This document shows positions 1-64,000 of a stretch of 64,000 nucleotides of DNA, one piece after another; the first letter of the stretch is position 1, and every line of letters begins with the position of its first letter. The stretch comes from Spirochaetota bacterium. Lineage in GTDB: Bacteria > Spirochaetota > UBA4802 > JAFGJZ01. Position numbers and translations under genes: made by a program. Under the pieces are notes generated by a model that saw nothing but the letters and a program-made list of their open reading frames with translations, was not told the origin of the DNA and did not search any database. The stretch lies in NCBI GenBank assembly GCA_027858855.1, contig JAQIBV010000004.1:1-64000 (forward strand). Direction: 5' to 3'.

Positions 1-1
1 G

Positions 2-223
2 TTTGATATCGATATCGTTTTGATGTTCCTTAACTACTTATCAGATGATCAGAAGGCGTCTTTTTTAGAAGATAGAAAAGATCTTCTTAAGGATAAGTTG
101 TCGGATATTAAAAAGAAAATTTCAACTGAGTCTGAAACTAAAGAGCAAAACTATCTTCATTTGTACACCTATCTTGAAAACCATTTGAAAGCTGAAAACA
201 ATTGGCTTAAAAGCATTTCTTAG
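2..223 (+). CDS. PadR-like regulator, C-terminal fragment (cut by left edge)
   Basis: The frame is open from the first bases of the window, so this is the C-terminal end of a longer gene, although a TTG at 20 and an ATG at 23 occur inside it. The visible 74 residues are helical and charged. They contain a SDDQKASFLEDRKDLL stretch, a KKK-rich helix, and a final HLKAENNWLKSI segment. This layout resembles the Vir_act_alpha_C dimerisation domain that follows the winged helix of PadR-family repressors, which typically ends in an E-x-x-W-L motif. The DNA-binding half lies outside the window. Identification is by pattern only and other helical proteins are possible. A hairpin at 240-283 follows the stop. 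Confidence 0.5.
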   Translation, partial: FDIDIVLMFLNYLSDDQKASFLEDRKDLLKDKLSDIKKKISTESETKEQNYLHLYTYLENHLKAENNWLKSIS

Positions 224-239
224 AATACGCATTACTATG

Positions 240-283
240 ATAGTCGGGTTGGGTTTGATCCATTTTAAATGTGACCCGACTAT
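240..283. terminator. Hairpin downstream of the PadR-like gene
   Basis: Perfect 10-bp arms, ATAGTCGGGT at 240-249 and ACCCGACTAT at 274-283, enclose a 24-nt loop 17 bases after the stop codon. No long T tract follows on the plus strand. It is therefore a plausible but not canonical terminator between this gene and the convergent gene ending at 480. Confidence 0.5.
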
Positions 284-479
284 TATTACCAATTTACCAG
301 TTTATAATTCATTAATTCACAACAGACCAGGTTTAATGTCTTTTTATATACATCTTCAATAGAGTTGTAATTCCCACCAATTAAATCTTTTCGAGATAAT
401 GAATTTCAAATAGAGTTTTTGCTGGTTAATTATTAAGAAGTTTATATCTGAATTTTTCAGGAATGTTTTTCTAATAGCT

Positions 480-1535
480 TTACATGAATGGTGTGAGGCG
501 TGAACGGATAAAGTCTGCGTTTTGTGCATATAAGAGTTCACCCAATTCGTACTTCAACTTATTCAGTTCGTGACTGATGTTGCTTATTTCTATTTTTTCT
601 CCCTTTTCTCCTGCTTCTTCCGAAAGAGTCTTATTCATTACCGACATATTAATATCACGTATTAAGTTTATGTTATTGTAGAATTTTTTTGTTAATGAGT
701 AAATAATCTGAACTATTGTATCGATATCATTTTTAGCTATCTCTTTCAGATCTTTGAGACGCAGTTTGGTTACTCTAATTGGCGTTAATGATCTTATTGT
801 TGCAGACCTTACTTCTCCAAGAAGCAGGGCTATCTCACCTATGGTAGTACCGGCTTCATTTAATATTGCTACTCGATTGTTGTTTACCGAGACTTCCAAT
901 GTGCCGGATTGTAAAATAAACATATCGCTCTCCTTGTTACCCTCTTTACAAAGGATATAGTCGGGGGGAAGATCAATTGTGCGATCAGAAAGAGCGGTTG
1001 TTTCAAAGATCTTGACTGGGACATCGGCTTTTGTATAGGCTTCGGCCTTAAGAAACGAGATAGAGGTGCTGTATTTAGCTACTATATCCTTTAACCACGG
1101 AAGTTTTCTTTTGTTGTATTCATCAATTATAATTGATACAATTGAAAAGTACTGTAAATAGAGCTGTTTTAGAGTTTTTTTACCAGATAAGAGTATATTC
1201 TGATTTTTCTTGATTATTGAGTTAGTCAGGCGTATCTTTTGGGCAATTACTTTGCCCATATTCAGTAAATATTTCTCATGTTTAAACTGAGATAAGAATT
1301 TTTCACTACTCATGCAGGATATTTGGGCTTTTTCTGATACTACGGCAGTCTCGAGACGCTTGGTCGGAAGACTTAGTAAATGAGATAAAATAATCTCAGT
1401 AGATCCAAGAATAATGTTATTACCAGAAATTCGGTATCGATCATCGTTTGAAGCAAAGAATATTACTTCTCCGGATTGAAGTATGAAGATCTGATCAGGG
1501 TCGTGGCCCTGTTGATATAACAGTTTGTAGCTCAT
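480..1535 (-). CDS. Protein with two cyclic nucleotide-binding (CAP_ED) domains
   Basis: A soluble 351-residue protein. Residues 1-85 form a first cNMP-binding-like domain (IFILQSGEV). Residues 180-285 form a second, with the same IFILQSGTLEVSV strand and a phosphate-binding cassette GEIALLLGEVRSAT at about 233-246 that keeps the Gly-Glu and Arg expected for ligand binding. The N-terminal copy lacks a recognisable cassette. The middle (90-175) and the C-terminus (290-345) are helical, and no helix-turn-helix is visible, so this is not a CRP-type DNA-binding factor. The start codon overlaps the stop of the upstream receiver gene (ATGA), so the two are translationally coupled and probably act together. 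The ligand and output are unknown. Confidence 0.75.
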   Translation of the reverse strand: MSYKLLYQQGHDPDQIFILQSGEVIFFASNDDRYRISGNNIILGSTEIILSHLLSLPTKRLETAVVSEKAQISCMSSEKFLSQFKHEKYLLNMGKVIAQKIRLTNSIIKKNQNILLSGKKTLKQLYLQYFSIVSIIIDEYNKRKLPWLKDIVAKYSTSISFLKAEAYTKADVPVKIFETTALSDRTIDLPPDYILCKEGNKESDMFILQSGTLEVSVNNNRVAILNEAGTTIGEIALLLGEVRSATIRSLTPIRVTKLRLKDLKEIAKNDIDTIVQIIYSLTKKFYNNINLIRDINMSVMNKTLSEEAGEKGEKIEISNISHELNKLKYELGELLYAQNADFIRSRLTPFM

Positions 1536-1888
1536 AAAGCATCATTGATTGCCTTTTGGAGATCTTCTTTTTTAAAGGGTTTTGTAACAAAGGCGGAAAC
1601 TGATAAATTTTTACTGCTGTTCTGTAATGTGGTTTTACTCAAAGCCGATACAATGACAATCTTTGCGTCAGGGTTACTTTTTTTTATATCTTCGATGGTC
1701 TGAATACCGTCTCTGCCGTGAATTGTTATATCCATTGTAACTAAGTCTGGGTTTAAATCATTATAGAGTGTAAGCGCATCTACACCGTTGTCAGTTTCTG
1801 CGATAATTGTGTGGTTAGTCTCTAGTAGAGTATCCTTAATAATCGAGCGCATGAATTTTGAGTCGTCAACAATCATAATATTTGCCAT
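1532..1888 (-). CDS. Stand-alone CheY-like response regulator receiver
   Basis: 118 residues and a single receiver domain with every signature residue: the acidic pair D8/D9, the phosphoacceptor D53 in LVTMDITI, S81 in place of the usual Thr/Ser, and K103 in VTKPF. No output domain is attached. The gene overlaps the downstream cyclic-nucleotide-domain gene by four bases, which makes that protein the most likely partner or effector. The cognate histidine kinase is not adjacent. The start is the only ATG giving a full receiver, preceded on the minus strand by an AAGAGG-like ribosome site. Family assignment is secure; pathway is unknown. Confidence 0.9.
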   Translation of the reverse strand: MANIMIVDDSKFMRSIIKDTLLETNHTIIAETDNGVDALTLYNDLNPDLVTMDITIHGRDGIQTIEDIKKSNPDAKIVIVSALSKTTLQNSSKNLSVSAFVTKPFKKEDLQKAINDAL

Positions 1889-2133
1889 AGTAATCCTCTT
1901 AAAAATTAGTAATCTTATAATTAAATGTACATCCGGTTCATTGCTGCAAAGCTGTGAAAAACGGAGTTTAATACTTTCTTAAAATAGCAGATTTAGCTTT
2001 AATAATCAAATTATTTCTTTTGTTAAGTGATTTCAGCAACTTTTAAAATAAACAGTTCTATCTTGCTTTAATCAGTTTTAGTTAGAGTTTACTATAAACT
2101 TAAACCATACTATTATCAATAAAAATAAAATAA

Positions 2134-2742
2134 TCATATTAAAAAAATCAGAAAATGGTCATTCCAGATATCTGCTTTCATGACCATTTTCAGGAAAAGC
2201 CGCATTGGAAACCCGATAACATTTGAAAGAGAGCCGGAAACATTCTGTATGATCAGTTCAGGATGACTTTGAATAGCATAGGCTCCTGCTTTATCTCTCC
2301 ACTCAATAGTATCAAGATAGTTATGAATGTCGGACATTGCTAATTCTTTAAACGTGACTTCAGTTGAAATATCCTCAGTTTTGATGCTGATATTTCTCTT
2401 CTGCCAATGTACTAAAGACAGCGCGGTTATAACTTTATGGGTATTACCGCTAAGTTGTGATAGCATCTTTTCGGCATGTTTCCGATTTGCCGGTTTGCCC
2501 ATGATCGCATCATTAAGAGAGACTATTGTGTCTCCTGTTAAAACAACTGAATTCTCTGCAGCATAAGAAGCTTCAGAGAAAAAGTCTGCTTTTAATGCTG
2601 AAACACGATTAACGTACAGGTTTGCACCTTCGTTCCTTAAGGGCGTCTCGTCCACCTCTGGAGATACTTGTTTAAAATCATTAAAAAGCAGCGAAAAAAA
2701 GTATTTTCTCCTGGGGGATGCTGAACCGAGAATTATTTTCAT
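2134..2742 (-). CDS. maf: Maf-family nucleoside triphosphate pyrophosphatase
   Basis: 202 residues. Maf proteins hydrolyse non-canonical or modified nucleotides (dTTP/UTP or m7GTP types) to the monophosphate and have been linked to septum formation. The N-terminus ILGSASPRRK carries the SxxRR substrate motif, and TGDTIVS at about residue 69 carries the conserved Asp. The LSQLSGNTHKVITAL segment and the DKAGAYAIQ motif (here WRDKAGAYAIQ) are also present. The length is at the usual 190-210. The start overlaps the stop of rel (ATGA), so the two are co-transcribed. The last residues (NDHFLIFLI) are a non-conserved hydrophobic tail. Confidence 0.92.
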   Translation of the reverse strand: MKIILGSASPRRKYFFSLLFNDFKQVSPEVDETPLRNEGANLYVNRVSALKADFFSEASYAAENSVVLTGDTIVSLNDAIMGKPANRKHAEKMLSQLSGNTHKVITALSLVHWQKRNISIKTEDISTEVTFKELAMSDIHNYLDTIEWRDKAGAYAIQSHPELIIQNVSGSLSNVIGFPMRLFLKMVMKADIWNDHFLIFLI

Positions 2743-4784
2743 TTTCTTTTAATTACTTTTTCTTTCAGTTTATAAACTTCGATTACATCTTTAACGCTTT
2801 TCATGCGTTCAATTATAAATTGCAAATGATCTATGCTCTTTACTTCAACCACTAAGCGAATTACTGCAAAACCTGATTTTGATTCATTAGCTTCTAATTT
2901 TAGAATGTTAATTTTACTTTGTGAAAGCTCAGTCGTAATATCCGCTAAAAGATTAGGCCGGTCGATAGCCTCAATAGCTATCTTTACAGGGTGCATATGG
3001 TTTGAATCTGACCATGCAATTGATATAAAACGCTCCGGTTCGATATTAAGTCTTTTAAGAGAGGGACACCCCTTCTTATGAACAGAGATGCGTTTGTCTT
3101 TTGAGATAAAACCGATGACCGGGTCTCCAGGGATCGGATGACAACATAGAGCAAGACGGATAGGGACGTTCATTGTGTTATCAACGATGATATCACTCTT
3201 TCCAGTATTTTTTGAAGAGGTGATTTTTGAAAGTTCCTCAGTATTGATGGTAAAGGAGGCCATCTTGTCCGGTTCACTCTTTTGTGCAGGCCTATTTTTT
3301 TTGTGAATTTCATCAGAATCGGTCGGTTGTTGCTTTTTTATCCAGCTACGGATTTTATAACGTGCATTTGAAGAGCGTACAATCTTTAACCAGTTATCTG
3401 AAGGATGTTTAGCCGGATTTGTGATAATTTCGACTATGTCACCATTTTCAAGTTTGGTTCTTAAAGGTTTAATTTTATGATTTATTTTTGCTCCCGAGCA
3501 GTGATGACCAACTTCTGAATGTATAGCATAAGCAAAATCTATCGGCGTCGAGCCCTTTGCAAGACGAATAATTTTGCCCTGAGGGGTAAAAACGAAAATT
3601 TCATCACTGTAAAGATCCATCTTCAAGACTTTCATAAATTCACGGGTATCGTTCAGCTCCGAGCGCCATTTATTAATGTTTTGAAGAAGAGATAGATCGG
3701 TCATTTGGGATTTGTCTTTTTTCCCCGATTCTTTGTACATCCAGTGAGCTGCGATTCCCATTTCGGCTGTAACATCCATCTCTTCAGTGCGGATTTGAAT
3801 CTCTAGAAAATGTTTCCCGGGGCCGGTGACGGTTGTGTGAAGAGACTGATACATATTCGACTTCGGTACTGCAATGTAGTCCTTGAACCTTGATGGTACT
3901 GGAGGCCATATTGTATGAACAATACCCAGTATTGCATAACAATCCTTTACCTCTTCGGTAATAATACGGATTGCCCGTACATCGAAAATTTCTTCGAATG
4001 GTTTTTGCTGGTGAACCATCTTCTTATAAATTGAGTATAGATGTTTTATTCGACCTGATATTGACGCCCTTATATTCATCTTGTCGATATTTGACTTGAG
4101 TATGGCGTGTATTGAGTTCAGGTATTCATCCAGCTCCTCTTCCTGTTTAGTAAGTTTTTCCGTAATGTCTGTATATGCCTCCCTGTGCAGAATGTAAAAG
4201 GCGAGGTCTTCAAGTTCAGAACTGATCTTTGACATTCCCAGCCGTCCGGCAAGCGGGGCGTAGATGTCCATAACTTCCTGAGCTATACGATTTTGCTTGT
4301 GTGGTGGCTGAAACTCCAGAGTCCGCATGTTGTGGGTTTTGTCTGCCAGCTTAATGATGATAACACGTGGATCATCTATCGTCGCAAGCAGCATCTTGCG
4401 CAAGGTTTGAGCCTGCTCGTGAGATTTTGTCCGGTTTTTGAGTGATGATATTTTGGTAACACCATCGACAAGATGGGCAATTTCAGCTCCGAAAGAGTCC
4501 GAGATAGATTCAAGACCGGTAACTGTATCCTCGACAACGTCATGAAGCAGTGCAGCGATAATCGAGGAGGCATCCAGGGAGTGTTTCGCAAGTATAATAG
4601 CAACTTTTATGGGGTGAATTATATAGGGCTCACCAGATAGGCGTTTTTGCGGGCGGTGAGCTTCTTCTGCAATTTCAAAAGCATGTTTTATCGGTTCTAA
4701 ATCAATGTCTGGATGATTTTCATTTATAATCAGCAGCAGCTCATCAAAGAGCTTATATATATCATTGTATTCATATTCGATCAT
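2739..4784 (-). CDS. rel: Bifunctional (p)ppGpp synthetase/hydrolase Rel/SpoT
   Basis: 681 residues controlling the stringent-response alarmone. Domains in order are: HD hydrolase (about 30-180) with intact metal motifs H57 and HDVVED at 81-86; RelA/SpoT synthetase (about 245-355) with the RFKDYIAVPK motif near 296-305; a TGS domain (about 400-460); and a C-terminal ACT domain (about 600-681). The RxKD form of the synthetase motif is the one described for bifunctional Rel enzymes rather than RelA-only EXDD enzymes. One oddity is PKSNMYQSLHTTV, where M311 sits at a position that is nearly always Gly. The enzyme is slightly shorter than typical (700-740), mainly in the C-terminal half. It is coupled to maf. 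Confidence 0.95.
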   Translation of the reverse strand: MIEYEYNDIYKLFDELLLIINENHPDIDLEPIKHAFEIAEEAHRPQKRLSGEPYIIHPIKVAIILAKHSLDASSIIAALLHDVVEDTVTGLESISDSFGAEIAHLVDGVTKISSLKNRTKSHEQAQTLRKMLLATIDDPRVIIIKLADKTHNMRTLEFQPPHKQNRIAQEVMDIYAPLAGRLGMSKISSELEDLAFYILHREAYTDITEKLTKQEEELDEYLNSIHAILKSNIDKMNIRASISGRIKHLYSIYKKMVHQQKPFEEIFDVRAIRIITEEVKDCYAILGIVHTIWPPVPSRFKDYIAVPKSNMYQSLHTTVTGPGKHFLEIQIRTEEMDVTAEMGIAAHWMYKESGKKDKSQMTDLSLLQNINKWRSELNDTREFMKVLKMDLYSDEIFVFTPQGKIIRLAKGSTPIDFAYAIHSEVGHHCSGAKINHKIKPLRTKLENGDIVEIITNPAKHPSDNWLKIVRSSNARYKIRSWIKKQQPTDSDEIHKKNRPAQKSEPDKMASFTINTEELSKITSSKNTGKSDIIVDNTMNVPIRLALCCHPIPGDPVIGFISKDKRISVHKKGCPSLKRLNIEPERFISIAWSDSNHMHPVKIAIEAIDRPNLLADITTELSQSKINILKLEANESKSGFAVIRLVVEVKSIDHLQFIIERMKSVKDVIEVYKLKEKVIKRK

Positions 4785-5104
4785 AGATATTTAATCCACC
4801 AGTAAACAGATACACCGTCAAATATAGCTAAAAAAAGTCAAGAGCTATATGAAGTGAATCTTTTTTTGAGTTGAGAGGCTTAACTTTTTAATCAGATAAC
4901 CTTTAATGAATTTGATTCGGGCAGATTTGTGAATAGTTAAGAGACCTCTGAAGAATAAAAAATTTACTGGTTTTTTTTAGAAAACACTTAAGGGTTTTCT
5001 AAAACTACCGATTATTATAAAGATTGATTATCACACTCCATGTACCATTTGTTTAAGGGCTTATGCGGACGGCACTCCTGTACAAGCCCTTAAAACAAAA
5101 TGGT
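4785..5104. other. Intergenic region between rel and the IMP cyclohydrolase gene
   Basis: 320 bases without a credible gene. It holds an 11-bp inverted repeat at 4975-5004 (TTTTAGAAAAC and GTTTTCTAAAA) next to a run of eight T at 4971-4978, and a longer hairpin at 5045-5103 that is listed separately. The rest is AT-rich and must contain the rel promoter, which I could not place. Confidence 0.6.
5045..5103 (-). terminator. Hairpin after the IMP cyclohydrolase gene
   Basis: Long arms built around AAGGGCTT (5056-5063 side) and AAGCCCTT (5085-5092 side), extended by A/T pairs to CCATTT...AAATGG with one bulge, lie immediately after the minus-strand stop codon. The loop is about 20 nt. This probably ends the minus-strand methyltransferase/cyclohydrolase transcript, so no AICAR formyltransferase half follows. 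Confidence 0.65.
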
Positions 5105-5692
5105 TTACCTATTTATGAAGTTGTAAATAGTCGAGTCATAGGCCGACGTTTTCTTGAAAACCTTACACGCTAACTCTTTATTCGTCTCAACCGAAACCGA
5201 CATAGAGTTCTCTTCCATTTCGCGTTCTATACGGGTGTAGTCGTCCGGATCAGTTATAACAGTAACAGATGCATAGTTTTTTGCAGCACTTCGCAGCATA
5301 CTTGGGCCACCTATGTCGATATTTTCAATGGCCTCTTCCATAGTTACATCCGGGTTAGCTATGGTTTTTTCAAAAGGATAGAGGTTTACTACCACCATAT
5401 CTATAAGTTGTATGCTATGGTCAGCGAGTGTATCCATGTGATTCTTGTTTGAGCGTACTGCCAGAAGTCCACCATGCACCTTCGGATGCAGTGTTTTCAC
5501 TCGTCCGTCCATAATTTCGGGAAAGCCGGTGTGATCTGAAATGTCTTTAACGCTGATACCGTTCTCTTTTAACAGTTTGGCCGTACCACCTGTAGAGATT
5601 ATCTGCACGCCATTTTGTGATAAAAATCGTGCAAAAGGAATAATACCATCTTTGTCCGAAAGACTTATGAGAGCAGTTTTAATTGTGTTCAT
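5105..5692 (-). CDS. Stand-alone IMP cyclohydrolase (N-terminal half of PurH)
   Basis: 195 residues matching only the MGS-like IMP cyclohydrolase domain that closes FAICAR to IMP, the last step of purine synthesis. Visible motifs are [21 protein letters not shown], the [20 protein letters not shown] signature, LYPFEKT, and the [15 protein letters not shown] nucleotide-binding loop. It ends at [14 protein letters not shown], exactly where full-length PurH (about 520 residues) continues into AICAR formyltransferase. A stop and hairpin follow, so this is a natural single-domain version or a clean truncation. Its ATG overlaps the TAA of the upstream methyltransferase (TAATG). Separate cyclohydrolase genes exist in some other bacteria; the formyltransferase must be encoded elsewhere. 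Confidence 0.85.
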
Positions 5693-6855
5693 TATATACC
5701 TCGTTTGACTAATAGTGCAAGTGACTCCATGTGTGGAGTTTGTGGAAACATATCGAATACTTCAAAGCTGGAAAGATCGTAGTATTCTTTAAAATTTTCG
5801 TAATCTGTTTTGAAAGTAACAGGATTACATGACATATATATAATTCTGTCTGGTGAGAGTGCATGAAGATACTTATACATACGTGGATTGATCCCAGCCC
5901 TTGGTGGATCCAGAATAAGTGTCTCGAAAGACTGTCTGTTCTCTTTTATGAAAGGACGTGCATCAGCACAGACGAATTGCGCATTAGTAATGCCATTTAA
6001 CTCCATATTATTATTCGCAGAATCTATTGATTCCGGAATGATGTCTACACCTGTTATCTGTTCACAGGCATCGGCACAAAATAGGCTGATAGAACCAACT
6101 CCACAGTAGAGGTCGAGAGTACGACCGGATACCATTTCTCGAATCTTCTCGTATATCGATAATGCAACAGTCGAGTTACTTTGGAAAAAGGAGTTTGGGT
6201 GTATAGTAAAACGGGTAGAGCCGAAATTTTCATGAATAGCTCCACCCTTGATACGATGAACTTCAGGGCCAAAGCTAAGGTCAGTTAGTGAGTCATTAAG
6301 AAGAAGAGCAGACGAGTCGACCAACTGATCAACATCTGTGATTATTTTTTCGAAAACAGAGTGATTGCTGTTATTGGCAACAACAAAATTGAGCATTGTT
6401 TCCCCTGAAAAAAAACCTTGCCGTAATACTGTATATCTTAAAAAACCTGAGTGAGTCAGATAATCATAGTCTTCGATTTCCAAAAGACTGCTACGTATGG
6501 AATGCCACAGTTTCAAAGACTTATCCTGCAAAAGAGGGCAGGTTGTAATGTCGACAACCTCTTTAAAAGAGCCGCGTTTTCGTAGTCCACGACTTCCAAA
6601 GGCCGCAACATAGTCCATTCGGTTGCGATATCCGTAGGGTGCTGCCGGAGTTACAGAGGTAACTTCGGGTAAAACATCACCACAGGTCCGGTTCAGAAAT
6701 TTGGCCTTGATAGCAAGTTGATTATCGTAAGAGATATTCTGAAACAGGCAACCTCCGCATTCACCGAAATGAGGACATCGTGGTTTTTCAGTATCCCGGT
6801 ACTCTTCTGCAATATCAAGAATCAGCTCTTTGTTTTTTCTGCGTCGTTTTCCCAT
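5692..6855 (-). CDS. RNA (uracil-C5)-methyltransferase, TrmA/RlmD family, no TRAM domain
   Basis: 387 residues predicted to use SAM and a covalent Cys intermediate to methylate C5 of a uridine in rRNA or tRNA. A four-cysteine iron-sulfur motif is visible (C27, C33, C36 in [10 protein letters not shown], and C106). The SAM loop [12 protein letters not shown], the LDPPRAGI motif, the catalytic MSCNP, and the C-terminal HMESLALL complete the set. The protein begins with a basic MGKRRRKNK stretch and lacks the TRAM RNA-binding domain found at the N-terminus of RlmD/RumA. Substrate (23S U1939, U747 or tRNA U54) cannot be told from sequence. It is translationally coupled to the downstream IMP cyclohydrolase. 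Confidence 0.88.
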
Positions 6856-7126
6856 CTAAGCTCCGTTTTGTAATAATAACGATCTTTAATAAATAATTTC
6901 AGACAAGTCTAGTTATGTAAATTCCTTTAAATATGAGCTTGCAACGATATAATCATATTTTCGGAATCTGTCGTATATAATAATAGGTTGCGTTAAAATG
7001 AACTGACTAATAAACAAGTATTTTGATGCTTGCATATATAAAAACCCTATTGTTAAAACACAGGTGTTAGAGTAAAGTCTTTTATGGGCTGATTAGCAAA
7101 ATTCAGGAAGGGGTAGGTATTACTGC

Positions 7127-8206
7127 GTGAGTAATGATAAACGAATTGTCACAATCAAAGATTTAACCCTAGGCGGAGGGAGCAGCGTTGCGGTACAGTC
7201 GATGAGTAACCACTCCCTGCTTCAGACGGAGCTTCTTATTTGTCAGATACAGGCCCTGGCAAAAAAGGGTGCGCATCTTGTCCGGTTTTCTGTGCGAAAT
7301 CACAATGAGGCTGACAATATTCGCACCGTAGTTGACAGCACATCACTTCCATTATGTGCAGATATCCATTTTGATTATACACTGGCGCTAAGGGCCATCG
7401 AGTCCGGTATCTCTAAGATTCGCATTAATCCGGGAAATATCGGGTCTGAGAAGGGTGTACGTGCTGTTGTGGATGCTGCCAAGCAGCATGGTATTGCGAT
7501 TCGCGTGGGAGTTAATGGCGGCTCAGTTGACAGGAGTCGCTATACAGGTGCAGAGGAGGCTGTTCTGGTTGAAAGTGCTCTTGATCATGTTCGTATTCTG
7601 GAAAGGTATGGGTTTTATAATACGGTTATTTCGATAAAGTCGTCAGATGTTCTTACAACAATAGCGGCAAATCGCCTGCTTGCGGCTAAAAGCTCGTACC
7701 CTGTTCACATTGGTCTTACCGAGGCTGGTTATGGCTACAAGGCTTTTATTAAAAGCTCTATTGCTTTAGGAGCACTGCTGATGGAGGATATAGGCGATAC
7801 AATCCGTGTTTCAATTACCGGAGACCCACTTCAGGAGATTGACGTAGCCTATGAAATTCTCAGGTCTGTAAAAAAAATAGATTATGGAATAAATATTGTC
7901 TCCTGCCCTACCTGCGGACGTACTGATACACAGATTGATCTGGAAAAACTTGCACAAAGTATTGACTCGTCTGTTACGGAAACTTATCTGTCGGAGTTCA
8001 GAGAAAAGCGGAAGATAATTAATATAGCTGTTATGGGGTGCGAGGTTAATGGTCCCGGTGAGGCGGCAGGTGCTGATATCGGAGTTGCCGGTTGCGGCAG
8101 AGGAAGATTTGCTCTTTTTAACAAGGGTGTAATCTGTAAAAAACTGGATCAGGATGAAGTAATAGATGCTATTCTTGGTATGGTAAAAGAGTATCTGAGC
8201 CGGTAA
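7127..8206 (+). CDS. ispG: (E)-4-hydroxy-3-methylbut-2-enyl-diphosphate synthase
   Basis: 359 residues. This iron-sulfur enzyme reductively converts methylerythritol cyclodiphosphate to HMBPP in the MEP isoprenoid pathway. The start AVQSMSNHSLLQ, the TIM-barrel core, and the C-terminal 4Fe-4S ligands SCPTCGRTDTQ and GCEVNGPGEA are present. The length fits the short bacterial form. The start is GTG, with an AGGAAGGGG ribosome site about 13 bases upstream; no better start exists. The gene stands alone, divergent from the methyltransferase and convergent with the ABC transporter. The stop codon lies inside a perfect palindrome. It shows that this organism uses the MEP rather than the mevalonate route. 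Confidence 0.96.
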   Translation: MSNDKRIVTIKDLTLGGGSSVAVQSMSNHSLLQTELLICQIQALAKKGAHLVRFSVRNHNEADNIRTVVDSTSLPLCADIHFDYTLALRAIESGISKIRINPGNIGSEKGVRAVVDAAKQHGIAIRVGVNGGSVDRSRYTGAEEAVLVESALDHVRILERYGFYNTVISIKSSDVLTTIAANRLLAAKSSYPVHIGLTEAGYGYKAFIKSSIALGALLMEDIGDTIRVSITGDPLQEIDVAYEILRSVKKIDYGINIVSCPTCGRTDTQIDLEKLAQSIDSSVTETYLSEFREKRKIINIAVMGCEVNGPGEAAGADIGVAGCGRGRFALFNKGVICKKLDQDEVIDAILGMVKEYLSR

Positions 8207-8218
8207 TTACCGGCTCAG
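8195..8218. terminator. Perfect 24-bp palindrome at the end of ispG
   Basis: CTGAGCCGGTAA followed by its exact complement, TTACCGGCTCAG, spans the ispG stop codon. It sits between two convergent genes and would work as a bidirectional terminator, with T-rich sequence shortly after it on the plus strand. Confidence 0.75.
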
Positions 8219-8232
8219 AATGTTATTGAATA

Positions 8233-9024
8233 CTATTTACGTGTGGCTTTTTTTGCTGTTTTTTTAACAGATTTTTTTGTGACTTTTTTTGCAGTCGTTT
8301 TTTTTGGGCTGCTTTTGGTTTCTGATTTTTTTTTGCCAGCCGGAGCCTGAAGGGTCAGCTCTGTGTTTTCCAAGTGATAGTGATAATCTGCGCTTTCGAC
8401 AATACGGTGATCGTGGGTAACAATAACGAATGCCTTATCGTTTTCTTTTCTAAGTTTTATGAAAAGACTGTTAATATCTGCTGCGGATTCATCATCCAAG
8501 TTTCCTGTAGGTTCATCGGCCAGAATAATGTCGGGATTGTTTATAACAGCACGTGCGATAGCAATTCGTTGGCGCTCTCCACCGGAAAGCGTCTCAGGAT
8601 GATGTGACGAAATATTTTTTAAATTCAGATAATCAATTAACTCGTTTGCATGGTGAGCTGCATTCTTGGCAAAAGGATTAAACATTGTGGGAAGAATAAT
8701 ATTTTGAAACGCGCTATAGTCATTCAAAAGGTTGAAAAACTGGAAAACAAAGCCTATGCGCTTGTTCCGGTAAAATGAGCGGCGAATATCCCCCCATTTA
8801 AGGATGTTTTTCCCTTTATAAAATACTTTCCCCTTGTTCGGACGTAAAAGCCCAGAGATTATTCCTAAAAGGGTCGTTTTGCCCGATCCGGATTTTCCTG
8901 TAATTACTGTAATTGTGCCCGGCTCAATTGTGAAGTTAACATCTTTGAGGATTGTTCGGGATCCGAACTTAAGATGTATATTCTCAACAGCAAGCAGGGG
9001 GTTGTTTTGTCTGTTTTTTTTCAT
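8233..9024 (-). CDS. ABC transporter ATP-binding protein, LolD/MacB type, with lysine-rich tail
   Basis: 263 residues. This is the cytoplasmic ATPase of a MacB/LolCDE/FtsE-type exporter or extruder. Walker A GKSGSGKTT is at 43-51, the signature LSGGERQR at 146-153, Walker B ILADEPTGNLD at about 167-177, and the H-loop VTHD at 202-205. After the normal domain end (about 228) comes a 33-residue tail with 15 lysines in Lys-Lys pairs separated by Thr, Ser, Ala and Val, including an SPKK, much like histone H1 tails. Such tails are not typical of this family. The partner permease is immediately upstream (start 9 bases after its stop). The substrate is unknown; lipoprotein or lipid handling is the likeliest role. 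Confidence 0.9.
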   Translation of the reverse strand: MKKNRQNNPLLAVENIHLKFGSRTILKDVNFTIEPGTITVITGKSGSGKTTLLGIISGLLRPNKGKVFYKGKNILKWGDIRRSFYRNKRIGFVFQFFNLLNDYSAFQNIILPTMFNPFAKNAAHHANELIDYLNLKNISSHHPETLSGGERQRIAIARAVINNPDIILADEPTGNLDDESAADINSLFIKLRKENDKAFVIVTHDHRIVESADYHYHLENTELTLQAPAGKKKSETKSSPKKTTAKKVTKKSVKKTAKKATRK

Positions 9025-9032
9025 AGAAGTAC

Positions 9033-10364
9033 CTATCGTCTCACTGCTTTAAACAGGTTTATATTTGAAGCAAAAATAGCTGGAACCAGAGCCGATGCTG
9101 CTGAAACAAGGGCTGATAATCCCATAGATAACATAAAAACTTCTGTATTTCGTTGTGCGACAAATTTCACACCGGCAATGTCGGGAAGAAAGCCGGAAAT
9201 ATAGTCTGCGGCATACGAAAAGAGGTAGTTACCAGCATAGTATCCGATTATTCCGTATATTGCACCGACAATGGCGGCTTCAAAGATAAACGTAAGAATA
9301 ATCCTTATTTTTGTGACACCAAGTATGCGAGTAAGGGAGAACTTGTGGCTCATTAAATATACGACATTCAGGTTTGCATTGAATATTGAAACAATAGTCA
9401 GTAACACCAAAATCCCTATGATGGTAATCGAGAAGGCGTCGATAATTTTCATTACCTGATTAGCCTTATCTGCTATTCCGCGATCTGATTTGACCTGCAG
9501 ACCCAGCTTTTCAAGCTTGTCGACAGTTTCAGGAAGCTTTTTAATGTCCTTTACCCGTGCAAAAAACTGTAGGTACTGATAACCACGTTTCCAACGGCCT
9601 GAGCTGACCTCTGCTTTTTTTGCAAAGTAGGTTACAAAATCCATTGGAACTATCGCTCCAATACGTTCGGTTATGTTTGTAAAGTTGAACATCGAAACCT
9701 CAAGTTCTGTATGGGTTTTCGATTCATCTTTTGATTCGTTGATTTCTGCGCCTGGTATTGATCGAGGAGGGCGTTTTGTCTCGATTTGTATTTCCATTGG
9801 AAAGCCCTTCAGATCTTTAATTTTAAACTGAGGCAATCCGTTAAAATAGAGATAGTTGTTGAGCATTACCAGTGTAAATTTTGGCGCAATCATCTTGACT
9901 GGGCGACCAGGCTTGTAATAGAACTGTTCCCAGTCTGGCATTTTGTTTCTGAAAAATTCAGGTTCAATTGCAAAAAACGGTAAAATCATGGAAGTGCGGT
10001 TACCGAACATTTCACCACGAAGGCGTACTCGGTAATCCAGCATTATCAAAGTGTATACTTCCAGGAAGTCGTCCATCTCTCGAACGGCCTTAACCTGGTC
10101 TATGGTTAGTTTCGCACCCTGACGTGATGAAGCTGCATATACATTATCATCTTTTTCATTCAGTGGTAATATCTCAATTTCGTCTATTTCGAGTGAACCT
10201 AATAGATTCTCATCAATGAAATCACGTATAGATGTTCGAAAAGAGAGGTAGATGATTAGAAAGGTGATGATGAATAGTATTCCAAAGCTGGATAGAAATG
10301 CTGTAAGTATCGATTTAAAAGAACTGCGTAAACCGTAATAGATTGAGCGTAATAGATGTATCAT
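9033..10364 (-). CDS. FtsX/MacB-type ABC permease
   Basis: 444 residues from the ATG at 10364, which has an AGGA-type ribosome site about 8 bases upstream; an in-frame ATG at 10433 would add 23 residues. One N-terminal membrane segment (about 18-40) is followed by a long extracytoplasmic region (about 45-305) and three more segments. The topology and the closing phrases SHKFSLTRILGVTKIRI and VPAIFASNINLFKAVRR are those of the LolC/E-MacB-FtsX superfamily. The periplasmic domain contains an unusual acidic stretch around EINESKDESKTHTELE. It forms a pair with the ATPase at 8233-9024. Confidence 0.88.
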   Translation of the reverse strand: MIHLLRSIYYGLRSSFKSILTAFLSSFGILFIITFLIIYLSFRTSIRDFIDENLLGSLEIDEIEILPLNEKDDNVYAASSRQGAKLTIDQVKAVREMDDFLEVYTLIMLDYRVRLRGEMFGNRTSMILPFFAIEPEFFRNKMPDWEQFYYKPGRPVKMIAPKFTLVMLNNYLYFNGLPQFKIKDLKGFPMEIQIETKRPPRSIPGAEINESKDESKTHTELEVSMFNFTNITERIGAIVPMDFVTYFAKKAEVSSGRWKRGYQYLQFFARVKDIKKLPETVDKLEKLGLQVKSDRGIADKANQVMKIIDAFSITIIGILVLLTIVSIFNANLNVVYLMSHKFSLTRILGVTKIRIILTFIFEAAIVGAIYGIIGYYAGNYLFSYAADYISGFLPDIAGVKFVAQRNTEVFMLSMGLSALVSAASALVPAIFASNINLFKAVRR

Positions 10365-10692
10365 AGACAAATCCTGCAATAATTTATATTGGTCACTGAA
10401 TTGATAGAAGAATCCTCTTTTTTGCAGATGCAAAAGTCAAGAATAGTCCTATCATTCGTTGAGAGCACTATATGAAACTTCGCATTAAAAATGAAAGTAG
10501 TTTTTACTGGTTTTTGAGATAAACCCTAAGTATTTTTGCAAGGTGTCGGCATCAAATGTTGTGCCTGAGTGGGCACACTGTTTGTGTAACAAGCGCAGGC
10601 ACATATGCGAACACCGGACAGCTTTAGTAGCCCGGTGTCAGATATGTTTTTTTGTGCTGAATGCTCAGGGAAAAAACCTGCGTTACTATGTC
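10365..10692. other. Intergenic region with two strong stem-loops
   Basis: About 330 bases between the glycosyltransferase stop and the permease start, both on the minus strand. It contains an 8-bp stem TGTGCCTG (10560-10567) with CAGGCACA (10596-10603), and a 7-bp stem ACACCGG (10611-10617) with CCGGTGT (10632-10638). These are probably the glycosyltransferase terminator or the leader of the transporter operon. No coding frame is convincing here. Confidence 0.55.
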
Positions 10693-12039
10693 TTAAATCC
10701 TGATCTCGTTCGGGGAAATTTGAAAGTCCTCTTCGTACTCATGAAATTCTGCATCATCAACATAGTTGTCAAGAATTTTGTAAAAGTCAAAATTCTTCAG
10801 TACATGATTCCGAGCATTTTCGCACAGAGTAGTATATGAGGAGGCTTTTGTCCGTATTTCTTTTATTAAAGCAGTTATTTTGTTTCTCCAAAGTTCTGTA
10901 TCACGTGAGTTCAGAACAAAGCCATTTTTTCCATCTTCAACGATATTTCGAGGTCCGCCTATATGAGACACAAGTGCCGGTATTCCACATGATAAGGCTT
11001 CGAGTACAGTCATTCCAAATGTGTCGGTTTCACTGGGAAATACCAACAGGTCTGACCCAGAATAGATAGAAGGCAGGTCGTAGTTGTCAAGTCGGCCAAC
11101 AAAATATATCTGTTTATTTGATGCATATTGTTCAAGTAACGATGGGTAAGCAGGACCAGTTCCGGCCAAAATGAGGTTAACATCAGGATTTGACTTCAGA
11201 ATCGGTAATACTGAATTAATAAGAAAGTTGATATTTTTATCTTCAGAAATGCGACCAGTGTAGAGAAGGTTTATGTCTGAAGAGGGTATTCTGAATTTCT
11301 GTTCCATTTTCATTTTAGAGCCAGCGATAGGTCTGAACATATTGGTATCAATTCCTCTGTAGAATATTCCCATCTCTTTGTTCGTAAATCCTCTTTTTTT
11401 CAAGATATCGGTATACTCATTTGTCGGGACAAGCAGAGTATCTGCTAACAGGTGAAAGTGTTTTGTATAGAACTCAATTATTTTAACAACTATATTCCAT
11501 TTGCCGATTACATTGTAGGCAAGCATGGAAAAGTCGGTATGGTATATGGCTGTTGTCTTAATTCTGAACAGTTTCGCAAAGATCATTCCATATGTTCCGA
11601 TAATACTAGGTGAAGACAGATAAATCTCGTCAGGACGATAGCTGTATATGGTAATTAACGAAGTGATCAGGTTCGGTACTTTAACTGTCATTGTGTGATA
11701 GTAGGGGAGTTTAAAGTGAATAACCGGTTTAAGGTTTATTACGTTTGGAGGCAGGTTGGTTTTATCTTCATCGGGTAACATTGATGCAACTATGGTGATA
11801 TCATCACCACGCTTATGAGCCAACCATCCGATATTTTTAAGCGTAATCGAGACACCATTAAGGTCATTAATTGTGTCTGTAAACCATAGAATTCGCTTTT
11901 TACGGGAATTTCTGGTACGTGATTTATTCTGTGATACAGAGTTATTATTTTGAAGCCGGTAGAATATGTATTCTGCCACTATCCAGAGAAGAAGTCCTGC
12001 CCAGAACATAACAACAACTTGTATTAGAGATATAGTCAT
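10693..12039 (-). CDS. GT4-family glycosyltransferase with N-terminal membrane anchor
   Basis: 448 residues. A hydrophobic helix at about 5-27 anchors the protein; basic residues (RTRNSRKKR) follow, then a GT-B fold. Visible features are FTDTINDLNGV near the donor-side start, HTDFSMLAYNV, VPTNEYTDILKKRGF, YRGIDTNMFRP, LLYTGRISEDKNI, and the C-terminal FPSETDTFGMTVLEALSCGIPAL, which carries the ExxxxxxxE nucleotide-sugar motif. Such enzymes resemble the SQD2/PimB-like group that glycosylates lipids. The sugar and acceptor are not known. It is divergent from the membrane glycosyltransferase cluster starting at 12764 and may serve the same product. Confidence 0.85.
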   Translation of the reverse strand: MTISLIQVVVMFWAGLLLWIVAEYIFYRLQNNNSVSQNKSRTRNSRKKRILWFTDTINDLNGVSITLKNIGWLAHKRGDDITIVASMLPDEDKTNLPPNVINLKPVIHFKLPYYHTMTVKVPNLITSLITIYSYRPDEIYLSSPSIIGTYGMIFAKLFRIKTTAIYHTDFSMLAYNVIGKWNIVVKIIEFYTKHFHLLADTLLVPTNEYTDILKKRGFTNKEMGIFYRGIDTNMFRPIAGSKMKMEQKFRIPSSDINLLYTGRISEDKNINFLINSVLPILKSNPDVNLILAGTGPAYPSLLEQYASNKQIYFVGRLDNYDLPSIYSGSDLLVFPSETDTFGMTVLEALSCGIPALVSHIGGPRNIVEDGKNGFVLNSRDTELWRNKITALIKEIRTKASSYTTLCENARNHVLKNFDFYKILDNYVDDAEFHEYEEDFQISPNEIRI

Positions 12040-12763
12040 AAAGCACTCCCTTTAAAAGTTTACTGCATTATAGAAGCAATATCCATGCCATAAGCACAAT
12101 ATCAGGTGGAAATGTCGTAGGATTATCCTTCTTTTAGTTAAAAAAAACGAAAAATGGGACGGGAATATCTCCATGCATCCCATTTTTATTGTATTTTCAG
12201 GTTTAAATAGATGAAATCAGGTAAAATAACCGGCTTTAATGCGACTCTGTGTCGTTCTTTCATTTTTGCTGTATAATTGTATCATTAATACCACAGATCG
12301 TTGAGAATTAATGACTGATGAACTTTGGAATTGTAATCTTTTCATGGATGAAATTCATAAAAATTATTGGTGATGTTTTCTTTTTTGCCTATTAATCTGA
12401 TTATATATTGTCCGGTATTGAGGCTATTGAAACGCTAATTCAGGGATAGATGAGCTTTGGAAATAAACTGCTTGATATGAGATTGGGGCAATGTGTTAAT
12501 TGGTCAGCTAATTTTCCTGACAAATTGTAAGTAATCCATTTATCGGTAGTATCTTTTATTACAAGATAAATTGGATCTGTGTTGTGTTCACTCGCAGGAT
12601 TAGTCTTGCTGCACGTACATGCAACAGGAGTGAAAAGTTTATTATTTGAGGATAATTATATCCTCTTCTAACAGTGAAACAGTGAATAGAGGCGAGTGTT
12701 TGCAGATAAGTAATTGTTAGAGTTTTCCTTGCCCGGGTTTATTTTAAATAATTGGAGTAAAGC
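12040..12763. other. 724-bp divergent intergenic region
   Basis: No coding frame is convincing. It holds a hairpin at 12150-12187 (AAAAATGGGA with TCCCATTTTT, T-rich on both sides), one copy of a roughly 60-bp structured element at 12592-12651 (listed separately), and a 7-bp hairpin GAGGATA/TATCCTC at 12648-12665. Promoters for both flanking genes must lie here but none is clear. The length suggests a long leader for the gene at 12764. Confidence 0.6.
12592..12651 (+). repeat. Dispersed 60-bp structured element, copy 1
   Basis: Aligned without gaps, this segment matches 32081-32140 at 45 of 60 positions. Its first half folds as GCAGGA-ttag-TCTTGC followed by TGCA-cgtaca-TGCA. The difference from the second copy in the first stem (G against A) keeps the pairing by a G-U wobble. 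It lies about 110 bases before the start codon at 12764. Confidence 0.5.
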
Positions 12764-14527
12764 GTGTCTGTGTTAAAAATGAAATCTGATTATAATATTG
12801 CGATTCTCCCGGATCTTTTGAAAAGAGGGTTCTCTAATAAATCCGTATCTTTTTTTCTTTTCCTGGCTGTTTTTTTCTGTTATTACATTTCACATTATAC
12901 ATTTCTTGAAATACCCACAGCCGATTATATTGGTAACTTCCGTCCTTTTGTTCTACGTCTTTTACGTTGGGATCTGTCTGGTGTGCAGAACAAGGTGCTG
13001 CCGGTCTATCCGTTTTTAGTTGCCTTGTTCACAAAAACAGGGCTAATTTCTGGTGAAGATCCCGTATATGCCACTGCTCTGGCGATTAATGCCGTATTTT
13101 ATCCATTTTATATTTTTTTGGTGTTGAAGATGTATGGCCGGTTTCTTAAAGAGCGTGAAAGCCGGTTATTTCTCATTTTTCTTCTATTAAATACCTATAC
13201 TCTTTATATGGCATTAAATGCTGAGCTGGAACTGGTTATGGTGACAATGATTCTGTTCTCCTTTTATCTTATGGGGCGTAATAGTCGTTTTACTAGTATC
13301 TCTGTTTTTTTATCAGCTCTGCTAAAATGGGACTCTGTCTTTATCGTTCCCGCCTATGCGATCAGCAGGTGGCTAAAAACAAGAAAAGTTGTCTCCTTTA
13401 TATTAGCTGGTATTGTTTCAGGATCAGGTATCGTTTTGTGGGTTCTCTTTTTTGCCCTGCGCGGAATGTCGTCCGGTGAAAAAAACACATATATAGAAGA
13501 GATCGCCCGACGTGGTCCGAATGTATATCGATTTTTCGGAGATTCTCTTCTCGTTATGTCTGGCTTTCTGCAGTGGCTTGGCATCGATGTCTATAATGGC
13601 TATCAGAATGGCATTACAGTTCTTCCCGTTATTCAAGGGATGATGCTGGTTGTCCTCGGAGGATTGGTGATCTATTCCCTTTACAAGGGAATAGGGTTGT
13701 GGAGTTGTAACCGGGATGTTCTGAAATGGCCAGTGATTGTCTATATAGTTGGATACCTTCTGGTACACATAGTTTATCAGAATACTAAAGCCCGTTATGT
13801 CTTTCCGATCCTCTGGTTTCTTAACCTTCTGATGCTTTATGGTGGGCGTGAGATTTTTGGAAGTATGCTGATTTCAACCGAAAAGGGTTGCCGTCGGATT
13901 AAGGTATTGAATACTTCGATTGCATGCATCTTTTTTATTTTTTCCCTCATGACTCTCTTTAATACAGGTGGTCAGAGGGGGGCTGTAGTTGTCTGGATAG
14001 TGCTTTTTTCGGCTGCTTTATTATTCTTTGTATTCAGTAATTATTCGGTAGGTTCGTTATTAAATCGAATTGTTATTGTTATGCTCGTTTTTTCATTTGT
14101 TTCAATGAACCTCGTTTACAGTCGGAAAATTTTTGAACATTATAGTAAAAGGCGGATTGAGTTCAAACATGCTGCACTCTATTTCAGGGATATTCGTAAG
14201 CCCGGTGAAAAACTGCTGATATCGGAGTCTAATGTTGCAGTGTATGTAACCGCTCTTGAGCGTAAGGCCTTTATGCGAACCGCTTCTGTTGAGGGGGATG
14301 ATAGTCAGCAGTTTCTTAAAAATGCAAAAAAGCGTGGCGCTGATTTTTTATATATTGATGATTTTTACATTCGCCGTCTTCAGTTAAACGATAAAAATGC
14401 TCTTGAAAAGCGGGCAAATTTTTTAAAAGAGATCCGTGATAATCCAGCCGGCTTTGAAGGATTGGAGTTGTTGCGGGTTATAGAAGTTGGGAGTTCCATT
14501 AATGGGTATTTTTACCGTTTGCAGTAG
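12764..14527 (+). CDS. Polytopic membrane protein, GT-C/GT39-like glycosyltransferase
   Basis: 587 residues with roughly 11-13 hydrophobic segments. After a first helix (about 28-48) comes an extracytoplasmic loop with LEIPTADYIGNFRPFVLRLL, then PVYPFLVALF. Acidic residues just after the first helix and a C-terminal soluble domain (ESNVAVYVTALERKAFMRTA onwards) match the architecture of polyprenyl-phosphate-sugar-dependent GT-C enzymes (ArnT/PMT/GT87 types). The exact family cannot be settled by eye. The start is a GTG with GGAG about 8 bases upstream. It is the first gene of a plus-strand glycan/lipid cluster. Confidence 0.65.
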   Translation: MSVLKMKSDYNIAILPDLLKRGFSNKSVSFFLFLAVFFCYYISHYTFLEIPTADYIGNFRPFVLRLLRWDLSGVQNKVLPVYPFLVALFTKTGLISGEDPVYATALAINAVFYPFYIFLVLKMYGRFLKERESRLFLIFLLLNTYTLYMALNAELELVMVTMILFSFYLMGRNSRFTSISVFLSALLKWDSVFIVPAYAISRWLKTRKVVSFILAGIVSGSGIVLWVLFFALRGMSSGEKNTYIEEIARRGPNVYRFFGDSLLVMSGFLQWLGIDVYNGYQNGITVLPVIQGMMLVVLGGLVIYSLYKGIGLWSCNRDVLKWPVIVYIVGYLLVHIVYQNTKARYVFPILWFLNLLMLYGGREIFGSMLISTEKGCRRIKVLNTSIACIFFIFSLMTLFNTGGQRGAVVVWIVLFSAALLFFVFSNYSVGSLLNRIVIVMLVFSFVSMNLVYSRKIFEHYSKRRIEFKHAALYFRDIRKPGEKLLISESNVAVYVTALERKAFMRTASVEGDDSQQFLKNAKKRGADFLYIDDFYIRRLQLNDKNALEKRANFLKEIRDNPAGFEGLELLRVIEVGSSINGYFYRLQ

Positions 14528-14633
14528 CTATTCAGGTTATTCTGGCGATATTTCATATGTTTATGTTGTTTATCATTCATGTGTACTAGTTTGTTAGTGT
14601 TGTTTTAATATAGGTGTCTACCGGAGATAGTCG

Positions 14634-15668
14634 GTGAAGAGAATTAAAAAAATTGATTTACGTCGTATTGGTTTCTATTTCGGTCTGCTGTTGGGACCAT
14701 TACTAATATATTTTTTGTTTAGAAATACAGATCTATCAGGATTGATTGAAAACCTTGCAGAGATCCGATTTTCTTTTATCATTATTATTGCGATAACAAC
14801 AGTTTCACAGTTGTGTGCGGTTCTTGCCTGGTTTTTTACTTTTCCGGTAAAGATGAATCCGGGTAAAATTTATGAACTGTTCAGGATTCGCCTTATTGGG
14901 GAGAGTTTTGCACAGATGAATCCTTTGAATTTAATCGGTGGTGAAACCTTTAAAGCCCTGCTGTTGAAGAAATGGTTGGGTATTGGATATAGCAAGGGAG
15001 CAGTTTCAATACTTACATCAAGGATTCTTTTAATTCTTTCGATGTTTTTGCTGGCTGTGCTGGGTGGAAGTGTTCTCTTTATGCGCTTTGATCTTGTTCA
15101 ATTGCAGGTTTATGGTTATGTTGTTCTCGGTCTTGTTATACTTTTTTATCTTTATTTCTTTTATACACTGGGTAGAGGGCATGGCCTCTTTTTCTTTGCA
15201 TCACGACTTTTTCGTCCATTTGCTGAGAAATTCCCGATTTTTGCCCGTTTATCGGCTCTGTTGAAGGAGATCGACCGTGATATGGTGGAGCTTTATAAGA
15301 ACCGGAAGGCGGCTTTTTACACGGCCTTTGTATTGTCTCTGTTTCATCTTCTGATCGGAGCCTGTGAGTATTATGTAATATTCCTCGCGCTTGGAGTCGA
15401 TGTCAGCTTCTTTACCTGTATTGTTTTTGATTTGTCATCTACTGCAATACGGTCACTTGGCTTTCTGGTTCCAGGGCAACTTGGCTTTGAAGAGTTGACA
15501 AACAGAGTGATGTTCTCATTGGTGAATCTGCATGATGACTATCTATGGCAAACTGTTTCAATAATTCGAAGAGGGCGCCAGTTTTTCTGGATAATTGCCG
15601 GATTCATCTTTTATATTGTCGCATCCAGATCAGGAAAGGTTCCCTCGACAGATCTGGTAGAAAAGTAG
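14634..15668 (+). CDS. Flippase-like membrane protein (LPG_synthase_TM / UPF0104 family)
   Basis: 344 residues, about 8 membrane helices. Family phrases include FAQMNPLNLIGGETFKALLL and RSLGFLVPGQLGFEE, both typical of PF03706. This family includes the membrane half of MprF and many proteins in surface glycan or glycolipid clusters that are thought to act as flippases or lipid-binding scaffolds. The catalytic lysyl-transferase half of MprF is absent. The start is GTG with an AGA-type ribosome site (CCGGAGATAG). Its neighbours are a GT-C protein upstream and a GT4 enzyme 23 bases downstream, which supports a role in moving the glycolipid they build. Confidence 0.8.
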   Translation: MKRIKKIDLRRIGFYFGLLLGPLLIYFLFRNTDLSGLIENLAEIRFSFIIIIAITTVSQLCAVLAWFFTFPVKMNPGKIYELFRIRLIGESFAQMNPLNLIGGETFKALLLKKWLGIGYSKGAVSILTSRILLILSMFLLAVLGGSVLFMRFDLVQLQVYGYVVLGLVILFYLYFFYTLGRGHGLFFFASRLFRPFAEKFPIFARLSALLKEIDRDMVELYKNRKAAFYTAFVLSLFHLLIGACEYYVIFLALGVDVSFFTCIVFDLSSTAIRSLGFLVPGQLGFEELTNRVMFSLVNLHDDYLWQTVSIIRRGRQFFWIIAGFIFYIVASRSGKVPSTDLVEK

Positions 15669-15691
15669 TCGCTTGTTAAGGAGATTGTTTG

Positions 15692-16861
15692 ATGAAATTA
15701 CTGCTTGTTACGCATAAATTTCCGCCATCTGTAGGAGGGATGGAGAATCAGTGTTATGAATTGTATAGGGGCTTATCTTCTAAATATGATGTCGAGCTAT
15801 ACGTGATGCCGGAAAAAGAATCTCGTATCTGGTTCCTTTTTAGACTTAAGTCACGTTTGAAAAAATATCTGAAAAAAAATCCCGATATCACCCATGTCTA
15901 TTTTAATGATGCATTGATTGCAACTGCAGCCGCCGCTGTCAGGAGTGTTTCTGATGCTCATACTTTGGCAACTGTACATGGTCTGGATATTGTGTATCCG
16001 GCCCGTTTGTATCAGAAAAAAATAGTGGCTAACCTTAATAAAAATATAGATACGATTGTAGCTGTCAGCCGGGCTACTGCTGAAGTATGTATCGAGCGTG
16101 GAGTTGATCAAAACAGAGTTGTGGTTGTTGCGAATGGTGTTGATGTCTCGCTGAAGCAGACAAAAAAAGACAATACTTTTGTACTGCACTCCGAAAAACT
16201 TGCTTTACCTGATCTGTCTGATAAAAAAATACTTGTTTCAATCGGAAGAGGTGTGCGAAGAAAAGGGTTCTCCTGGTTTTTGAGTTCCGTTGTACCCCGT
16301 TTAAGTAGCGATTATTTTTATATTATTGTAGGGCCTCCTCAAAAAAAGTTGCTTCTGTTTCGGTTTCTTTTTACGGTTTTGCCCCGTTCACTAAGTCGAT
16401 TACTCGAGTTGACAGGAATCGCTATGGATCAGGTTGCCATAGAGGCACTACTGCGCAAACCCGGAATTCGTGATAAGGCTGCATATGTAGGGAAAATTCC
16501 CTTTAATGATCTTGTACAGCTTTTGAAATGCTCTACGGCCTTTATTATGCCGAATATCCGGGTCGAGGGTGACGCTGAAGGCTTCGGCCTTGTGGCACTT
16601 GAAGCAGTGATGAATGGTACAGTTGCCATTGTCTCCGAGCTTGAGGGAATAACAGAGGCGATTCAGGACGGTAAAAACGGTTTTTATGTTACGCCTGAGA
16701 ATGCTGATGACTGGGTGAAAAAAGTCGAGACTGTATCTGCAAAAAGGTTTAATCGTGAAAAATTCATTGCCAGCAGCATTGATTATACTGAAAAGAATTT
16801 TTCATGGGATAAAATGGTTGATGGTTACAGCCGTTTGTTAAAAGATGGAACTGAGTCGTGA
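15692..16861 (+). CDS. GT4-family glycosyltransferase
   Basis: 389 residues from the ATG at 15692, which has AAGGAG 9 bases upstream; a TTG one codon earlier is less likely. The N-terminus LLVTHKFPPSVGGMENQ is the classic GT4 glycine-rich opening. VVANGVDVSL, VSIGRGVRRKGFSWF, and VEGDAEGFGLVALEAVMNG (the ExxxxxxxE motif) follow in GT-B order. The protein is cytoplasmic, probably peripheral. It lies directly behind the flippase-like gene and before another large membrane protein, so it probably adds a sugar to a membrane-linked acceptor. Donor and acceptor are unknown. Confidence 0.87.
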   Translation: MKLLLVTHKFPPSVGGMENQCYELYRGLSSKYDVELYVMPEKESRIWFLFRLKSRLKKYLKKNPDITHVYFNDALIATAAAAVRSVSDAHTLATVHGLDIVYPARLYQKKIVANLNKNIDTIVAVSRATAEVCIERGVDQNRVVVVANGVDVSLKQTKKDNTFVLHSEKLALPDLSDKKILVSIGRGVRRKGFSWFLSSVVPRLSSDYFYIIVGPPQKKLLLFRFLFTVLPRSLSRLLELTGIAMDQVAIEALLRKPGIRDKAAYVGKIPFNDLVQLLKCSTAFIMPNIRVEGDAEGFGLVALEAVMNGTVAIVSELEGITEAIQDGKNGFYVTPENADDWVKKVETVSAKRFNREKFIASSIDYTEKNFSWDKMVDGYSRLLKDGTES

Positions 16862-16897
16862 AATCCCGATGAAAAAAGGCATGTTAGATATATCTTT

Positions 16898-18865
16898 ATG
16901 GAAATGTTAAAAAATATCAGGGCGGGACAGACTATGAAGTTCCGTTGGTTTCCGTTTTTTGTGTTGCTGATTCTGCTTTTTACGGGGATTCGTCTGGCTC
17001 ATCTTGAGGCTGACTCTACACCTGATATCAGTATTTCGGCAGCGCCCTTTACCGATGAGGCTCTTAAGGCCTACTCCTCTCGAAATCACTATCTTTTTCA
17101 TGAGATGAAATGGACTCCAAGAGACGGCTATCGAAGCTGGTATGAAAAGTCTGTCTTATCTGTTGGTATTTATAACCGCTGGTTCGAGTTATTCGGTCCG
17201 TCATACAGTTCTTTGCGAATATTAAATATTCTGTTTTCGATTATGACTCTGGTTCTGCTCTTTTTCCTCGTTAAGCATTTTTATGATATTTTACAGGCCT
17301 TTGTCGCCATAATAATCTATGGCTTTAATACTTTTCTGATTATGTTCAATCGTCTTGGCTTTTTTGAAAATATGCTGAACTTCTTTATTTTACTGATTTT
17401 TTTCTCTTTTTGTTCTCTATATGAACATCGTGGTCGCATGAAGCAAGCCATTACAGATCCGTCAATTAATTCTGCCAAAGAGATGATCTATATTTTAATT
17501 GCCGTTACTACGGGATGTCTTGCCACCGTTGCAGGCCTTTTTACAAAACAGTCCATATCTCTTGTGATAATTGCGATTGTACCCTTCCTTACTCTCTATC
17601 TGTTTTATTCTCATAGAAAATTGAATAATTTTTTGCGCCTCAAGTTTTATGTTACTATAACTGGTATTGTTCTCGGTTATATCATGTTGGGGCATTTCGG
17701 CTATTTCGATAAATTTTTCAAACAGATCCTTTCGGTTGAAGTTTTTGATATATCTCTTGGCTACTTTTTACCTTTAAAAAGAACTTCAGCTAATTTTGAT
17801 GCTATATATCTCTCATTCATTAAAAGTCTGTTTTTAGAGTTTGTCTTTATTCAACCGATAATTTTCTTTACCGGAATGTTTTATGCCCTCTATTCGTATT
17901 ATAGATTTTTATATAAGAATGATCTTAACCTGCTTGATACGGCATTTTCGACCTGGTTTCTATTTGGTTTTCTTTTTCTTGCGATAATGAGATATCACCC
18001 TGCCAGGTATTATATGCTTCTGACAATGCCACTCGTGATTTTGTCTACACGGTTTTTTACTAGTGGTAAGGATCTATATTTTAATGATTTAGTGGAGGGC
18101 GCACCACGTTTCCTGTCGTTTCGCCGCATTATTGTTAAAATATTCCTTTTTTATTTATATTTATATAGCGGAGTTTTTATTGTAATGAATTTTACACCTT
18201 TTGCCGTGCGAAAGGCTGTATATGATTTTTTCTTTTTTAATATAACAGGTGACAGGTGGAATCTCGTGTACCCTGTTATCGGGTTTGTAGTTCTTTTCCT
18301 GATTTTTAATGCTGTTGCTGTTAAGGTTCTTGTTCGTAATATAGAAAAAAAGTTTTCTCCTCTAAAGTTAAAAAAAGCACTTTTCGCATTAATGATAATC
18401 ATTCAATTGTTTGGTTACTCAAAATGGTATTTCTTTGACGAATATAATGTTGTTAGCTATTCCCGTGCTTTGGGAAAGCACCTTCGTTCGGATACAATTC
18501 TGGTCGGGTGCTGGGCTGCAGCATTGGGGCAGGAAAACAACCTTCGAACTTTAGTAATGCAGGAAAAAATGCGGTATAATGTTAAATTAACAGAAGCGTT
18601 AATTGCCGGTGAAAAGATTGAAATGGTGCCTTATCGTGATGAAAGTCTGCGGCATAAACATGAAGGAGCTCCCCCTGTTTATTTAACTGTCGCCAAAAAC
18701 GCCCCTTTTGATATGAAAATAGCGAAACATTTTAATAAATATCTTGTTCCAGAAAGGCTTCTGACTGAAATATCGCTGGGACTTTATGATGTATCAGTTT
18801 ACAGGCTTGATGGAAAAGTATCAGAAAAACGGAGAAGAGCTATAAACGATGAATTTAAGAATTAA
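16898..18865 (+). CDS. Large polytopic membrane protein, ArnT/PMT-like (GT-C fold)
   Basis: Up to 655 residues. The first hydrophobic helix runs from about 17 to 34, followed by an extracytoplasmic loop with FTDEALKAYSSRN and then YNRWFELFGPSYSSLRI. The Asp-Glu pair after helix 1 and the L-F-G-x-S-x-x-S-x-R pattern are hallmarks of GT39-like, polyprenyl-phosphate-sugar-dependent transferases. About 11-12 helices are visible, ending in a soluble tail of about 140 residues. An ATG at 16934 with GGGCGGGAC upstream would begin MKFRWFPFF and may be the real start. The 3' end overlaps the permease gene by 17 bases. Confidence 0.72.
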   Translation: MEMLKNIRAGQTMKFRWFPFFVLLILLFTGIRLAHLEADSTPDISISAAPFTDEALKAYSSRNHYLFHEMKWTPRDGYRSWYEKSVLSVGIYNRWFELFGPSYSSLRILNILFSIMTLVLLFFLVKHFYDILQAFVAIIIYGFNTFLIMFNRLGFFENMLNFFILLIFFSFCSLYEHRGRMKQAITDPSINSAKEMIYILIAVTTGCLATVAGLFTKQSISLVIIAIVPFLTLYLFYSHRKLNNFLRLKFYVTITGIVLGYIMLGHFGYFDKFFKQILSVEVFDISLGYFLPLKRTSANFDAIYLSFIKSLFLEFVFIQPIIFFTGMFYALYSYYRFLYKNDLNLLDTAFSTWFLFGFLFLAIMRYHPARYYMLLTMPLVILSTRFFTSGKDLYFNDLVEGAPRFLSFRRIIVKIFLFYLYLYSGVFIVMNFTPFAVRKAVYDFFFFNITGDRWNLVYPVIGFVVLFLIFNAVAVKVLVRNIEKKFSPLKLKKALFALMIIIQLFGYSKWYFFDEYNVVSYSRALGKHLRSDTILVGCWAAALGQENNLRTLVMQEKMRYNVKLTEALIAGEKIEMVPYRDESLRHKHEGAPPVYLTVAKNAPFDMKIAKHFNKYLVPERLLTEISLGLYDVSVYRLDGKVSEKRRRAINDEFKN

Positions 18866-20045
18866 TATTGTCACGGCCATGAGGGCTCTCCGACGGAATA
18901 AAATGCGCTCAATGTTGACCAGTATTGGTATAATTATTGGTATCTCTTCTGTTATAGCCATGATTGGTATTGGAAGCAGTGCTCAGATCGCTGTTCGAGA
19001 AAAGATTTTCAGCTATGGAGCTAATGCTGTGCAGGTTCGCCTTATTCATGGAAAAGCGGCAGCTATATCAGATTTGGAAAAATTGCGTCAATATATTCCT
19101 CAGATTAAATATTTGACTCCTAACGAATATACTAGTGAGCGTCGAGCCTCTACAACACATACCTATAAGCAGAAGAAAATGAATGTACGTATAAATTTTG
19201 TAGATGTTGACTATTTTGATATTCAGAAAAGAAGTGCAACTTCCGGTCGTATATTTACAAAAAATGAGATAGAACAGTATGCCAAGGTTGTTGTAATAGG
19301 GGCACGAGTTCGTGATGAGCTTTTTGTGTTGGAAGATCCCATCGGTAAGCAGGTCTGGATCAATAATACAACCTACACAGTAATTGGTGTGTTAGATGAG
19401 AAGGGTGAAGCTATATCTGGTGAACACTTCGATGAATTATCAATTATACCCTATACAACTGGATTACGGCGTTTTCTGAATCGGACTTCATTTGACAACA
19501 TTCTTGCTGTACCATATAATGATAAAGATCTGGATCTTGTTACAGAGATGATAAAAAAATATTATATTGAAAAGTTTTCTTTGATTGATAATTACGATAC
19601 CTATTTTCGAGTTTCAAGTAGTCAGGATAGGATGCAGATAGCTGATGATATTACAAATGCATTGTCGATACTACTGGCTGGAATCGCATCTATCTCTCTT
19701 TTTGTTGGTGGAGTAGGTATAATGAATATTATGCTTGTATCGGTTACCGAAAGGACGCGAGAGATTGGGATTCGCATGGCCATAGGTGCGAAAAAAAATG
19801 ATATCTTGTTGCAATTTTTACTCGAGTCGATTGTCCTGAGTTCTCTGGGAGGGATCGTTGGGGTATTTCTTGGGCTTATGGTATACTATATAATGACTCA
19901 AATAGTTCAATGGCCCTTTGTCTTTTCTGTCGGAGCAATATTCATCTCTGTTTTCTTTGCAGCCTGTGTTGGTATCTTTTTCGGGTACTATCCTTCAAAA
20001 AAGGCTGCTAATCTTAAACCGATTGATGCACTTAGATTTGAGTAG
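18849..20045 (+). CDS. MacB-type ABC permease without adjacent ATPase
   Basis: 398 residues. Topology is the MacB type: one N-terminal helix (about 21-41) in the conserved ALRRNKMRSMLTSIGIIIG context, a periplasmic MacB_PCD domain (about 45-265), and three C-terminal helices with the signature VTERTREIGIRMAIGA and GYYPSKKAANLKPIDALRFE. It begins inside the preceding membrane-protein gene, so the two are coupled. No ATPase gene is near; the LolD/MacB-type ATPase at 8233-9024 is the closest in the window but has its own permease. It may extrude the product of the upstream cluster or a lipoprotein. Confidence 0.9.
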   Translation: MNLRINIVTAMRALRRNKMRSMLTSIGIIIGISSVIAMIGIGSSAQIAVREKIFSYGANAVQVRLIHGKAAAISDLEKLRQYIPQIKYLTPNEYTSERRASTTHTYKQKKMNVRINFVDVDYFDIQKRSATSGRIFTKNEIEQYAKVVVIGARVRDELFVLEDPIGKQVWINNTTYTVIGVLDEKGEAISGEHFDELSIIPYTTGLRRFLNRTSFDNILAVPYNDKDLDLVTEMIKKYYIEKFSLIDNYDTYFRVSSSQDRMQIADDITNALSILLAGIASISLFVGGVGIMNIMLVSVTERTREIGIRMAIGAKKNDILLQFLLESIVLSSLGGIVGVFLGLMVYYIMTQIVQWPFVFSVGAIFISVFFAACVGIFFGYYPSKKAANLKPIDALRFE

Positions 20046-20059
20046 ACAGTGATTTTGTT

Positions 20060-20260
20060 TGACAACTCTTTGTTGTTGCATGTAGTGTCGTTGTAAAGAA
20101 AAGGAGGAAGTCAGGTGAGAATCCTGCACTGGCCCGCAACCGTGTGATCTTGTAGTTAAGATCGAGTCGGATCTTCCTTGAATCGGAATCCACGGGGATC
20201 TGGATCCGTTTTGTATACGTATTAATACAAAACCCGCTATTTGGCGAACCCGTCAACCGA
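20060..20260 (+). ncRNA. Cobalamin riboswitch
   Basis: The core at about 20100-20180 follows the cobalamin consensus in order: GGAAG, then TCAGGTGAGAATCCTG, then ACTGGCCCGCAACCGTG, a 6-bp hairpin GATCTT/AAGATC, and the closing box GAGTCGGATCTTCC, whose CTTCC pairs with the first GGAAG. A second stem (GTTTTGTAT at 20208-20216 with ATACAAAAC at 20225-20233) lies 3'. It lies about 280-430 bases before the start codon of the DUF4465 lipoprotein and no other gene is between them. A TTGACA at 20059 could be the -35 element. Boundaries are approximate. Confidence 0.85.
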
Positions 20261-20537
20261 TTCTCTTTTTACACATAGGCAAATTCTAACAGATCTGATC
20301 AGATGTAATTAGGGAATAATAACACTCTAAAATAGTACTTTTAATAAGGATGCTTGCGTCGTGCGTCTGCTGCTAAATTAATAATTCAGTGGAGGTGACC
20401 GAGAATAGCCCTGTTGATTGCTTCTACGGGAGTACAAATATTCCTTTGTTAGTTCTCTTTTTTAATTGCATTGAACAGCTTTTTTAGAACTGCCCTGTGT
20501 TAATTAATATGTAATAATATTCTAAAAGGAGAATTGA

Positions 20538-21284
20538 ATGAAAGTTTTACAGAAGTACTGTAGCACATTGTTGTTGTTGGCTTTTTTTATATCTTTTACT
20601 GCTTGTGAAGATTATACGAAGGGAAGTACAGTTATTACCTTTGAAGAACTTGATGTACCTGTTGCAGGATACTGGAACGGGTCTGATTTATCAGGTAGTT
20701 TTTCAGTTGATAACGTTAGTTTTCTAAACACTTATAACAGCGATTATATGTCCTGGAATGGTATTGCATACTCTACGATGACCGATACAGAGACAACCGG
20801 TTATGATAATCAGTACAGTGTTTTTCACACATCCGGAAACAATAACTCTGAAGTCTTTGCCATTGCTTATCCCAACGGCGAGGAAAAGTTAATCGAACTT
20901 AATGAACCTGCGGGGATTAAAGGATTCTATGTGACCAATACAACCTATGTTTACCATTCGTTGAAGACGGGCGAAGACGGGTTTGGTGCGGTCACCGTTT
21001 TCGGTGGTGATGATGGTAACGCGGAGGATTATCTTCTTCTGAAAATCCGTGGCTATGATTCAATGGGAGTTTGTACGGGAAATGTAGAATTCTATCTTGC
21101 GGATTACCGTTTTGAAGATAACTCACAAGACTATATAATTGACGAATGGACTTGGGTTGACCTTTCAAAACTTGGGGATTCTGTTAAAGAGATTTCGTTC
21201 GAGATTACGTCTACCGATCTCGGAGATTGGGGTATGAATACACCTGCATATTTTGCCTTTGATGATCTTGCAGTATATTTGTAA
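20538..21284 (+). CDS. DUF4465-domain lipoprotein under cobalamin riboswitch
   Basis: 248 residues. A signal peptide with lipobox SFTAC (Cys 23) predicts a lipid-anchored envelope protein. The mature part matches the DUF4465 beta-sandwich pattern: ITFEELDVP, FYVTNTTYVYHSL, VEFYLADYR, DEWTWVDLSKLG, and the end MNTPAYFAFDDLAVYL. AAAAGGAGAATTGA precedes the ATG. The leader is a cobalamin riboswitch, so the protein should be made when B12 is scarce. From memory, DUF4465 proteins occur in Bacteroidetes cobamide-uptake loci, so a surface cobamide-binding role is a reasonable inference. It is a one-gene unit ending in a palindromic terminator. Confidence 0.85.
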   Translation: MKVLQKYCSTLLLLAFFISFTACEDYTKGSTVITFEELDVPVAGYWNGSDLSGSFSVDNVSFLNTYNSDYMSWNGIAYSTMTDTETTGYDNQYSVFHTSGNNNSEVFAIAYPNGEEKLIELNEPAGIKGFYVTNTTYVYHSLKTGEDGFGAVTVFGGDDGNAEDYLLLKIRGYDSMGVCTGNVEFYLADYRFEDNSQDYIIDEWTWVDLSKLGDSVKEISFEITSTDLGDWGMNTPAYFAFDDLAVYL

Positions 21285-21291
21285 TATTTTA

Positions 21292-21321
21292 CGTAGAGAC
21301 AGGTTATAACCTGTCTCTACG
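21292..21321. terminator. Perfect 30-bp palindrome between convergent genes
   Basis: CGTAGAGACAGGTTA is followed by its exact reverse complement. It begins 8 bases after the DUF4465 stop and covers the uvrC stop codon at 21304, so it can terminate both convergent transcripts. Confidence 0.8.
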
Positions 21322-23124
21322 GTTAAAATAATTGTATATGGTTGCTGCATCCTTTTGGGCAATCGATTCGACAGCGGCGATATCTTTCTCGTCAGATCTG
21401 CGAATGTTCTCAACTGATTTAAAATGTTTTAATAGCGCTGATCTTTTTTTGGGGCCGATTCCGGGAATGGAATCAAGTTCGGATTTTACCGTCGCCTTGG
21501 TTCGAAGTTTGCGATGGTGTGCGATGCCGAAGTCGTGAGTTGCATCTCGCAGCCGTTGTATGATTTTCAACTCCTGAGAATCGTGTGATAACCGTATCGA
21601 TGGTTCACCCGGATCAAGGAAAAGTTCTTCATGCTGTTTAGCGATTGAAATAACCGGGGTTTCCAGACCGAATGCATCCCTTGCTTCAATCGCACGAGCT
21701 AACTGTGTAGGCCCTCCATCAATGACAATCAGGTCCGGCTCTTCCCATCCGTTATTCACTATGTTCTGAATAAAGCGGGCAACCGCCTCATGGATCATCC
21801 CCGGATCATTGGCTTCTGTGTAACCTCTTATTGTAAAGTGGCGATAGCCTGCTTTGTCTGGTTGAGCATTTTTGAAACTAACCATTGATGCGACTGCGTT
21901 TTTTCCCTGTAAATTAGAGATATCAAAGCAGACCATATGGATGGGAACTGTGGGTAGTGATAGAATGTTTTTCAGATTTATCAGATATTTGTTTTTATCC
22001 GAATAGTAGTCCTGTGCCATTTTTTCGGCAATGATTAAATCAATGTTTTTCCGAACCATGGACATGGCACCCTTGTCGTGTGATGAGCGAGGGGCTGATA
22101 TTTTAACAGTGTGCCCAGCAGACTTTGTGAAGTGTTCTTCAAGTATTGAGTGTTCCGGTACCTTCTCCTGGGTTATGATACAGTGAGGTATTTCGTTCAA
22201 AGAGTAGTGGTTAAGAATAAATGTGCGCAGTATCGAGCTGTTAGTAGAGAACGATGAGTTTTCATACAGACGAATTTTACGTCCCGTAAGAACTCCTTTT
22301 CGGAATTCGAACAGTAGCAGAATGGCCTCATCTTTAAAAACATCCATTGCAATGTAGTCGGCATCGTGATTTTGCGGCATCAGAATATTCTGTCGTTCTG
22401 ATATCTTCTGAATGTCAAAGATGATATCCCTGATTTCGGCTGCTTTTTCGAAGCGTGTTTGAGATGAGTAGCGGTTCATGGAATCATTCAGTTTTTCAAT
22501 TACAGGCTCTATTTTGCCTTTTAAAAATAGTTCTGCGCTTCGAACCAAATCAAGATACTCTTCACGACTGATCAAATTACGACAAATTCCTGAACACTGT
22601 CTAATCTGGTAATTCAAGCAGGGGCGTTCATTTTCTGTCAGTGGTAATTTCCGTGTGCATGTCTTTAACCTAAATATTCTATTAGCAGCCTTGATAGTAT
22701 TTCTCGCTGCTTGAGCGTCGGTGTAGGGGCCGTAGTAGTGATTTTTCTTATTAGTAACATTACGTGTAAAAATCAGACGGGGGTACTCCTCACTAAATGT
22801 AACAGCAATATAGGGATAGCGTTTGTCGTCCTTCAAGCGAATGTTAAATCTGGGGCGATGCTTTTTTATAAGAGTGTCTTCAAGCAGAAGAGCTTCAATC
22901 TCTGTTTCGGTGGCAATTACTTCGAAGTCTGTAATCTGATTAACCAGAGTACGAGTTTTGATGTCTTCAATATTATTTTGAAAATAGGAACTGACCCTGC
23001 TTTTTAGCGAGCGTGCCTTTCCGACATATATTATATCACCTATGTGATTTTTCATCAGGTAGACACCCGGAGAGGTAGTTAGCTGTTTTACTTTATCGGT
23101 TATTAGTTCATGAACATTTTTCAT
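21304..23124 (-). CDS. uvrC: Excinuclease ABC subunit C
   Basis: 606 residues. UvrC makes the 3' and 5' incisions around bulky DNA lesions in nucleotide excision repair. The GIY-YIG nuclease is at about 15-95 (SPGVYLMKN, IIYVGKARSLKSRVSSYF). A UVR motif for UvrB binding lies near 200-235, the RNase H-like endonuclease with ISNLQGKNAVASMVSF and DLIVIDGGPTQL near 390-460, and a C-terminal helix-hairpin-helix (LDSIPGIGPKKRSALLKHF) near 550-570. Length is normal. Its last bases overlap nothing, but its first 17 bases overlap the end of the upstream sensor/TPR gene, so it is the second gene of that operon. Confidence 0.96.
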   Translation of the reverse strand: MKNVHELITDKVKQLTTSPGVYLMKNHIGDIIYVGKARSLKSRVSSYFQNNIEDIKTRTLVNQITDFEVIATETEIEALLLEDTLIKKHRPRFNIRLKDDKRYPYIAVTFSEEYPRLIFTRNVTNKKNHYYGPYTDAQAARNTIKAANRIFRLKTCTRKLPLTENERPCLNYQIRQCSGICRNLISREEYLDLVRSAELFLKGKIEPVIEKLNDSMNRYSSQTRFEKAAEIRDIIFDIQKISERQNILMPQNHDADYIAMDVFKDEAILLLFEFRKGVLTGRKIRLYENSSFSTNSSILRTFILNHYSLNEIPHCIITQEKVPEHSILEEHFTKSAGHTVKISAPRSSHDKGAMSMVRKNIDLIIAEKMAQDYYSDKNKYLINLKNILSLPTVPIHMVCFDISNLQGKNAVASMVSFKNAQPDKAGYRHFTIRGYTEANDPGMIHEAVARFIQNIVNNGWEEPDLIVIDGGPTQLARAIEARDAFGLETPVISIAKQHEELFLDPGEPSIRLSHDSQELKIIQRLRDATHDFGIAHHRKLRTKATVKSELDSIPGIGPKKRSALLKHFKSVENIRRSDEKDIAAVESIAQKDAATIYNYFNRRDRL

Positions 23125-24181
23125 TGTCTAACGAAGGCTCTATGTGTTTGCTGATTTTTTTGCAATACTGCTGTGATAAAGCATCTTCCGGAGTTATGGA
23201 GAGGGCTTTTTGAAACATGAATAATGATTCGTCCCATCGTTTCTGGCGGGCATAAATCACACCTAGGTTAAAGTAAGAGCCGAAACTGGATGGTTTTATA
23301 AATGTAAGAGTACGAAAAATATGCTCGGCATTGACAAAATCTTTTTTCTTCAGTAACTCTACTCCATGTTTGAATATCTCTTCGTCATTACTCTGCAACT
23401 TCAGCTGATCGATGGTCTGTTTATGTTCGCTGATCTCTTCAAGGAGGATATTGAAGTTTTCAGTAATTTGTGAAAAGTCTTTATCGGTTTTATTATTATC
23501 TATTAATTCACGTTTTAAAAGAGCGGTTTGAACACTATTGCTGAAACGTGCAACTATTCTACGAAGCTGGTGGGAAAAAATCAACGATAGTATAAAAAAC
23601 AGAAGAAAGGTGAAGCTAGACAGGATAAGCAGAATTTTTAAGATGTTGGTAATATGGTTCGCCTGTTCAATTTTTAAATGCATCAGAGCGGAAACCGGTA
23701 TCAGTGCTCTTGCGATATAACGTGTATTCTCAAAATCATATGGGAAATAGACAATTATGAATGCAGATTCTTTTTCTGAATAGATCTTATCATCAGAAAT
23801 TATTTGTATAAAGGCCTTTTCGAAGAGTGTCTGATCGCTATCGCTGATCATCGTTTTACCCTCTATATCGGCAATTGCGCTTTCGGTTGAAAAAATGGGA
23901 ATTCCGTATCTGTCGTCACGGGATTGTTTGAATAGGGTAAAGCCGGCAACAATGTTTTTATCAGTACATCTGGCTTTCAATCCGTTCAATGTGCTTGATG
24001 ATTGTAGCAGAGCGGCGCTGCGATAGGCTTGTTTAACCGCAGCTGATGATGCCGAAGTTTCCATACTGCTGAACATAAGGTAGAGCAGCGATGCCGTAAC
24101 AATCGCAATAGATGAGACCAGGAGCCCTGAAAACAGGGAATATCGTCTGACCGTCGCTGTAATAATAGATTTATCTTTCAT
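23108..24181 (-). CDS. Membrane sensor-like protein with C-terminal TPR
   Basis: 357 residues. Two membrane helices (about 16-38 and 175-203) flank an extracytoplasmic domain of about 135 residues, an arrangement like bacterial chemoreceptor or kinase sensor modules. The cytoplasmic part has a short helical, HAMP-like or coiled-coil stretch (about 205-265), then two TPR repeats (about 275-345: AEHIFRTLTFIKPSS, GVIYARQKRWDESLFMFQKAL). No kinase, cyclase or receiver is attached, so the output is presumably protein-protein contact. It overlaps uvrC by 17 bases. I do not recognise a named family. Confidence 0.6.
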   Translation of the reverse strand: MKDKSIITATVRRYSLFSGLLVSSIAIVTASLLYLMFSSMETSASSAAVKQAYRSAALLQSSSTLNGLKARCTDKNIVAGFTLFKQSRDDRYGIPIFSTESAIADIEGKTMISDSDQTLFEKAFIQIISDDKIYSEKESAFIIVYFPYDFENTRYIARALIPVSALMHLKIEQANHITNILKILLILSSFTFLLFFILSLIFSHQLRRIVARFSNSVQTALLKRELIDNNKTDKDFSQITENFNILLEEISEHKQTIDQLKLQSNDEEIFKHGVELLKKKDFVNAEHIFRTLTFIKPSSFGSYFNLGVIYARQKRWDESLFMFQKALSITPEDALSQQYCKKISKHIEPSLDNEKCS

Positions 24182-24298
24182 TGCTGTTCTTCGTACCGGT
24201 TCTTGATGTTTCCGAGTAGAGCTAAATATAGTCCGTATATGCCGCTAAGATAGAATTAAAAGAGTTTCGTGTCAAGAATAATGGTTGATGCTGTTGTG

Positions 24299-25465
24299 TT
24301 AAATAGGGTCAGTTATCACAAGTATGGTCTCAAACCCTCCCAGCTTAAGCCTGTACTCTTCTGATTGTCTCAAAGTCAGTCGTGCATGAATTGCTGCGGG
24401 AATAATGATCGCAGTTTTGGCACGAGGGAAAGAGATTGCTATATGGTTGAATATTCTGAGATAAAAAGCTTCGGCCTGTTCCAGCTTTAATCTTTTACCG
24501 AAGGGTGGATTTAGCACCAGTAACAGCTTTTTCTCTGTAAACAGCTTATCTGATAGTGAAAAAAAGTCGGCAGTTTGGAAGCTGATGCGATCATTGTCTG
24601 AAAGGCTGCTGAAGTTTTGTTCCAGAAGAAAACCTGATTCAGGGTCAATATCAGAGGCATATATTTTTACGGAGAGCCCCTCTTTTTTTAAGTGTGACAA
24701 GAGGTAATCGTAGTGGTTCTGTCGGAAAGCCGGCCATTGACTGAAGGCAAAGTTGTGATTGCGGTTAGGGGGTAAAGTTGAACAGAGATGAAATGCTTCC
24801 AGAGAGAATGTTCCGGATCCACTCATCGGATCGATCAAAACATCATAATCGGATAATCCCAGACGTATCAGGATAGATGCTGCGATGTTTTCACGAAGCG
24901 GAGCCTTGTTAATCAGTTTCTTATACCCCCGTTTATATAACGGTTCGCCACTGGAATCCAGGCTGATATAACAGACATCTTTTATTATACGGATATGGAC
25001 CATCTGTTCGTGGGGGCTTGTTGTATCTGCTTTAATTGAATTCTCACAGTTTAATCTCTCTCCGATTGCTTTGCGAACTTCGGATTCGATTCGTTCGGTG
25101 TGATATAGTTTTGATTTATGTGTGGTAATAGAAAACACCAGAGGAGTTCCCTGCTTGATATAGAGTTCCCAGCGTATCTGTGTGCATTTGTCGTACAGGG
25201 TGGTAAAGAAGGGGGTGTGAAAGCGGCAAATTCTGAGTAGAATGCGAATTGCGCATTGAAGCATCAGATTTAGTGTGTAAATCATGTCCAGTGGAGCAGA
25301 AAGTTCCACACCGCCATCCGCAACTTTCAGCTCTGCTTCTGGAAAGATCGATCTGATCTCTTGGCACAGCTCCTCTTCGAAACCTGGAGTGCATTGAACA
25401 AATATTTTATGATATGCAGAAATGATTCTGCGCTTAAGAGCTCTTTCCAGTGATTTACCGGGCAT
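24299..25465 (-). CDS. THUMP-domain N2-guanine RNA methyltransferase (RlmL/YpsC/UPF0020 family)
   Basis: 388 residues from the ATG at 25465, chosen because CAGGAAG lies 6 bases upstream; an earlier in-frame ATG at 25498 has no such site. A ferredoxin-like/THUMP segment (about 20-150; IFVQCTPGFEEELCQEI) is followed by a Rossmann methyltransferase. SAM motif I is DPMSGSGTFSLEAF and the catalytic LNPPFGKRL is the NPPxG form used for exocyclic amino methylation of guanine. The family methylates 23S rRNA (G2445 in E. coli RlmL). The second, C-terminal RlmK domain of E. coli RlmKL is absent, as in Gram-positive and spirochaete homologues. Confidence 0.88.
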   Translation of the reverse strand: MPGKSLERALKRRIISAYHKIFVQCTPGFEEELCQEIRSIFPEAELKVADGGVELSAPLDMIYTLNLMLQCAIRILLRICRFHTPFFTTLYDKCTQIRWELYIKQGTPLVFSITTHKSKLYHTERIESEVRKAIGERLNCENSIKADTTSPHEQMVHIRIIKDVCYISLDSSGEPLYKRGYKKLINKAPLRENIAASILIRLGLSDYDVLIDPMSGSGTFSLEAFHLCSTLPPNRNHNFAFSQWPAFRQNHYDYLLSHLKKEGLSVKIYASDIDPESGFLLEQNFSSLSDNDRISFQTADFFSLSDKLFTEKKLLLVLNPPFGKRLKLEQAEAFYLRIFNHIAISFPRAKTAIIIPAAIHARLTLRQSEEYRLKLGGFETILVITDPI

Positions 25466-25524
25466 AATTACTTCCTGATTAAACGCCGGCAGCAGCATAA
25501 CTGGTTGCCGACATTATTGGATGT

Positions 25525-25851
25525 CTATTTTAACAGATCCTGCATTGCTTTTAGCATCGCGCTGTTCAGCTGTTTTACGGTCTTAAAGTTTATCGGATCA
25601 ATTTTGTCTCCAGCTTTTACTATGAGTGAATCTGTTTTGAAGAAACAAGGCCATTTTTTACCCGATGGAAGAATTGCTGAAGCTCCTTTGATTGTGATTG
25701 GAATCAAAGGTATATTAAGATTCTTAGCCAGATAGGCTGCTCGTTCACAGGCAAGTGTGAAGGCCTGGTCATATGTTATCTGTTCATCAAAGAGCATGCA
25801 TCCTGAAAATTTGTTGCACATTGAGTAATAAAAATCATAAAGTGAATTCAT
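25525..25851 (-). pseudogene. Joined remnant of acyl-CoA ligase (5' end) and PlsC-like acyltransferase (3' end)
   Basis: A 108-residue frame with a normal start (GGAG 7 bases before the ATG). Residues 1-46 read like the beginning of an AMP-binding acyl-CoA/ACP synthetase (SLYDFYYSMCNKFSGCMLFD, then ITYDQAFTLACERAAYLAKN). From about residue 45 it reads like the end of a PlsC-type lysophosphatidic acid acyltransferase (IPLIPITIKGASAILPSGKK, then a basic/acidic closing segment). Both catalytic cores are missing. The simplest explanation is an internal in-frame deletion in a ligase-acyltransferase gene, with the join at the similar phrases LAKNLNI/NLNIPLIP. It may be translated but is unlikely to be an enzyme. 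Confidence 0.55.
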
Positions 25852-26047
25852 GTCGTACTCCGTTTTGTATTTTTTTGCAACATTTTTAAAGGTTAATCCT
25901 ATTCTGATAAATGTACGGAGAATATCAATATCTTTTCATTGAAGTGTAAATAATTCATTTTTGCTTAACTGATCGAATATAGAGTTTATTTAAAATTAAA
26001 TTTTTTTTGTCTGTTAGTAGCAAAATCGGCTGCTATTTTGTTAAATA

Positions 26048-26797
26048 GAGGATGGAGAGGAGTTTATACCCTTTTCATGGTCAATCGAAGATATGCTCCG
26101 CATCAGACTAACAGATAAACTTTATGCTGGGCCCATGTATCTGTATAAGTCATACCGTGTGCATGACTATACTGAAAACGGTTATCTTGAAAACAGCTCT
26201 ATTTCGGGAATGAAAAATTCTACAGTTTCGGCACCGGGTATTTCAGTTGCGTATGATTCTCGTGACTCCTCCTTCTATCCGACTCGTGGTATTGTTACAG
26301 AATTAACTATGCTTGCCAACTCCCCGCTTGTTGGTGCAAGTGAAAGTTCTCTTCGTGCAGAACTGGATACTGCTACCTATTTTAATCTGCACAACGGACG
26401 TTATGTTCTGGGATTTCATGGTAAGGGGATTTTTCAGAGTGGAGATGTCACCTATCAATTATATGAAGGTATCGGTGGAGACAAGATAGTGAGAGGATAT
26501 CTTAAGGATCGTTACAAGGGTAGGAATATGTATGCTGTGCAGAGTGAAATCCGGTTTCCTTTTGCCTTTTTTGATGATATTAATTATTTGGATCGTTTAA
26601 GTGGAGTCGCATTTGCCGGAGCGGGTAGTGTTGCTGATGATACCTTCGGTTTGACTTCGTCAGAACTCCATTATGCTGCGGGTTTAGGATTGCGTTACTC
26701 TCTGAACCAGAGAGAGAAGATAAATTTACGGATAGATTTTACATTAAATAGAGATGGTAACTCCGAATTTTATTTCCAGATTATGGAGGCCTTTTAG
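26048..26797 (+). pseudogene. 5'-truncated Omp85/D15-family outer membrane barrel
   Basis: The visible frame opens after a TAA at about 26046 and runs 250 codons; the first ATG is at 26093. The translated part is the C-terminal half of an Omp85-type barrel: LYAGPMYLYKSYR, SVAYDSRDSSFYPTRGI, LYEGIGGDKIVRGYLKDRYKG (the conserved VRGY loop), AFAGAGSVAD, and the closing strand NSEFYFQIMEAF with C-terminal Phe. No signal peptide, POTRA or patatin domain precedes it. A GGAGAGGAG ribosome-like site at 26053-26061 is not followed by a usable start at the right distance. It looks like the surviving 3' part of a longer gene, next to another remnant. Confidence 0.6.
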
Positions 26798-26810
26798 GTC
26801 GGCCTTAACT

Positions 26811-27815
26811 TCAGTTTGACAGAATTCTCTGGATACCGGCTCTAATCAGGTTCCACTCTCCATTATCAAATGCCGTACCAACTTTTTCGATGGCTCGGGC
26901 CCCCATGTATGAGGCAGCTTTGCCGCAAAGATCCAGTCCATAACCGTTCAGGTAAGCATACAGAAATCCGGCTGCCCAAAGGTCACCTGCGCCGGTTGTG
27001 TCAATGCGTGCTGTGGCGGGTTCGGCTGCTACGTTGTGGCTAGAATCTTTGCTCTGAATTAACGCTCCTTCTTTACCTCGTTTAACTACAGTAATATCTG
27101 CCAATTCAGCCATACATGCCAGATTTTTCTCGTCACTACCCCTGCCATAGAGCATTTCAGCCTCATCTTCGTTGGCGAAAACAATATCTATATATTTTGA
27201 AACAAGATCGGGTAACAGTTTGCGTGATGCTTCAACAACTTCGAAAGATCCAAGATCCAGGCTTATGCTACACTCTGCTTCCTTTATCGTTATCAGGGCG
27301 TGCTCAAAGAGAGTGGGGTTAAAAAGCAGGTAGCCTTCGATGTGAACATGAGTGCATTCTTTGAAGTCAGATACACGTATGTCATCACACTCTAAACTAG
27401 AGGCAGCACCCAGGTTTGTGCGCATTGTCCGTTCAGCATCCGGAGTGATAAGAGATAGGCAGCGACCTGTCGATTTATGGTAGGTATGCTTAAAGCGTGA
27501 CCTGCTTCCTCCGGCCCTGCGAAATTCACTTTCGTAATAACGAGAATTATCATCGCGTCCCAGCTTGCCTAGAAAGGCAGTAGAAAGACCAAGATGACTT
27601 GCAGCGAAGGTCGTGTTAGCAGCTGCACCTCCTGGGGAGAGAAAAACAGAGCTTTTGTCGAGTTTTGTGATGATTGCATCCAGACCGGTATCGTTAACAA
27701 GATGCATGCCGCCTTTGCCACCCTCAACAGATGCAAGAAACTCTTCACTGACGCGGGCAAGCAGGTCAACAATCGGTGAGCCGATACCAATAAGATTATA
27801 TTTAGCAAAAGACAT
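26811..27815 (-). CDS. PfkB-family (ribokinase/adenosine kinase-like) sugar or nucleoside kinase
   Basis: 334 residues from the ATG at 27815, chosen for its AGGGGG site 5 bases upstream; an ATG six codons earlier is less well placed. PfkB signature 1 lies at GGAAANTTFAASHLGLSTAF and signature 2 at IDTTGAGDLWAAGFLYA, which holds the catalytic Asp (GAGD). The layout with a long lid strand and AEPATARIDTTGAGD is that of the adenosine kinase/sugar kinase branch. Substrate cannot be assigned. It is convergent with the truncated barrel gene, with no regulatory clue to its pathway. Confidence 0.88.
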   Translation of the reverse strand: MSFAKYNLIGIGSPIVDLLARVSEEFLASVEGGKGGMHLVNDTGLDAIITKLDKSSVFLSPGGAAANTTFAASHLGLSTAFLGKLGRDDNSRYYESEFRRAGGSRSRFKHTYHKSTGRCLSLITPDAERTMRTNLGAASSLECDDIRVSDFKECTHVHIEGYLLFNPTLFEHALITIKEAECSISLDLGSFEVVEASRKLLPDLVSKYIDIVFANEDEAEMLYGRGSDEKNLACMAELADITVVKRGKEGALIQSKDSSHNVAAEPATARIDTTGAGDLWAAGFLYAYLNGYGLDLCGKAASYMGARAIEKVGTAFDNGEWNLIRAGIQRILSN

Positions 27816-28209
27816 CTTTCCCCCTGAAATCATGAGAATTTATTTTATTAACAAATTCTTTTTCAGGTAACAGCCAATATCCATTTCAGCCTGTGTCAAT
27901 ATATTTTTAAGCCTCGTTTGTGAGTCGTTACCCTAACTTCAGGATATATTTGTCGATAAGCACTTTTTTCAAAAAATGGGAGAAAAAGATAGACATACTT
28001 TTTTGTTCTGTTAATCGTTGAAAAAAGATGTATAATATAGAAGTTTATCCATCTTATAGATAATATATCGTGAAATTGTCATATTCACAGGTTTTTATTT
28101 GAATCTAAAGATCGGATGATTAGCTTCGATTTGAGAGGTAAACCTCTTACGGATACTGGTCTTTGCGCAGCATTATGATGTTGTAATAATTAGAAGTAAG
28201 GATAGCTGT
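27816..28209. other. 394-bp divergent intergenic region
   Basis: AT-rich and without a coding frame. A TATAAT at 28031-28036 could be a -10 element for the plus-strand gene at 28210, but no good -35 is 17 bases upstream. A short inverted repeat AGAGGTAAACCTCT at about 28133-28146 is also seen. Nothing else is recognisable. Confidence 0.5.
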
Positions 28210-28662
28210 ATGTTTAACTTTCGTTTTATATGTGTTCTGTTGTCATTTTTATTTTTTTCGGTTTGTCTTTACTCAGAACCAGAATTAAAACCCGAGGACG
28301 TAAAGGGGCACTGGAAACTTCGTTATAATGATGGTTTCGGATACGAATTTCGTCTTAAGGACAACTATAGAGCATATGTAGCTCTCTACATAAAGAACCA
28401 GCTTCTTGTTTTTAAGGGGGTCTATACTATCGATGATTCAAATGTTTTACGTATTAACATAAGCGAGATGAAAGATCTGCCTCGCTCTACTGGAATTGAG
28501 AATGCAAAAGGTTTTATAAAGACTTCGTCTTCGGTTTTCAGGTTTGCAATAATTGAAAAAAATGAGAAGATTATGATTGTCGAACCCAAAGAGATCAAGA
28601 TTGACGGAAGAAACTCGGCAGGCTATTTCGAGAAGAGAATTGAGTTGAAGCTCCAGAAGTAG
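28210..28662 (+). CDS. Small exported protein of unknown function, lipocalin-like
   Basis: 150 residues. A signal peptide (about 1-21, cleavage near LYS-EPE) sends it across the inner membrane. The mature 128 residues open with DVKGHWKLRYNDGFGYEF and continue with alternating beta-strand patterns (YRAYVALYIKNQLLVFKGVYTI) reminiscent of a small lipocalin/calycin barrel, where G-x-W near the start is typical. There is no lipobox Cys. AAGGAT precedes the ATG. It is followed by a separate transcription unit with its own ribosome site, so its partners are unknown. Confidence 0.6.
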   Translation: MFNFRFICVLLSFLFFSVCLYSEPELKPEDVKGHWKLRYNDGFGYEFRLKDNYRAYVALYIKNQLLVFKGVYTIDDSNVLRINISEMKDLPRSTGIENAKGFIKTSSSVFRFAIIEKNEKIMIVEPKEIKIDGRNSAGYFEKRIELKLQK

Positions 28663-28812
28663 TCTGAGTGGCTGGAATTCAAACGGTTGCAATTGCAAAA
28701 ACTCGTAATGAATATGTTGTTCCAGAAATTTTTATTGACCTGAATTATTTGGTAGTGGCCCTTGTTGTTTTCCCTTTATCATATCTGTTTGTACTGGTAT
28801 CAGGAGGCATCA

Positions 28813-30162
28813 ATGCTATATACAAAAGATGAATTTTTCCTACCCCGAATGCTTGCATTAGCCACACCTATTTTGCTGCAGAACCTGCTTTCATCTTCTC
28901 TTAACTTTATAGATGTTTTTATGATAGGCCGGTTAGGCGAGGTTTCGGTTGCTGCAGTAGGCAGTGCTAATCAGTTCTTTTTCATCTATTTAATGCTTGT
29001 TTTTGGTCTGGCCAGTGGTTCGGCTATCTTTACAGCACAGTATTGGGGACGTAAAGATATAGTAAATATTCGAGCTATAATGGGCATTGGCCTGACACTT
29101 ACCATGGGGATTTCCTTTCTTTTTACATCGGGTACTCTTGTTTTCCCGGAATTAATTATATCACTGTTCTCAAATGATTCTGCGGTCGTTAAACTGGGAG
29201 GGGATTATCTTAGAATTATTTCATTGAGTTTTCTTGTGATGTCTTTGTCCATATCCTTTTCAGTAGTCCTCCGTAGTACAGAAAATGTGCTCTATCCGAT
29301 GGCTGCGAGTATTACTGGTATTCTGCTGAATACCGGTCTTAACTATTTGTTGATATTTGGTCATTTCGGCTTTCCTCGTTTAGGGGTTGTCGGTGCGGCC
29401 TATGCGACTCTTATCTCCCGATGTGTAGAGATGATTATTGTCGTAAGTCTTACCTATCTCCGACAACTTCCAGCAGCAGCCGATTTAACAGATCTGTTTC
29501 GTTTTACTTCTGTACAGGTAAAACGGTATCTTGGAAAGGCAATGCCGGTTGTTTTACAGAGTGTGGGCTGGGCCGGCGGCTACAGTGTATATACCATGAT
29601 CTACGGTCATATAAGTACTGAGTCGTTGGCTGCATTCAGTATTGCCGGTTCTGTTGAACGAATATGTCTTATTTTTTTCACAGGGGTGGGTAGCGCCTGT
29701 TCAATTATGGTTGGTAACCGTATTGGTGCCGGTGAAGAAGAGCGTGCACGTGATTACGCCGCGAATTTCCTTTTTATTGGAATTTTGATTTCAATTGTGA
29801 TTTCTATTACGCTCTTTTTACTACGTCATATAATAGTAGGGATATATAATCTGAGCGATTTAAGTCAGGTTTACATGCTTGGTATTTTGATGGTTATGTC
29901 AGCAATCATGTGGGCAAAGGCATGTAATATAATTTTTCACATGGGTATATTCAAAGCCGGTGGCGACACACTTTTTAGTATGTTTGTAGATGTCGGTGGT
30001 GTCTGGCTAATCGGGGTGCCGATTGCACTGGTTGCTGGGTTTTACTTTAAACTGCCTGTCCATCTTATTGTTGCCTGTTTAACAATTGAAGAGTTGGTAA
30101 AGGTAAGTGTTGGTTTTAAACGATTTTTATCAGGGCATTGGCTTAACAATCTGGTTGACTAA
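28813..30162 (+). CDS. MATE-family multidrug/metabolite exporter
   Basis: 449 residues from the ATG at 28813, which has a perfect AGGAGG 5 bases upstream; the frame extends further 5' but without a site. Twelve membrane helices are arranged in two halves. MATE phrases include MLALATPILLQNLL, IDVFMIGRLGEVSVAAVG, PRLGVVGAAYATLISR, and GVGSACSIMVGNRIGAGEEERA. These are Na+- or H+-driven antiporters of organic cations or other small molecules. It is followed after 23 bases by an HHxxxDG acyltransferase and then a Cys-rich lipoprotein, so it may export an acylated product. Confidence 0.93.
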   Translation: MLYTKDEFFLPRMLALATPILLQNLLSSSLNFIDVFMIGRLGEVSVAAVGSANQFFFIYLMLVFGLASGSAIFTAQYWGRKDIVNIRAIMGIGLTLTMGISFLFTSGTLVFPELIISLFSNDSAVVKLGGDYLRIISLSFLVMSLSISFSVVLRSTENVLYPMAASITGILLNTGLNYLLIFGHFGFPRLGVVGAAYATLISRCVEMIIVVSLTYLRQLPAAADLTDLFRFTSVQVKRYLGKAMPVVLQSVGWAGGYSVYTMIYGHISTESLAAFSIAGSVERICLIFFTGVGSACSIMVGNRIGAGEEERARDYAANFLFIGILISIVISITLFLLRHIIVGIYNLSDLSQVYMLGILMVMSAIMWAKACNIIFHMGIFKAGGDTLFSMFVDVGGVWLIGVPIALVAGFYFKLPVHLIVACLTIEELVKVSVGFKRFLSGHWLNNLVD

Positions 30163-30185
30163 ACAAAACCCAGGAGGTGCGTCTT

Positions 30186-31469
30186 ATGAAAAGGGAAACA
30201 TCCGCTTATGAAAGAGTCATGTTTCATTATAGTAACAAGGGGCCGATGTATTTTGCATTTAAACTCAACATACGGGGGAGTCTTACAAGAGAGCAGGTAT
30301 CGGAGGCATTGATCAAAACTGCGGATGAATATCCGCTGGCTACGGTGCGTGTTGAAAAGCTGGCAGATAAAAGGCAGTTTATAACAACTGATGATGTTCC
30401 TGAATTTACATTAACAGTTAAAGCTAATTTTACAGGTGAATGGTCTGACGAGGTGGTCACTTCACTTCAGGAGCCCTTTGATAATGAAAAGGGACCGATG
30501 GCACGCTTTAAATTGCTACAATCAGGAGATGAGAATAGCCTGATTGCGGTTTTTCATCATGCTGTATGTGATGGTGTCGGCGCACTTATCTTTCTTGAAG
30601 AGTTCATGAAGTTTTTGAGCAACCCTGCCAAATCGATTGTGATACCCGATGATGACTCCTGGGCGCCAATGTTGCATAAGGTTATTCATCCTGATAATCT
30701 AAAAACTATAGAGGGCTTCGGATTGCCCGAATTTGCTACCGATAAGGGTTATACCCAGATTGAGGTTAAGGAACAGGAACCGGTGAACTTCCCGTGTTTG
30801 CCGTTTGCATTGCAGTCGGTTTCGCTCAGTAAAGAAGAGACCAGCCGTGTTGTACTTCGCGCTAAAGAGAGTGGAGTAACAGTGCATGCGTATGCTGGGG
30901 CGCTGATCCTTCAGTGTTTTGCGGAAGAGTTTGGTCCACAGAAAGGGTACACCCGTACAATTCAAAGCCCGATTAATTTCAGACCGCAACTTGTTGAGGG
31001 TGCCGAAAAAATGTTCGGACTTTTTAACGGGCTGGTTACAGCAGAATGTGACTGTTCTCTACAGCGTTCAACAGCCGAAATTGCTCATCAAATAAAGGAG
31101 TCATTTCAATCCACGATTAGCAGCCTGAAGCCCTTGTCCGGTTATTACAATTTTATGGAATATTATCTTGATGGTGTAGAAGATCCCGAATTGCTTTACG
31201 AAAACCGTGAAGAGCGAGGTACACCTATGAATTATGACTTTTCGTTTTCCAATCTTGGACGTGTATCTCTTGAACAAAAGTATGGGGATTTTATTCTGGA
31301 AGAAATTTACGGGCCAGTTTTCAGTGCAGCCAAGGGAGAACGGGTAATCGGCGCAGTTACCTTTCAGGGGCGGCTTTTTATGACTCTTATTTATGATTCG
31401 GCCTGTTTTGACCATGAAATAGGTGTGCGCATCTGGCAAAATGTGATTAAAAAAATCAAAAATCTTTAA
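30186..31469 (+). CDS. HHxxxDG acyltransferase/condensation-type protein
   Basis: 427 residues from the ATG at 30186 (AGGAGG about 9 bases upstream). The catalytic HHAVCDG motif is at about 124-130, inside FHHAVCDGVGALIFLEEF, matching the C-domain/PapA/wax-ester-synthase superfamily that transfers acyl groups to alcohols or amines. The N-terminal half opens with SAYERVMFHYSN and a typical FAFKLNIRG strand. The C-terminal half has QSPINFRPQLVEGAEKMFGL and the MTLIYDSACF latch segment. It is a single domain with no carrier-protein domain nearby, so it is a free-standing O/N-acyltransferase rather than part of an NRPS. It lies in a row with a MATE exporter and a Cys-rich lipoprotein. Confidence 0.82.
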   Translation: MKRETSAYERVMFHYSNKGPMYFAFKLNIRGSLTREQVSEALIKTADEYPLATVRVEKLADKRQFITTDDVPEFTLTVKANFTGEWSDEVVTSLQEPFDNEKGPMARFKLLQSGDENSLIAVFHHAVCDGVGALIFLEEFMKFLSNPAKSIVIPDDDSWAPMLHKVIHPDNLKTIEGFGLPEFATDKGYTQIEVKEQEPVNFPCLPFALQSVSLSKEETSRVVLRAKESGVTVHAYAGALILQCFAEEFGPQKGYTRTIQSPINFRPQLVEGAEKMFGLFNGLVTAECDCSLQRSTAEIAHQIKESFQSTISSLKPLSGYYNFMEYYLDGVEDPELLYENREERGTPMNYDFSFSNLGRVSLEQKYGDFILEEIYGPVFSAAKGERVIGAVTFQGRLFMTLIYDSACFDHEIGVRIWQNVIKKIKNL

Positions 31470-31486
31470 TAATCGAAAGGAAAAAA

Positions 31487-31711
31487 ATGAAAAGAATATG
31501 TAATGTTACCTTCCTTTTAATGATTCCGCTTTTACTGCATATAACCTGTGTAAATGATGAACAATCCTATCTCGATTGCCTTCAGGAGTGTTCAGCAGAG
31601 TTATCACATTGCACTGATGGTTGCAATGAACTGACTGAATTAGATGGACGAAGCAGCTGTATGGACAGATGTGACGATTATCATGAGAAATGTCGTAATA
31701 GATGCGACTAA
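31487..31711 (+). CDS. Small Cys-rich lipoprotein with two twin-CX3C motifs
   Basis: 74 residues. The signal peptide ends in lipobox LHITC (Cys 21). The 53-residue mature part has eight further cysteines in four CX3C pairs: C31/C35, C42/C46, C58/C62, C69/C73. Each half is CX3C-X6-CX3C, the spacing expected when the pairs face each other on two antiparallel helices joined by disulfides. That would give two disulfide-clamped helical hairpins in tandem. The rest is rich in Asp, Glu and Ser. AAAGGA precedes the ATG and the gene starts 18 bases after the acyltransferase stop, so it belongs to that operon. Function is unknown. Confidence 0.8.
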   Translation: MKRICNVTFLLMIPLLLHITCVNDEQSYLDCLQECSAELSHCTDGCNELTELDGRSSCMDRCDDYHEKCRNRCD

Positions 31712-31989
31712 AGGTTGTATTTTTTTAGTTATATTTATGCAAAATTTTGATATTTAACTTCTTCCTCGCCTCCAGCGCAGGGAGAATATTGCAGAATCAA
31801 ATTATGATTCAATTTTAGGTTATAATAATCTAAATTTTTTTTAATTTTTTTTAAAATTAATATTATCATTTTATTATTACTGTATGTTTAAAGATATATG
31901 ATCATTGAAACAGGTCATTTTATAAAGTCTTAAACTAAAGAGCTTAATCATCATTATCCAGTTTCATCTGGTAACCTTCAATAACTTAT

Positions 31990-32075
31990 TATAGGGAACT
32001 TCGAAAAATTACAATGTTCCAGAGGGTAACATCGTTTAAGTGCCTATTCTAAAGCAATTTTTCGTAAGTTCCTTT
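31990..32075. repeat. MITE-like inverted repeat, copy A
   Basis: The left arm GGAACTTCGAAAAATT (31995-32010) pairs with the right arm AATTTTTCGTAAGTTCC (32056-32072) with a single-base bulge, across a loop of about 45 nt. The left flank TATAGGG and the CTTCGAAA core also occur in the element at 49768-49841. It could be a small mobile-element relic or a regulatory hairpin. Confidence 0.45.
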
Positions 32076-32080
32076 GCTGG

Positions 32081-32140
32081 TCGCAAGATGACTCTTGCTG
32101 CTCGCATATGCGGCCTAGTTGAAAAGTTAATTATTAGAGG
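32081..32140 (+). repeat. Dispersed 60-bp structured element, copy 2
   Basis: It matches 12592-12651 at 45 of 60 positions without gaps. It folds as GCAAGA-tgac-TCTTGC, then a self-complementary CGCATATGCG, then a conserved GAAAAGTT(A/T)ATTATT(A/T)GAGG tail. It lies about 93 bases before exbB, in the same orientation and at a similar distance as copy 1 from its gene. Confidence 0.5.
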
Positions 32141-32232
32141 TTACCTATAGTGTTTACTGCATCATAATAAGCTGATAAGGATATTCTTTTATTGATGATA
32201 CAAGCCTATTTAAACTATTTGAGGGTAAAAAC

Positions 32233-32862
32233 GTGAAAAAATTTGTAATTGCTGTTATTATTTTTCTGCTTGTTGCTGTTTCGCTTATTGCTGCTGATGG
32301 CAGTTCCAATTCTAATCTGTATACTACTGTTAAGCAGGGCGGGCCGTTGATGATCGCGCTTATGATTTTGGCAATAGTTGTGTTAACTGTTATTGTTGAG
32401 AGGATTATATTCTTCTTTCGAAATGGCGCATGGTCAAACCAAAGAGTAATCTGTATACTTGAAGAGGGAATGGCTTCTGTAGACTCGGAATATCGCGAAG
32501 AGTATGAAGAGTCAATGCGCTCGAATCTTGTTATCTATAACAATTCGCTAGAGAAAGGGTTGGCGCTTATCTCTGGTATTGGTAACATTGCGCCTATTAT
32601 CGGTTTTCTTGGAACAGTTCTTGGTATGATAAACGCTTTCGGAGCAATTGCTGCAGCAACAACTGTAAATGCAAAGGTGGTTGCAGTCGGAATTCAGATT
32701 GCCCTTGTTACAACTGCAGGTGGACTTCTTGTAGCAGCTCCAGCCTTAACCGCCTACTATTTTTTCGTTCATGTTATTCAACTGCGACAAAATGCTGCGG
32801 AAGAATTCATAGCTGATAAACTGAAATCAAAGCGATCTATATCTTCCTTGCTTGAAGCGTGA
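32233..32862 (+). CDS. exbB: ExbB/TolQ/MotA-family proton channel protein
   Basis: 209 residues. ExbB with ExbD uses the proton gradient to energise TonB. An N-terminal signal-like segment (about 1-21, ending LIAADGSS) precedes helix 1 (about 37-57). Helices 2 and 3 carry the family core IAPIIGFLGTVLGMINAFGAIA and VAVGIQIALVTTAGGLLVAAPALTAYYF. ExbB versions with an extra N-terminal segment are known outside the enterics. The start is GTG with GAGGGT 6 bases upstream. It is the first gene of a five-gene run ending in the outer membrane receptor, which fixes its role as ExbB rather than TolQ or MotA. Confidence 0.92.
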   Translation: MKKFVIAVIIFLLVAVSLIAADGSSNSNLYTTVKQGGPLMIALMILAIVVLTVIVERIIFFFRNGAWSNQRVICILEEGMASVDSEYREEYEESMRSNLVIYNNSLEKGLALISGIGNIAPIIGFLGTVLGMINAFGAIAAATTVNAKVVAVGIQIALVTTAGGLLVAAPALTAYYFFVHVIQLRQNAAEEFIADKLKSKRSISSLLEA

Positions 32863-32874
32863 TTGGTGGTTAAT

Positions 32875-33333
32875 ATGAAGACTCAAAGAAAAAAAATATT
32901 ATTTAATCATTTAATGAAGCTTAGACATGCAGCTGTTGCCCGGCGTGAAGAGAAATCGTTTGAGGCCTCTTCAATGGGGGATATTGCATTTTTGCTTCTG
33001 ATATTCTTTATTGTAACCAGTTCTTTTATTTTACGGCAGGGAATTTTTTTAACTCTGCCGTCACCGAATGCCGGGTCTCAAAAGATAGAAAAGGAGCTGC
33101 TGATTGAGGTGGCACCGCAGGCAAACGGTTATCTGTATAATGGCTCATTGCTGTCGCATGATGATTTTATTGATGCAGTGAAAGAGCGTATAAAGGAAAA
33201 CAGTGATTCAATTGCACTTATCTATATGAATGACACAATCAAGTATAGTCGTCTTATCGATACTTTGTCGCTGTTACAGAAGAACGGGGTAAAAAAGGTA
33301 AGTGTAAAAGATAAACCGAAAGAGGAACTATGA
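32875..33333 (+). CDS. exbD: ExbD-type biopolymer transport protein, first copy
   Basis: 152 residues from the ATG at 32875; alternative TTG/GTG codons at 32863/32866 would add a few residues. A basic N-terminus (KTQRKKIL...RREEKSF) precedes one membrane helix at about 38-60, in SMGDIAFLLLIFFIVTSSF. The Asp before the helix is the conserved proton-relay residue. A periplasmic domain (about 65-150) follows. Its stop overlaps the start of the second exbD (ATGA). Two ExbD genes in tandem are common in non-enteric TonB loci and may form a mixed ExbD dimer. Confidence 0.9.
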   Translation: MKTQRKKILFNHLMKLRHAAVARREEKSFEASSMGDIAFLLLIFFIVTSSFILRQGIFLTLPSPNAGSQKIEKELLIEVAPQANGYLYNGSLLSHDDFIDAVKERIKENSDSIALIYMNDTIKYSRLIDTLSLLQKNGVKKVSVKDKPKEEL

Positions 33334-33728
33334 AACGGGGATCATTTTTAAAAAAAATAAAGTATGCCTCCATTGGTTCGGCAATGGCCGATATGGCACT
33401 TCTGCTGCTGGTGTTTTTTATGGCAACAACAACTTCCGAACCTCCGAAAGGTGTGGATGTCGAGTTACCGGTAGCTGATGCAAAGGGAGCCGAGCAGGAC
33501 ACCTTTTACATGACTATTGCTGCGAATGGCTCTGTCTATCTTGATGGACAACTCGTAGGCGTTGATGAGCTGAAGAATCAGTTGTCCATGCGCTCCGGAG
33601 AAAAGGACAGAACCATTTCGATAACAGCTGATAAGGATCTTGAATATCAACAGGTTTCGCGAGTGCTGGGAATATTGAAAGAGAAAGAATTTTTGAATGT
33701 AGTTTTTATGTCACAACCACAGGAATAG
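33330..33728 (+). CDS. exbD: ExbD-type biopolymer transport protein, second copy
   Basis: 132 residues. The architecture is the same as the first copy: a short basic cytoplasmic start (MKRGSFLKKIK), one helix at about 16-36 with the conserved Asp in SAMADMALLLLVFFMAT, and a periplasmic domain ending at KEKEFLNVVFMSQP. It shares little sequence with the first copy outside the helix, so the duplication is old. The start overlaps the previous stop by four bases and the TonB gene follows after 3 bases. Confidence 0.9.
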   Translation: MKRGSFLKKIKYASIGSAMADMALLLLVFFMATTTSEPPKGVDVELPVADAKGAEQDTFYMTIAANGSVYLDGQLVGVDELKNQLSMRSGEKDRTISITADKDLEYQQVSRVLGILKEKEFLNVVFMSQPQE

Positions 33729-33731
33729 ATC

Positions 33732-34361
33732 ATGACGGATATCATTAAAAAAAATATTAATATTTTACAACTTATCAAAGACCTTGATGAGAGGCATCCA
33801 TATCTTTTTGCTTTTATACTTTCCACAGTATTTGTTGCCTATATTCTTTTTCGTGCGAATGGTTCCGAGATATTCAGTTCGGAGGTAATACCGATGAGCG
33901 ATCTTGAGTTTGTTGATATTGAACTTATTCAGCCGCCACAGCAGGAGGTTGATAAAGAGATATCGACCGATGATGGAGAGATCACCGCGAAGAGGGTAAG
34001 CCGGGCAAGTGGAGTGAGTAAGGATAAGGCCGTCGATCTGGCCTTCTATCCTAATGTTGCGCCTCCAAAGATGGTTGGTCGAGCCAAAAAACTGTTTCCT
34101 GTTATTGCCCGGGATAATGATGTCGAAGCTGTGGTACACACCGAAGTTATGATCGACGCGGAGGGTGTTGTTCGCAATGTGAATGTGATGCATGTTCGTT
34201 TCAGTAAAGAGGTCTCTGAAGATATTAAAGCAGAAATGCGTCGCGCATTTATCAGGGATACTAAAAATATTATTATGTCGGCTCGTTTTACTCCGGCTGT
34301 TATTAATGGTGAAAAAAAGGCGGTTCTTATGCAGTACCCGGTTACATTTGAGTTGGAATAA
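33732..34361 (+). CDS. tonB: TonB-like energy transducer
   Basis: 209 residues. A cytoplasmic N-terminus, one membrane helix (about 25-42, FAFILSTVFVAYILF), and a periplasmic part ending in a TonB C-terminal domain (about 105-209). The FPVIARDNDVEAVVHTEVMIDAEGVVRNVNV strand pattern is typical of this domain, and the last strand is VLMQYPVTFELE. The long proline-rich spacer of classical TonB is replaced by a short acidic stretch with only a few prolines (IQPPQQEVDKE). Its position between exbD and the receptor makes it the dedicated transducer for that receptor. Confidence 0.85.
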   Translation: MTDIIKKNINILQLIKDLDERHPYLFAFILSTVFVAYILFRANGSEIFSSEVIPMSDLEFVDIELIQPPQQEVDKEISTDDGEITAKRVSRASGVSKDKAVDLAFYPNVAPPKMVGRAKKLFPVIARDNDVEAVVHTEVMIDAEGVVRNVNVMHVRFSKEVSEDIKAEMRRAFIRDTKNIIMSARFTPAVINGEKKAVLMQYPVTFELE

Positions 34362-34417
34362 ATTGTTTTGTTGTGTTACAGTTTTGAAATATATCTGTTA
34401 AATATTTAGGAGTAGTT

Positions 34418-36883
34418 ATGAAGAAGTATTTTATAAACATGGCAGGCCTAGTTTTTCTGCTATTGATTTCGGGATCTGCCTTATTTGCTCAGGGTGCTCC
34501 ACGTATCAGCGGTACAGTTACCAGTGCGGTTACTGGAGAGCCTGTTGATTTCGGTATGGTCATCATTTTTGAGGCCGAGCGACGAGGAACGATCAATCCC
34601 GATGGTACTTATGATATTTATCTGCCCAGAAACGGCGAATTTACAGTTGAGGTTCGCGCAGACGGCCTACGTCCACTGCGACAGACAGTAAACATTGTCG
34701 GTAATACAACACTGAATGCAGTTTTACAGCCGTTATCAATAACTGGATCTGGTATAACAATACGTGGTGATCGCAAACAGGATCTTTCAAGACGATCGTT
34801 AACTGTTGAAGAGCTTAATGTTGTTCCTGCAACACTTGGTGATTCGGTTTCGGCCTTAACTTCGCTTCCCGGGGTTACAAGATACAGTGGAGGTGGCGGA
34901 GGTGGCTCCAATATGTATGGTCAGCTTACTGTAAGGGGTATGAATCCCAACTCTAACCGTTTCTTCGTTGATGGAGTACCTATCCAGTATCCACAGCATT
35001 TTGGAGGCTTGCATTCCGTTGTAGCAAATAATCTTATTGCTTCAGTTGACCTCTATTCCTCTGCCTTTCCTGCCGAATTTAACGGAGCCATGGGGTCGGT
35101 TATTCAGATTAATACTGTGGACAAGGTCGAGAAGTTCAGCGGAGTAGTTGATATAAATCTGTTAAGTTCCACTTCGACGATCATGACTCCGACCTATTCT
35201 AACAGCTATGTTAATGGTCAGCTAAAAAGGGACAGAAACGGATACTTCATTGTTGCCGGGCGGATAGGATATCTCAGTCTTGTTCTCCCGATTCTGTATG
35301 AGGTTATTGCCGGTGAAAAGATTGATCAGGTACCAAATTACTGGGATTATCAGTTGAAGTACAAACATTATTTTAACAGTCGAAATTCACTCACTTTGAC
35401 TGCACTGGGGGCCAAGGATTGGTGGGATATCCGGCTTTCGGGTAATTTAATAGAACAAACCGACAATACCGTTGATCCAATACTGGAAGGTTTCGAGTTT
35501 AACACTAATCAGATGTTTCATAATCAGATCGCATCATACCGATTTTCAACCGGCAAGATGTCAAACACACTTACTGCCTATTCTTCGTTACCCCGTTATG
35601 AAAACGGGTTTAACCTGGATAACGATCTGGTTGCAGATGTATATAAGGATTTTCAAATCGACACATCACCTTATGAGTTCGGAATAAAAGATGAAATTTC
35701 TTTTGATTATATGGAAGGCATGGGTGAACTTGTTGTCTCTGCGGGTTATACACACTATTATTTTAAACAGAAGGGTGATGTGGTCTCATTTGTGGGATAT
35801 CCTGAATCTGGAGAGCCCGACTATCTGAGGGATGATTCTCTTTATGCCAGAGAGTGGGTAGATAAAAGCTATACCAATAGTCTTTTTTCAGGACATGTAT
35901 CAAATAGTTTGTCTTTAGGTGGATTAACCGTTGTTCCGCAGGTTCGTCTGGAATATCTTGATCGGGCCGAGTCATTTGTCGCCGATCCCCGTGGTCTGAT
36001 AAAATACGAATTGCCTACAGGAACAACAATTTCAGCGGCATCCGGGTTGTATCATGAGTTCGCTCAGACAAATGCCTATAATTTTAATTATAGCCCGGAA
36101 TTCGCTTCGTACGGGAAAGAGGTCGCTCCTGAAAGATCCTTTCAGAATGTACTTGGAGTAAAACAGGAGTTTGGGCTTTATACGGTATCGGTTGAGGGAT
36201 TTTATAATTATTATTATGATATGCTCTCTGTCTGGCCACGCGAGGTTGACGGCAAGTTCATTCCGACAAAAAACAGTGGAGAAAAGCGTTCATATGGTGC
36301 AGAGTTGATGCTTAAAAAAGATTCGCTGCCGCATGCACGCGATTTTTTCGGATGGGTAAGCTATACGTACACACAGTCAGAAAAACGCGAAAATGTTCCA
36401 CTCAATATCGATCCTTCCGGAGCTGGCGAAGATTGGTACCGTTCTCCATACGAACAGGAACATGCCTTTAAGCTGGTTGCAGGTTATAAACTTAACAAGC
36501 ATCTTTTTTCGGCTCAGTTTCAGTTCTACACTTCGCATCCCTATACCAGAATCATAGGTAGTTACGAAGATACCGCGTATCGTGAACAGACCGCCGCAGC
36601 CGGTGAAGAAAAACAGCGTCATGTCCCGGTGTACGACACGGTACGCAATACCGAACATAACACGCCGGAACATCAGCTTGATCTGCGTTATACATATAAC
36701 TCACAGTTCGGCTGGGGAAATGTAAAATGGTATTTCGAACTTGTCGATGTGTATGGCCCGTTGAATAATACCTATTCATATACCTGGTATTACAATGAAG
36801 GATACAGCAGCAAAAACCCGAAAAATGTAAAAGACGAAGGCATAAGCATCATCCCCAACCTAGGAGTAGAAATCTCGTTTTAA
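34418..36883 (+). CDS. TonB-dependent outer membrane receptor with carboxypeptidase-like N-domain
   Basis: 821 residues. Signal peptide 1-24 (ALFAQ-GAP). A CarboxypepD_reg-like domain (about 27-105, RISGTVTSAVTGEPV) precedes the plug (about 125-235), with LTSLPGVTRYSGGGGGGSNM, GMNPNSNRFFVDGVPIQYP, and GAMGSVIQI. A 22-strand barrel then runs to the end, finishing in LGVEISF with C-terminal Phe, the signal for the BAM machine. The substrate cannot be read from the sequence; no riboswitch or convincing Fur site is adjacent. The gene closes the exbB-exbD-exbD-tonB operon and is followed at once by the 76-bp hairpin repeats. Confidence 0.93.
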   Translation: MKKYFINMAGLVFLLLISGSALFAQGAPRISGTVTSAVTGEPVDFGMVIIFEAERRGTINPDGTYDIYLPRNGEFTVEVRADGLRPLRQTVNIVGNTTLNAVLQPLSITGSGITIRGDRKQDLSRRSLTVEELNVVPATLGDSVSALTSLPGVTRYSGGGGGGSNMYGQLTVRGMNPNSNRFFVDGVPIQYPQHFGGLHSVVANNLIASVDLYSSAFPAEFNGAMGSVIQINTVDKVEKFSGVVDINLLSSTSTIMTPTYSNSYVNGQLKRDRNGYFIVAGRIGYLSLVLPILYEVIAGEKIDQVPNYWDYQLKYKHYFNSRNSLTLTALGAKDWWDIRLSGNLIEQTDNTVDPILEGFEFNTNQMFHNQIASYRFSTGKMSNTLTAYSSLPRYENGFNLDNDLVADVYKDFQIDTSPYEFGIKDEISFDYMEGMGELVVSAGYTHYYFKQKGDVVSFVGYPESGEPDYLRDDSLYAREWVDKSYTNSLFSGHVSNSLSLGGLTVVPQVRLEYLDRAESFVADPRGLIKYELPTGTTISAASGLYHEFAQTNAYNFNYSPEFASYGKEVAPERSFQNVLGVKQEFGLYTVSVEGFYNYYYDMLSVWPREVDGKFIPTKNSGEKRSYGAELMLKKDSLPHARDFFGWVSYTYTQSEKRENVPLNIDPSGAGEDWYRSPYEQEHAFKLVAGYKLNKHLFSAQFQFYTSHPYTRIIGSYEDTAYREQTAAAGEEKQRHVPVYDTVRNTEHNTPEHQLDLRYTYNSQFGWGNVKWYFELVDVYGPLNNTYSYTWYYNEGYSSKNPKNVKDEGISIIPNLGVEISF

Positions 36884-36894
36884 TAAGTTAGCAT

Positions 36895-37143
36895 AAAACT
36901 TTCACTATCCTTAAAGTGAAAGTTTTATGCGATTTCGGGCGTTTAGCCCGAAAAACCACCTTATTATTTTAAAACTTTCACTATCCTTAAAGTGAAAGTT
37001 TTATGCGATTTCGGGCGTTTAGCCCGAAAAACTACCATATTATTTTAAAACTTTCACTATCCTTAAAGTGAAAGTTTTATGCGATTTCGGGCGTTTAGCC
37101 CGAAAAACTACCTTATTATATTAAAACTTTCACTATCCTTAAA
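36895..37143. repeat. Three tandem 76-bp double-hairpin repeats plus a partial fourth
   Basis: The phrase ACTTTCACTATCC recurs at 36898, 36974, 37050 and 37126, an exact 76-bp period. Each full unit has hairpin 1, an 11-bp stem AAAACTTTCAC/GTGAAAGTTTT around TATCCTTAAA, and hairpin 2, TTTCGGGC-gttta-GCCCGAAA. Hairpin 2 looks like an intrinsic terminator stem followed by A-rich sequence. The units are nearly identical; they differ in the joining bases (ACCACCTTATT, ACTACCATATT, ACTACCTTATT). The fourth copy stops after its first 18 bases. The array starts about 12 bases after the receptor stop. Confidence 0.9.
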
Positions 37144-37191
37144 ATTCATTATAAAAAGTGTATGCGTCAGCATACACTTTTTATAATGAAT
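37144..37191. repeat. 22-bp perfect-stem hairpin closing the array
   Basis: The left arm at 37144-37165 (ATTCATTATAAAAAGTGTAT plus GC) and the right arm at 37170-37191 are exact reverse complements around a GTCA loop. It begins where the fourth 76-bp unit breaks off and is followed by TCGGG, the same bases that follow hairpin 1 in the other units. It therefore seems to replace hairpin 1 in a diverged last unit. Confidence 0.9.
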
Positions 37192-37547
37192 TCGGGTAAC
37201 GCGCCGGCTACACGTCATGTTTAATCGTCCGGCAATAGTCATGAAATCAGTTATTTGGAAAAATTGGAGAGGTTGCTCTGTTACGGCATTACACAGTTGA
37301 CAAATCCCTTAATAATCATTATTTTTATTTGGAAGGTAGTTTCCGGTCTTTTAGAAAAGAGATCATTCAGATTCACCATGACTCCGTTACCTGATGTTTT
37401 AGTGATTCCTCGCAGGTGTTTTTAAGAATAACACCTAAGAGACTTTTGATTTTTGTATTGTCACAATATTGGGGATTTACAAAGCCTTGATTGAGCTGTG
37501 TAAAAGCAGTGTTTTCATAAATCTTTGGGATATAGTAATTATATATT

Positions 37548-38015
37548 ATGAATGATAATGAAGATGAGTATTTTATGCGTCATGCGCTTATTCTTGCAGC
37601 AAGTGCCGCGGAGAGAGGGGAGATTCCTATAGGTGCTGTTGTCGTCTGTAGGGGCAAGATCATCGGTTCAGGTTCCAACAGCAACCGCATCGATAACAAC
37701 CCTACGCGACATGCCGAAATAATTGCGATTGAGAAGGCCTGTGCGTATATGAACAATGAGCGTCTTGTTGGTTGTTCGTTATATGTGACTAAAGAGCCAT
37801 GTACCATGTGTGCCGGTGCAATAATTCATGCTCGTATTGCCGATGTCTATTTTGGCGCTAATGATATAAAGTATGGTGCCTGTGGTACGGTGTTTTCTGT
37901 TTGTGGTAATGAAAAGTATAATCATATTCCTCAGATTCATACCAGTTTACTGGCCGAAGAGTCGGCAATGTTGTTAAAAAAATTCTTCAGAAGGCTTAGG
38001 GATGCAAAAAATTAA
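37548..38015 (+). CDS. tadA: tRNA-specific adenosine deaminase (A34 to inosine)
   Basis: 155 residues. A zinc deaminase with the catalytic HAE in TRHAEIIAIEKA and the paired zinc cysteines in EPCTMCAGAI. The GAC-GTVF region (YGACGTVFSVC) and the helical C-terminus ending in FFRRLRDAKN are those of TadA rather than of cytidine or guanine deaminases. It converts the wobble adenosine of tRNA-Arg(ACG) to inosine. The stop overlaps the next gene by 14 bases, so it heads the run of coupled genes up to 46069. Confidence 0.92.
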   Translation: MNDNEDEYFMRHALILAASAAERGEIPIGAVVVCRGKIIGSGSNSNRIDNNPTRHAEIIAIEKACAYMNNERLVGCSLYVTKEPCTMCAGAIIHARIADVYFGANDIKYGACGTVFSVCGNEKYNHIPQIHTSLLAEESAMLLKKFFRRLRDAKN

Positions 38016-38691
38016 TGTTTTGTTACTTTTCCTGTCCGGTTTTCGACTTGCAAATCGTAATGTGCTGCTTTTTTTGCGTGTAAATCTTTTGCTGTTTTCA
38101 ATTATTTTTTTTCTTTCATATTGCGCTGCTGTTGCTTCTATCAAGATAACATATGACCGAAAATTACAGGAACTCATAGTACTGGCTTTATCTTTCCCCT
38201 TTTTATCATACCTCTTCGCCGGAACAATATACTATTATCTGTCCTACTTTAAGGGGCTCACAGTCAGATTAAACCAGATATATATGGGTTTCTGCTGGAT
38301 CAAGAATTTCCTGAAATTAAGCTTTGTACTATTGATAGTATATCAGATAATAATTATCCCTATTTTTTCATTTTATGAGTATGAGCTGGAAGAACAGATT
38401 CGCGTAGGTACTGGAGCACTCTTCTTTTTATGGTTCATTATACGGAACTTTTTTTTACCGATACTTTTTGTAGATTATAATAGAACATTTGAGGATCAGC
38501 TTTTTAAGAGTCTCTCTTTAAGCAAAGGATATGTTTTTCATATTATACTCTTTTTATTGATTGCGTTCATTATATTCCTTTTAGGCGCAGCTTTCGCTGG
38601 TTTTGGTATGCTCTATTCCATTTCGGTAATCATTCTGGCGTATATGAAATTTTATCATCTGGTCAGGAGTAACGAAATTGAAAAAGTTTAA
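38002..38691 (+). CDS. Integral membrane protein of unknown function
   Basis: 229 residues with five to six hydrophobic helices (about 28-46, 58-80, 98-118, 135-152 and 180-215). Between them is a cytoplasmic loop with FVDYNRTFEDQLFKSLSLSKGY. That resembles the YesK/DUF624-like or DUF975-type loops only weakly, and I do not recognise the family. It starts inside tadA and its end overlaps the PilZ-domain gene by 14 bases, so it is probably translated from the same mRNA. A partnership with the following PilZ membrane protein is the most natural guess. Confidence 0.55.
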   Translation: MQKINVLLLFLSGFRLANRNVLLFLRVNLLLFSIIFFLSYCAAVASIKITYDRKLQELIVLALSFPFLSYLFAGTIYYYLSYFKGLTVRLNQIYMGFCWIKNFLKLSFVLLIVYQIIIIPIFSFYEYELEEQIRVGTGALFFLWFIIRNFFLPILFVDYNRTFEDQLFKSLSLSKGYVFHIILFLLIAFIIFLLGAAFAGFGMLYSISVIILAYMKFYHLVRSNEIEKV

Positions 38692-39415
38692 ATATTATAT
38701 ATATGAACGGCGTAAAAGGGAGAAGCGTCCGTTTTTTTTGAAAGTCTTTACCTGTATGGTGCCTTTTCTTCCGCTTTATTACTATTTTAATAAGATAATG
38801 CTTTTTGATTTCAATTATCGTGATTTGCCTTATGTTATCAGTTCATTTTCTGATGTAGAATTAATTGTAGCAATAATTTCACTAGTGGTGTTTTTTTTAT
38901 TATTGAGCGGGTTACGTTTTGGCTATTACCTGGTGCTTCTATTAACTCTCTGTTTCGTTTTTTTTAATCTGTACAGGTTCTTCATGCGTGGTGAAATCTT
39001 TAATATCGAGCCTGTATTTTTAGCATTTGCAGGCGCTGCGTTTTTTATTTATATGACCAGTCCTGATAACGCGGCTCCATTCCGGCGTCGTTATGCACGG
39101 GGTTTCCGCCGTGAATTACGCCGTTCATTTAATCACACAGTTGTTGTGAATGATTCAAAAAAGGTTATTGAAAATATCAGTTCGCGAGGCTTGCTTTTGC
39201 GATGGAAAGGTTCACGGCTTAATCCATCAGACGAACTAGAACTGGGGCTTGTTCTTAATCGCCAGAAGTTTGAAATTCACGCAGGGGTTGTCTGGGCGGA
39301 TAGTGATGTAGTTGCTCTTGCATTTCGATCGCTGAATCCGTTAGTGCGTAATGCTCTTTATCTGCGTTTGAAGCATATTGAGGAGAAAAGGTCAACGGAA
39401 CATGAAAATATATAA
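38678..39415 (+). CDS. Membrane protein with C-terminal PilZ domain
   Basis: 245 residues. Three hydrophobic helices (about 24-45, 58-78, 83-103) are followed by another short one (114-128), then a cytoplasmic PilZ domain (about 145-235). The c-di-GMP motifs are present: RRELRR (RxxxR) at about 145-150 and NISSRG (NxSxxG) about 20 residues later, plus a GVVWADSDVVALAF strand. It should bind c-di-GMP and pass the signal to the membrane. The start is TTG with AGGAGT 7 bases upstream. It overlaps both neighbours. Confidence 0.8.
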   Translation: MKKFKYYIYERRKREKRPFFLKVFTCMVPFLPLYYYFNKIMLFDFNYRDLPYVISSFSDVELIVAIISLVVFFLLLSGLRFGYYLVLLLTLCFVFFNLYRFFMRGEIFNIEPVFLAFAGAAFFIYMTSPDNAAPFRRRYARGFRRELRRSFNHTVVVNDSKKVIENISSRGLLLRWKGSRLNPSDELELGLVLNRQKFEIHAGVVWADSDVVALAFRSLNPLVRNALYLRLKHIEEKRSTEHENI

Positions 39416-40814
39416 AATTGTCCTGCTATTCATGATTTTGCCTTTTTTTGTATCGTGTTTGGGGATACTTGATCGCATGTCTGGTGTAACTGTTGAAAAA
39501 ATACAGGAAAGAGGGGCTCTTGTTGCGGTTACAACCTATGGTGCAAATAATTATTTTGTATACCGGGGTGAGCCTCTTGGTTTTGAATATGAACTTTTGA
39601 AACTTTTAGCTGATGAGTTGAATGTAAAACTTGAAATTAAATTGACAGATGGGCGTGTGCCGCTTATAGATATACTTAATAGTGATTATGGTGACATTAT
39701 AGCATCAAGCATTACGATAACCAAAAGTCGACGGAAGCAGTATAACTTTACCCGTCATTTTATGAAAACCCGTCAGGTTCTGGTTCAGCGTAAGACTGAA
39801 TCCGGCGAAATAATCGATGATGTTACCTCTTTGATAGGGAAAGAGGTTACTATCACGGAAAATTCTCACTATTATAATCGCTTAAAAAATCTTTCAGAAG
39901 AGATTGGTGGTGATATAAAGATAACTACTATGCCTTCTGGGATCGCTGAAGAAGAGCTGATTCGAATGGTGAGTGAGGGCATAATAGATTATACTGTCGC
40001 GGATGAAACAATCGCAATTATTAACAATTTCTATTATCCTAATGTTGATATATCAACTGCGGTTAGTTTTCCTCAGCGAATAGCCTGGGTAGTACGTCGG
40101 GAATCTCCCGAGTTTCTTATGTTTGTGAATGATTGGCTGAAACGCATCGAATCTGATGGTACCTTGGAAGATCTCTATAATAAGTATTACAGAATTAACA
40201 GGGTTCTTGAAAAACAGCTCGCATTCAGTCAGGATCCGGATCACAAGGATATGATTTCGGCCTATGATAACATGATACGTAATTACTCATATATTGTTAA
40301 CTGGGATTGGCGACTTATCGCTGCTTTGATTTATCAGGAATCAAGATTTAATCCTCGAGCGCGTTCGTGGGCTGGGGCTGGAGGTCTTATGCAGCTCATG
40401 CCTAAAACTGCAGCAATCTTAGGAGTCACAGACAGGTATGATCCTGAACAGAATATTTTTGGTGGTATACGCCATCTGAAGTCTCTTTCTGAGCAATGGA
40501 AGGATCGTGTTCCCGGTGAAAAAAATCGGCTAAAGTTTATACTGGCATCCTATAATGCGGGTTCCGGTCATGTCAGTGATGCACAACGGCTTGCCGCAAA
40601 ATATGGCAAAGATCCGCTTTTATGGGACAACAATGTTGAAGATTTTATTATTAAATTATCCAGCCCTGAATATTACAATGATTCTGTTGTTGATCATGGT
40701 TATTGTCGTGGAAGCGAACCCTATAATTATGTCAGGATCATCCTGAGCCGTTATGAGATGTATAAAGAGAATGTATCCTTTATTCCTGCCAAAGAGGAAG
40801 TGTCTGCTGAATGA
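39402..40814 (+). CDS. mltF: MltF-like membrane-bound lytic murein transglycosylase (lipoprotein)
   Basis: 470 residues from the ATG at 39402; an in-frame codon at 39378 would add eight polar residues before the signal peptide. Signal peptide with lipobox FFVSC. Residues about 30-265 form an SBP_bac_3 amino-acid-binding-like domain (VVTTYGANN-type opening, LGFEYELLKLLADEL). Residues about 285-440 form an SLT lysozyme-like domain with catalytic E313 in YQESRFNPRARS and the GAGGLMQLMPKTA motif. This domain order is that of MltF, which cleaves peptidoglycan and is regulated by ligand at the first domain. The stop overlaps the next start (ATGA). Confidence 0.92.
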   Translation: MKIYKIVLLFMILPFFVSCLGILDRMSGVTVEKIQERGALVAVTTYGANNYFVYRGEPLGFEYELLKLLADELNVKLEIKLTDGRVPLIDILNSDYGDIIASSITITKSRRKQYNFTRHFMKTRQVLVQRKTESGEIIDDVTSLIGKEVTITENSHYYNRLKNLSEEIGGDIKITTMPSGIAEEELIRMVSEGIIDYTVADETIAIINNFYYPNVDISTAVSFPQRIAWVVRRESPEFLMFVNDWLKRIESDGTLEDLYNKYYRINRVLEKQLAFSQDPDHKDMISAYDNMIRNYSYIVNWDWRLIAALIYQESRFNPRARSWAGAGGLMQLMPKTAAILGVTDRYDPEQNIFGGIRHLKSLSEQWKDRVPGEKNRLKFILASYNAGSGHVSDAQRLAAKYGKDPLLWDNNVEDFIIKLSSPEYYNDSVVDHGYCRGSEPYNYVRIILSRYEMYKENVSFIPAKEEVSAE

Positions 40815-43800
40815 TTGAAATCCCAGGATATTCGGAGCTGCATTTAATCAGTGAAAGTGAAAAAAAACTGATATACAGAGCTCGTGATACAAAAAACAGT
40901 CGTTATGTAATATTGAAAATTCTTCGCATGGGTGTTCACTCTGTGGAGGATATCAGACGTTTCCATGATGAATATTCAATACTCAAAGAGATTGATCTAC
41001 ATTGTGTTATTAGAGCCTACTCTCTGATAGAAACCGGCACATTCCCAGGAATTGTGTATGAAGATTTTAACGGGATTACTCTTTCAGAGTTTTTCTCAGG
41101 CATGACTTTCGGAGTGGATCACATTAGGGTTGCCTGTGCAACTGCACGCGCACTTGCGGATCTTCAGATCTATAAGATCATTCATCTGAATATTAATCCT
41201 TCCAATATATTAATTGATCCTGAAACAAAAACTATCAAAATTATCGATTTCTCTGCAGCACGCTCGTATCAGAGTACCATACAGATGCAAAGCGGTGAAT
41301 GCGCACGAAACAGTTCTGTAGCATATATCGCACCGGAACAGACCGGCCGAATGAACTGTACTGTCGATTATCGTGCCGACTTCTATTCTTTGGGAGCAAC
41401 GCTTTTCGAGCTTGCTTCTGGACAGTTGCTGTTCGACTCCGATGATCCAATAATTATTATTCATTCTCATATTGCGCGACGACCTCAACTGCTGTCAGAT
41501 ATCAGACCTGAAATTCCGCGGGTCTTCTCGAAAATAGTCGCTAAGCTGCTTGAAAAAATGCCGGATAAGCGTTACCAGAGCCCTACAGGTTTACTCGATG
41601 ACCTCGAGCGATGCCGGAAAGAATTTGAAACGAACAGTTATATTCACGATTTTCAAATCGCACAAAGTGATGTATCACCAGAGTTCATAATCGGGGGAAT
41701 GCCGTTCGGGCGTGATCGAGAAATTACTATTTTAAAGAATTCTTTTGACTGGATTAGAAATGGACATGCTGAAATGGTGCTGGTTTCCGGTTCATCCGGC
41801 GTTGGAAAGAGTTATCTGATCAAAGAGCTTGATTCATACAGCGCTCTTTGTGGAGGTATCTATCTGAGTTCTCATTGTGATACTTTTAATCAGAATACTC
41901 CATATTATTCGTTAAAACTTCTGCTTAATGATTTTATTACACAGGTTTTGATGAAAAGTGAGAGAGAGATTGCCTATTGGAGACAGATTATCCCAGAGAA
42001 ACTGGGAGATAATCTCCCTTTGCTGCTTGAATTCATTCCTGGCTTTGCAAATATTGTAGAATCTGAAGGAGCTCCCGAGCTCTCCGAAATTGAGCGTGAG
42101 GTGCGTTCGCGTATACTTTTCCAGCAGATTTTTTCTATAATTGCATCTGAAGAACATCCACTGGTTCTGGTAATTGAAGATGTAGAGTGGATCGATTCAG
42201 CCAGCCTTAATTTTCTACACCTGATTATGTTGTCCCGTGAGCATACCTACCTACTGGTCGTAACTAGCGCACGTAACACGCTCAGTGAGTTTCATCCATT
42301 TAGTGTGATGGTGCGTGATATTAATATGAGTGGCGTCAGAATCGTACAAACAATCAGCCTGCACGAACTATCGTTAAATGAGCTTAACCAGCTTTTATCG
42401 GTCACATTGCGTTGCCCAAAAGAAGAGTGTGTTTCCCTAGCAAAAGATATCTATGGCAAAACTGGTGGCAATCCCTTTTTTATTCGCGAGTTTATTACAT
42501 CTCTTTACAATGAGGGTGTCTTTCAGTTTGCCGCTGAAGAGGGGCGTTGGAACTGGAACAGTGCGGCAGTCAGTCGATCCAGTTTTTCCGGAAACATGCT
42601 CGAGATTATGGTTCAAAAGATCGAGAAACTTGACCGAATTCATAAGGAGCCGCTGATTTTTGCTTCATGCATTGGTATAACATTCTCTCTGGAAATACTG
42701 AGTGAATTGTGCCGAAAACCAAAAGAGTATATCGAGGCTTCTGTGCGTAGCGCTGTTGAGGCCGGCCTTATCTTCTGTTACGGAGAAGAATATCGCTTTG
42801 CACACGAGCGAATTCGTGAGGCTGCACGTTCTGTACTGTCTGATGAACAGATGCAGGTAATTCACCGCCAGATTGGTCACTTTCTTCTGGATCATAAGCA
42901 GGATGATTTCGAACAGAACTATTTCAGTATTGTTAATCATCTTAACTATTCTCTGCCATTAATTACTGAAGAAGAGGAGCGATACTTTCTGGCTGCTTTA
43001 AACAGTGAGGCCGGGCGTAAGGCAAAACTCAGTGCGGCCTATAAGAATTCATACCGTTATTATCAAACGGGAGTGAAGCTTATGCCCGAAAACGGATGGC
43101 AGAACTGTTATGATCTTGCATATCAGCTGAATCGTGGTGCTGCTGATGCGGCTCTTCTTGCCGGTGAACTTTCACTTGTTGATAATTATGCCAATATTAT
43201 AATTAGTAATTCGCCTATTTTTGCGGATAAGGTGGAGGTCTATTCAATAATAATTAATGCGAGAATTTCACAGAATCGGCTTTCCGAGGCTGTGAACATT
43301 GCCTTTATGGTGCTCTCGCTTCTTGGAATTGAAATACCAAAGTCATCTAAAACGGTAGAAAAAAGATTACGAGGAATTCACCGATCCACAAAAATGTTTT
43401 CCCGCATTTGGAAACGGTTTTCAGCTTTTAAAGATCTGCCCTTAATGACAAACGAGATGATGCTAAGCGCGAGTACCATTATTGCCCGGGTTTCGGGAAC
43501 TGCGTTAATCTCGCGACCGGATCTGTATCCTTTACTTGTATCGTATCATATTGACTTCCTCAGGAAAAACGGTAACAGTCCGGTTGCACCACAGGTATAC
43601 GCCGAATATGCGGCCTATCTATGCACCCTTCACAAATACGAAATAGGGCTTGGACTTGCTGACCTTGCGTTGCGAATGTGTGAAGATGCCCATTTTGAAT
43701 CCGTACGTCCTCGAGTTATGTTTTATATATCCGCTCTTATTGACTATCGAACAAATAATCGTTACAAACAGGCTGCTGATCTTGCCAAATCGGCCGATCA

Positions 43801-46069
43801 GGCGCAAGAGGAAGGAGATTTTGAATACAGTGCACTTTCTCTTCTGTTCCGACTATTTTTACTGCTGATACAAGGAGAGAGCCTCTCTTTACTACACGTT
43901 GAGATAGCCGACGCCCAAAGTCGTGTGGAAAAACTCAATCAACGATCAGTATTGCCCTTTATTCAGATTCTCAATACCTTTGCCACTATCTTAACTGATG
44001 AAACAAGTCTTTCAGAAAAAGAGCTGCAGAATCTTATCAGAGAGCATACCAACAAGACAAAGCCGCATAATAATCCAATGTTTTCGGTCTTCACTACTCT
44101 GGTTCATTCGTTGCTACTCTTCTTTTCAGGGTTTCGTGAATCGGCGGTACGTGCAATCAGCTCCATTTCTGAAGAGTTCTATAATATTCGTTATAGTTTC
44201 ATTTATACCGATTTTATATTTTTTAAGTCATTAATTCTTGCTTCATCTGTGGAACCCGGAACAAGAAACAGCAACAGATCTATAGTTAATTATCTAGAAA
44301 AATCTATTGAGCGATATCGGGTCGTAGTCGAAAGTGTTGCTAGAACCGGTGCTGTTCGCTACTATCTGCTTCAGGCTGAACTGATGCGTATTCAGGGGAA
44401 GGGTCTTAAGGCCGAGCAGCTCTACGATCAGGCCCTACATAATAGCCGTGGTGAGTCGAATAATTTTTTAGAGAGTGCGATAGTCAATGAGATTACAGCG
44501 CGATTCTTTTTCAATACGGGCCGACATGTTATTGCACGCGCATATATTCAGGATGCCTTTTATAATTACCAGCGTTGGGGAGCGATGTACAAAGTTCGAA
44601 AGATGGAGAGGGATTTTCCTGAATTTCTGAAGAGAGATCACTACCAGCTGCAAAGCTCGGTAGTCAAATCATCTGTTTTGTTAAAATCGGACGATATGGA
44701 TCTTAATGCGGTAATTACCGCCTCTCACTCAATTACCGGTGAAATAGACTATGAAACACTGATAATCCGACTGATGACTATCATTATGGAGCATTCAGGC
44801 GCAGCCCGCGGCTGCCTTATCCTTGACGAGGAAGGAGCTCAGTCGATAGAAGCCGAGTCTGTTGTTGATAATATGACAGAGACAAGGTTGAAATCAGAGC
44901 TGATAAACGAGAGGACGGTGTCTGTGCCAGTTTCTCTTATTAACTATGTTTCTAGAAAACGCAGCCCTGTCATTCTTGATGATGCACTCACAACGCCTCT
45001 ATTTTCGAATGATAGTTATATAATCAACAATGCTAGCCGTTCCGTACTCTGTTTACCGATTCTTTATCAGGAGAAATTCACTGGATTACTATATCTTGAA
45101 AATAATCTTGCTTCCGGCGTTTTTTCTCCGGCAAGGGTCCGGTTGCTTGAACTGATATGTACACAGGCTGCAATATCAATTCAAAACTCGAAGTATTATG
45201 ACGAGTTGAAAGACTATTCCCAGTTACTTGAGACAAAGGTTCAACAAAGAACAAGTGAGTTGGAACAGGTTAATGAAAACCTGATGGATATAAACCGGTT
45301 GCTTCGGGAAGCCAGAATTGAGGCTGAGCGGGATATGGAGATGGCTGCCAATGTTCAGCTCAGTTTTATGCCTACCGAATACAGTGATAAATCGCACTGG
45401 GATATTGCTTTCAGTTATAAACCAATGAGCGCCGTATCGGGCGATTTCTATGATTTTTACGAGGCCGGCGGTGTACTTCATGGTGCCGCAGTTTTTGATG
45501 TTTCCGGCCATGGAATATCTTCCGGTTTGATTACCGTAATCGCCCGTTCAATTATCTCGCGCATTTTTTTAGAGAACCTGAAAAGGCCGTTATCTGAGGT
45601 TATTGAGAAAATTAACTCTATTCTGATTCATGAGATTGGTCATACAAATAACTATCTGACAGGGGTTCTGATACGTTTTAAAAAAGATGGGGTAGAGTAT
45701 GTTAATGCGGCTCATCCAAATGTAATTAAATATGAACGTGCTACATGCCAGGCTTATGAGCTTTGCAGAGAAACAGAAAGCTGGCGTGGAGGGTTTCTGG
45801 GGATTGCGGCCATGAAAGGTACTTTTGGCGAAATGAATGTGAAAATGAAAAAAGATGATATTCTGGTTCTCTACTCGGATGGTTTGACCGAGGGTGGGAC
45901 TAAAAAAACCGGAGAATTCGGTTGTGAGGGGGTGATTCATTCGCTTGAGGGGGCAATAATGGGGGCGTCCTCAGATGTGCTTACAGAAATTAATCGTCGC
46001 TTTAATGAGGCCTGCGATGGAGCCGGTCTGGGAGATGACTACACTGTCATTGTAGTAAGGAAACGATAA
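40811..46069 (+). CDS. Giant signalling protein: pseudokinase - AAA ATPase - TPR-like - GAF - SpoIIE phosphatase
   Basis: 1752 residues, cytoplasmic. The N-terminal 270 are a Ser/Thr-kinase fold with the ATP Lys K36, but the catalytic loop reads HLNINPSN (125-132; Asp replaced by N127) and DFG is DFS (146-148). It is therefore predicted to be catalytically dead. An AAA/STAND-type ATPase follows (about 295-560; Walker A GSSGVGKS at 327-334, acidic Walker B near 455), then a helical TPR-like region (about 650-1280), a GAF domain (about 1300-1460), a coiled coil (about 1470-1505), and a PP2M/SpoIIE phosphatase (about 1510-1752). The phosphatase keeps its metal Asp residues (SGDFYDF, DVSGHG, YSDGLTEG, GDDYT). 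It probably controls an anti-sigma-antagonist or other phosphoprotein. It is coupled to mltF. Confidence 0.9.
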   Translation: MIEIPGYSELHLISESEKKLIYRARDTKNSRYVILKILRMGVHSVEDIRRFHDEYSILKEIDLHCVIRAYSLIETGTFPGIVYEDFNGITLSEFFSGMTFGVDHIRVACATARALADLQIYKIIHLNINPSNILIDPETKTIKIIDFSAARSYQSTIQMQSGECARNSSVAYIAPEQTGRMNCTVDYRADFYSLGATLFELASGQLLFDSDDPIIIIHSHIARRPQLLSDIRPEIPRVFSKIVAKLLEKMPDKRYQSPTGLLDDLERCRKEFETNSYIHDFQIAQSDVSPEFIIGGMPFGRDREITILKNSFDWIRNGHAEMVLVSGSSGVGKSYLIKELDSYSALCGGIYLSSHCDTFNQNTPYYSLKLLLNDFITQVLMKSEREIAYWRQIIPEKLGDNLPLLLEFIPGFANIVESEGAPELSEIEREVRSRILFQQIFSIIASEEHPLVLVIEDVEWIDSASLNFLHLIMLSREHTYLLVVTSARNTLSEFHPFSVMVRDINMSGVRIVQTISLHELSLNELNQLLSVTLRCPKEECVSLAKDIYGKTGGNPFFIREFITSLYNEGVFQFAAEEGRWNWNSAAVSRSSFSGNMLEIMVQKIEKLDRIHKEPLIFASCIGITFSLEILSELCRKPKEYIEASVRSAVEAGLIFCYGEEYRFAHERIREAARSVLSDEQMQVIHRQIGHFLLDHKQDDFEQNYFSIVNHLNYSLPLITEEEERYFLAALNSEAGRKAKLSAAYKNSYRYYQTGVKLMPENGWQNCYDLAYQLNRGAADAALLAGELSLVDNYANIIISNSPIFADKVEVYSIIINARISQNRLSEAVNIAFMVLSLLGIEIPKSSKTVEKRLRGIHRSTKMFSRIWKRFSAFKDLPLMTNEMMLSASTIIARVSGTALISRPDLYPLLVSYHIDFLRKNGNSPVAPQVYAEYAAYLCTLHKYEIGLGLADLALRMCEDAHFESVRPRVMFYISALIDYRTNNRYKQAADLAKSADQAQEEGDFEYSALSLLFRLFLLLIQGESLSLLHVEIADAQSRVEKLNQRSVLPFIQILNTFATILTDETSLSEKELQNLIREHTNKTKPHNNPMFSVFTTLVHSLLLFFSGFRESAVRAISSISEEFYNIRYSFIYTDFIFFKSLILASSVEPGTRNSNRSIVNYLEKSIERYRVVVESVARTGAVRYYLLQAELMRIQGKGLKAEQLYDQALHNSRGESNNFLESAIVNEITARFFFNTGRHVIARAYIQDAFYNYQRWGAMYKVRKMERDFPEFLKRDHYQLQSSVVKSSVLLKSDDMDLNAVITASHSITGEIDYETLIIRLMTIIMEHSGAARGCLILDEEGAQSIEAESVVDNMTETRLKSELINERTVSVPVSLINYVSRKRSPVILDDALTTPLFSNDSYIINNASRSVLCLPILYQEKFTGLLYLENNLASGVFSPARVRLLELICTQAAISIQNSKYYDELKDYSQLLETKVQQRTSELEQVNENLMDINRLLREARIEAERDMEMAANVQLSFMPTEYSDKSHWDIAFSYKPMSAVSGDFYDFYEAGGVLHGAAVFDVSGHGISSGLITVIARSIISRIFLENLKRPLSEVIEKINSILIHEIGHTNNYLTGVLIRFKKDGVEYVNAAHPNVIKYERATCQAYELCRETESWRGGFLGIAAMKGTFGEMNVKMKKDDILVLYSDGLTEGGTKKTGEFGCEGVIHSLEGAIMGASSDVLTEINRRFNEACDGAGLGDDYTVIVVRKR

Positions 46070-46075
46070 TCTGCT

Positions 46076-46384
46076 TTACACTTCGACACGAATAAAGTGA
46101 TATGCAGGTTCTTCGTAGGGATGATTGTCTTTGATACATTTTCGAACATCATCTTTAAGCGTATCGTGAAAGATCATCTCTATTCGAAGCTCTTCAACAG
46201 TCTCAACCGAGCCGGGACTACCGACAAAAGGTTTGCTCCCCTTAAGCGGACGAAATGAGCCTGTTCCGAATGTTTCAAAAGAACAACTGTCATATTTTCC
46301 GTATTTACCAGCTTCTATGGTAAACAGCTTCTGTTTTAAGAGCGAACTGTGTGAGACAGGTACATAGACAACGAGAATATACAT
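46076..46384 (-). CDS. Stand-alone NIF3/YqfO-type PII-like domain protein
   Basis: 102 residues. It matches the small CutA/PII-like domain that is inserted in bacterial NIF3 (YqfO) proteins and also occurs alone: VVYVPVSHSSLLKQKLF, then AGKYGKYDSCSFETFGTGSFRP, VETVEELRIEMIF, and NHPYEEPAYHFI. The closing HPYEEPAY phrase is characteristic. The catalytic dinuclear-metal half of NIF3 is absent. It is convergent with the giant signalling gene and has no operon partner. Molecular role is unknown; trimer formation and small-ligand sensing are what the fold suggests. Confidence 0.8.
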   Translation of the reverse strand: MYILVVYVPVSHSSLLKQKLFTIEAGKYGKYDSCSFETFGTGSFRPLKGSKPFVGSPGSVETVEELRIEMIFHDTLKDDVRKCIKDNHPYEEPAYHFIRVEV

Positions 46385-46536
46385 GTAGGTTCTCCCTTAA
46401 GCCTGCTATTAAAGACCCTGGATAGATGAGTTTAAAAGTTCAACCAGTATTTTCTTGAATTTTTAGATATTATAACCTAATGGCTGTATATTATACTTAA
46501 TTCGAAATTTTGATTTGTATTCTTATGGGAGTTGCG

Positions 46537-47766
46537 ATGTCGGCTAATATTATTGTTGTAGATGATAACAATTCTGTGCGTGAGATGTTGCAGCTTTATC
46601 TTGCTGAATTGGGATATGGTGTAAAATGTGCCGAAAACGGTAAAATCGCTCTTGATATGCTCGATCAGTTCAGAGTCGATTTGCTGATAACTGATATTAA
46701 AATGCCGGTTTTAAGTGGCAGTGAACTCATAGACGCGGTTAGAGTTCGTCCTGATGCACCGGTTATTGTTGTGCTGACTTCACATGCCGATAGTGATTAC
46801 ATTGTAGAGATGATGCAAAAAGGGGTATTTGACTATATTCTGAAGCCGATCAAAAGGAATGACTTGAAATCCCGTATTGAAAGAGCAGTCAGGATTAGTG
46901 AGCTTCGTCGTGTAGAGCGTATAACACAGAAAGAGAAAGTTGTTCGTCTGGAACAACAGCTTGAGTGGCATCGGTTTCATGAGCGGTTGATGAACCGTCA
47001 GACCGAGATCGATAATGCCGGTCTGTTCGAAAACCTGCATCGCAGCCTGAGCCAGGGGTCAGGAATTGGAACCATGATTACTCTTTTTGATATACTTCTG
47101 ATGACGGCAGAAAAGAGGGGAGACCACTATGAGATTGACGGAGCGCTTTTTGAACAGATAAAAGTTAACAACGAAATCGTTAACAAAGCAATTTCTGTTT
47201 TTTCTGATGTCGATCGAGTCTCCACCGACTCTATGGAGAATGAGAAGGTTTCTTTTCTGGAACTGTATTCTGTCATAGGATCACGAGTTGAGGCACTCTC
47301 TTCAAAGAGTAAAATCAGAAATAATCGTATTGTTTTATCTGAACGCAAAGAGGGGTGGAACACGATTTATGTTAATATTAACCGAGACTTTTTTGTCAAG
47401 GTTGTCGACGAGGTTCTGATCAATGCTCTTAAGTATGCCCAAATGGGGAGTGTTGTAGCCGTTCTTTTCGAAAACGATGCAGAAGAGATTGCCATTTCTG
47501 TACTGAACGATCCTCGTGAAGAGTGTAGGGATGGGGTGCCTATGGAATATGAGAACCTTGTATTTGAGCCTTTCTTTCGCATGGTCAAGTTTATTCAGGA
47601 CTCATACGATACACTCGATTATGGTTTGGGACTCACATATGTCGAGCGTATAATCGCTCGTTTTAATGGTCGTGTGCGTCTTTATAATATTACCGATTTT
47701 TCTGATTTTAGCTCAACATCTGTTACGAAAGTCAGTTGTAAAATAACCCTTCCTTTGTATAAATGA
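46537..47766 (+). CDS. Receiver - HATPase hybrid signalling protein
   Basis: 409 residues from the ATG at 46537 with GGGAG 6 bases upstream; an earlier in-frame ATG at 46510 is less likely. A receiver (about 1-120) has IIVVDDNN and the phosphoacceptor in LLITDIKMP plus LKPIK. A coiled coil (about 130-175) and a C-terminal histidine-kinase ATPase (about 290-405) follow, with N-box DEVLINALKYA, FEPFFR, and G2 box YGLGLTYVERII. The G1 box is not the usual DxGxG (NDPREE). The only candidate phospho-His is in ENLHRSLSQG. It may be an atypical kinase or a nucleotide-binding response regulator. Partners are not adjacent. Confidence 0.8.
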   Translation: MSANIIVVDDNNSVREMLQLYLAELGYGVKCAENGKIALDMLDQFRVDLLITDIKMPVLSGSELIDAVRVRPDAPVIVVLTSHADSDYIVEMMQKGVFDYILKPIKRNDLKSRIERAVRISELRRVERITQKEKVVRLEQQLEWHRFHERLMNRQTEIDNAGLFENLHRSLSQGSGIGTMITLFDILLMTAEKRGDHYEIDGALFEQIKVNNEIVNKAISVFSDVDRVSTDSMENEKVSFLELYSVIGSRVEALSSKSKIRNNRIVLSERKEGWNTIYVNINRDFFVKVVDEVLINALKYAQMGSVVAVLFENDAEEIAISVLNDPREECRDGVPMEYENLVFEPFFRMVKFIQDSYDTLDYGLGLTYVERIIARFNGRVRLYNITDFSDFSSTSVTKVSCKITLPLYK

Positions 47767-48214
47767 GTAGTATTAAAAATTTACCCAACATGATCGATAA
47801 AATGGTGTTTCTGATTTTAACAGGGGCTCTGTTGTAATTTTGATTATTATTGGCAATTATAATCAGTTAGAGGCTGTTTGAGTCGATTTGTTATGCTTTA
47901 ATGAGGTCGAGTGGTTTTTTATAAATTTACCTTTTTCGTCTGTTTAAAGTAAGATTTAAGTAAAATTGTGATCTTAATTATTTCAGATGCAGTAGGCCAT
48001 TGAAGAATGAGTAAGAGTAAATGTGTGATCAAAAATTATATACATATGCCATTTTTTGGTATGTTTCATGCTTAAGGTGATGAATGTACTTTTTGATATT
48101 TGCTTATCTTAAATGGGGTGCTCCAAAAATTGCAGTGCGTATTAATTCGAATAAAATTTAATTGTACCGATGCGTTTTTCGGTAGAATCCTTGATATACA
48201 AAATGACGAGGTGT
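47767..48214. other. 448-bp intergenic region
   Basis: AT-rich and non-coding as far as I can see. A GGGGTGCTCCAAAAATTG at about 48115-48132 resembles the left arm of the inverted-repeat elements at 31990 and 49768, but I see no matching right arm. A leader for the porin-like gene at 48215 must start here. Confidence 0.45.
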
Positions 48215-48874
48215 ATGATGCAAAGATTATTTTTTGCTTTCCTGTGCTTAATGTTTTTCACCGTCTCGGCCCCTCTGTTCTCTCAGGAAAAAGCTGTTAA
48301 AGATCCGAAGAGTTTTCATTTCTTTTTTGGAGTCGGAACACATTTTAGGGGTGGAGAGTATCTGGACTCTTCTGTAGGCTCTAATTTATTCACAGGGGTA
48401 GGTTACAGTTCTTTTGCCCTGCAGCTCGAACTGATGGGTTACTCTTTTGAACAAGGAATGGCTGCGGAATCGGTATATGGTGATATAGACTACAATCAGG
48501 ATTTTTCGGAGATTTCATTAGGACTTCATTTTAAGTACTACCCATTTAAAAACCAGACCTTAGCCCCGTATGTCGGCGCTTTTGTGTCATCGGCCACTCT
48601 TTTTCAAAGTGATTCTATTCTTGATAACGAAGGCAAGGATGATGAAGGTATGTCTGATCTGGTCTCTTACGGACCTACGATAGGTCTGGTTATTTTCCCC
48701 ACAAAATTATTAAACATTTTCATTGAAAGCCGTTATATCAAGTACAGTAGTAACTATTCCACGTATAATCTTCGTTCATATGGACAAACCGGGGAGTGGG
48801 AAAAGATTAAAGGTGATTCAATTAATCTTGATTCATTTTATATTGGAGGAGGTTTGTCATGCTCAATTTTTTAA
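48215..48874 (+). CDS. Small outer membrane beta-barrel (porin-like) protein
   Basis: 219 residues from the ATG at 48215, which follows GAGGTGT; longer in-frame starts lack a site. A signal peptide (about 1-22, ending PLFSQ) is followed by amphipathic strands rich in Tyr, Phe and Gly: FHFFFGVGTHFRG, FALQLELMGYSF, ISLGLHFKYYPF, LNIFIESRYIKY. The end FYIGGGLSCSIF has a C-terminal Phe. About eight strands are likely, as in OmpA/OmpX-type barrels or OMP_b-brl families. The stop overlaps the next lipoprotein gene by 16 bases, so the two are coupled and may form one surface complex. Confidence 0.75.
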   Translation: MMQRLFFAFLCLMFFTVSAPLFSQEKAVKDPKSFHFFFGVGTHFRGGEYLDSSVGSNLFTGVGYSSFALQLELMGYSFEQGMAAESVYGDIDYNQDFSEISLGLHFKYYPFKNQTLAPYVGAFVSSATLFQSDSILDNEGKDDEGMSDLVSYGPTIGLVIFPTKLLNIFIESRYIKYSSNYSTYNLRSYGQTGEWEKIKGDSINLDSFYIGGGLSCSIF

Positions 48875-49743
48875 TGCGTTGTCGAACTTGTGTTTTTTTG
48901 ACTTTTTCGATTGTTTTAATAATGTCGTGTCTTTCATGTGATATAGAGGAAGATGCAGTAGACGCTTTTTATGGAACAGATTCTATTGGTATTAGTTCAC
49001 CTGAAAAAGAAGCAGATGTCAGTGGTGATATACTTTTTGCATTTTCAGAATTCTATTCTAATTATGTCAATGTTGCTATTTTTGCCAAACAACCCAGCAT
49101 AAGTTCAGATAATCAGATATCAAACTGGAGTGATTGTGTTGGAGGAATTCGCAGCAACATGCCCGGCTTCGTGCGTGGTGAAGTCTATCTTTCAGATATG
49201 CGCCCCTTTTCGATGGATGATATGGATTTTACCGGTGAGAATCCATTAGAGCTTGAGGTGGGAAAGAAGTATTACTGGGTAGTCTGGGGTCTCAATAGTA
49301 AGCTCACGTATATTGAAGAGTCGAGCGCTTCATACTCCTTTACATATGTCGAGGCAACACTGGAAACTATTGTGCTCGATTCACCCGGACATTGGGATGA
49401 AGTGTCTGGTAATGTAAAGTTCAACTATTCAGGCTATGAGTCGAATTTTCGGACGGTTGCAATTTTTTCTGATTTACCGAGCCAACAGAAAGATGGTGAT
49501 TCAGTTGTAATTTCGATGGATAACTGCATTGGAGGCCATAACTATTCCATGGCGCATTATAATCCTGGATACGTGTATCTTTATGATATGTATGCCTACT
49601 CATCAATAAACGAGGGCTTTACCAGTCAGGAGTTGTTACTTACACCGGGCGTGACCTACTTTTGGATGGTGTGGGGGCTTGATGGCGCAAAAACAAAAAT
49701 TATTGAGCTAAGTTCTGTCCGAAAGTTTGTTTATACTGAATAG
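48859..49743 (+). CDS. Lipoprotein made of two repeated beta-domains
   Basis: 294 residues. A long signal segment ends in lipobox IMSC or LSC (Cys 24 or 27). The mature part is an internal duplication. Residues 47-161 and 175-290 share SP-x(6-7)-SG, VAIF, C(V/I)GG, PG(F/Y)V, Y(Y/F)W(V/M)VWGL, K(L)T-I-E-SS and a final F. Each half may be a beta-sandwich binding module, in the style of Ig-like or carbohydrate-binding domains. The strong ribosome site GGAGGAGG is inside the porin-like gene. I do not recognise the family; the repeat itself is clear. Confidence 0.75.
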   Translation: MLNFLMRCRTCVFLTFSIVLIMSCLSCDIEEDAVDAFYGTDSIGISSPEKEADVSGDILFAFSEFYSNYVNVAIFAKQPSISSDNQISNWSDCVGGIRSNMPGFVRGEVYLSDMRPFSMDDMDFTGENPLELEVGKKYYWVVWGLNSKLTYIEESSASYSFTYVEATLETIVLDSPGHWDEVSGNVKFNYSGYESNFRTVAIFSDLPSQQKDGDSVVISMDNCIGGHNYSMAHYNPGYVYLYDMYAYSSINEGFTSQELLLTPGVTYFWMVWGLDGAKTKIIELSSVRKFVYTE

Positions 49744-49767
49744 CGCTCTTTTTTATTAGAGTTTTAC

Positions 49768-49841
49768 TATAGGGTGCTTCGAAAGATTTAGTTAAATATA
49801 ATCTGTAGTTTGCAAAATTATAATTTTTCAGAAGCGCTCTA
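49768..49841. repeat. MITE-like inverted repeat, copy B
   Basis: The left part TATAGGGTGCTTCGAAAGATT and the right part AATTTTTCAGAAGCGCTC are imperfect reverse complements. The left part matches the element at 31990 (TATAGGG, CTTCGAAA, ATT). It follows the duplicated-domain lipoprotein gene and could also act as its terminator. Confidence 0.4.
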
Positions 49842-49900
49842 GTTCATGCCTGCAGGTAATAGTGCTTGACACTTTTTCAGCCTGCATTAAATGAAAAACT

Positions 49901-50989
49901 ATGAATAGAGATTTGAACAGAGAACGCAACCAGACAATAGATTTTGCTAAGGGTTTTGCCCTTGTTTTTATGATTGTACAGCATCTTTCGGTCTGGGTCT
50001 GGAGTGGTTACGGCAAAAGCATCTCTGTTGCGCAACAGACTCCACTCTATTTTGTGGCTATTTCTTTCTCGGCTCTATCGGCTCCGCTTTTTATCTTCTG
50101 TGCCGGATGCGGAGCCGATCTGTTCATGCGAAAATATCAGGACCCCATTAAAATAGTCAAGCGGGGGCTCGTTCTTCTTTCTATTGCCTATATTATGAAT
50201 CTAATAATCTCGTCCTGGTTCTCTATTGCCTCGTGGTATGTTATACATCTGATTGGTTTTGGTTTTCTTACAGTTCCTATTCTTTATAAAATGAGCAGCC
50301 GTTCCCGTGTCGGTCTTTTCTGGGCGCTGTTTGTTGCATCCGTTGTTTTACAGGGGCTTCTTAATACTCCCTTTTCAATCGGCAGTAGCCGAATGGGTGA
50401 TATGAATCAATCTCTGCCGTTTCTGCGTTATGCCTTTGTAGAGGGGCACTTCCCGATTTTTCCCTGGTTGGCCTTTTTTGTGTTCGGTTATAATTCTGCC
50501 GAAGATGCAATAAATAACCGGTATAAAACTCTTTTCGTGCAGGGAGCAGTTCTTCTGCTTTGTGCAGCAATCTGTGCTATTGGCGCTAACGCTACTGGCT
50601 CTGTTGGCTTTCAGTCACTATCCGGTATACCGTTTGTGTCGCGACTTTTTACAATCAGAGTGCGCTTTTATCCGATACTCGCACCTGCTTTCTTCTTTTT
50701 AACAGGAATTATCCCTTTTTTACTAGCACTTTTTACCTATATTCTTCGCCTCCCAGGGCCGATTGCTGGTTATTTTGTCTCAATTGGTCGAATTTCACTC
50801 ACTGCCTTTATCTCTCACGTCTTTATTAAACAGTTACTCTATGCTACCGGTACTGCGGGTCTGCTTTCAAAGTGGCCGACGATAGGTGTTACACTTCTTC
50901 TGTTGGCATTCTATACTGTTTTAGAGAAACTCTGGAGAAAGTCGGGATATAAATATGGATTTGAATGGCTACTTCGAAAATTATCCTGA
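49901..50989 (+). CDS. DUF1624/HGSNAT-like membrane acyltransferase
   Basis: 362 residues with about 10 membrane helices. The opening ERNQTIDFAKGFALVFMIVQH is the hallmark of the DUF1624/heparan-glucosaminide acetyltransferase and acyltransferase-3-like membrane families, with the conserved Arg, Asp and His. SAPLFIFCAGCGADLFMR and FPIFPWLAFFVFGYNSAEDA also fit. These proteins move acyl groups across the membrane onto sugars or lipids. The ATG has no clear ribosome site. A TTGACA at 49866 lies too close to the start to be a normal promoter. The gene stands alone before miaA. Confidence 0.75.
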   Translation: MNRDLNRERNQTIDFAKGFALVFMIVQHLSVWVWSGYGKSISVAQQTPLYFVAISFSALSAPLFIFCAGCGADLFMRKYQDPIKIVKRGLVLLSIAYIMNLIISSWFSIASWYVIHLIGFGFLTVPILYKMSSRSRVGLFWALFVASVVLQGLLNTPFSIGSSRMGDMNQSLPFLRYAFVEGHFPIFPWLAFFVFGYNSAEDAINNRYKTLFVQGAVLLLCAAICAIGANATGSVGFQSLSGIPFVSRLFTIRVRFYPILAPAFFFLTGIIPFLLALFTYILRLPGPIAGYFVSIGRISLTAFISHVFIKQLLYATGTAGLLSKWPTIGVTLLLLAFYTVLEKLWRKSGYKYGFEWLLRKLS

Positions 50990-51063
50990 GTTGCCATGCC
51001 TCCTGAAACAAAAGCAAAATAGGCTATCTTATATTTAATAAAAATAATAAAAGCAGATCCCCT

Positions 51064-51972
51064 TTGAAAAAAAAGTATAACAGCCTTATCATTGCCGGAC
51101 CGACCGCCAGTGGGAAAACGTCTTTAGCAGTAGGGGGGGCTCGGCTTCTTGATGGCGAGATAATCTCCGCCGACTCACGGCAGGTCTATCGTGGTATGGA
51201 TATCGGAACCGGCAAGGATCTTGCTGAATATTCACGGGGAGGCGCTGCTGTTCCGGTTCATCTGATTGATTGTGCCGACCCTTCGGAAACCTATTCTCTC
51301 TATAACTATCTGCATGACTTTTATCCAGTTTTTGAGTCTATTCTGGAAAGAAACCACGTTCCTGTTGTCTGTGGAGGTACTGGGCTCTATATAGAGGCGG
51401 CACTTGCGCGCTATTCAGTTTCTGATGTGCCGCCTGATGAAAAACTGCGTTCCCGACTTATGAAACTTTCTCATGATGATCTGATACAGCGACTTCGAAA
51501 TTATCCTGATCTGTTTAGTGAGTGCGATGTCTCTTCCAAGAAGCGTGTTGTGCGATCTCTTGAAATTGCATCTTATGACGGAACAGTTTCCGAGTCGGTT
51601 GGTAGGGATTGTGATATCCGTCCCTACATTGCTGTTCTCTCGCCTGACCGTGACAAATTGAAAATAGGTATAGCAGCCCGCCTGCAACAGAGGTTCGATT
51701 CAGGTATGATAGAGGAGGTCGAGGCGCTTATGCTGTCGGGGGTGACTGAGGAACGAATGTTGATGTTTGGAATGGAGTATCGTTATATAACCCTTTATCT
51801 GATGGGGCGGCTTACCCGCGAAAAGATGGCGGATGCACTTTTGCAGCAGATATTCCGGCTTGCTAAACGCCAGCGAACCTGGTTTCGGGGGATGGAGCGT
51901 CGGGGTTTCACACTCCACTGGTATGACTCTATTAACGCACTCGAGCTTGTGGAGAGGTTTAATGAGGCATAA
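51064..51972 (+). CDS. miaA: tRNA dimethylallyltransferase
   Basis: 302 residues. MiaA transfers a dimethylallyl group to N6 of A37 in tRNAs reading UNN codons, the first step of ms2i6A. P-loop GPTASGKTS at 12-20, ISADSRQVYRGMDIGTGK (DSRQ-Y motif), VVCGGTGLYIEA, and KRQRTWFRG near the C-terminus are all present. The start is TTG, giving MKKKYNSL. No strong ribosome site is visible. The substrate DMAPP comes from the MEP pathway, to which ispG in this window belongs. Length is normal. Confidence 0.95.
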   Translation: MKKKYNSLIIAGPTASGKTSLAVGGARLLDGEIISADSRQVYRGMDIGTGKDLAEYSRGGAAVPVHLIDCADPSETYSLYNYLHDFYPVFESILERNHVPVVCGGTGLYIEAALARYSVSDVPPDEKLRSRLMKLSHDDLIQRLRNYPDLFSECDVSSKKRVVRSLEIASYDGTVSESVGRDCDIRPYIAVLSPDRDKLKIGIAARLQQRFDSGMIEEVEALMLSGVTEERMLMFGMEYRYITLYLMGRLTREKMADALLQQIFRLAKRQRTWFRGMERRGFTLHWYDSINALELVERFNEA

Positions 51973-52101
51973 TATTTTCTTGACTTTATAATTGCCTAAA
52001 AATAGCTTACAGGTAGTTCTTTTTGAGTTTGTGAAGGCTGATAACCTGTTCGACAACACGAGTAACACCTAAATAGATCTACAAACAATTCCGGAGTTTT
52101 T

Positions 52102-52491
52102 ATGAATAAATTTGTTCTGCCTATTATCATTGCGTGTGTTCTTCTTCCGTTGGGGTGTTCCAGCTTTATTAAAGACGATCAGGTCGCGTCTTTGAAAAAA
52201 AGGGAAGCATTTCTCTACGAGTTAAAAAAGAACATTGAGTACGAGAAAGAGACTGTTTTAGGGAAGGGAGATGCAGTTCGTATCTTTTTTATAACTTCTA
52301 AATCATATGTGAAGGTCTATGCCTATCCGCATGAAAAGGGATACCTTGCCTCTGAGCACTATCTGGTGCTCTATCTCTTCGAAGAGGATTTTGAGGATGA
52401 TCTATTTAATGAAGCTCAATTTTCAGAGGAGTTTGATAAGATAGTAATAAAAAAGCGTGCTTTAACACAGGATGAAAATATTATAAAATGA
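52102..52491 (+). CDS. Small lipoprotein of unknown function
   Basis: 129 residues. A signal peptide with lipobox LPLGC (Cys 19) is followed by a charged mature part: a Lys-rich stretch (VASLKKREAFLYELKKNIEYEKE), then predicted strands (AVRIFFITSKSYVKVYAYP, HYLVLYLFEE), and an acidic helix. I recognise no family. TCCGGAGTTTTT precedes the ATG, giving a good GGAG site. It lies 39 bases before the dapA start and may share its transcript, but nothing else connects it to lysine synthesis. Confidence 0.65.
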   Translation: MNKFVLPIIIACVLLPLGCSSFIKDDQVASLKKREAFLYELKKNIEYEKETVLGKGDAVRIFFITSKSYVKVYAYPHEKGYLASEHYLVLYLFEEDFEDDLFNEAQFSEEFDKIVIKKRALTQDENIIK

Positions 52492-52530
52492 TACTTGAGT
52501 AAAATAAAATCAGATAAACAAGGAGATTTC

Positions 52531-53409
52531 ATGTTTAAAGGAGTGTATACCGCATTAATCACCCCGTTTAAAAATGGATCGATCGATTATGACTCTCTCG
52601 ATGCGATTCTTGAAGAGCAGATAGCTGCCGGTGTGACCGGGGTTTTACCTATGGGGACGACCGGTGAGTCGCCTACAGTCACGCATGATGAGCATACCCG
52701 CATAATTAGCCATGTCGTGAAGAGTGTAAATGGACGGGTTAAGGTTCTGGCCGGAACAGGTTCGAACTCGACAGATGAAGCCGTTTCTTTGTCCCAACAG
52801 GCAGAAAAGTGCGGGGCTGATGCCGTTCTTGTTGTTAATCCCTACTATAATAAGCCCCCTCAGCGCTGTCTTGTTGATCACTTTGCAACAGTTGCCGATA
52901 ATGTCGGAGTTCCAGTGATGTTGTATAATATTCCGGGACGTACCGGTGTGAATTTCGAACCGGAATCGATGGAAGAGTTGTGTGAGCGTTCATCAAACAT
53001 TGTTGCCTTGAAAGAGGCTGCCGGCGATATTGGGCAGGTTATGCGAATTATTGAACTGCTTGGAGATCGTCTTACATTGATGATCGGTGATGATAACCTG
53101 ATACTACCGACTCTTGCTGTCGGTGGAACTGGTGTTGTTTCGGTGCTTTCTAATATTATTCCTGCTGATATAGTAAAAGTTGTTAGCCATTTTGCAAATG
53201 GGGATTATATTGCATCAAAGGAGCTCTTTTATAAAATTATGCCGTTATGCCGTCTCATGTTTGTAGAGACTAACCCAATACCGATTAAAGCAATAATGGC
53301 GGCAGCAGGCAAGTGCAGCCCGGAAATCCGTAAGCCTTTGCTCGCTCTTCCTGAAGAAGAGCTGTCCTGTCTTGTGAAAGCTTTTAAGGAATATGGTGTT
53401 AAGCTATGA
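52531..53409 (+). CDS. dapA: 4-hydroxy-tetrahydrodipicolinate synthase
   Basis: 292 residues from the ATG at 52531 with AAGGAG 7 bases upstream; the frame runs 12 codons further 5' without a site. It condenses pyruvate and aspartate semialdehyde, the first step of the lysine/diaminopimelate branch. Motifs are YTALITPF, GTTGESPTV, YYNKPPQ, YNIPGRTGVN (with the catalytic Tyr), and VALKEAAGD with the Schiff-base Lys. The stop overlaps the dapB start by four bases. Confidence 0.96.
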   Translation: MFKGVYTALITPFKNGSIDYDSLDAILEEQIAAGVTGVLPMGTTGESPTVTHDEHTRIISHVVKSVNGRVKVLAGTGSNSTDEAVSLSQQAEKCGADAVLVVNPYYNKPPQRCLVDHFATVADNVGVPVMLYNIPGRTGVNFEPESMEELCERSSNIVALKEAAGDIGQVMRIIELLGDRLTLMIGDDNLILPTLAVGGTGVVSVLSNIIPADIVKVVSHFANGDYIASKELFYKIMPLCRLMFVETNPIPIKAIMAAAGKCSPEIRKPLLALPEEELSCLVKAFKEYGVKL

Positions 53410-54206
53410 GTATTGTCGGGATTTGCGGAGTAGGCGGACGCATGGGGCATGCGATTGCCCGCTCTCTTGATGCAAAAGGGCATGCGATTGGAAACTCATT
53501 TGATATAGAGGCTTCACCTATTTTCGGTAAGGATCCGTCTTTGGTAATTGTTGATAAGAAGTCCACAGCTACCGTATCGGCAATTACGGTTTCACCTCTG
53601 TCATCAGTGGATTGTGTTATTGATTTTTCATCTCCTGTGGCGACAATGAAAATTCTTGAGGCTGCCGTAGAAAGCGGAACTCCATTGGTTATTGCAACAA
53701 CAGGAATTGATACGGCAATGGAAAAAAAGATTTCAGATGCAGCTAATCATATTCCGATTGTATACGCTACAAATATGTCGGTAGGTGTTAACCTGCTTTT
53801 CAAATTAACAGAGATGGCAGCCGGTGCATTAGGCGGTTCATATGATGCTGAGGTGTTCGAAGCTCACCATCGGCATAAGAAGGACTCTCCATCGGGAACA
53901 GCATCGACTCTGATTCGCTCGATACAGGAAGGCCATGAGGCATATCGTGATAACAAAGAGGCCTACCGTGATCGTGGCATAATCGGAGAACGCTCAGATG
54001 ATGAAATAGGGGTGCAAATACTTCGTGGTGGTGATATAGTCGGTGAACATACCGTCTTTTTCTGCGGTGATGGCGAACGAATAGAGATAACACATCGTGC
54101 TACAGATCGTCGCATTTTTGCCGACGGTGCGGTCAGGGCTGCAGAATTTGTGGTTAAGGCTGAACCCGGTCTTTACTCCATGTTTGATGTCCTGAATATA
54201 GGATAG
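53406..54206 (+). CDS. dapB: 4-hydroxy-tetrahydrodipicolinate reductase
   Basis: 266 residues. It reduces the DapA product with NAD(P)H. The N-terminal Rossmann loop GICGVGGRMGHAIA, the VIDFSSP segment, ATTGI, and the catalytic EAHHRHKKDSPSGTA loop are intact. The end MFDVLNIG is typical. It starts within the dapA stop and is followed after one base by a CBS-PAS-Fis regulator, so the three genes form one unit. A second half of the pathway is not in the window. Confidence 0.95.
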   Translation: MSIVGICGVGGRMGHAIARSLDAKGHAIGNSFDIEASPIFGKDPSLVIVDKKSTATVSAITVSPLSSVDCVIDFSSPVATMKILEAAVESGTPLVIATTGIDTAMEKKISDAANHIPIVYATNMSVGVNLLFKLTEMAAGALGGSYDAEVFEAHHRHKKDSPSGTASTLIRSIQEGHEAYRDNKEAYRDRGIIGERSDDEIGVQILRGGDIVGEHTVFFCGDGERIEITHRATDRRIFADGAVRAAEFVVKAEPGLYSMFDVLNIG

Positions 54207-54207
54207 T

Positions 54208-55182
54208 ATGATGAAAAAAGAGCACCGGCAGCAGCAAGAGGGTGACTATACGGGTGACGATGTACGAGAGTTGCTCGAATATGAGTCTAACCCCTTTGAT
54301 ACAACGAAAAAACGAGCCGCTGACATAATGCGAATTTTTTTTGAACGCGGAATTGTTCTTCTGCCGGTTGTCTCTCGTAATAATCACCTCTTTGGAATAA
54401 TTACCAAGCCGGCTCTAACGGCAGCAATGAGTGATATTGATAATTTTGATTCTGTAAAAATCGATGCCTTCATTATGAGGGTTGCTGTGAAAATGGATTT
54501 TGAACAGGTCGTATCTCTGGTTGCTAATGATAAACTCTTTCCGATCATCGATATTTTCGGTGAAGAGAAGGGGAGCTGGTCACGTATAGATCTTCTTGAG
54601 GCCTGCGATACGACCCGTTTGAAACGCGCTGAGGTTGAAAAGGAGGTGCGTCAGAATAAGGACGATGCTGCCCTCGAATGGATGATTTACCTGATCCTTG
54701 AGCATATTCCACGACCTCTTTATGCTATAAACCAGAATGGTGCCACTATTTTTTATAACGGTCTTTTTGAGCAGTTAGTCTGTGAAGCCTGGGACATCTT
54801 CGAGCCTGATGTACGACGTGTCGAAGCTTCGTTTGCCGATGTTTCTCAAAATGATTACTTTGAGGGTGCCGGTGGAGAGTACTGCTTCTATAATCGAGAA
54901 TTGGATCTCTATTATGAAAAAGTTCCTATGAAAAACGATGATTCATCAGTTGGCTACCTTATATACTGTTCGCGCGGGCTCAAAGAACATGCTGGTGATA
55001 TACGGAATCCTTCAGACCAAACCTTTGATGAACGTGTGGGTGAGTTTGAGCGAAAGTTGATAGTTGAAGCTCTCCATAATTCTGACAATAGCATCAACGA
55101 GACTGCAGATCTTTTGTCGGTTTCTAAAACTTTTTTACAGAAAAAGATGAAAAAAATGGGAATTAATGTCGAAAAAGTATAA
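54208..55182 (+). CDS. CBS - PAS - Fis-type helix-turn-helix regulator
   Basis: 324 residues. A pair of CBS-like segments (about 20-130; IMRIFFERGIVLLPVVSRNNHLFGIITKPAL, then VVSLVANDKLFPIIDIFGE) is followed by a PAS-like domain (about 150-255, RPLYAINQNGATIFYNGLFEQLV). The C-terminal Fis/NtrC-type helix-turn-helix is at about 283-322 (ERKLIVEALHNSDNSINETA, then DLLSVSKTFLQKKMKKMGI). The AAA+ sigma-54 activation domain is missing, so it is not an NtrC-type activator. CBS pairs often bind adenine nucleotides, which suggests energy sensing. It is coupled to dapB. Confidence 0.75.
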   Translation: MMKKEHRQQQEGDYTGDDVRELLEYESNPFDTTKKRAADIMRIFFERGIVLLPVVSRNNHLFGIITKPALTAAMSDIDNFDSVKIDAFIMRVAVKMDFEQVVSLVANDKLFPIIDIFGEEKGSWSRIDLLEACDTTRLKRAEVEKEVRQNKDDAALEWMIYLILEHIPRPLYAINQNGATIFYNGLFEQLVCEAWDIFEPDVRRVEASFADVSQNDYFEGAGGEYCFYNRELDLYYEKVPMKNDDSSVGYLIYCSRGLKEHAGDIRNPSDQTFDERVGEFERKLIVEALHNSDNSINETADLLSVSKTFLQKKMKKMGINVEKV

Positions 55183-55188
55183 AATATA

Positions 55189-55217
55189 TTGACAAGTTCG
55201 CGTCGTTTTTTTATAGA
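55189..55217 (+). promoter_or_regulatory. Near-consensus sigma-70 promoter for rho
   Basis: TTGACA at 55189-55194, a 17-bp spacer, and TATAGA at 55212-55217. It lies 116 bases before the rho start and just after the regulator gene, so rho-rpmE can be transcribed on its own. It is the best-formed promoter in the window. Confidence 0.75.
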
Positions 55218-55332
55218 AGTTTTAACCAGTCCCAAACACCACTAAGATTAAAATGCATTACCAAACATTCCGGAATATTCGAGCCGTTCAATAATTGATG
55301 TATATCGGAAAAATCATGATAAAGGTATATTG

Positions 55333-56727
55333 ATGGATAATGAAATAAAGAGCGAGGAAACTCTTTCTTCTGAACAGAAGACTATTGAAAGTTCCGTGCA
55401 AAACGAGAAAGAACCCCGAGTTGAAAAGCCTCGCCCAGTTGCAAAACGCAAAAACGCACGAATGCCGGTACCTGAGAATCTTGATTTGGCTGAACTGAAG
55501 CTAAAGACAATAACAAATCTTGTTACTATTGCCAAAGATATGGGGCTTGACGGAATATCAGGTTTAAAAAAACAGGATCTTATATTTCAGATTCTAAAAG
55601 GCCAGACTGAGAGAAATGGGAATATCTTTGCCACAGGTGTTCTTGAGGTTCTGCCCGATGGTTATGGATTTCTCCGTTCTTCTAACTATAACTATCTTCC
55701 CGGTCCAGATGATATTTATGTGTCACCTTCACAGATTAGACTTTTTGCCCTAAAAACTGGGGATACAGTTGCCGGCCAGATTCGTCCTCCGAAGGATAAC
55801 GAACGCTTTTTTGCACTTCTCCGTGTAGAGGCGGTTAACTTTGAGAATCCGGAGAATCTGACCCGTCGAATTTTGTTTGATAATCTGACTCCGTTGCATC
55901 CTGATGAGCGTCTTAATCTTGAGACCGAATCTGATGAGATCGATATGCGGATTGTTAATATAATGACTCCTATCGGCAAGGGGCAGCGTGGTCTTATTGT
56001 AGCGCCTCCAAGAACCGGTAAAACTGTTCTTTTACAGAAGCTTGCGAATGCAATTGCAATAAATCATCCTGAAGTTGTTCTGATAGTACTTCTTATTGAC
56101 GAACGTCCTGAAGAGGTGACAGATATGCAGCGTTCCGTTAAGGGTGAGGTTGTATCTTCTACCTTTGATGAGCCAGCACAGCGTCACGTACAGGTTGCAG
56201 AGATGGTTATTGAGAAGGCTAAACGTCTTGTAGAGCATAAAAATGATGTTGTTATTCTGCTTGATTCAATCACTCGTCTTGCACGGGCATATAATCAGGT
56301 TGTTCCGACTTCGGGGAAAATTCTCTCCGGTGGTGTCGATTCGAATGCATTGCATCGCCCTAAGCGTTTTTTTGGAGCTGCACGTAATATTGAACAGGGT
56401 GGTAGTCTGACAATTCTTGCTACTGCGCTTGTTGAGACTGGAAGTCGAATGGATGAGGTTATCTTCGAAGAGTTTAAGGGTACTGGTAATTCTGAGATGC
56501 ACCTTGACCGTAAATTGGCCGAACGCCGTATTTATCCAGCTATGGATGTCAATAAGGCTGGTACTCGGCGAGAAGAGTTGCTTCTTGAAGAGGATGAATT
56601 GCAAAAACTTTGGGTTCTGAGGAAGTTTATTTCTACAATGAGCTCGGGTGAAGTCATAGAATTACTGGTTGACAAGATGAAAGTCACCAGAAACAATAGA
56701 GCTTTTTTCAAAGCTATGAATGGGTAA
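55333..56727 (+). CDS. rho: Transcription termination factor Rho
   Basis: 464 residues from the ATG at 55333 (a TTG one codon earlier is less likely). A charged, Lys/Glu/Arg-rich N-terminal extension (about 1-45) precedes the Rho_N helices (about 48-90) and the cold-shock-type RNA-binding domain (about 95-170; [28 protein letters not shown]). The RecA-like motor has P-loop APPRTGKT at about 222-229, the Walker B region [15 protein letters not shown], and the Q/R loops. As an RNA-dependent ATPase it ends untranslated transcripts. It is followed after 10 bases by rpmE. Confidence 0.97.
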
Positions 56728-56737
56728 AGGAGTTATT

Positions 56738-56938
56738 ATGAGACCAGATATACACCCTGTATACGAGGAAACTACAATAAAGTGCGCATGTGGATTCGAA
56801 GTTAAGTCCCGTTCCACTAAGAAAGATGTGCATGTCGAGATCTGCTCTGCATGTCATCCTTTTTATACTAAAGAGCAGCGCCTTGTTACTACAACCGGTC
56901 GTGTTGAGAAGTTTAAGCAAAAGTACAAGCTTAAGTAA
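56738..56938 (+). CDS. rpmE: 50S ribosomal protein L31 (zinc-binding form)
   Basis: 66 residues from the ATG at 56738, with AAAGGAG 6 bases upstream. MRPDIHPVYEE and the end HPFYTKEQRLVTTTGRVEKF are the L31 signature. Four cysteines (CACG and CSAC) make it the zinc-containing C+ form; the zinc-free paralogue is used under zinc starvation in other bacteria. It is co-transcribed with rho, a pairing seen in several phyla, and closed by a clear terminator. Confidence 0.96.
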   Translation: MRPDIHPVYEETTIKCACGFEVKSRSTKKDVHVEICSACHPFYTKEQRLVTTTGRVEKFKQKYKLK

Positions 56939-57015
56939 TCGATTTCGAAGGTTATGTAGGGTTCGGAAATTACGGAATTTCGAACTGTTTTTCTTATGTT
57001 TGCCAAAAAAATTGT

Positions 57016-57059
57016 AAAAACCGGAAAAGGTGCTAAGAATAACCCTTTCCGGTTTTTTT
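57016..57059 (+). terminator. Intrinsic terminator of rho-rpmE
   Basis: Arms AACCGGAAAAGG and CCCTTTCCGGTT enclose a 12-nt loop (one bulge) and run into seven consecutive T at 57053-57059. This is the most canonical terminator in the window. Confidence 0.88.
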
Positions 57060-57426
57060 GTGTGTAAAATATTCTCTATAAGCCAAGCATGACCCCCGTA
57101 ATTTTGCACATATGTGTAAAAAATACACATAAAAATAGCTAAAAAGCATATAACGACTACTATTAGACCTTAATTAAAGTCCGAACGGGCTTGTCTGATC
57201 CTGATTCTTCGACATAATCCCCTTTAAAACGACAAATTTATAAAAAATCCTGATAAAAACAGCTCATCTACCTCATTTCCTGCAAATGGCACAGTATCTG
57301 CTTTAAAAGGTTATGGTCATTTCAAAAAACAAAGAAACAGATTTTTATGGATTTCTAAATACCTAGCTTTCCAATTGCCCTACAAATATCGCGTGGGAAT
57401 TCACACCTGTTTTGAGAGGGGAGTAT
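57060..57426. other. 367-bp leader region of the sigma factor gene
   Basis: No coding frame. A -24/-12-like sequence at 57287-57302 is listed separately. The region before it is AT-rich, without a clear TTGACA/TATAAT pair. Confidence 0.55.
57287..57302 (+). promoter_or_regulatory. Possible sigma-54 (-24/-12) promoter
   Basis: TGGCACAGTATCTGCT has the GG and GC dinucleotides exactly 10 bases apart and the TGGCAC and TGCT half-sites of the sigma-54 consensus. The consensus T before TGC is C here. It lies 125 bases before the sigma factor ATG. A match of this quality is expected about once by chance in a window this size, so position is the main support. Confidence 0.4.
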
Positions 57427-58206
57427 ATGAGTGCAATAGTTGCCGTGAATAGAGGAGCAGTACAACATAATCAGTTAAATGTATCAGGTGGATCTGTTCC
57501 TGACGATTTTGCAGTGGCATATAAGGGGTTGGTGAGCAGCATTGCAAAAAATTATGCCAGTTATCAATGTCCGTTTGAAGATCTGGTGCAAGAAGGCTTT
57601 ATTGGCCTCATCCGTGCGTTTGAAAAATTCGATCCATCTTTGGGGTGTAAATATACCACCTATGCTACCTATTGGATAAAACACTATATCACTCGCTACA
57701 TCGCTAAACATGGACGTGTTGTCAGGCTTCCCATTAAAAAAAGTGAGTTGTACCGAAAAATTAGTAAGGTACGTGACTATCTTTCTCACGAAATGGGCGA
57801 GACTCCAACACTTGAACAGATCGCTGCATATGCCGAGGTTCAGATAGACGATGTAAAAAGGATCCTTGATATCTTTCAGCCGGAACTCTCTTTTGAGACA
57901 CCGTTTCGGGATTCAACATCAGATCGTTATGAAATAGTTGAAGATGAGGTCAACGATGGTCCTGAACACTCCTACTTTAATGAGGAGTTGAAACGGGAAT
58001 TGAAACATGCTCTTGATCAGCTGATGGATAAAGAGCGGCAGATTATTTCTATGCGTTTCGGTCTTGAGACCGGTACAGCCGTTACACTGAAAGATGTTGC
58101 TGATAAGTATGAAATATCATCTGAAACAGTAAGACAGATAGAGAAGCGTGCACTGATAAAAATACGAACAAGGTTCGCATATCTGAAAGACTATCTATAT
58201 GCATAA
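57427..58206 (+). CDS. Sigma-70-family factor, RpoS-like (group 2/3)
   Basis: 259 residues from the ATG at 57427 with GAGGGGAG 4 bases upstream. Region 2 is EDLVQEGFIGLIRAFEKFD, then YTTYATYWIKHYITRYIAKH, with the -10-recognition helix. Region 3 is GETPTLEQIAAYAEV. Region 4.2, the -35 helix-turn-helix, is LKDVADKYEISSETVRQIEK. Region 1.1 is absent, so it is not the housekeeping RpoD. It resembles RpoS/RpoD-like alternative factors more than FliA or the ECF group. A single-gene unit with a possible sigma-54 promoter. Confidence 0.88.
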   Translation: MSAIVAVNRGAVQHNQLNVSGGSVPDDFAVAYKGLVSSIAKNYASYQCPFEDLVQEGFIGLIRAFEKFDPSLGCKYTTYATYWIKHYITRYIAKHGRVVRLPIKKSELYRKISKVRDYLSHEMGETPTLEQIAAYAEVQIDDVKRILDIFQPELSFETPFRDSTSDRYEIVEDEVNDGPEHSYFNEELKRELKHALDQLMDKERQIISMRFGLETGTAVTLKDVADKYEISSETVRQIEKRALIKIRTRFAYLKDYLYA

Positions 58207-58245
58207 TTGATATTTTTAAACATATTTTTAAGATCATAAATTTGC

Positions 58246-59172
58246 TTAATTAAATTTAGCGTGTGCTATTAATGAGTCCAGATTTGGTTGGAGTGTGTTT
58301 CCGGTTTTCTTTCCCCTGATCGGACGCGCTCCAAACATTTCGAATAGATCACTGTTTCCTGAAGCCTCGTCGGGGTATTTTGAGTATTCGGTTGTATAAA
58401 GAGGTATTTCACACTTTGTAATATGCTTCGCAGTCGGTTCGAGTACATCATCGTTTTTTTTCATCTCTACAATATAGACAGCTTCTGATATTTCTGACAT
58501 AAGTTCATTACGATATATCGCATTATGTTTGCTTATCTCGGCATGGGGAAAAAATGGCGATGCAATAACGCTCTTGTCAGGATCGAATACCTCTTTTAAC
58601 CGGTCGGACATGTTAAAAGTTAAAAGGCCACATGGAATAAATGCGGTAATTGATCCGCGCGCTTCCAGAACGCCTGTTGCAAATAGTGCGCCAGCACCAC
58701 GGTTTAACCCAGTCCCCGCGATGATATTATGCTCCACCATTATTCTTCCGGAATTATAACAGATGGTATCTGCCGTAGTGCTTATTTGAGATCCTCCCAG
58801 TAGTGTAATAGTGGGTTTTTTCAAAACGTTTTTGTTGCCAAAACAGTAGAGAATGGGGGGGGATGCAACTGCGTTTCCGTGTTTAAGTTGATCTGGGTAG
58901 GAATCTTCAAAAAAGAGAACAGGTTCAATACCCGCATCCAGAACTGCATGATAAACCTCTTCAGTGCTATCCAGTAGTTCACGTCCTTTCTGTATGCCTT
59001 GTACAATTTTTTTTGAAAAACTGAATTCCGCCTCGATTTCCTGTTCGTTAAGTTCCATTATATCCTGTATGGAAAGACCAGTCGAAAGAAGCGACTCATA
59101 GATCTCTCGGAGAGCCGTAATACCAATGCCCGGAGCTTCGTTAAGGGCTATCCAATAGCTATATTTTTTCAT
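58246..59172 (-). CDS. Divergent DprA/Smf-like DNA-processing protein
   Basis: 308 residues from the ATG at 59172, chosen for the CGAGG site 5 bases upstream; longer in-frame starts begin in a basic stretch without a site. An N-terminal SAM-like helical part (about 1-95, WIALNEAPGIGITALREIYE) precedes a Rossmann domain (about 100-290). The domain keeps LLGGSQIST (TIVGSR position), GTGLNRGAGALFATG (SGGARGID position), and AIYRNELMSEISEAVYIVEM (RNRIIAGLS position). These motifs are recognisable but degenerate. DprA loads RecA on incoming single-stranded DNA, but binding may be altered here. Confidence 0.72.
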   Translation of the reverse strand: MKKYSYWIALNEAPGIGITALREIYESLLSTGLSIQDIMELNEQEIEAEFSFSKKIVQGIQKGRELLDSTEEVYHAVLDAGIEPVLFFEDSYPDQLKHGNAVASPPILYCFGNKNVLKKPTITLLGGSQISTTADTICYNSGRIMVEHNIIAGTGLNRGAGALFATGVLEARGSITAFIPCGLLTFNMSDRLKEVFDPDKSVIASPFFPHAEISKHNAIYRNELMSEISEAVYIVEMKKNDDVLEPTAKHITKCEIPLYTTEYSKYPDEASGNSDLFEMFGARPIRGKKTGNTLQPNLDSLIAHAKFN

Positions 59173-59652
59173 TAAACCTCGATTGTTATTATTCAAAGTG
59201 ACTTTTAAAAGCCATCGTTTAAAAGCCATCGTTAAATATAGGCGTTTGCTTAAAACTTGATCAAGCAAGGAGAGCATCTGGCAAACGACTTCTAAACTAA
59301 AATTAAAAAAGAAAATTAGTACAATTAACGAAAAAATATATAATTATGTCAAACAGCTCACGCTTTTAAGCCTAAAAAATTTAACTTGAAAAATAAGTAT
59401 CGAAAAATAAGGGTTGCTGAATTGTAACAATGCTTGTCATGAATGCTCAGATCTGTTAATTATAGGTGCGACATAACTGGGTCTCCTGTTATGTCGATAA
59501 ATTCCATACATTAGCTTGTTTAAAAACCGGATGACACAGATAAAGTCATTTGTATCTGCATTTGTACGACGGCCGGATAAGGGCTGTATTGTGTCAATGC
59601 TGTTCAAGCAAAAGTGTGTCTGAATGTTTCAAATATTATTGGGGGAAGGTAG
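59173..59652. other. 480-bp divergent region with structured leader
   Basis: No coding frame. A 9-bp hairpin CGACATAAC (59469-59477) with GTTATGTCG (59488-59496) and the nested structure at 59514-59609, listed separately, lie before the ABC operon. The dprA-like promoter must also be here. Confidence 0.55.
59514..59609 (+). ncRNA. Candidate structured leader of the GldA-type operon
   Basis: Nested pairings close a multi-branch structure: GCTTG (59514-59518) with CAAGC (59605-59609), and TGACACA (59532-59538) with TGTGTCA (59590-59596). Inside are CAGATA (59537-59542) with TATCTG (59553-59558) and CGGCC with GGCTG (about 59570-59585). It ends 44 bases before the ATG. No known riboswitch consensus is recognised. 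Confidence 0.35.
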
Positions 59653-60588
59653 ATGATAGAAGTAAAGAACCTCTCCAGGTATTATGGTGATTTTTGTGCT
59701 GTAAACAATGTTTCGTTTACAATTAACAGAGGTGAAATCACCGGTTTACTTGGACCAAACGGAGCCGGTAAAACTTCGATAATGCGAATGATTACCGGTT
59801 ATTTAAAAGCAACACAAGGAGATATTCTGGTTGATGATATAGATGTCTCTAAAGACCCGATTGCGGTAAAAAAGCTGATCGGATATCTTCCGGAGTCAGC
59901 TCCGTTATATGGCGACATGATTGTTTATGATTATCTGGTTTATGCCGCAGAAATTCATGATGTCAAGGATCCAGAACGAATTGTGGAAACTGCAGGTTTA
60001 TGTGGTTTAATCCCGGTAATGCATAAGACTATTGATGAACTTTCGAAAGGGTTTCGCCAGCGTGTTGGTCTTGCACATGCCATGATTCACAACCCCGAAA
60101 TCCTTATACTGGATGAACCGACAAATGGTCTTGATCCGAATCAGATTACTGAAATTAGAAATCTAATCAAAGAGATTGGCAAGGAAAAGACTGTTATTCT
60201 GTCGACTCACATTTTGCCCGAGGTAGAGGCTACATGTGACCGAGTCATTATTATTAACGCGGGCGAAATTGTGGCAGATGATACAACTGAGAATATTCAG
60301 TCTGCTACCGAAAACACCCTGTCGGTTAAAGTTTCCCTAACTGGTGCAGCGCTTGAGGAAGTATGTGACACCTTGAAAGAAATTAACGGCGTACTTTCTA
60401 TCAGAGACTCTTTTGATAAAGATGGACTTGTTTCCGTTGTGCTCGAGACAGTCAGTTCCCGCGATCTTCGACCAGAAGTTTTTAAGAAAGCAGTAGAGAA
60501 GGGGTGGATCATCTATGATCTGGGTCGAGACCAGGACAGCCTTGAAAAGGTGTTCAGAAATCTGACTCTTGGGGGTTCCAATGAATAA
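59653..60588 (+). CDS. ABC transporter ATP-binding protein, GldA/CcmA type
   Basis: 311 residues. Walker A GPNGAGKTS at about 37-45, Q-loop near IGYLPESAPLY, signature LSKGFRQR at about 134-141, Walker B LILDEPTNGLDP at about 155-166, and the H-loop STHILPEVE. A C-terminal extension of about 80 residues is typical of the ABC-2 subfamily of ATPases. GGGGGAAGG lies 6 bases before the ATG. The downstream genes are a GldF-type permease, a GldG-type protein and a DUF4340 protein, the standard neighbourhood of gliding-motility-type ABC systems that also occur in non-gliding bacteria. Confidence 0.9.
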   Translation: MIEVKNLSRYYGDFCAVNNVSFTINRGEITGLLGPNGAGKTSIMRMITGYLKATQGDILVDDIDVSKDPIAVKKLIGYLPESAPLYGDMIVYDYLVYAAEIHDVKDPERIVETAGLCGLIPVMHKTIDELSKGFRQRVGLAHAMIHNPEILILDEPTNGLDPNQITEIRNLIKEIGKEKTVILSTHILPEVEATCDRVIIINAGEIVADDTTENIQSATENTLSVKVSLTGAALEEVCDTLKEINGVLSIRDSFDKDGLVSVVLETVSSRDLRPEVFKKAVEKGWIIYDLGRDQDSLEKVFRNLTLGGSNE

Positions 60589-61318
60589 TACAGTTAATCT
60601 GCTGAAGTATAATTTTCGTCAGACCTATGTGCTTTACAAGAAAGAGCTGAAGAGTTATGTCGGAAGCCCTATACTTTATATAATTATGACTGTCTTCCTT
60701 CTTTTAACAGGAGTCCTCTTCTTCAAAGACTTCTATGCGATTGGCCGAGCCGACATGAGAAGCTTTTTTAACATGCTTCCCTTCTTTTTCATGTTGCTCA
60801 TTCCGGCGATAACAATGCGACAAATTGCCGAGGAACGCAGTAAAGGTACTTTGGAGATGGTTGTCACAATGCCGGTAACAACATCGAATATTGTTACGGG
60901 TAAGTTTTTTGCATCTTTAATTGTTGTTTTACTTATGATGCTGCCAACACTTTTATATGTTGTGTCTCTTGGACTTGCGGGAGCGCCGGATTATGGAATG
61001 ATTGTAGCGGGATACATAGGGACAGTTTTTTTAGCCGCAGCCTATGTAGCTGCCGGAATATTTGCCTCATCTCTTACACATAATCAAATTATCGCGTGGT
61101 TAATAGCAACAGCTATTTGTGTTTTCTTTACGATGATAGATTTCTTTATTCAGTATATCCCGGGAAAGTTTTTCGCTATTCTTAATTATTTAAGCGCGTC
61201 TTTCCATTTTCAGAGTCTCGCTAAAGGGGTTCTTGAGTTTCGTGATATAATATATTTTGTGACTGTGAGCCTCTTTTTCATGATTCTTTCAGTACGTTCG
61301 ATCGAGGAGAGGAGATAA
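60581..61318 (+). CDS. ABC-2 type permease, GldF-like
   Basis: 245 residues from the ATG at 60581, with GGGGG 5 bases upstream; it overlaps the ATPase gene by eight bases. Six membrane helices are visible. The opening YKKELKSYVGSPILYIIMTVFLLLTGVLFF and FMLLIPAITMRQIAEERSKGTLEMVVTMPV are classic for ABC-2 permeases of the GldF/NosY/CcmB-like group. The Glu-rich EERSKGTLE cytoplasmic helix couples to the ATPase. The stop is followed after one base by the GldG-type gene. Substrate is unknown. Confidence 0.9.
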   Translation: MNNTVNLLKYNFRQTYVLYKKELKSYVGSPILYIIMTVFLLLTGVLFFKDFYAIGRADMRSFFNMLPFFFMLLIPAITMRQIAEERSKGTLEMVVTMPVTTSNIVTGKFFASLIVVLLMMLPTLLYVVSLGLAGAPDYGMIVAGYIGTVFLAAAYVAAGIFASSLTHNQIIAWLIATAICVFFTMIDFFIQYIPGKFFAILNYLSASFHFQSLAKGVLEFRDIIYFVTVSLFFMILSVRSIEERR

Positions 61319-61319
61319 A

Positions 61320-63464
61320 ATGGCTGTAAGTAATAAATTTTTAAAGCGTTTATATGAGATATCTATTGAGTTCATGCGTGAATCTGTATGTTATGTAAAA
61401 AAGTTTTTATCATCTGACGCGCATAACTATGCTTTCTATTTTGTAATTCTGATTTTACTCAATGTTTTTTCTTCAACCTACAATTTTCGTCAGGATATAA
61501 CTTCAGAGGGAGTTTATTCGCTATCACAGGCCAGTAAACATTCTGTCAGTAATCTGACCGAGCCTTTGTCGGTTCGTGTTTTCTTTTCTGACGATCTGCC
61601 GGCTCCATACAGTAATGTACGCCTGTACCTTCAAGATCTTCTTCAGGAGTATAAGAGTGCATCTGATCGTAACTTCAGTTTTGAGTTTGTGGATATGGGA
61701 TCTAATGAGGGCAAGAACATTGCACAAGCTTATGGGATTCAGCCTGCACAAATTCAGCAACGAACTGGTGATGAATTCAAAGCAACATCTGCATATATGG
61801 GTATGGTTTTTATTCATGGAGACCTTATCGATAAAATGCCACAAGTTGTACGAATGAAGGGGTTGGAGTATTCCATCACTACTTTGATAAACAAGATGCG
61901 AAGTAAGGTCGATATTCTGGCCAGAGATGAGATGGTAACCGTAACACTTTATGCATCTGATGCGTTAAAAGGTTTTAATATTAATGGATTGGCTGAATTG
62001 GATTCGGCTATGAAAGAGATTGTTGATTCAATCAGTAAAGAGAATTCAGGAAAAATTGAGTACTCCGTAGTCAAGGATATAGATGATGCAACTATAGAGT
62101 CGTTAATTTCAAGTCATGGAGTATCTCCTCTTGCCTGGGAATCGACTCGAATGCGGGACGGATCTTATGTGCCAGCAGGCCGTGGTGTTCTGGCCGTTAC
62201 CATGGAATATGGTGAAAAGTCAAAAGCTATAAATTTACCAGTTGCCTCGTCTCCGTTTGGAATGATTATTACTGGTGTTGAAGATCTTGATGCGCGTATT
62301 CGTGGATCGATAGACTCTTTAATTTCTAATAATATTACAATAGGATATGTTGCTTCCGGCTCGACCAAGGATGCAAGAAGTGCAGAGTCGGATGCCGGTT
62401 CGTTTTTACAGCTTCTTTCTGATATGTATGAAATTCAGATGATTGATCTCAATGATGGATCTGTTCCAACGACTGTTACAACACTGATAATCAACGGACC
62501 AATTCAGCCGTTTTCGAAAAAAGAGCTTTATGCCGTTGATAATTTCATTATGAGGGGAGGCAATGTTCTCTTCTTTGTAGATATGTTTCATGAAATTCGC
62601 CCTGAAGGGCAAAATGCTGCAATGCAGCAGCCAATCTTTATGCCTCTTGAAACGAATGTGCCATCTCTGCTTCAAAGTTATGGATTAACTGTTAATCAGG
62701 ATTATGTTCTGGATAAAAATTCTTTTGTAATGCAGCAGCCCGGAATGGATCCGGTGAATCTCTATTTTGCTCCGAATCTATTTGAGCAAAATCTTGACAG
62801 TGAAAGTGTAGTTACGCGCTATCTGAAACACATGCTGCTTCTTAAGACATCATCAATCGAAATTGATGATTCAGTACATGCTGCAAATGATATTAAATCA
62901 AAGATTCTTGTAAGTTCATCACCAGAGTCATGGCTTATAAGTGGTCGGATTGATCTTTCTCCATACAATGTAGAGATTCCTCCGGTTGAACAGCTTCAGT
63001 CGTATCCGCTTGCTGTACTTCTTGAGGGAAAATTCCCTTCCCATTTCAGTAATGGTAAACCGGATATTGAGGGTGAATTATCTTCTTCAATTACTGTAGA
63101 GAAGCATCTTTCCGAGGCTATTGCAGAATCAAAAATAGCTGTTATTTCAACCTCTGAGATAACAAGTGGTAACCTGCAGGATATTAATAACAATGATCCC
63201 CGTCAGCGATTTGTTTATAATAACGCGCTTTTTCTCCATAATCTTGTCGATTATATGAATGGTCTGGATGATGTTCCTCAAATGAGAAGTAAGGGGATAG
63301 AGAGTAATCTGAAAGAGGTTTCTGAGACCAGCAAAAATGTCTTCAAAATTGTTAATATAATGGCATTGCCTTTGCTTTCTATAATTATCGCATTGTTGGT
63401 GTTGCGCCTCCGAATTACACGACGCAAAAAGATTGAAAGACGATTTTCCGGGGAGGCCAAGTAA
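61320..63464 (+). CDS. GldG-like ABC accessory protein
   Basis: 714 residues. A first membrane helix at about 37-55 is followed by a long extracytoplasmic region and a final helix near 680-700 with a basic tail (RLRITRRKKIERR). The opening NFRQDITSEGVYSLSQASKHSVSNLTEPLSVRVFFS is the GldG/ABC_transp_aux signature, with the Ser-rich linker and then a DUF4350-like alpha/beta domain (VTTLIINGPIQPFSKKELYAVDNFIMRGGNVLFFVDMF). The GldG subunit is needed for the A/F/G transporter in gliding bacteria. It is tied to the next gene by a TAATG overlap. Confidence 0.85.
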   Translation: MAVSNKFLKRLYEISIEFMRESVCYVKKFLSSDAHNYAFYFVILILLNVFSSTYNFRQDITSEGVYSLSQASKHSVSNLTEPLSVRVFFSDDLPAPYSNVRLYLQDLLQEYKSASDRNFSFEFVDMGSNEGKNIAQAYGIQPAQIQQRTGDEFKATSAYMGMVFIHGDLIDKMPQVVRMKGLEYSITTLINKMRSKVDILARDEMVTVTLYASDALKGFNINGLAELDSAMKEIVDSISKENSGKIEYSVVKDIDDATIESLISSHGVSPLAWESTRMRDGSYVPAGRGVLAVTMEYGEKSKAINLPVASSPFGMIITGVEDLDARIRGSIDSLISNNITIGYVASGSTKDARSAESDAGSFLQLLSDMYEIQMIDLNDGSVPTTVTTLIINGPIQPFSKKELYAVDNFIMRGGNVLFFVDMFHEIRPEGQNAAMQQPIFMPLETNVPSLLQSYGLTVNQDYVLDKNSFVMQQPGMDPVNLYFAPNLFEQNLDSESVVTRYLKHMLLLKTSSIEIDDSVHAANDIKSKILVSSSPESWLISGRIDLSPYNVEIPPVEQLQSYPLAVLLEGKFPSHFSNGKPDIEGELSSSITVEKHLSEAIAESKIAVISTSEITSGNLQDINNNDPRQRFVYNNALFLHNLVDYMNGLDDVPQMRSKGIESNLKEVSETSKNVFKIVNIMALPLLSIIIALLVLRLRITRRKKIERRFSGEAK

Positions 63465-64000
63465 TGAATAAAGGTAAACTTTATAGTCTGATAACCATTG
63501 TTGTATTGATTTTTCTGATTTTTGCTAAAGATTTTTTTTCTGGGGTCTCTTTGCCAGAACTTCCTGAATGGAAGGGGGATCCTGATCTTATAACTATTGA
63601 TCGGGGTGATGATACTGTCCGGCTTGTGAAGAAAGGTGAAAGCTGGTTTATTAATGACACAAATTTTGAAGCTTCAGAAAACGAAGTGGCCACAATTATT
63701 TCTAAGTTAAGAACTCTCAAGTTTTTTGATAAAATATCTTCAGGTGACTCTTTAGCTCGTTATGAACTTGAAGATGAAAAGGCTCTTCGGGTTACTGTTA
63801 AATCTTCTGATACCGTTTTGATAGATCTGCTTGTTGGAAAAGAGAGTAGTGGGATGAATCAGTCCTATGTTCGCATGGTCGATGATTCTACTGTCTATCT
63901 TGCTGGAACGATTACTCCGCGTGATTTAAGAAAAAGCATTCTTGAGCTTCGCAGCAAAGAGGTTATAAAGCTTTCTTATCGCTCAATCGAATCGTTCACT
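63464..64000 (+). CDS. DUF4340-domain protein, cut by right edge
   Basis: 179 visible residues, open to the last base of the window. A membrane helix at about 8-24 (LITIVVLIFLIFAKDFF) is followed by a beta-rich extracytoplasmic part: LPEWKGDPDLITIDRGDD, VRLVKKGESWFIND, then a helical EASENEVATIISKLRTLKFFD and LLVGKESSGMNQSYVRMVDD. These phrases are typical of DUF4340, a family almost always found directly behind GldG-type genes. The start overlaps the GldG stop (TAATG). It presumably forms part of the same membrane complex; the exact role is unknown. Confidence 0.8.
   Translation, partial: MNKGKLYSLITIVVLIFLIFAKDFFSGVSLPELPEWKGDPDLITIDRGDDTVRLVKKGESWFINDTNFEASENEVATIISKLRTLKFFDKISSGDSLARYELEDEKALRVTVKSSDTVLIDLLVGKESSGMNQSYVRMVDDSTVYLAGTITPRDLRKSILELRSKEVIKLSYRSIESFT

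What the first reader, a model, noticed from the sequence alone, without database searches (positions are those of the whole stretch)
20060..21284. Cobalamin riboswitch controlling a single DUF4465 lipoprotein
A cobalamin-consensus leader stands before one surface-type lipoprotein gene and no transporter, synthesis gene or alternative enzyme. Established: cobalamin riboswitches repress B12 uptake or B12-replaceable enzymes. Inference: the DUF4465 lipoprotein is a B12/cobamide scavenging protein in a non-Bacteroidetes diderm, possibly serving the TonB-dependent receptor at 34418 or another. This would assign a function to DUF4465 outside gut Bacteroidetes.
Basis: partly seen in the sequence, partly recalled or inferred. 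Interest (0 to 1): 0.65.

Follow-up and report, generated by a model that had tools for sequence, protein, structure and literature searches.

The report
B12-switched B12-binding lipoprotein in a spirochaete

Summary
A compact cobalamin aptamer lies at 20089-20210 (RF01482, 47.6 bits, E 1.3e-7, just under the curated 50). It is followed by a single DUF4465 lipoprotein gene (20538-21284; PF14717, E 1.3e-50). In a sister species of the genus, aptamer and hairpin are 87% identical while the surrounding leader is 16-36%.

DUF4465 proteins (BtuJ1, BtuJ2, D5EK51) are structurally proven B12 binders in several phyla (PMC12751083, PMC13398666), and both conserved B12-contacting tyrosines are present here. 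Among 74 DUF4465 loci from many phyla with enough upstream sequence, 71 carry a cobalamin riboswitch upstream on the same strand.

The likely receptor is not the one at 34418. A second riboswitch in this genome precedes a BtuH-like lipoprotein, a BtuB-like receptor, a beta-propeller lipoprotein and a TonB. That BtuH-like domain occurs in 47 of 84 DUF4465 loci and is fused to DUF4465 in 15 proteins, so the solo DUF4465 gene looks like a detached part of the same uptake system.

The genome needs corrinoids but shows no de novo synthesis. Unexplained: no BtuC or BtuF was found in it, and no true BtuC in its sister species.

The parts
20089..20210 (+). Cobalamin riboswitch aptamer of the compact AdoCbl (RF01482) type
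   Evidence: RF01482 47.6 bits, E 1.3e-7; 87% identical in the sister species while the rest of the leader diverges
20104..20144 (+). Aptamer core with P4 and L5; L5 CCCG at 20133-20136
   Evidence: Core model R1 52.6 bits (this sequence was in the model); sequence read directly and in alignment A6
20184..20208 (+). P13-like hairpin whose loop (CGGG, 20193-20196) can kiss L5; followed by TTTT (20209-20212): probable expression platform, weak terminator
   Evidence: Fold, terminator-like site 20192-20209, loop conserved in three riboswitches of the genus; pairing and termination are inferred
20527..20531 (+). Putative ribosome binding site AGGAG
   Evidence: Sequence; inferred
20538..21284 (+). 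DUF4465 (BtuJ-like) lipoprotein, 248 aa
   Evidence: PF14717 172.7 bits; PDB 9fct E 3.6e-24, 9hmu E 5.1e-20; Foldseek top matches are DUF4465-B12 complexes
20946..20948 (+). Codon of Tyr137, aligned with B12-binding Tyr146 of BtuJ1 (loop DE, NTTY)
   Evidence: Alignment; residue role from PMC13398666
21249..21251 (+). Codon of Tyr238, aligned with B12-binding Tyr245 of BtuJ1 (loop HI, MNTPAYF)
   Evidence: Alignment; residue role from PMC13398666 and PMC12751083

Best explanation
This is a BtuJ-type corrinoid-capture lipoprotein controlled by its own cobalamin riboswitch. When cellular B12 is low the leader is read through and the lipoprotein is made; when B12 is high the bound aptamer locks the L5-L13 kissing loop and stops transcription of the gene. 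The lipoprotein is exported, anchored by Cys23 and binds cobamides through its DUF4465 jelly-roll loops. It then hands them to the BtuB-like TonB-dependent receptor encoded elsewhere in the genome, in an operon with a BtuH-like lipoprotein, a beta-propeller lipoprotein and TonB that has the genome's only other detected B12 riboswitch. Shown here by computation: riboswitch, family membership, conserved binding residues, a B12 riboswitch before both loci, and the gene linkage or fusion of the two lipoprotein families. Inferred: actual B12 binding by this protein, surface location, direction of regulation, termination mechanism, and hand-over to the receptor.
For: Aptamer. Family, fold and binding residues: with the published biochemistry in PMC13398666 and PMC12751083. 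Regulon: only two cobalamin riboswitches found in the genome, this one and C33. C33 operon: riboswitch, lipoprotein, TonB-dependent receptor whose best NCBIfam model is TonB-B12 (TIGR01779, 104.5 bits, under its 599.7 cut-off), propeller lipoprotein, TonB. The C33 lipoprotein's family is in 47 of 84 DUF4465 loci, usually adjacent, and fused to DUF4465 in 15 ORFs; its best PDB fold match is BtuH2 (7biz). Survey: 71 of 74 DUF4465 loci have an upstream same-strand cobalamin riboswitch, although the 44 genomes checked hold only 83 riboswitches in all. Need for B12: a MetH-like enzyme and several B12-type radical SAM proteins, but a single tetrapyrrole methylase, identified as an rRNA methyltransferase.
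Against: The aptamer is under Rfam's gathering score. The terminator-like hairpin is weak, and a long, unconserved 325-nt stretch separates it from the start codon, so the mode of control is uncertain. No binding or expression data exist for this organism. The -3 lipobox residue is Phe, not the usual Leu. No BtuC or BtuF was found in the genome, so the route onward from the periplasm is unknown. The receptor assignment rests on weak family scores.
Confidence: 0.85

Rival explanations
1. The protein binds B12 but mainly works off the cell, on outer-membrane vesicles or as a store, in the way published for BtuJ1 and BtuJ2 of B. thetaiotaomicron, rather than as a partner docked on the receptor.
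For: BtuJ1/BtuJ2 are the DUF4465 proteins shown to deliver cobalamin from vesicles (PMC12751083). The solo gene, separate from the receptor operon, fits a protein made in amounts independent of the receptor.
Against: No data on vesicles in this lineage. In other phyla DUF4465 is fused or directly linked to the BtuH-like domain and often to the receptor, which suggests work close to the receptor.
Confidence: 0.3
2. The aptamer is a decayed or non-functional cobalamin riboswitch and the gene is expressed constitutively.
For: Score just under the Rfam gathering threshold and a weak terminator.
Against: Aptamer, P13-like hairpin and loop are strongly conserved in the sister species while the flanks diverge, and the same design stands before the C33 operon.
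Confidence: 0.05
3. The jelly-roll protein binds another ligand, for example a glycan, and the riboswitch merely ties it to B12 status.
For: Jelly-roll domains are common glycan binders; below the DUF4465 entries Foldseek gives weak carbohydrate-binding matches.
Against: Eight diverse DUF4465 proteins all bind B12 (PMC13398666) and both key tyrosines are conserved here.
Confidence: 0.03

Closest known systems
BtuJ1 / BtuJ2 (BT_1491, BT_1957) of Bacteroides thetaiotaomicron, PDB 9fct, 9qpm, 9i2l
   Same: DUF4465 lipoprotein, cobalamin-riboswitch control, both B12-contacting tyrosines, Foldseek and sequence matches
   Different: In B. theta the gene sits in operons with btuB/btuC/btuD and other B12 genes; here it is a single-gene unit in a spirochaete whose genome shows no btuC or btuF
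D5EK51 of Coraliomargarita akajimensis, PDB 9hmu
   Same: DUF4465 domain in complex with B12, outside Bacteroidetes; best structural match
   Different: Different phylum; riboswitch context not compared here
AdoCbl riboswitch RF01482 (clan with RF00174 Cobalamin)
   Same: Compact aptamer, P4/L5 core, AGUCGGA box, P13-like hairpin with complementary loop
   Different: Scores 47.6 against a gathering cut-off of 50; ligand preference (AdoCbl or MeCbl) untested
BtuH2 (PDB 7biz) and the BtuH domain of BtuG1 (8blw), for the C33 lipoprotein behind the second riboswitch
   Same: Best Foldseek match; the weak profile match to 8blw falls in the C-terminal extension described as BtuH-like; linked to B12 receptor and propeller genes
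   Different: Low TM-score (about 0.3), no significant sequence similarity, no Pfam model

Membership tests
Cobalamin riboswitch (RF01482 / RF00174) | Covariance-model match at the curated threshold | tested here: not met
   47.6 bits against 50 (RF01482); 19.3 against 31.5 (RF00174). The curated threshold is a filing rule, not a functional feature
Cobalamin riboswitch (RF01482 / RF00174) | Significant full-length match with conserved core in a leader | tested here: met
   E 1.3e-7 over model 1-149; conserved in sister species
Cobalamin riboswitch (RF01482 / RF00174) | L5-L13 loop complementarity | tested here: met
   CCCG 20133-20136 and CGGG 20193-20196, kept in three riboswitches of the genus; all three identical at these sites, so no covariation support
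Cobalamin riboswitch (RF01482 / RF00174) | Binds a cobamide and changes expression | not testable with these tools
   Needs in-line probing or a reporter
DUF4465 / BtuJ B12-binding proteins | PF14717 above cut-off | tested here: met
   172.7 bits against 25
DUF4465 / BtuJ B12-binding proteins | Conserved B12-binding tyrosines of loops DE and HI | tested here: met
   Tyr137 and Tyr238 align with BtuJ1 Tyr146 and Tyr245
DUF4465 / BtuJ B12-binding proteins | Augmented beta-jellyroll fold | tested here: inconclusive
   Top Foldseek hits are DUF4465-B12 complexes, E 1.7e-12, but the model is poor (mean pLDDT 59.5)
DUF4465 / BtuJ B12-binding proteins | Lipoprotein signal | tested here: inconclusive
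   Hydrophobic stretch and invariant Cys23; no signal-peptide predictor available
DUF4465 / BtuJ B12-binding proteins | Measured cobamide binding | not testable with these tools
   Needs purified protein
BtuB (for the C33 receptor) | Equivalog model TIGR01779 above cut-off | tested here: not met
   Best NCBIfam model but 104.5 bits against 599.7; called BtuB-like only

The most novel reading that the evidence does not exclude
This spirochaete genus runs an outer-membrane B12 capture system (solo BtuJ, BtuH-like, propeller, BtuB-like, TonB, under B12 riboswitches) without BtuCDF, so the vitamin must cross the inner membrane by another, unidentified carrier.
Probability: 0.35. Interest if true: 0.45.

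Novelty: new member of a known kind. Interest (0 to 1): 0.3.

Why it matters
It extends riboswitch-controlled DUF4465 B12 capture to an uncultured spirochaete. It shows that, among the closest relatives of this protein, the riboswitch-DUF4465 pairing is the rule across phyla rather than a gut Bacteroidetes feature, and ties DUF4465 to an unnamed BtuH-like domain by frequent linkage and fusion. It also exposes a gap: no known inner-membrane B12 importer was found in this genus.

Tried and rejected
Rfam at gathering thresholds gave nothing, which alone would have rejected the riboswitch; the sensitive scan and the sister species overturned that. Receptor at 34418 as B12 receptor: rejected as first choice, since it has no riboswitch and no B12-receptor model match. 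A second structured element in the long leader (20213-20537): nothing credible in Rfam and not conserved in the sister species, so dropped. The weak FecCD match in the genome was a Znu-type zinc permease by sequence and neighbours, not BtuC. Sequence search of the C33 propeller and lipoprotein against PDB gave nothing. The DUF4465 model from five sequences was poor and is used only as weak support.

Full report
What is there. The leader between a MacB/FtsX permease gene (ends 20045) and an opposite-strand uvrC-like gene (21304-23124) holds one transcription unit: a cobalamin aptamer and one lipoprotein gene, 20538-21284. At gathering thresholds Rfam finds nothing in the window. With sensitive settings RF01482 matches 20089-20210 over the full model with 47.6 bits (cut-off 50) and E 1.3e-7; the next family has E 1.6.

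Is the aptamer real? The same-genus genome carries the same gene order with its own RF01482 match (42.6 bits) before its DUF4465 gene. Over 20098-20212 the two leaders are 87% identical, but only 16%, 36% and 26% identical before and after it. A third aptamer of the same type, on contig C33 of the same genome, keeps the core, the AGYCGGATCTT box and a hairpin whose loop reads CGGGGA. That loop can pair with the CCCG of L5 in all three. The hairpin (20184-20208) followed by TTTT is the probable expression platform; the terminator score is weak, and the start codon lies 325 nt further on, so transcription control is more likely than direct masking of the ribosome site. That step is inference.

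The protein. PF14717 (DUF4465) matches with 172.7 bits. The closest solved chains are BtuJ1 (9fct, E 3.6e-24; 9qpm, E 9.2e-24) and D5EK51 (9hmu, E 5.1e-20), all B12-binding proteins. Even a low-confidence model (pLDDT 59.5) finds the DUF4465 structures as its nine best matches, seven of them chains of the B12-binding proteins BtuJ1, BtuJ2 and D5EK51, with a sharp drop after them. Tyr137 and Tyr238 align with BtuJ1 Tyr146 and Tyr245, named as the conserved B12-contacting tyrosines in PMC13398666. Cys23 is invariant in five spirochaete homologues. The gene is rare in the phylum: 4 of 393 genomes.

What was already known. PMC12751083 (2025) named BtuJ1/BtuJ2, showed extremely tight cobalamin binding and a vesicle-delivery role, and described riboswitch-regulated operons. 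PMC13398666 (2026) showed B12 binding by eight DUF4465 proteins from several phyla and lists Spirochaetota among carriers.

Survey. The 80 closest DUF4465 loci in a genome collection come from Bacteroidota, Planctomycetota, Verrucomicrobia-related groups, Deltaproteobacteria, Gammaproteobacteria, Myxococcota, Spirochaetes and others. With a core model (R1; built partly from these loci and the window), 70 of the 74 loci with at least 1 kb upstream, or with an aptamer found in a shorter flank, show a same-strand aptamer upstream: 46 directly, 22 behind other same-strand genes (one gene in 21 of them), 2 with small opposite-strand ORFs that are probably spurious. One more (L087) has a 106-bit RF00174 match in the full-genome search at the matching position, giving 71 of 74; six further loci had under 1 kb upstream and no hit and were set aside. 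Independent RF00174 searches of 44 of these genomes give only 83 riboswitches in all, so proximity is not due to riboswitch density. The sample is the best hits to this protein, not a random draw of the family.

Partners in this genome. Only two cobalamin riboswitches were found, the window's and one on contig C33. The C33 riboswitch precedes a lipoprotein, a TonB-dependent receptor, a propeller-like lipoprotein and a TonB. The receptor's best NCBIfam model is the B12 receptor TIGR01779, far under its cut-off, so it is BtuB-like, not proven. The propeller label is my reading of the sequence: no Pfam or NCBIfam model matched it, though relatives of it sit beside BtuB-like receptors in other DUF4465 loci. 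Three receptors with a Plug domain exist in the genome; the one at 34418 has no riboswitch and no B12 model match.

The link between the two loci. The C33 lipoprotein has no Pfam domain and no significant sequence match in PDB. Its domain occurs in 47 of 84 DUF4465 loci, nearly always on the same strand and mostly within about 100 nt, and is fused to DUF4465 in 15 ORFs in either order. Its model (pLDDT 79.9) has BtuH2 (7biz) as best PDB match with low TM-score, and the weak profile match (E 0.1) to BtuG1 (8blw, residues 435-472) falls in the part that PMC10404256 describes as a fused BtuH domain. The solo DUF4465 gene is thus best read as a detached part of one B12 capture system.

Physiology. 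The genome encodes a MetH-like enzyme and several B12-type radical SAM proteins. Only one tetrapyrrole methylase was found and it is an rRNA methyltransferase, so de novo corrinoid synthesis is unlikely. No BtuC (the weak match is a Znu-type permease) and no BtuF family protein was found. The sister genome has only a weak FecCD match as well, while nine of ten other order members searched and one more distant spirochaete have strong ones; the exception, G009, has only weak matches. Both genomes are incomplete (97% and 89%), so this absence is a lead, not a result.

Verdict. Observation confirmed, interpretation right in function, receptor guess probably wrong, novelty claim pre-empted. New member of a known kind, interest 0.3.

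Noticed in passing
L008:7529-8596 (G000:C33) and loci of alignment A5: A roughly 200-aa lipoprotein domain without Pfam model, in 47 of 84 DUF4465 loci and fused to DUF4465 in 15 ORFs; best PDB fold match is BtuH2. Probably a BtuH-like B12-binding family.
   Followed up: partly
G000 and G001 (the window's genus): No BtuC (both genomes) and no BtuF family protein (own genome) found, although most other members of the order have strong FecCD matches; the inner-membrane B12 route is unexplained.
   Followed up: partly
G007 (L010, L011): A spirochaete of the same order with 17 aptamer-core matches in one genome, several before lipoproteins, including repeat lipoproteins of the 'HASD..D.FG.S.SISG.YAIVGA' type.
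   Followed up: no
L113:6855-9242 (G001:C16): In the sister species a third, weaker aptamer match overlaps the start of the metE (B12-independent methionine synthase) ORF, the classical B12-riboswitch target.
   Followed up: partly
L031:4695-10739, L064:5841-11228, L090:4125-10172: Very large proteins (about 1800-2000 aa; planctomycetes) with one BtuH-like domain and three DUF4465 domains in a row.
   Followed up: no
window:32233-36883: Cluster resembling ExbB, ExbD and TonB with a TonB-dependent receptor carrying an N-terminal carboxypeptidase-like domain; no riboswitch, substrate unknown.
   Followed up: partly
window:20213-20537: A long 325-nt leader after the aptamer that is not conserved in the sister species and has no known RNA family.
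   Followed up: partly
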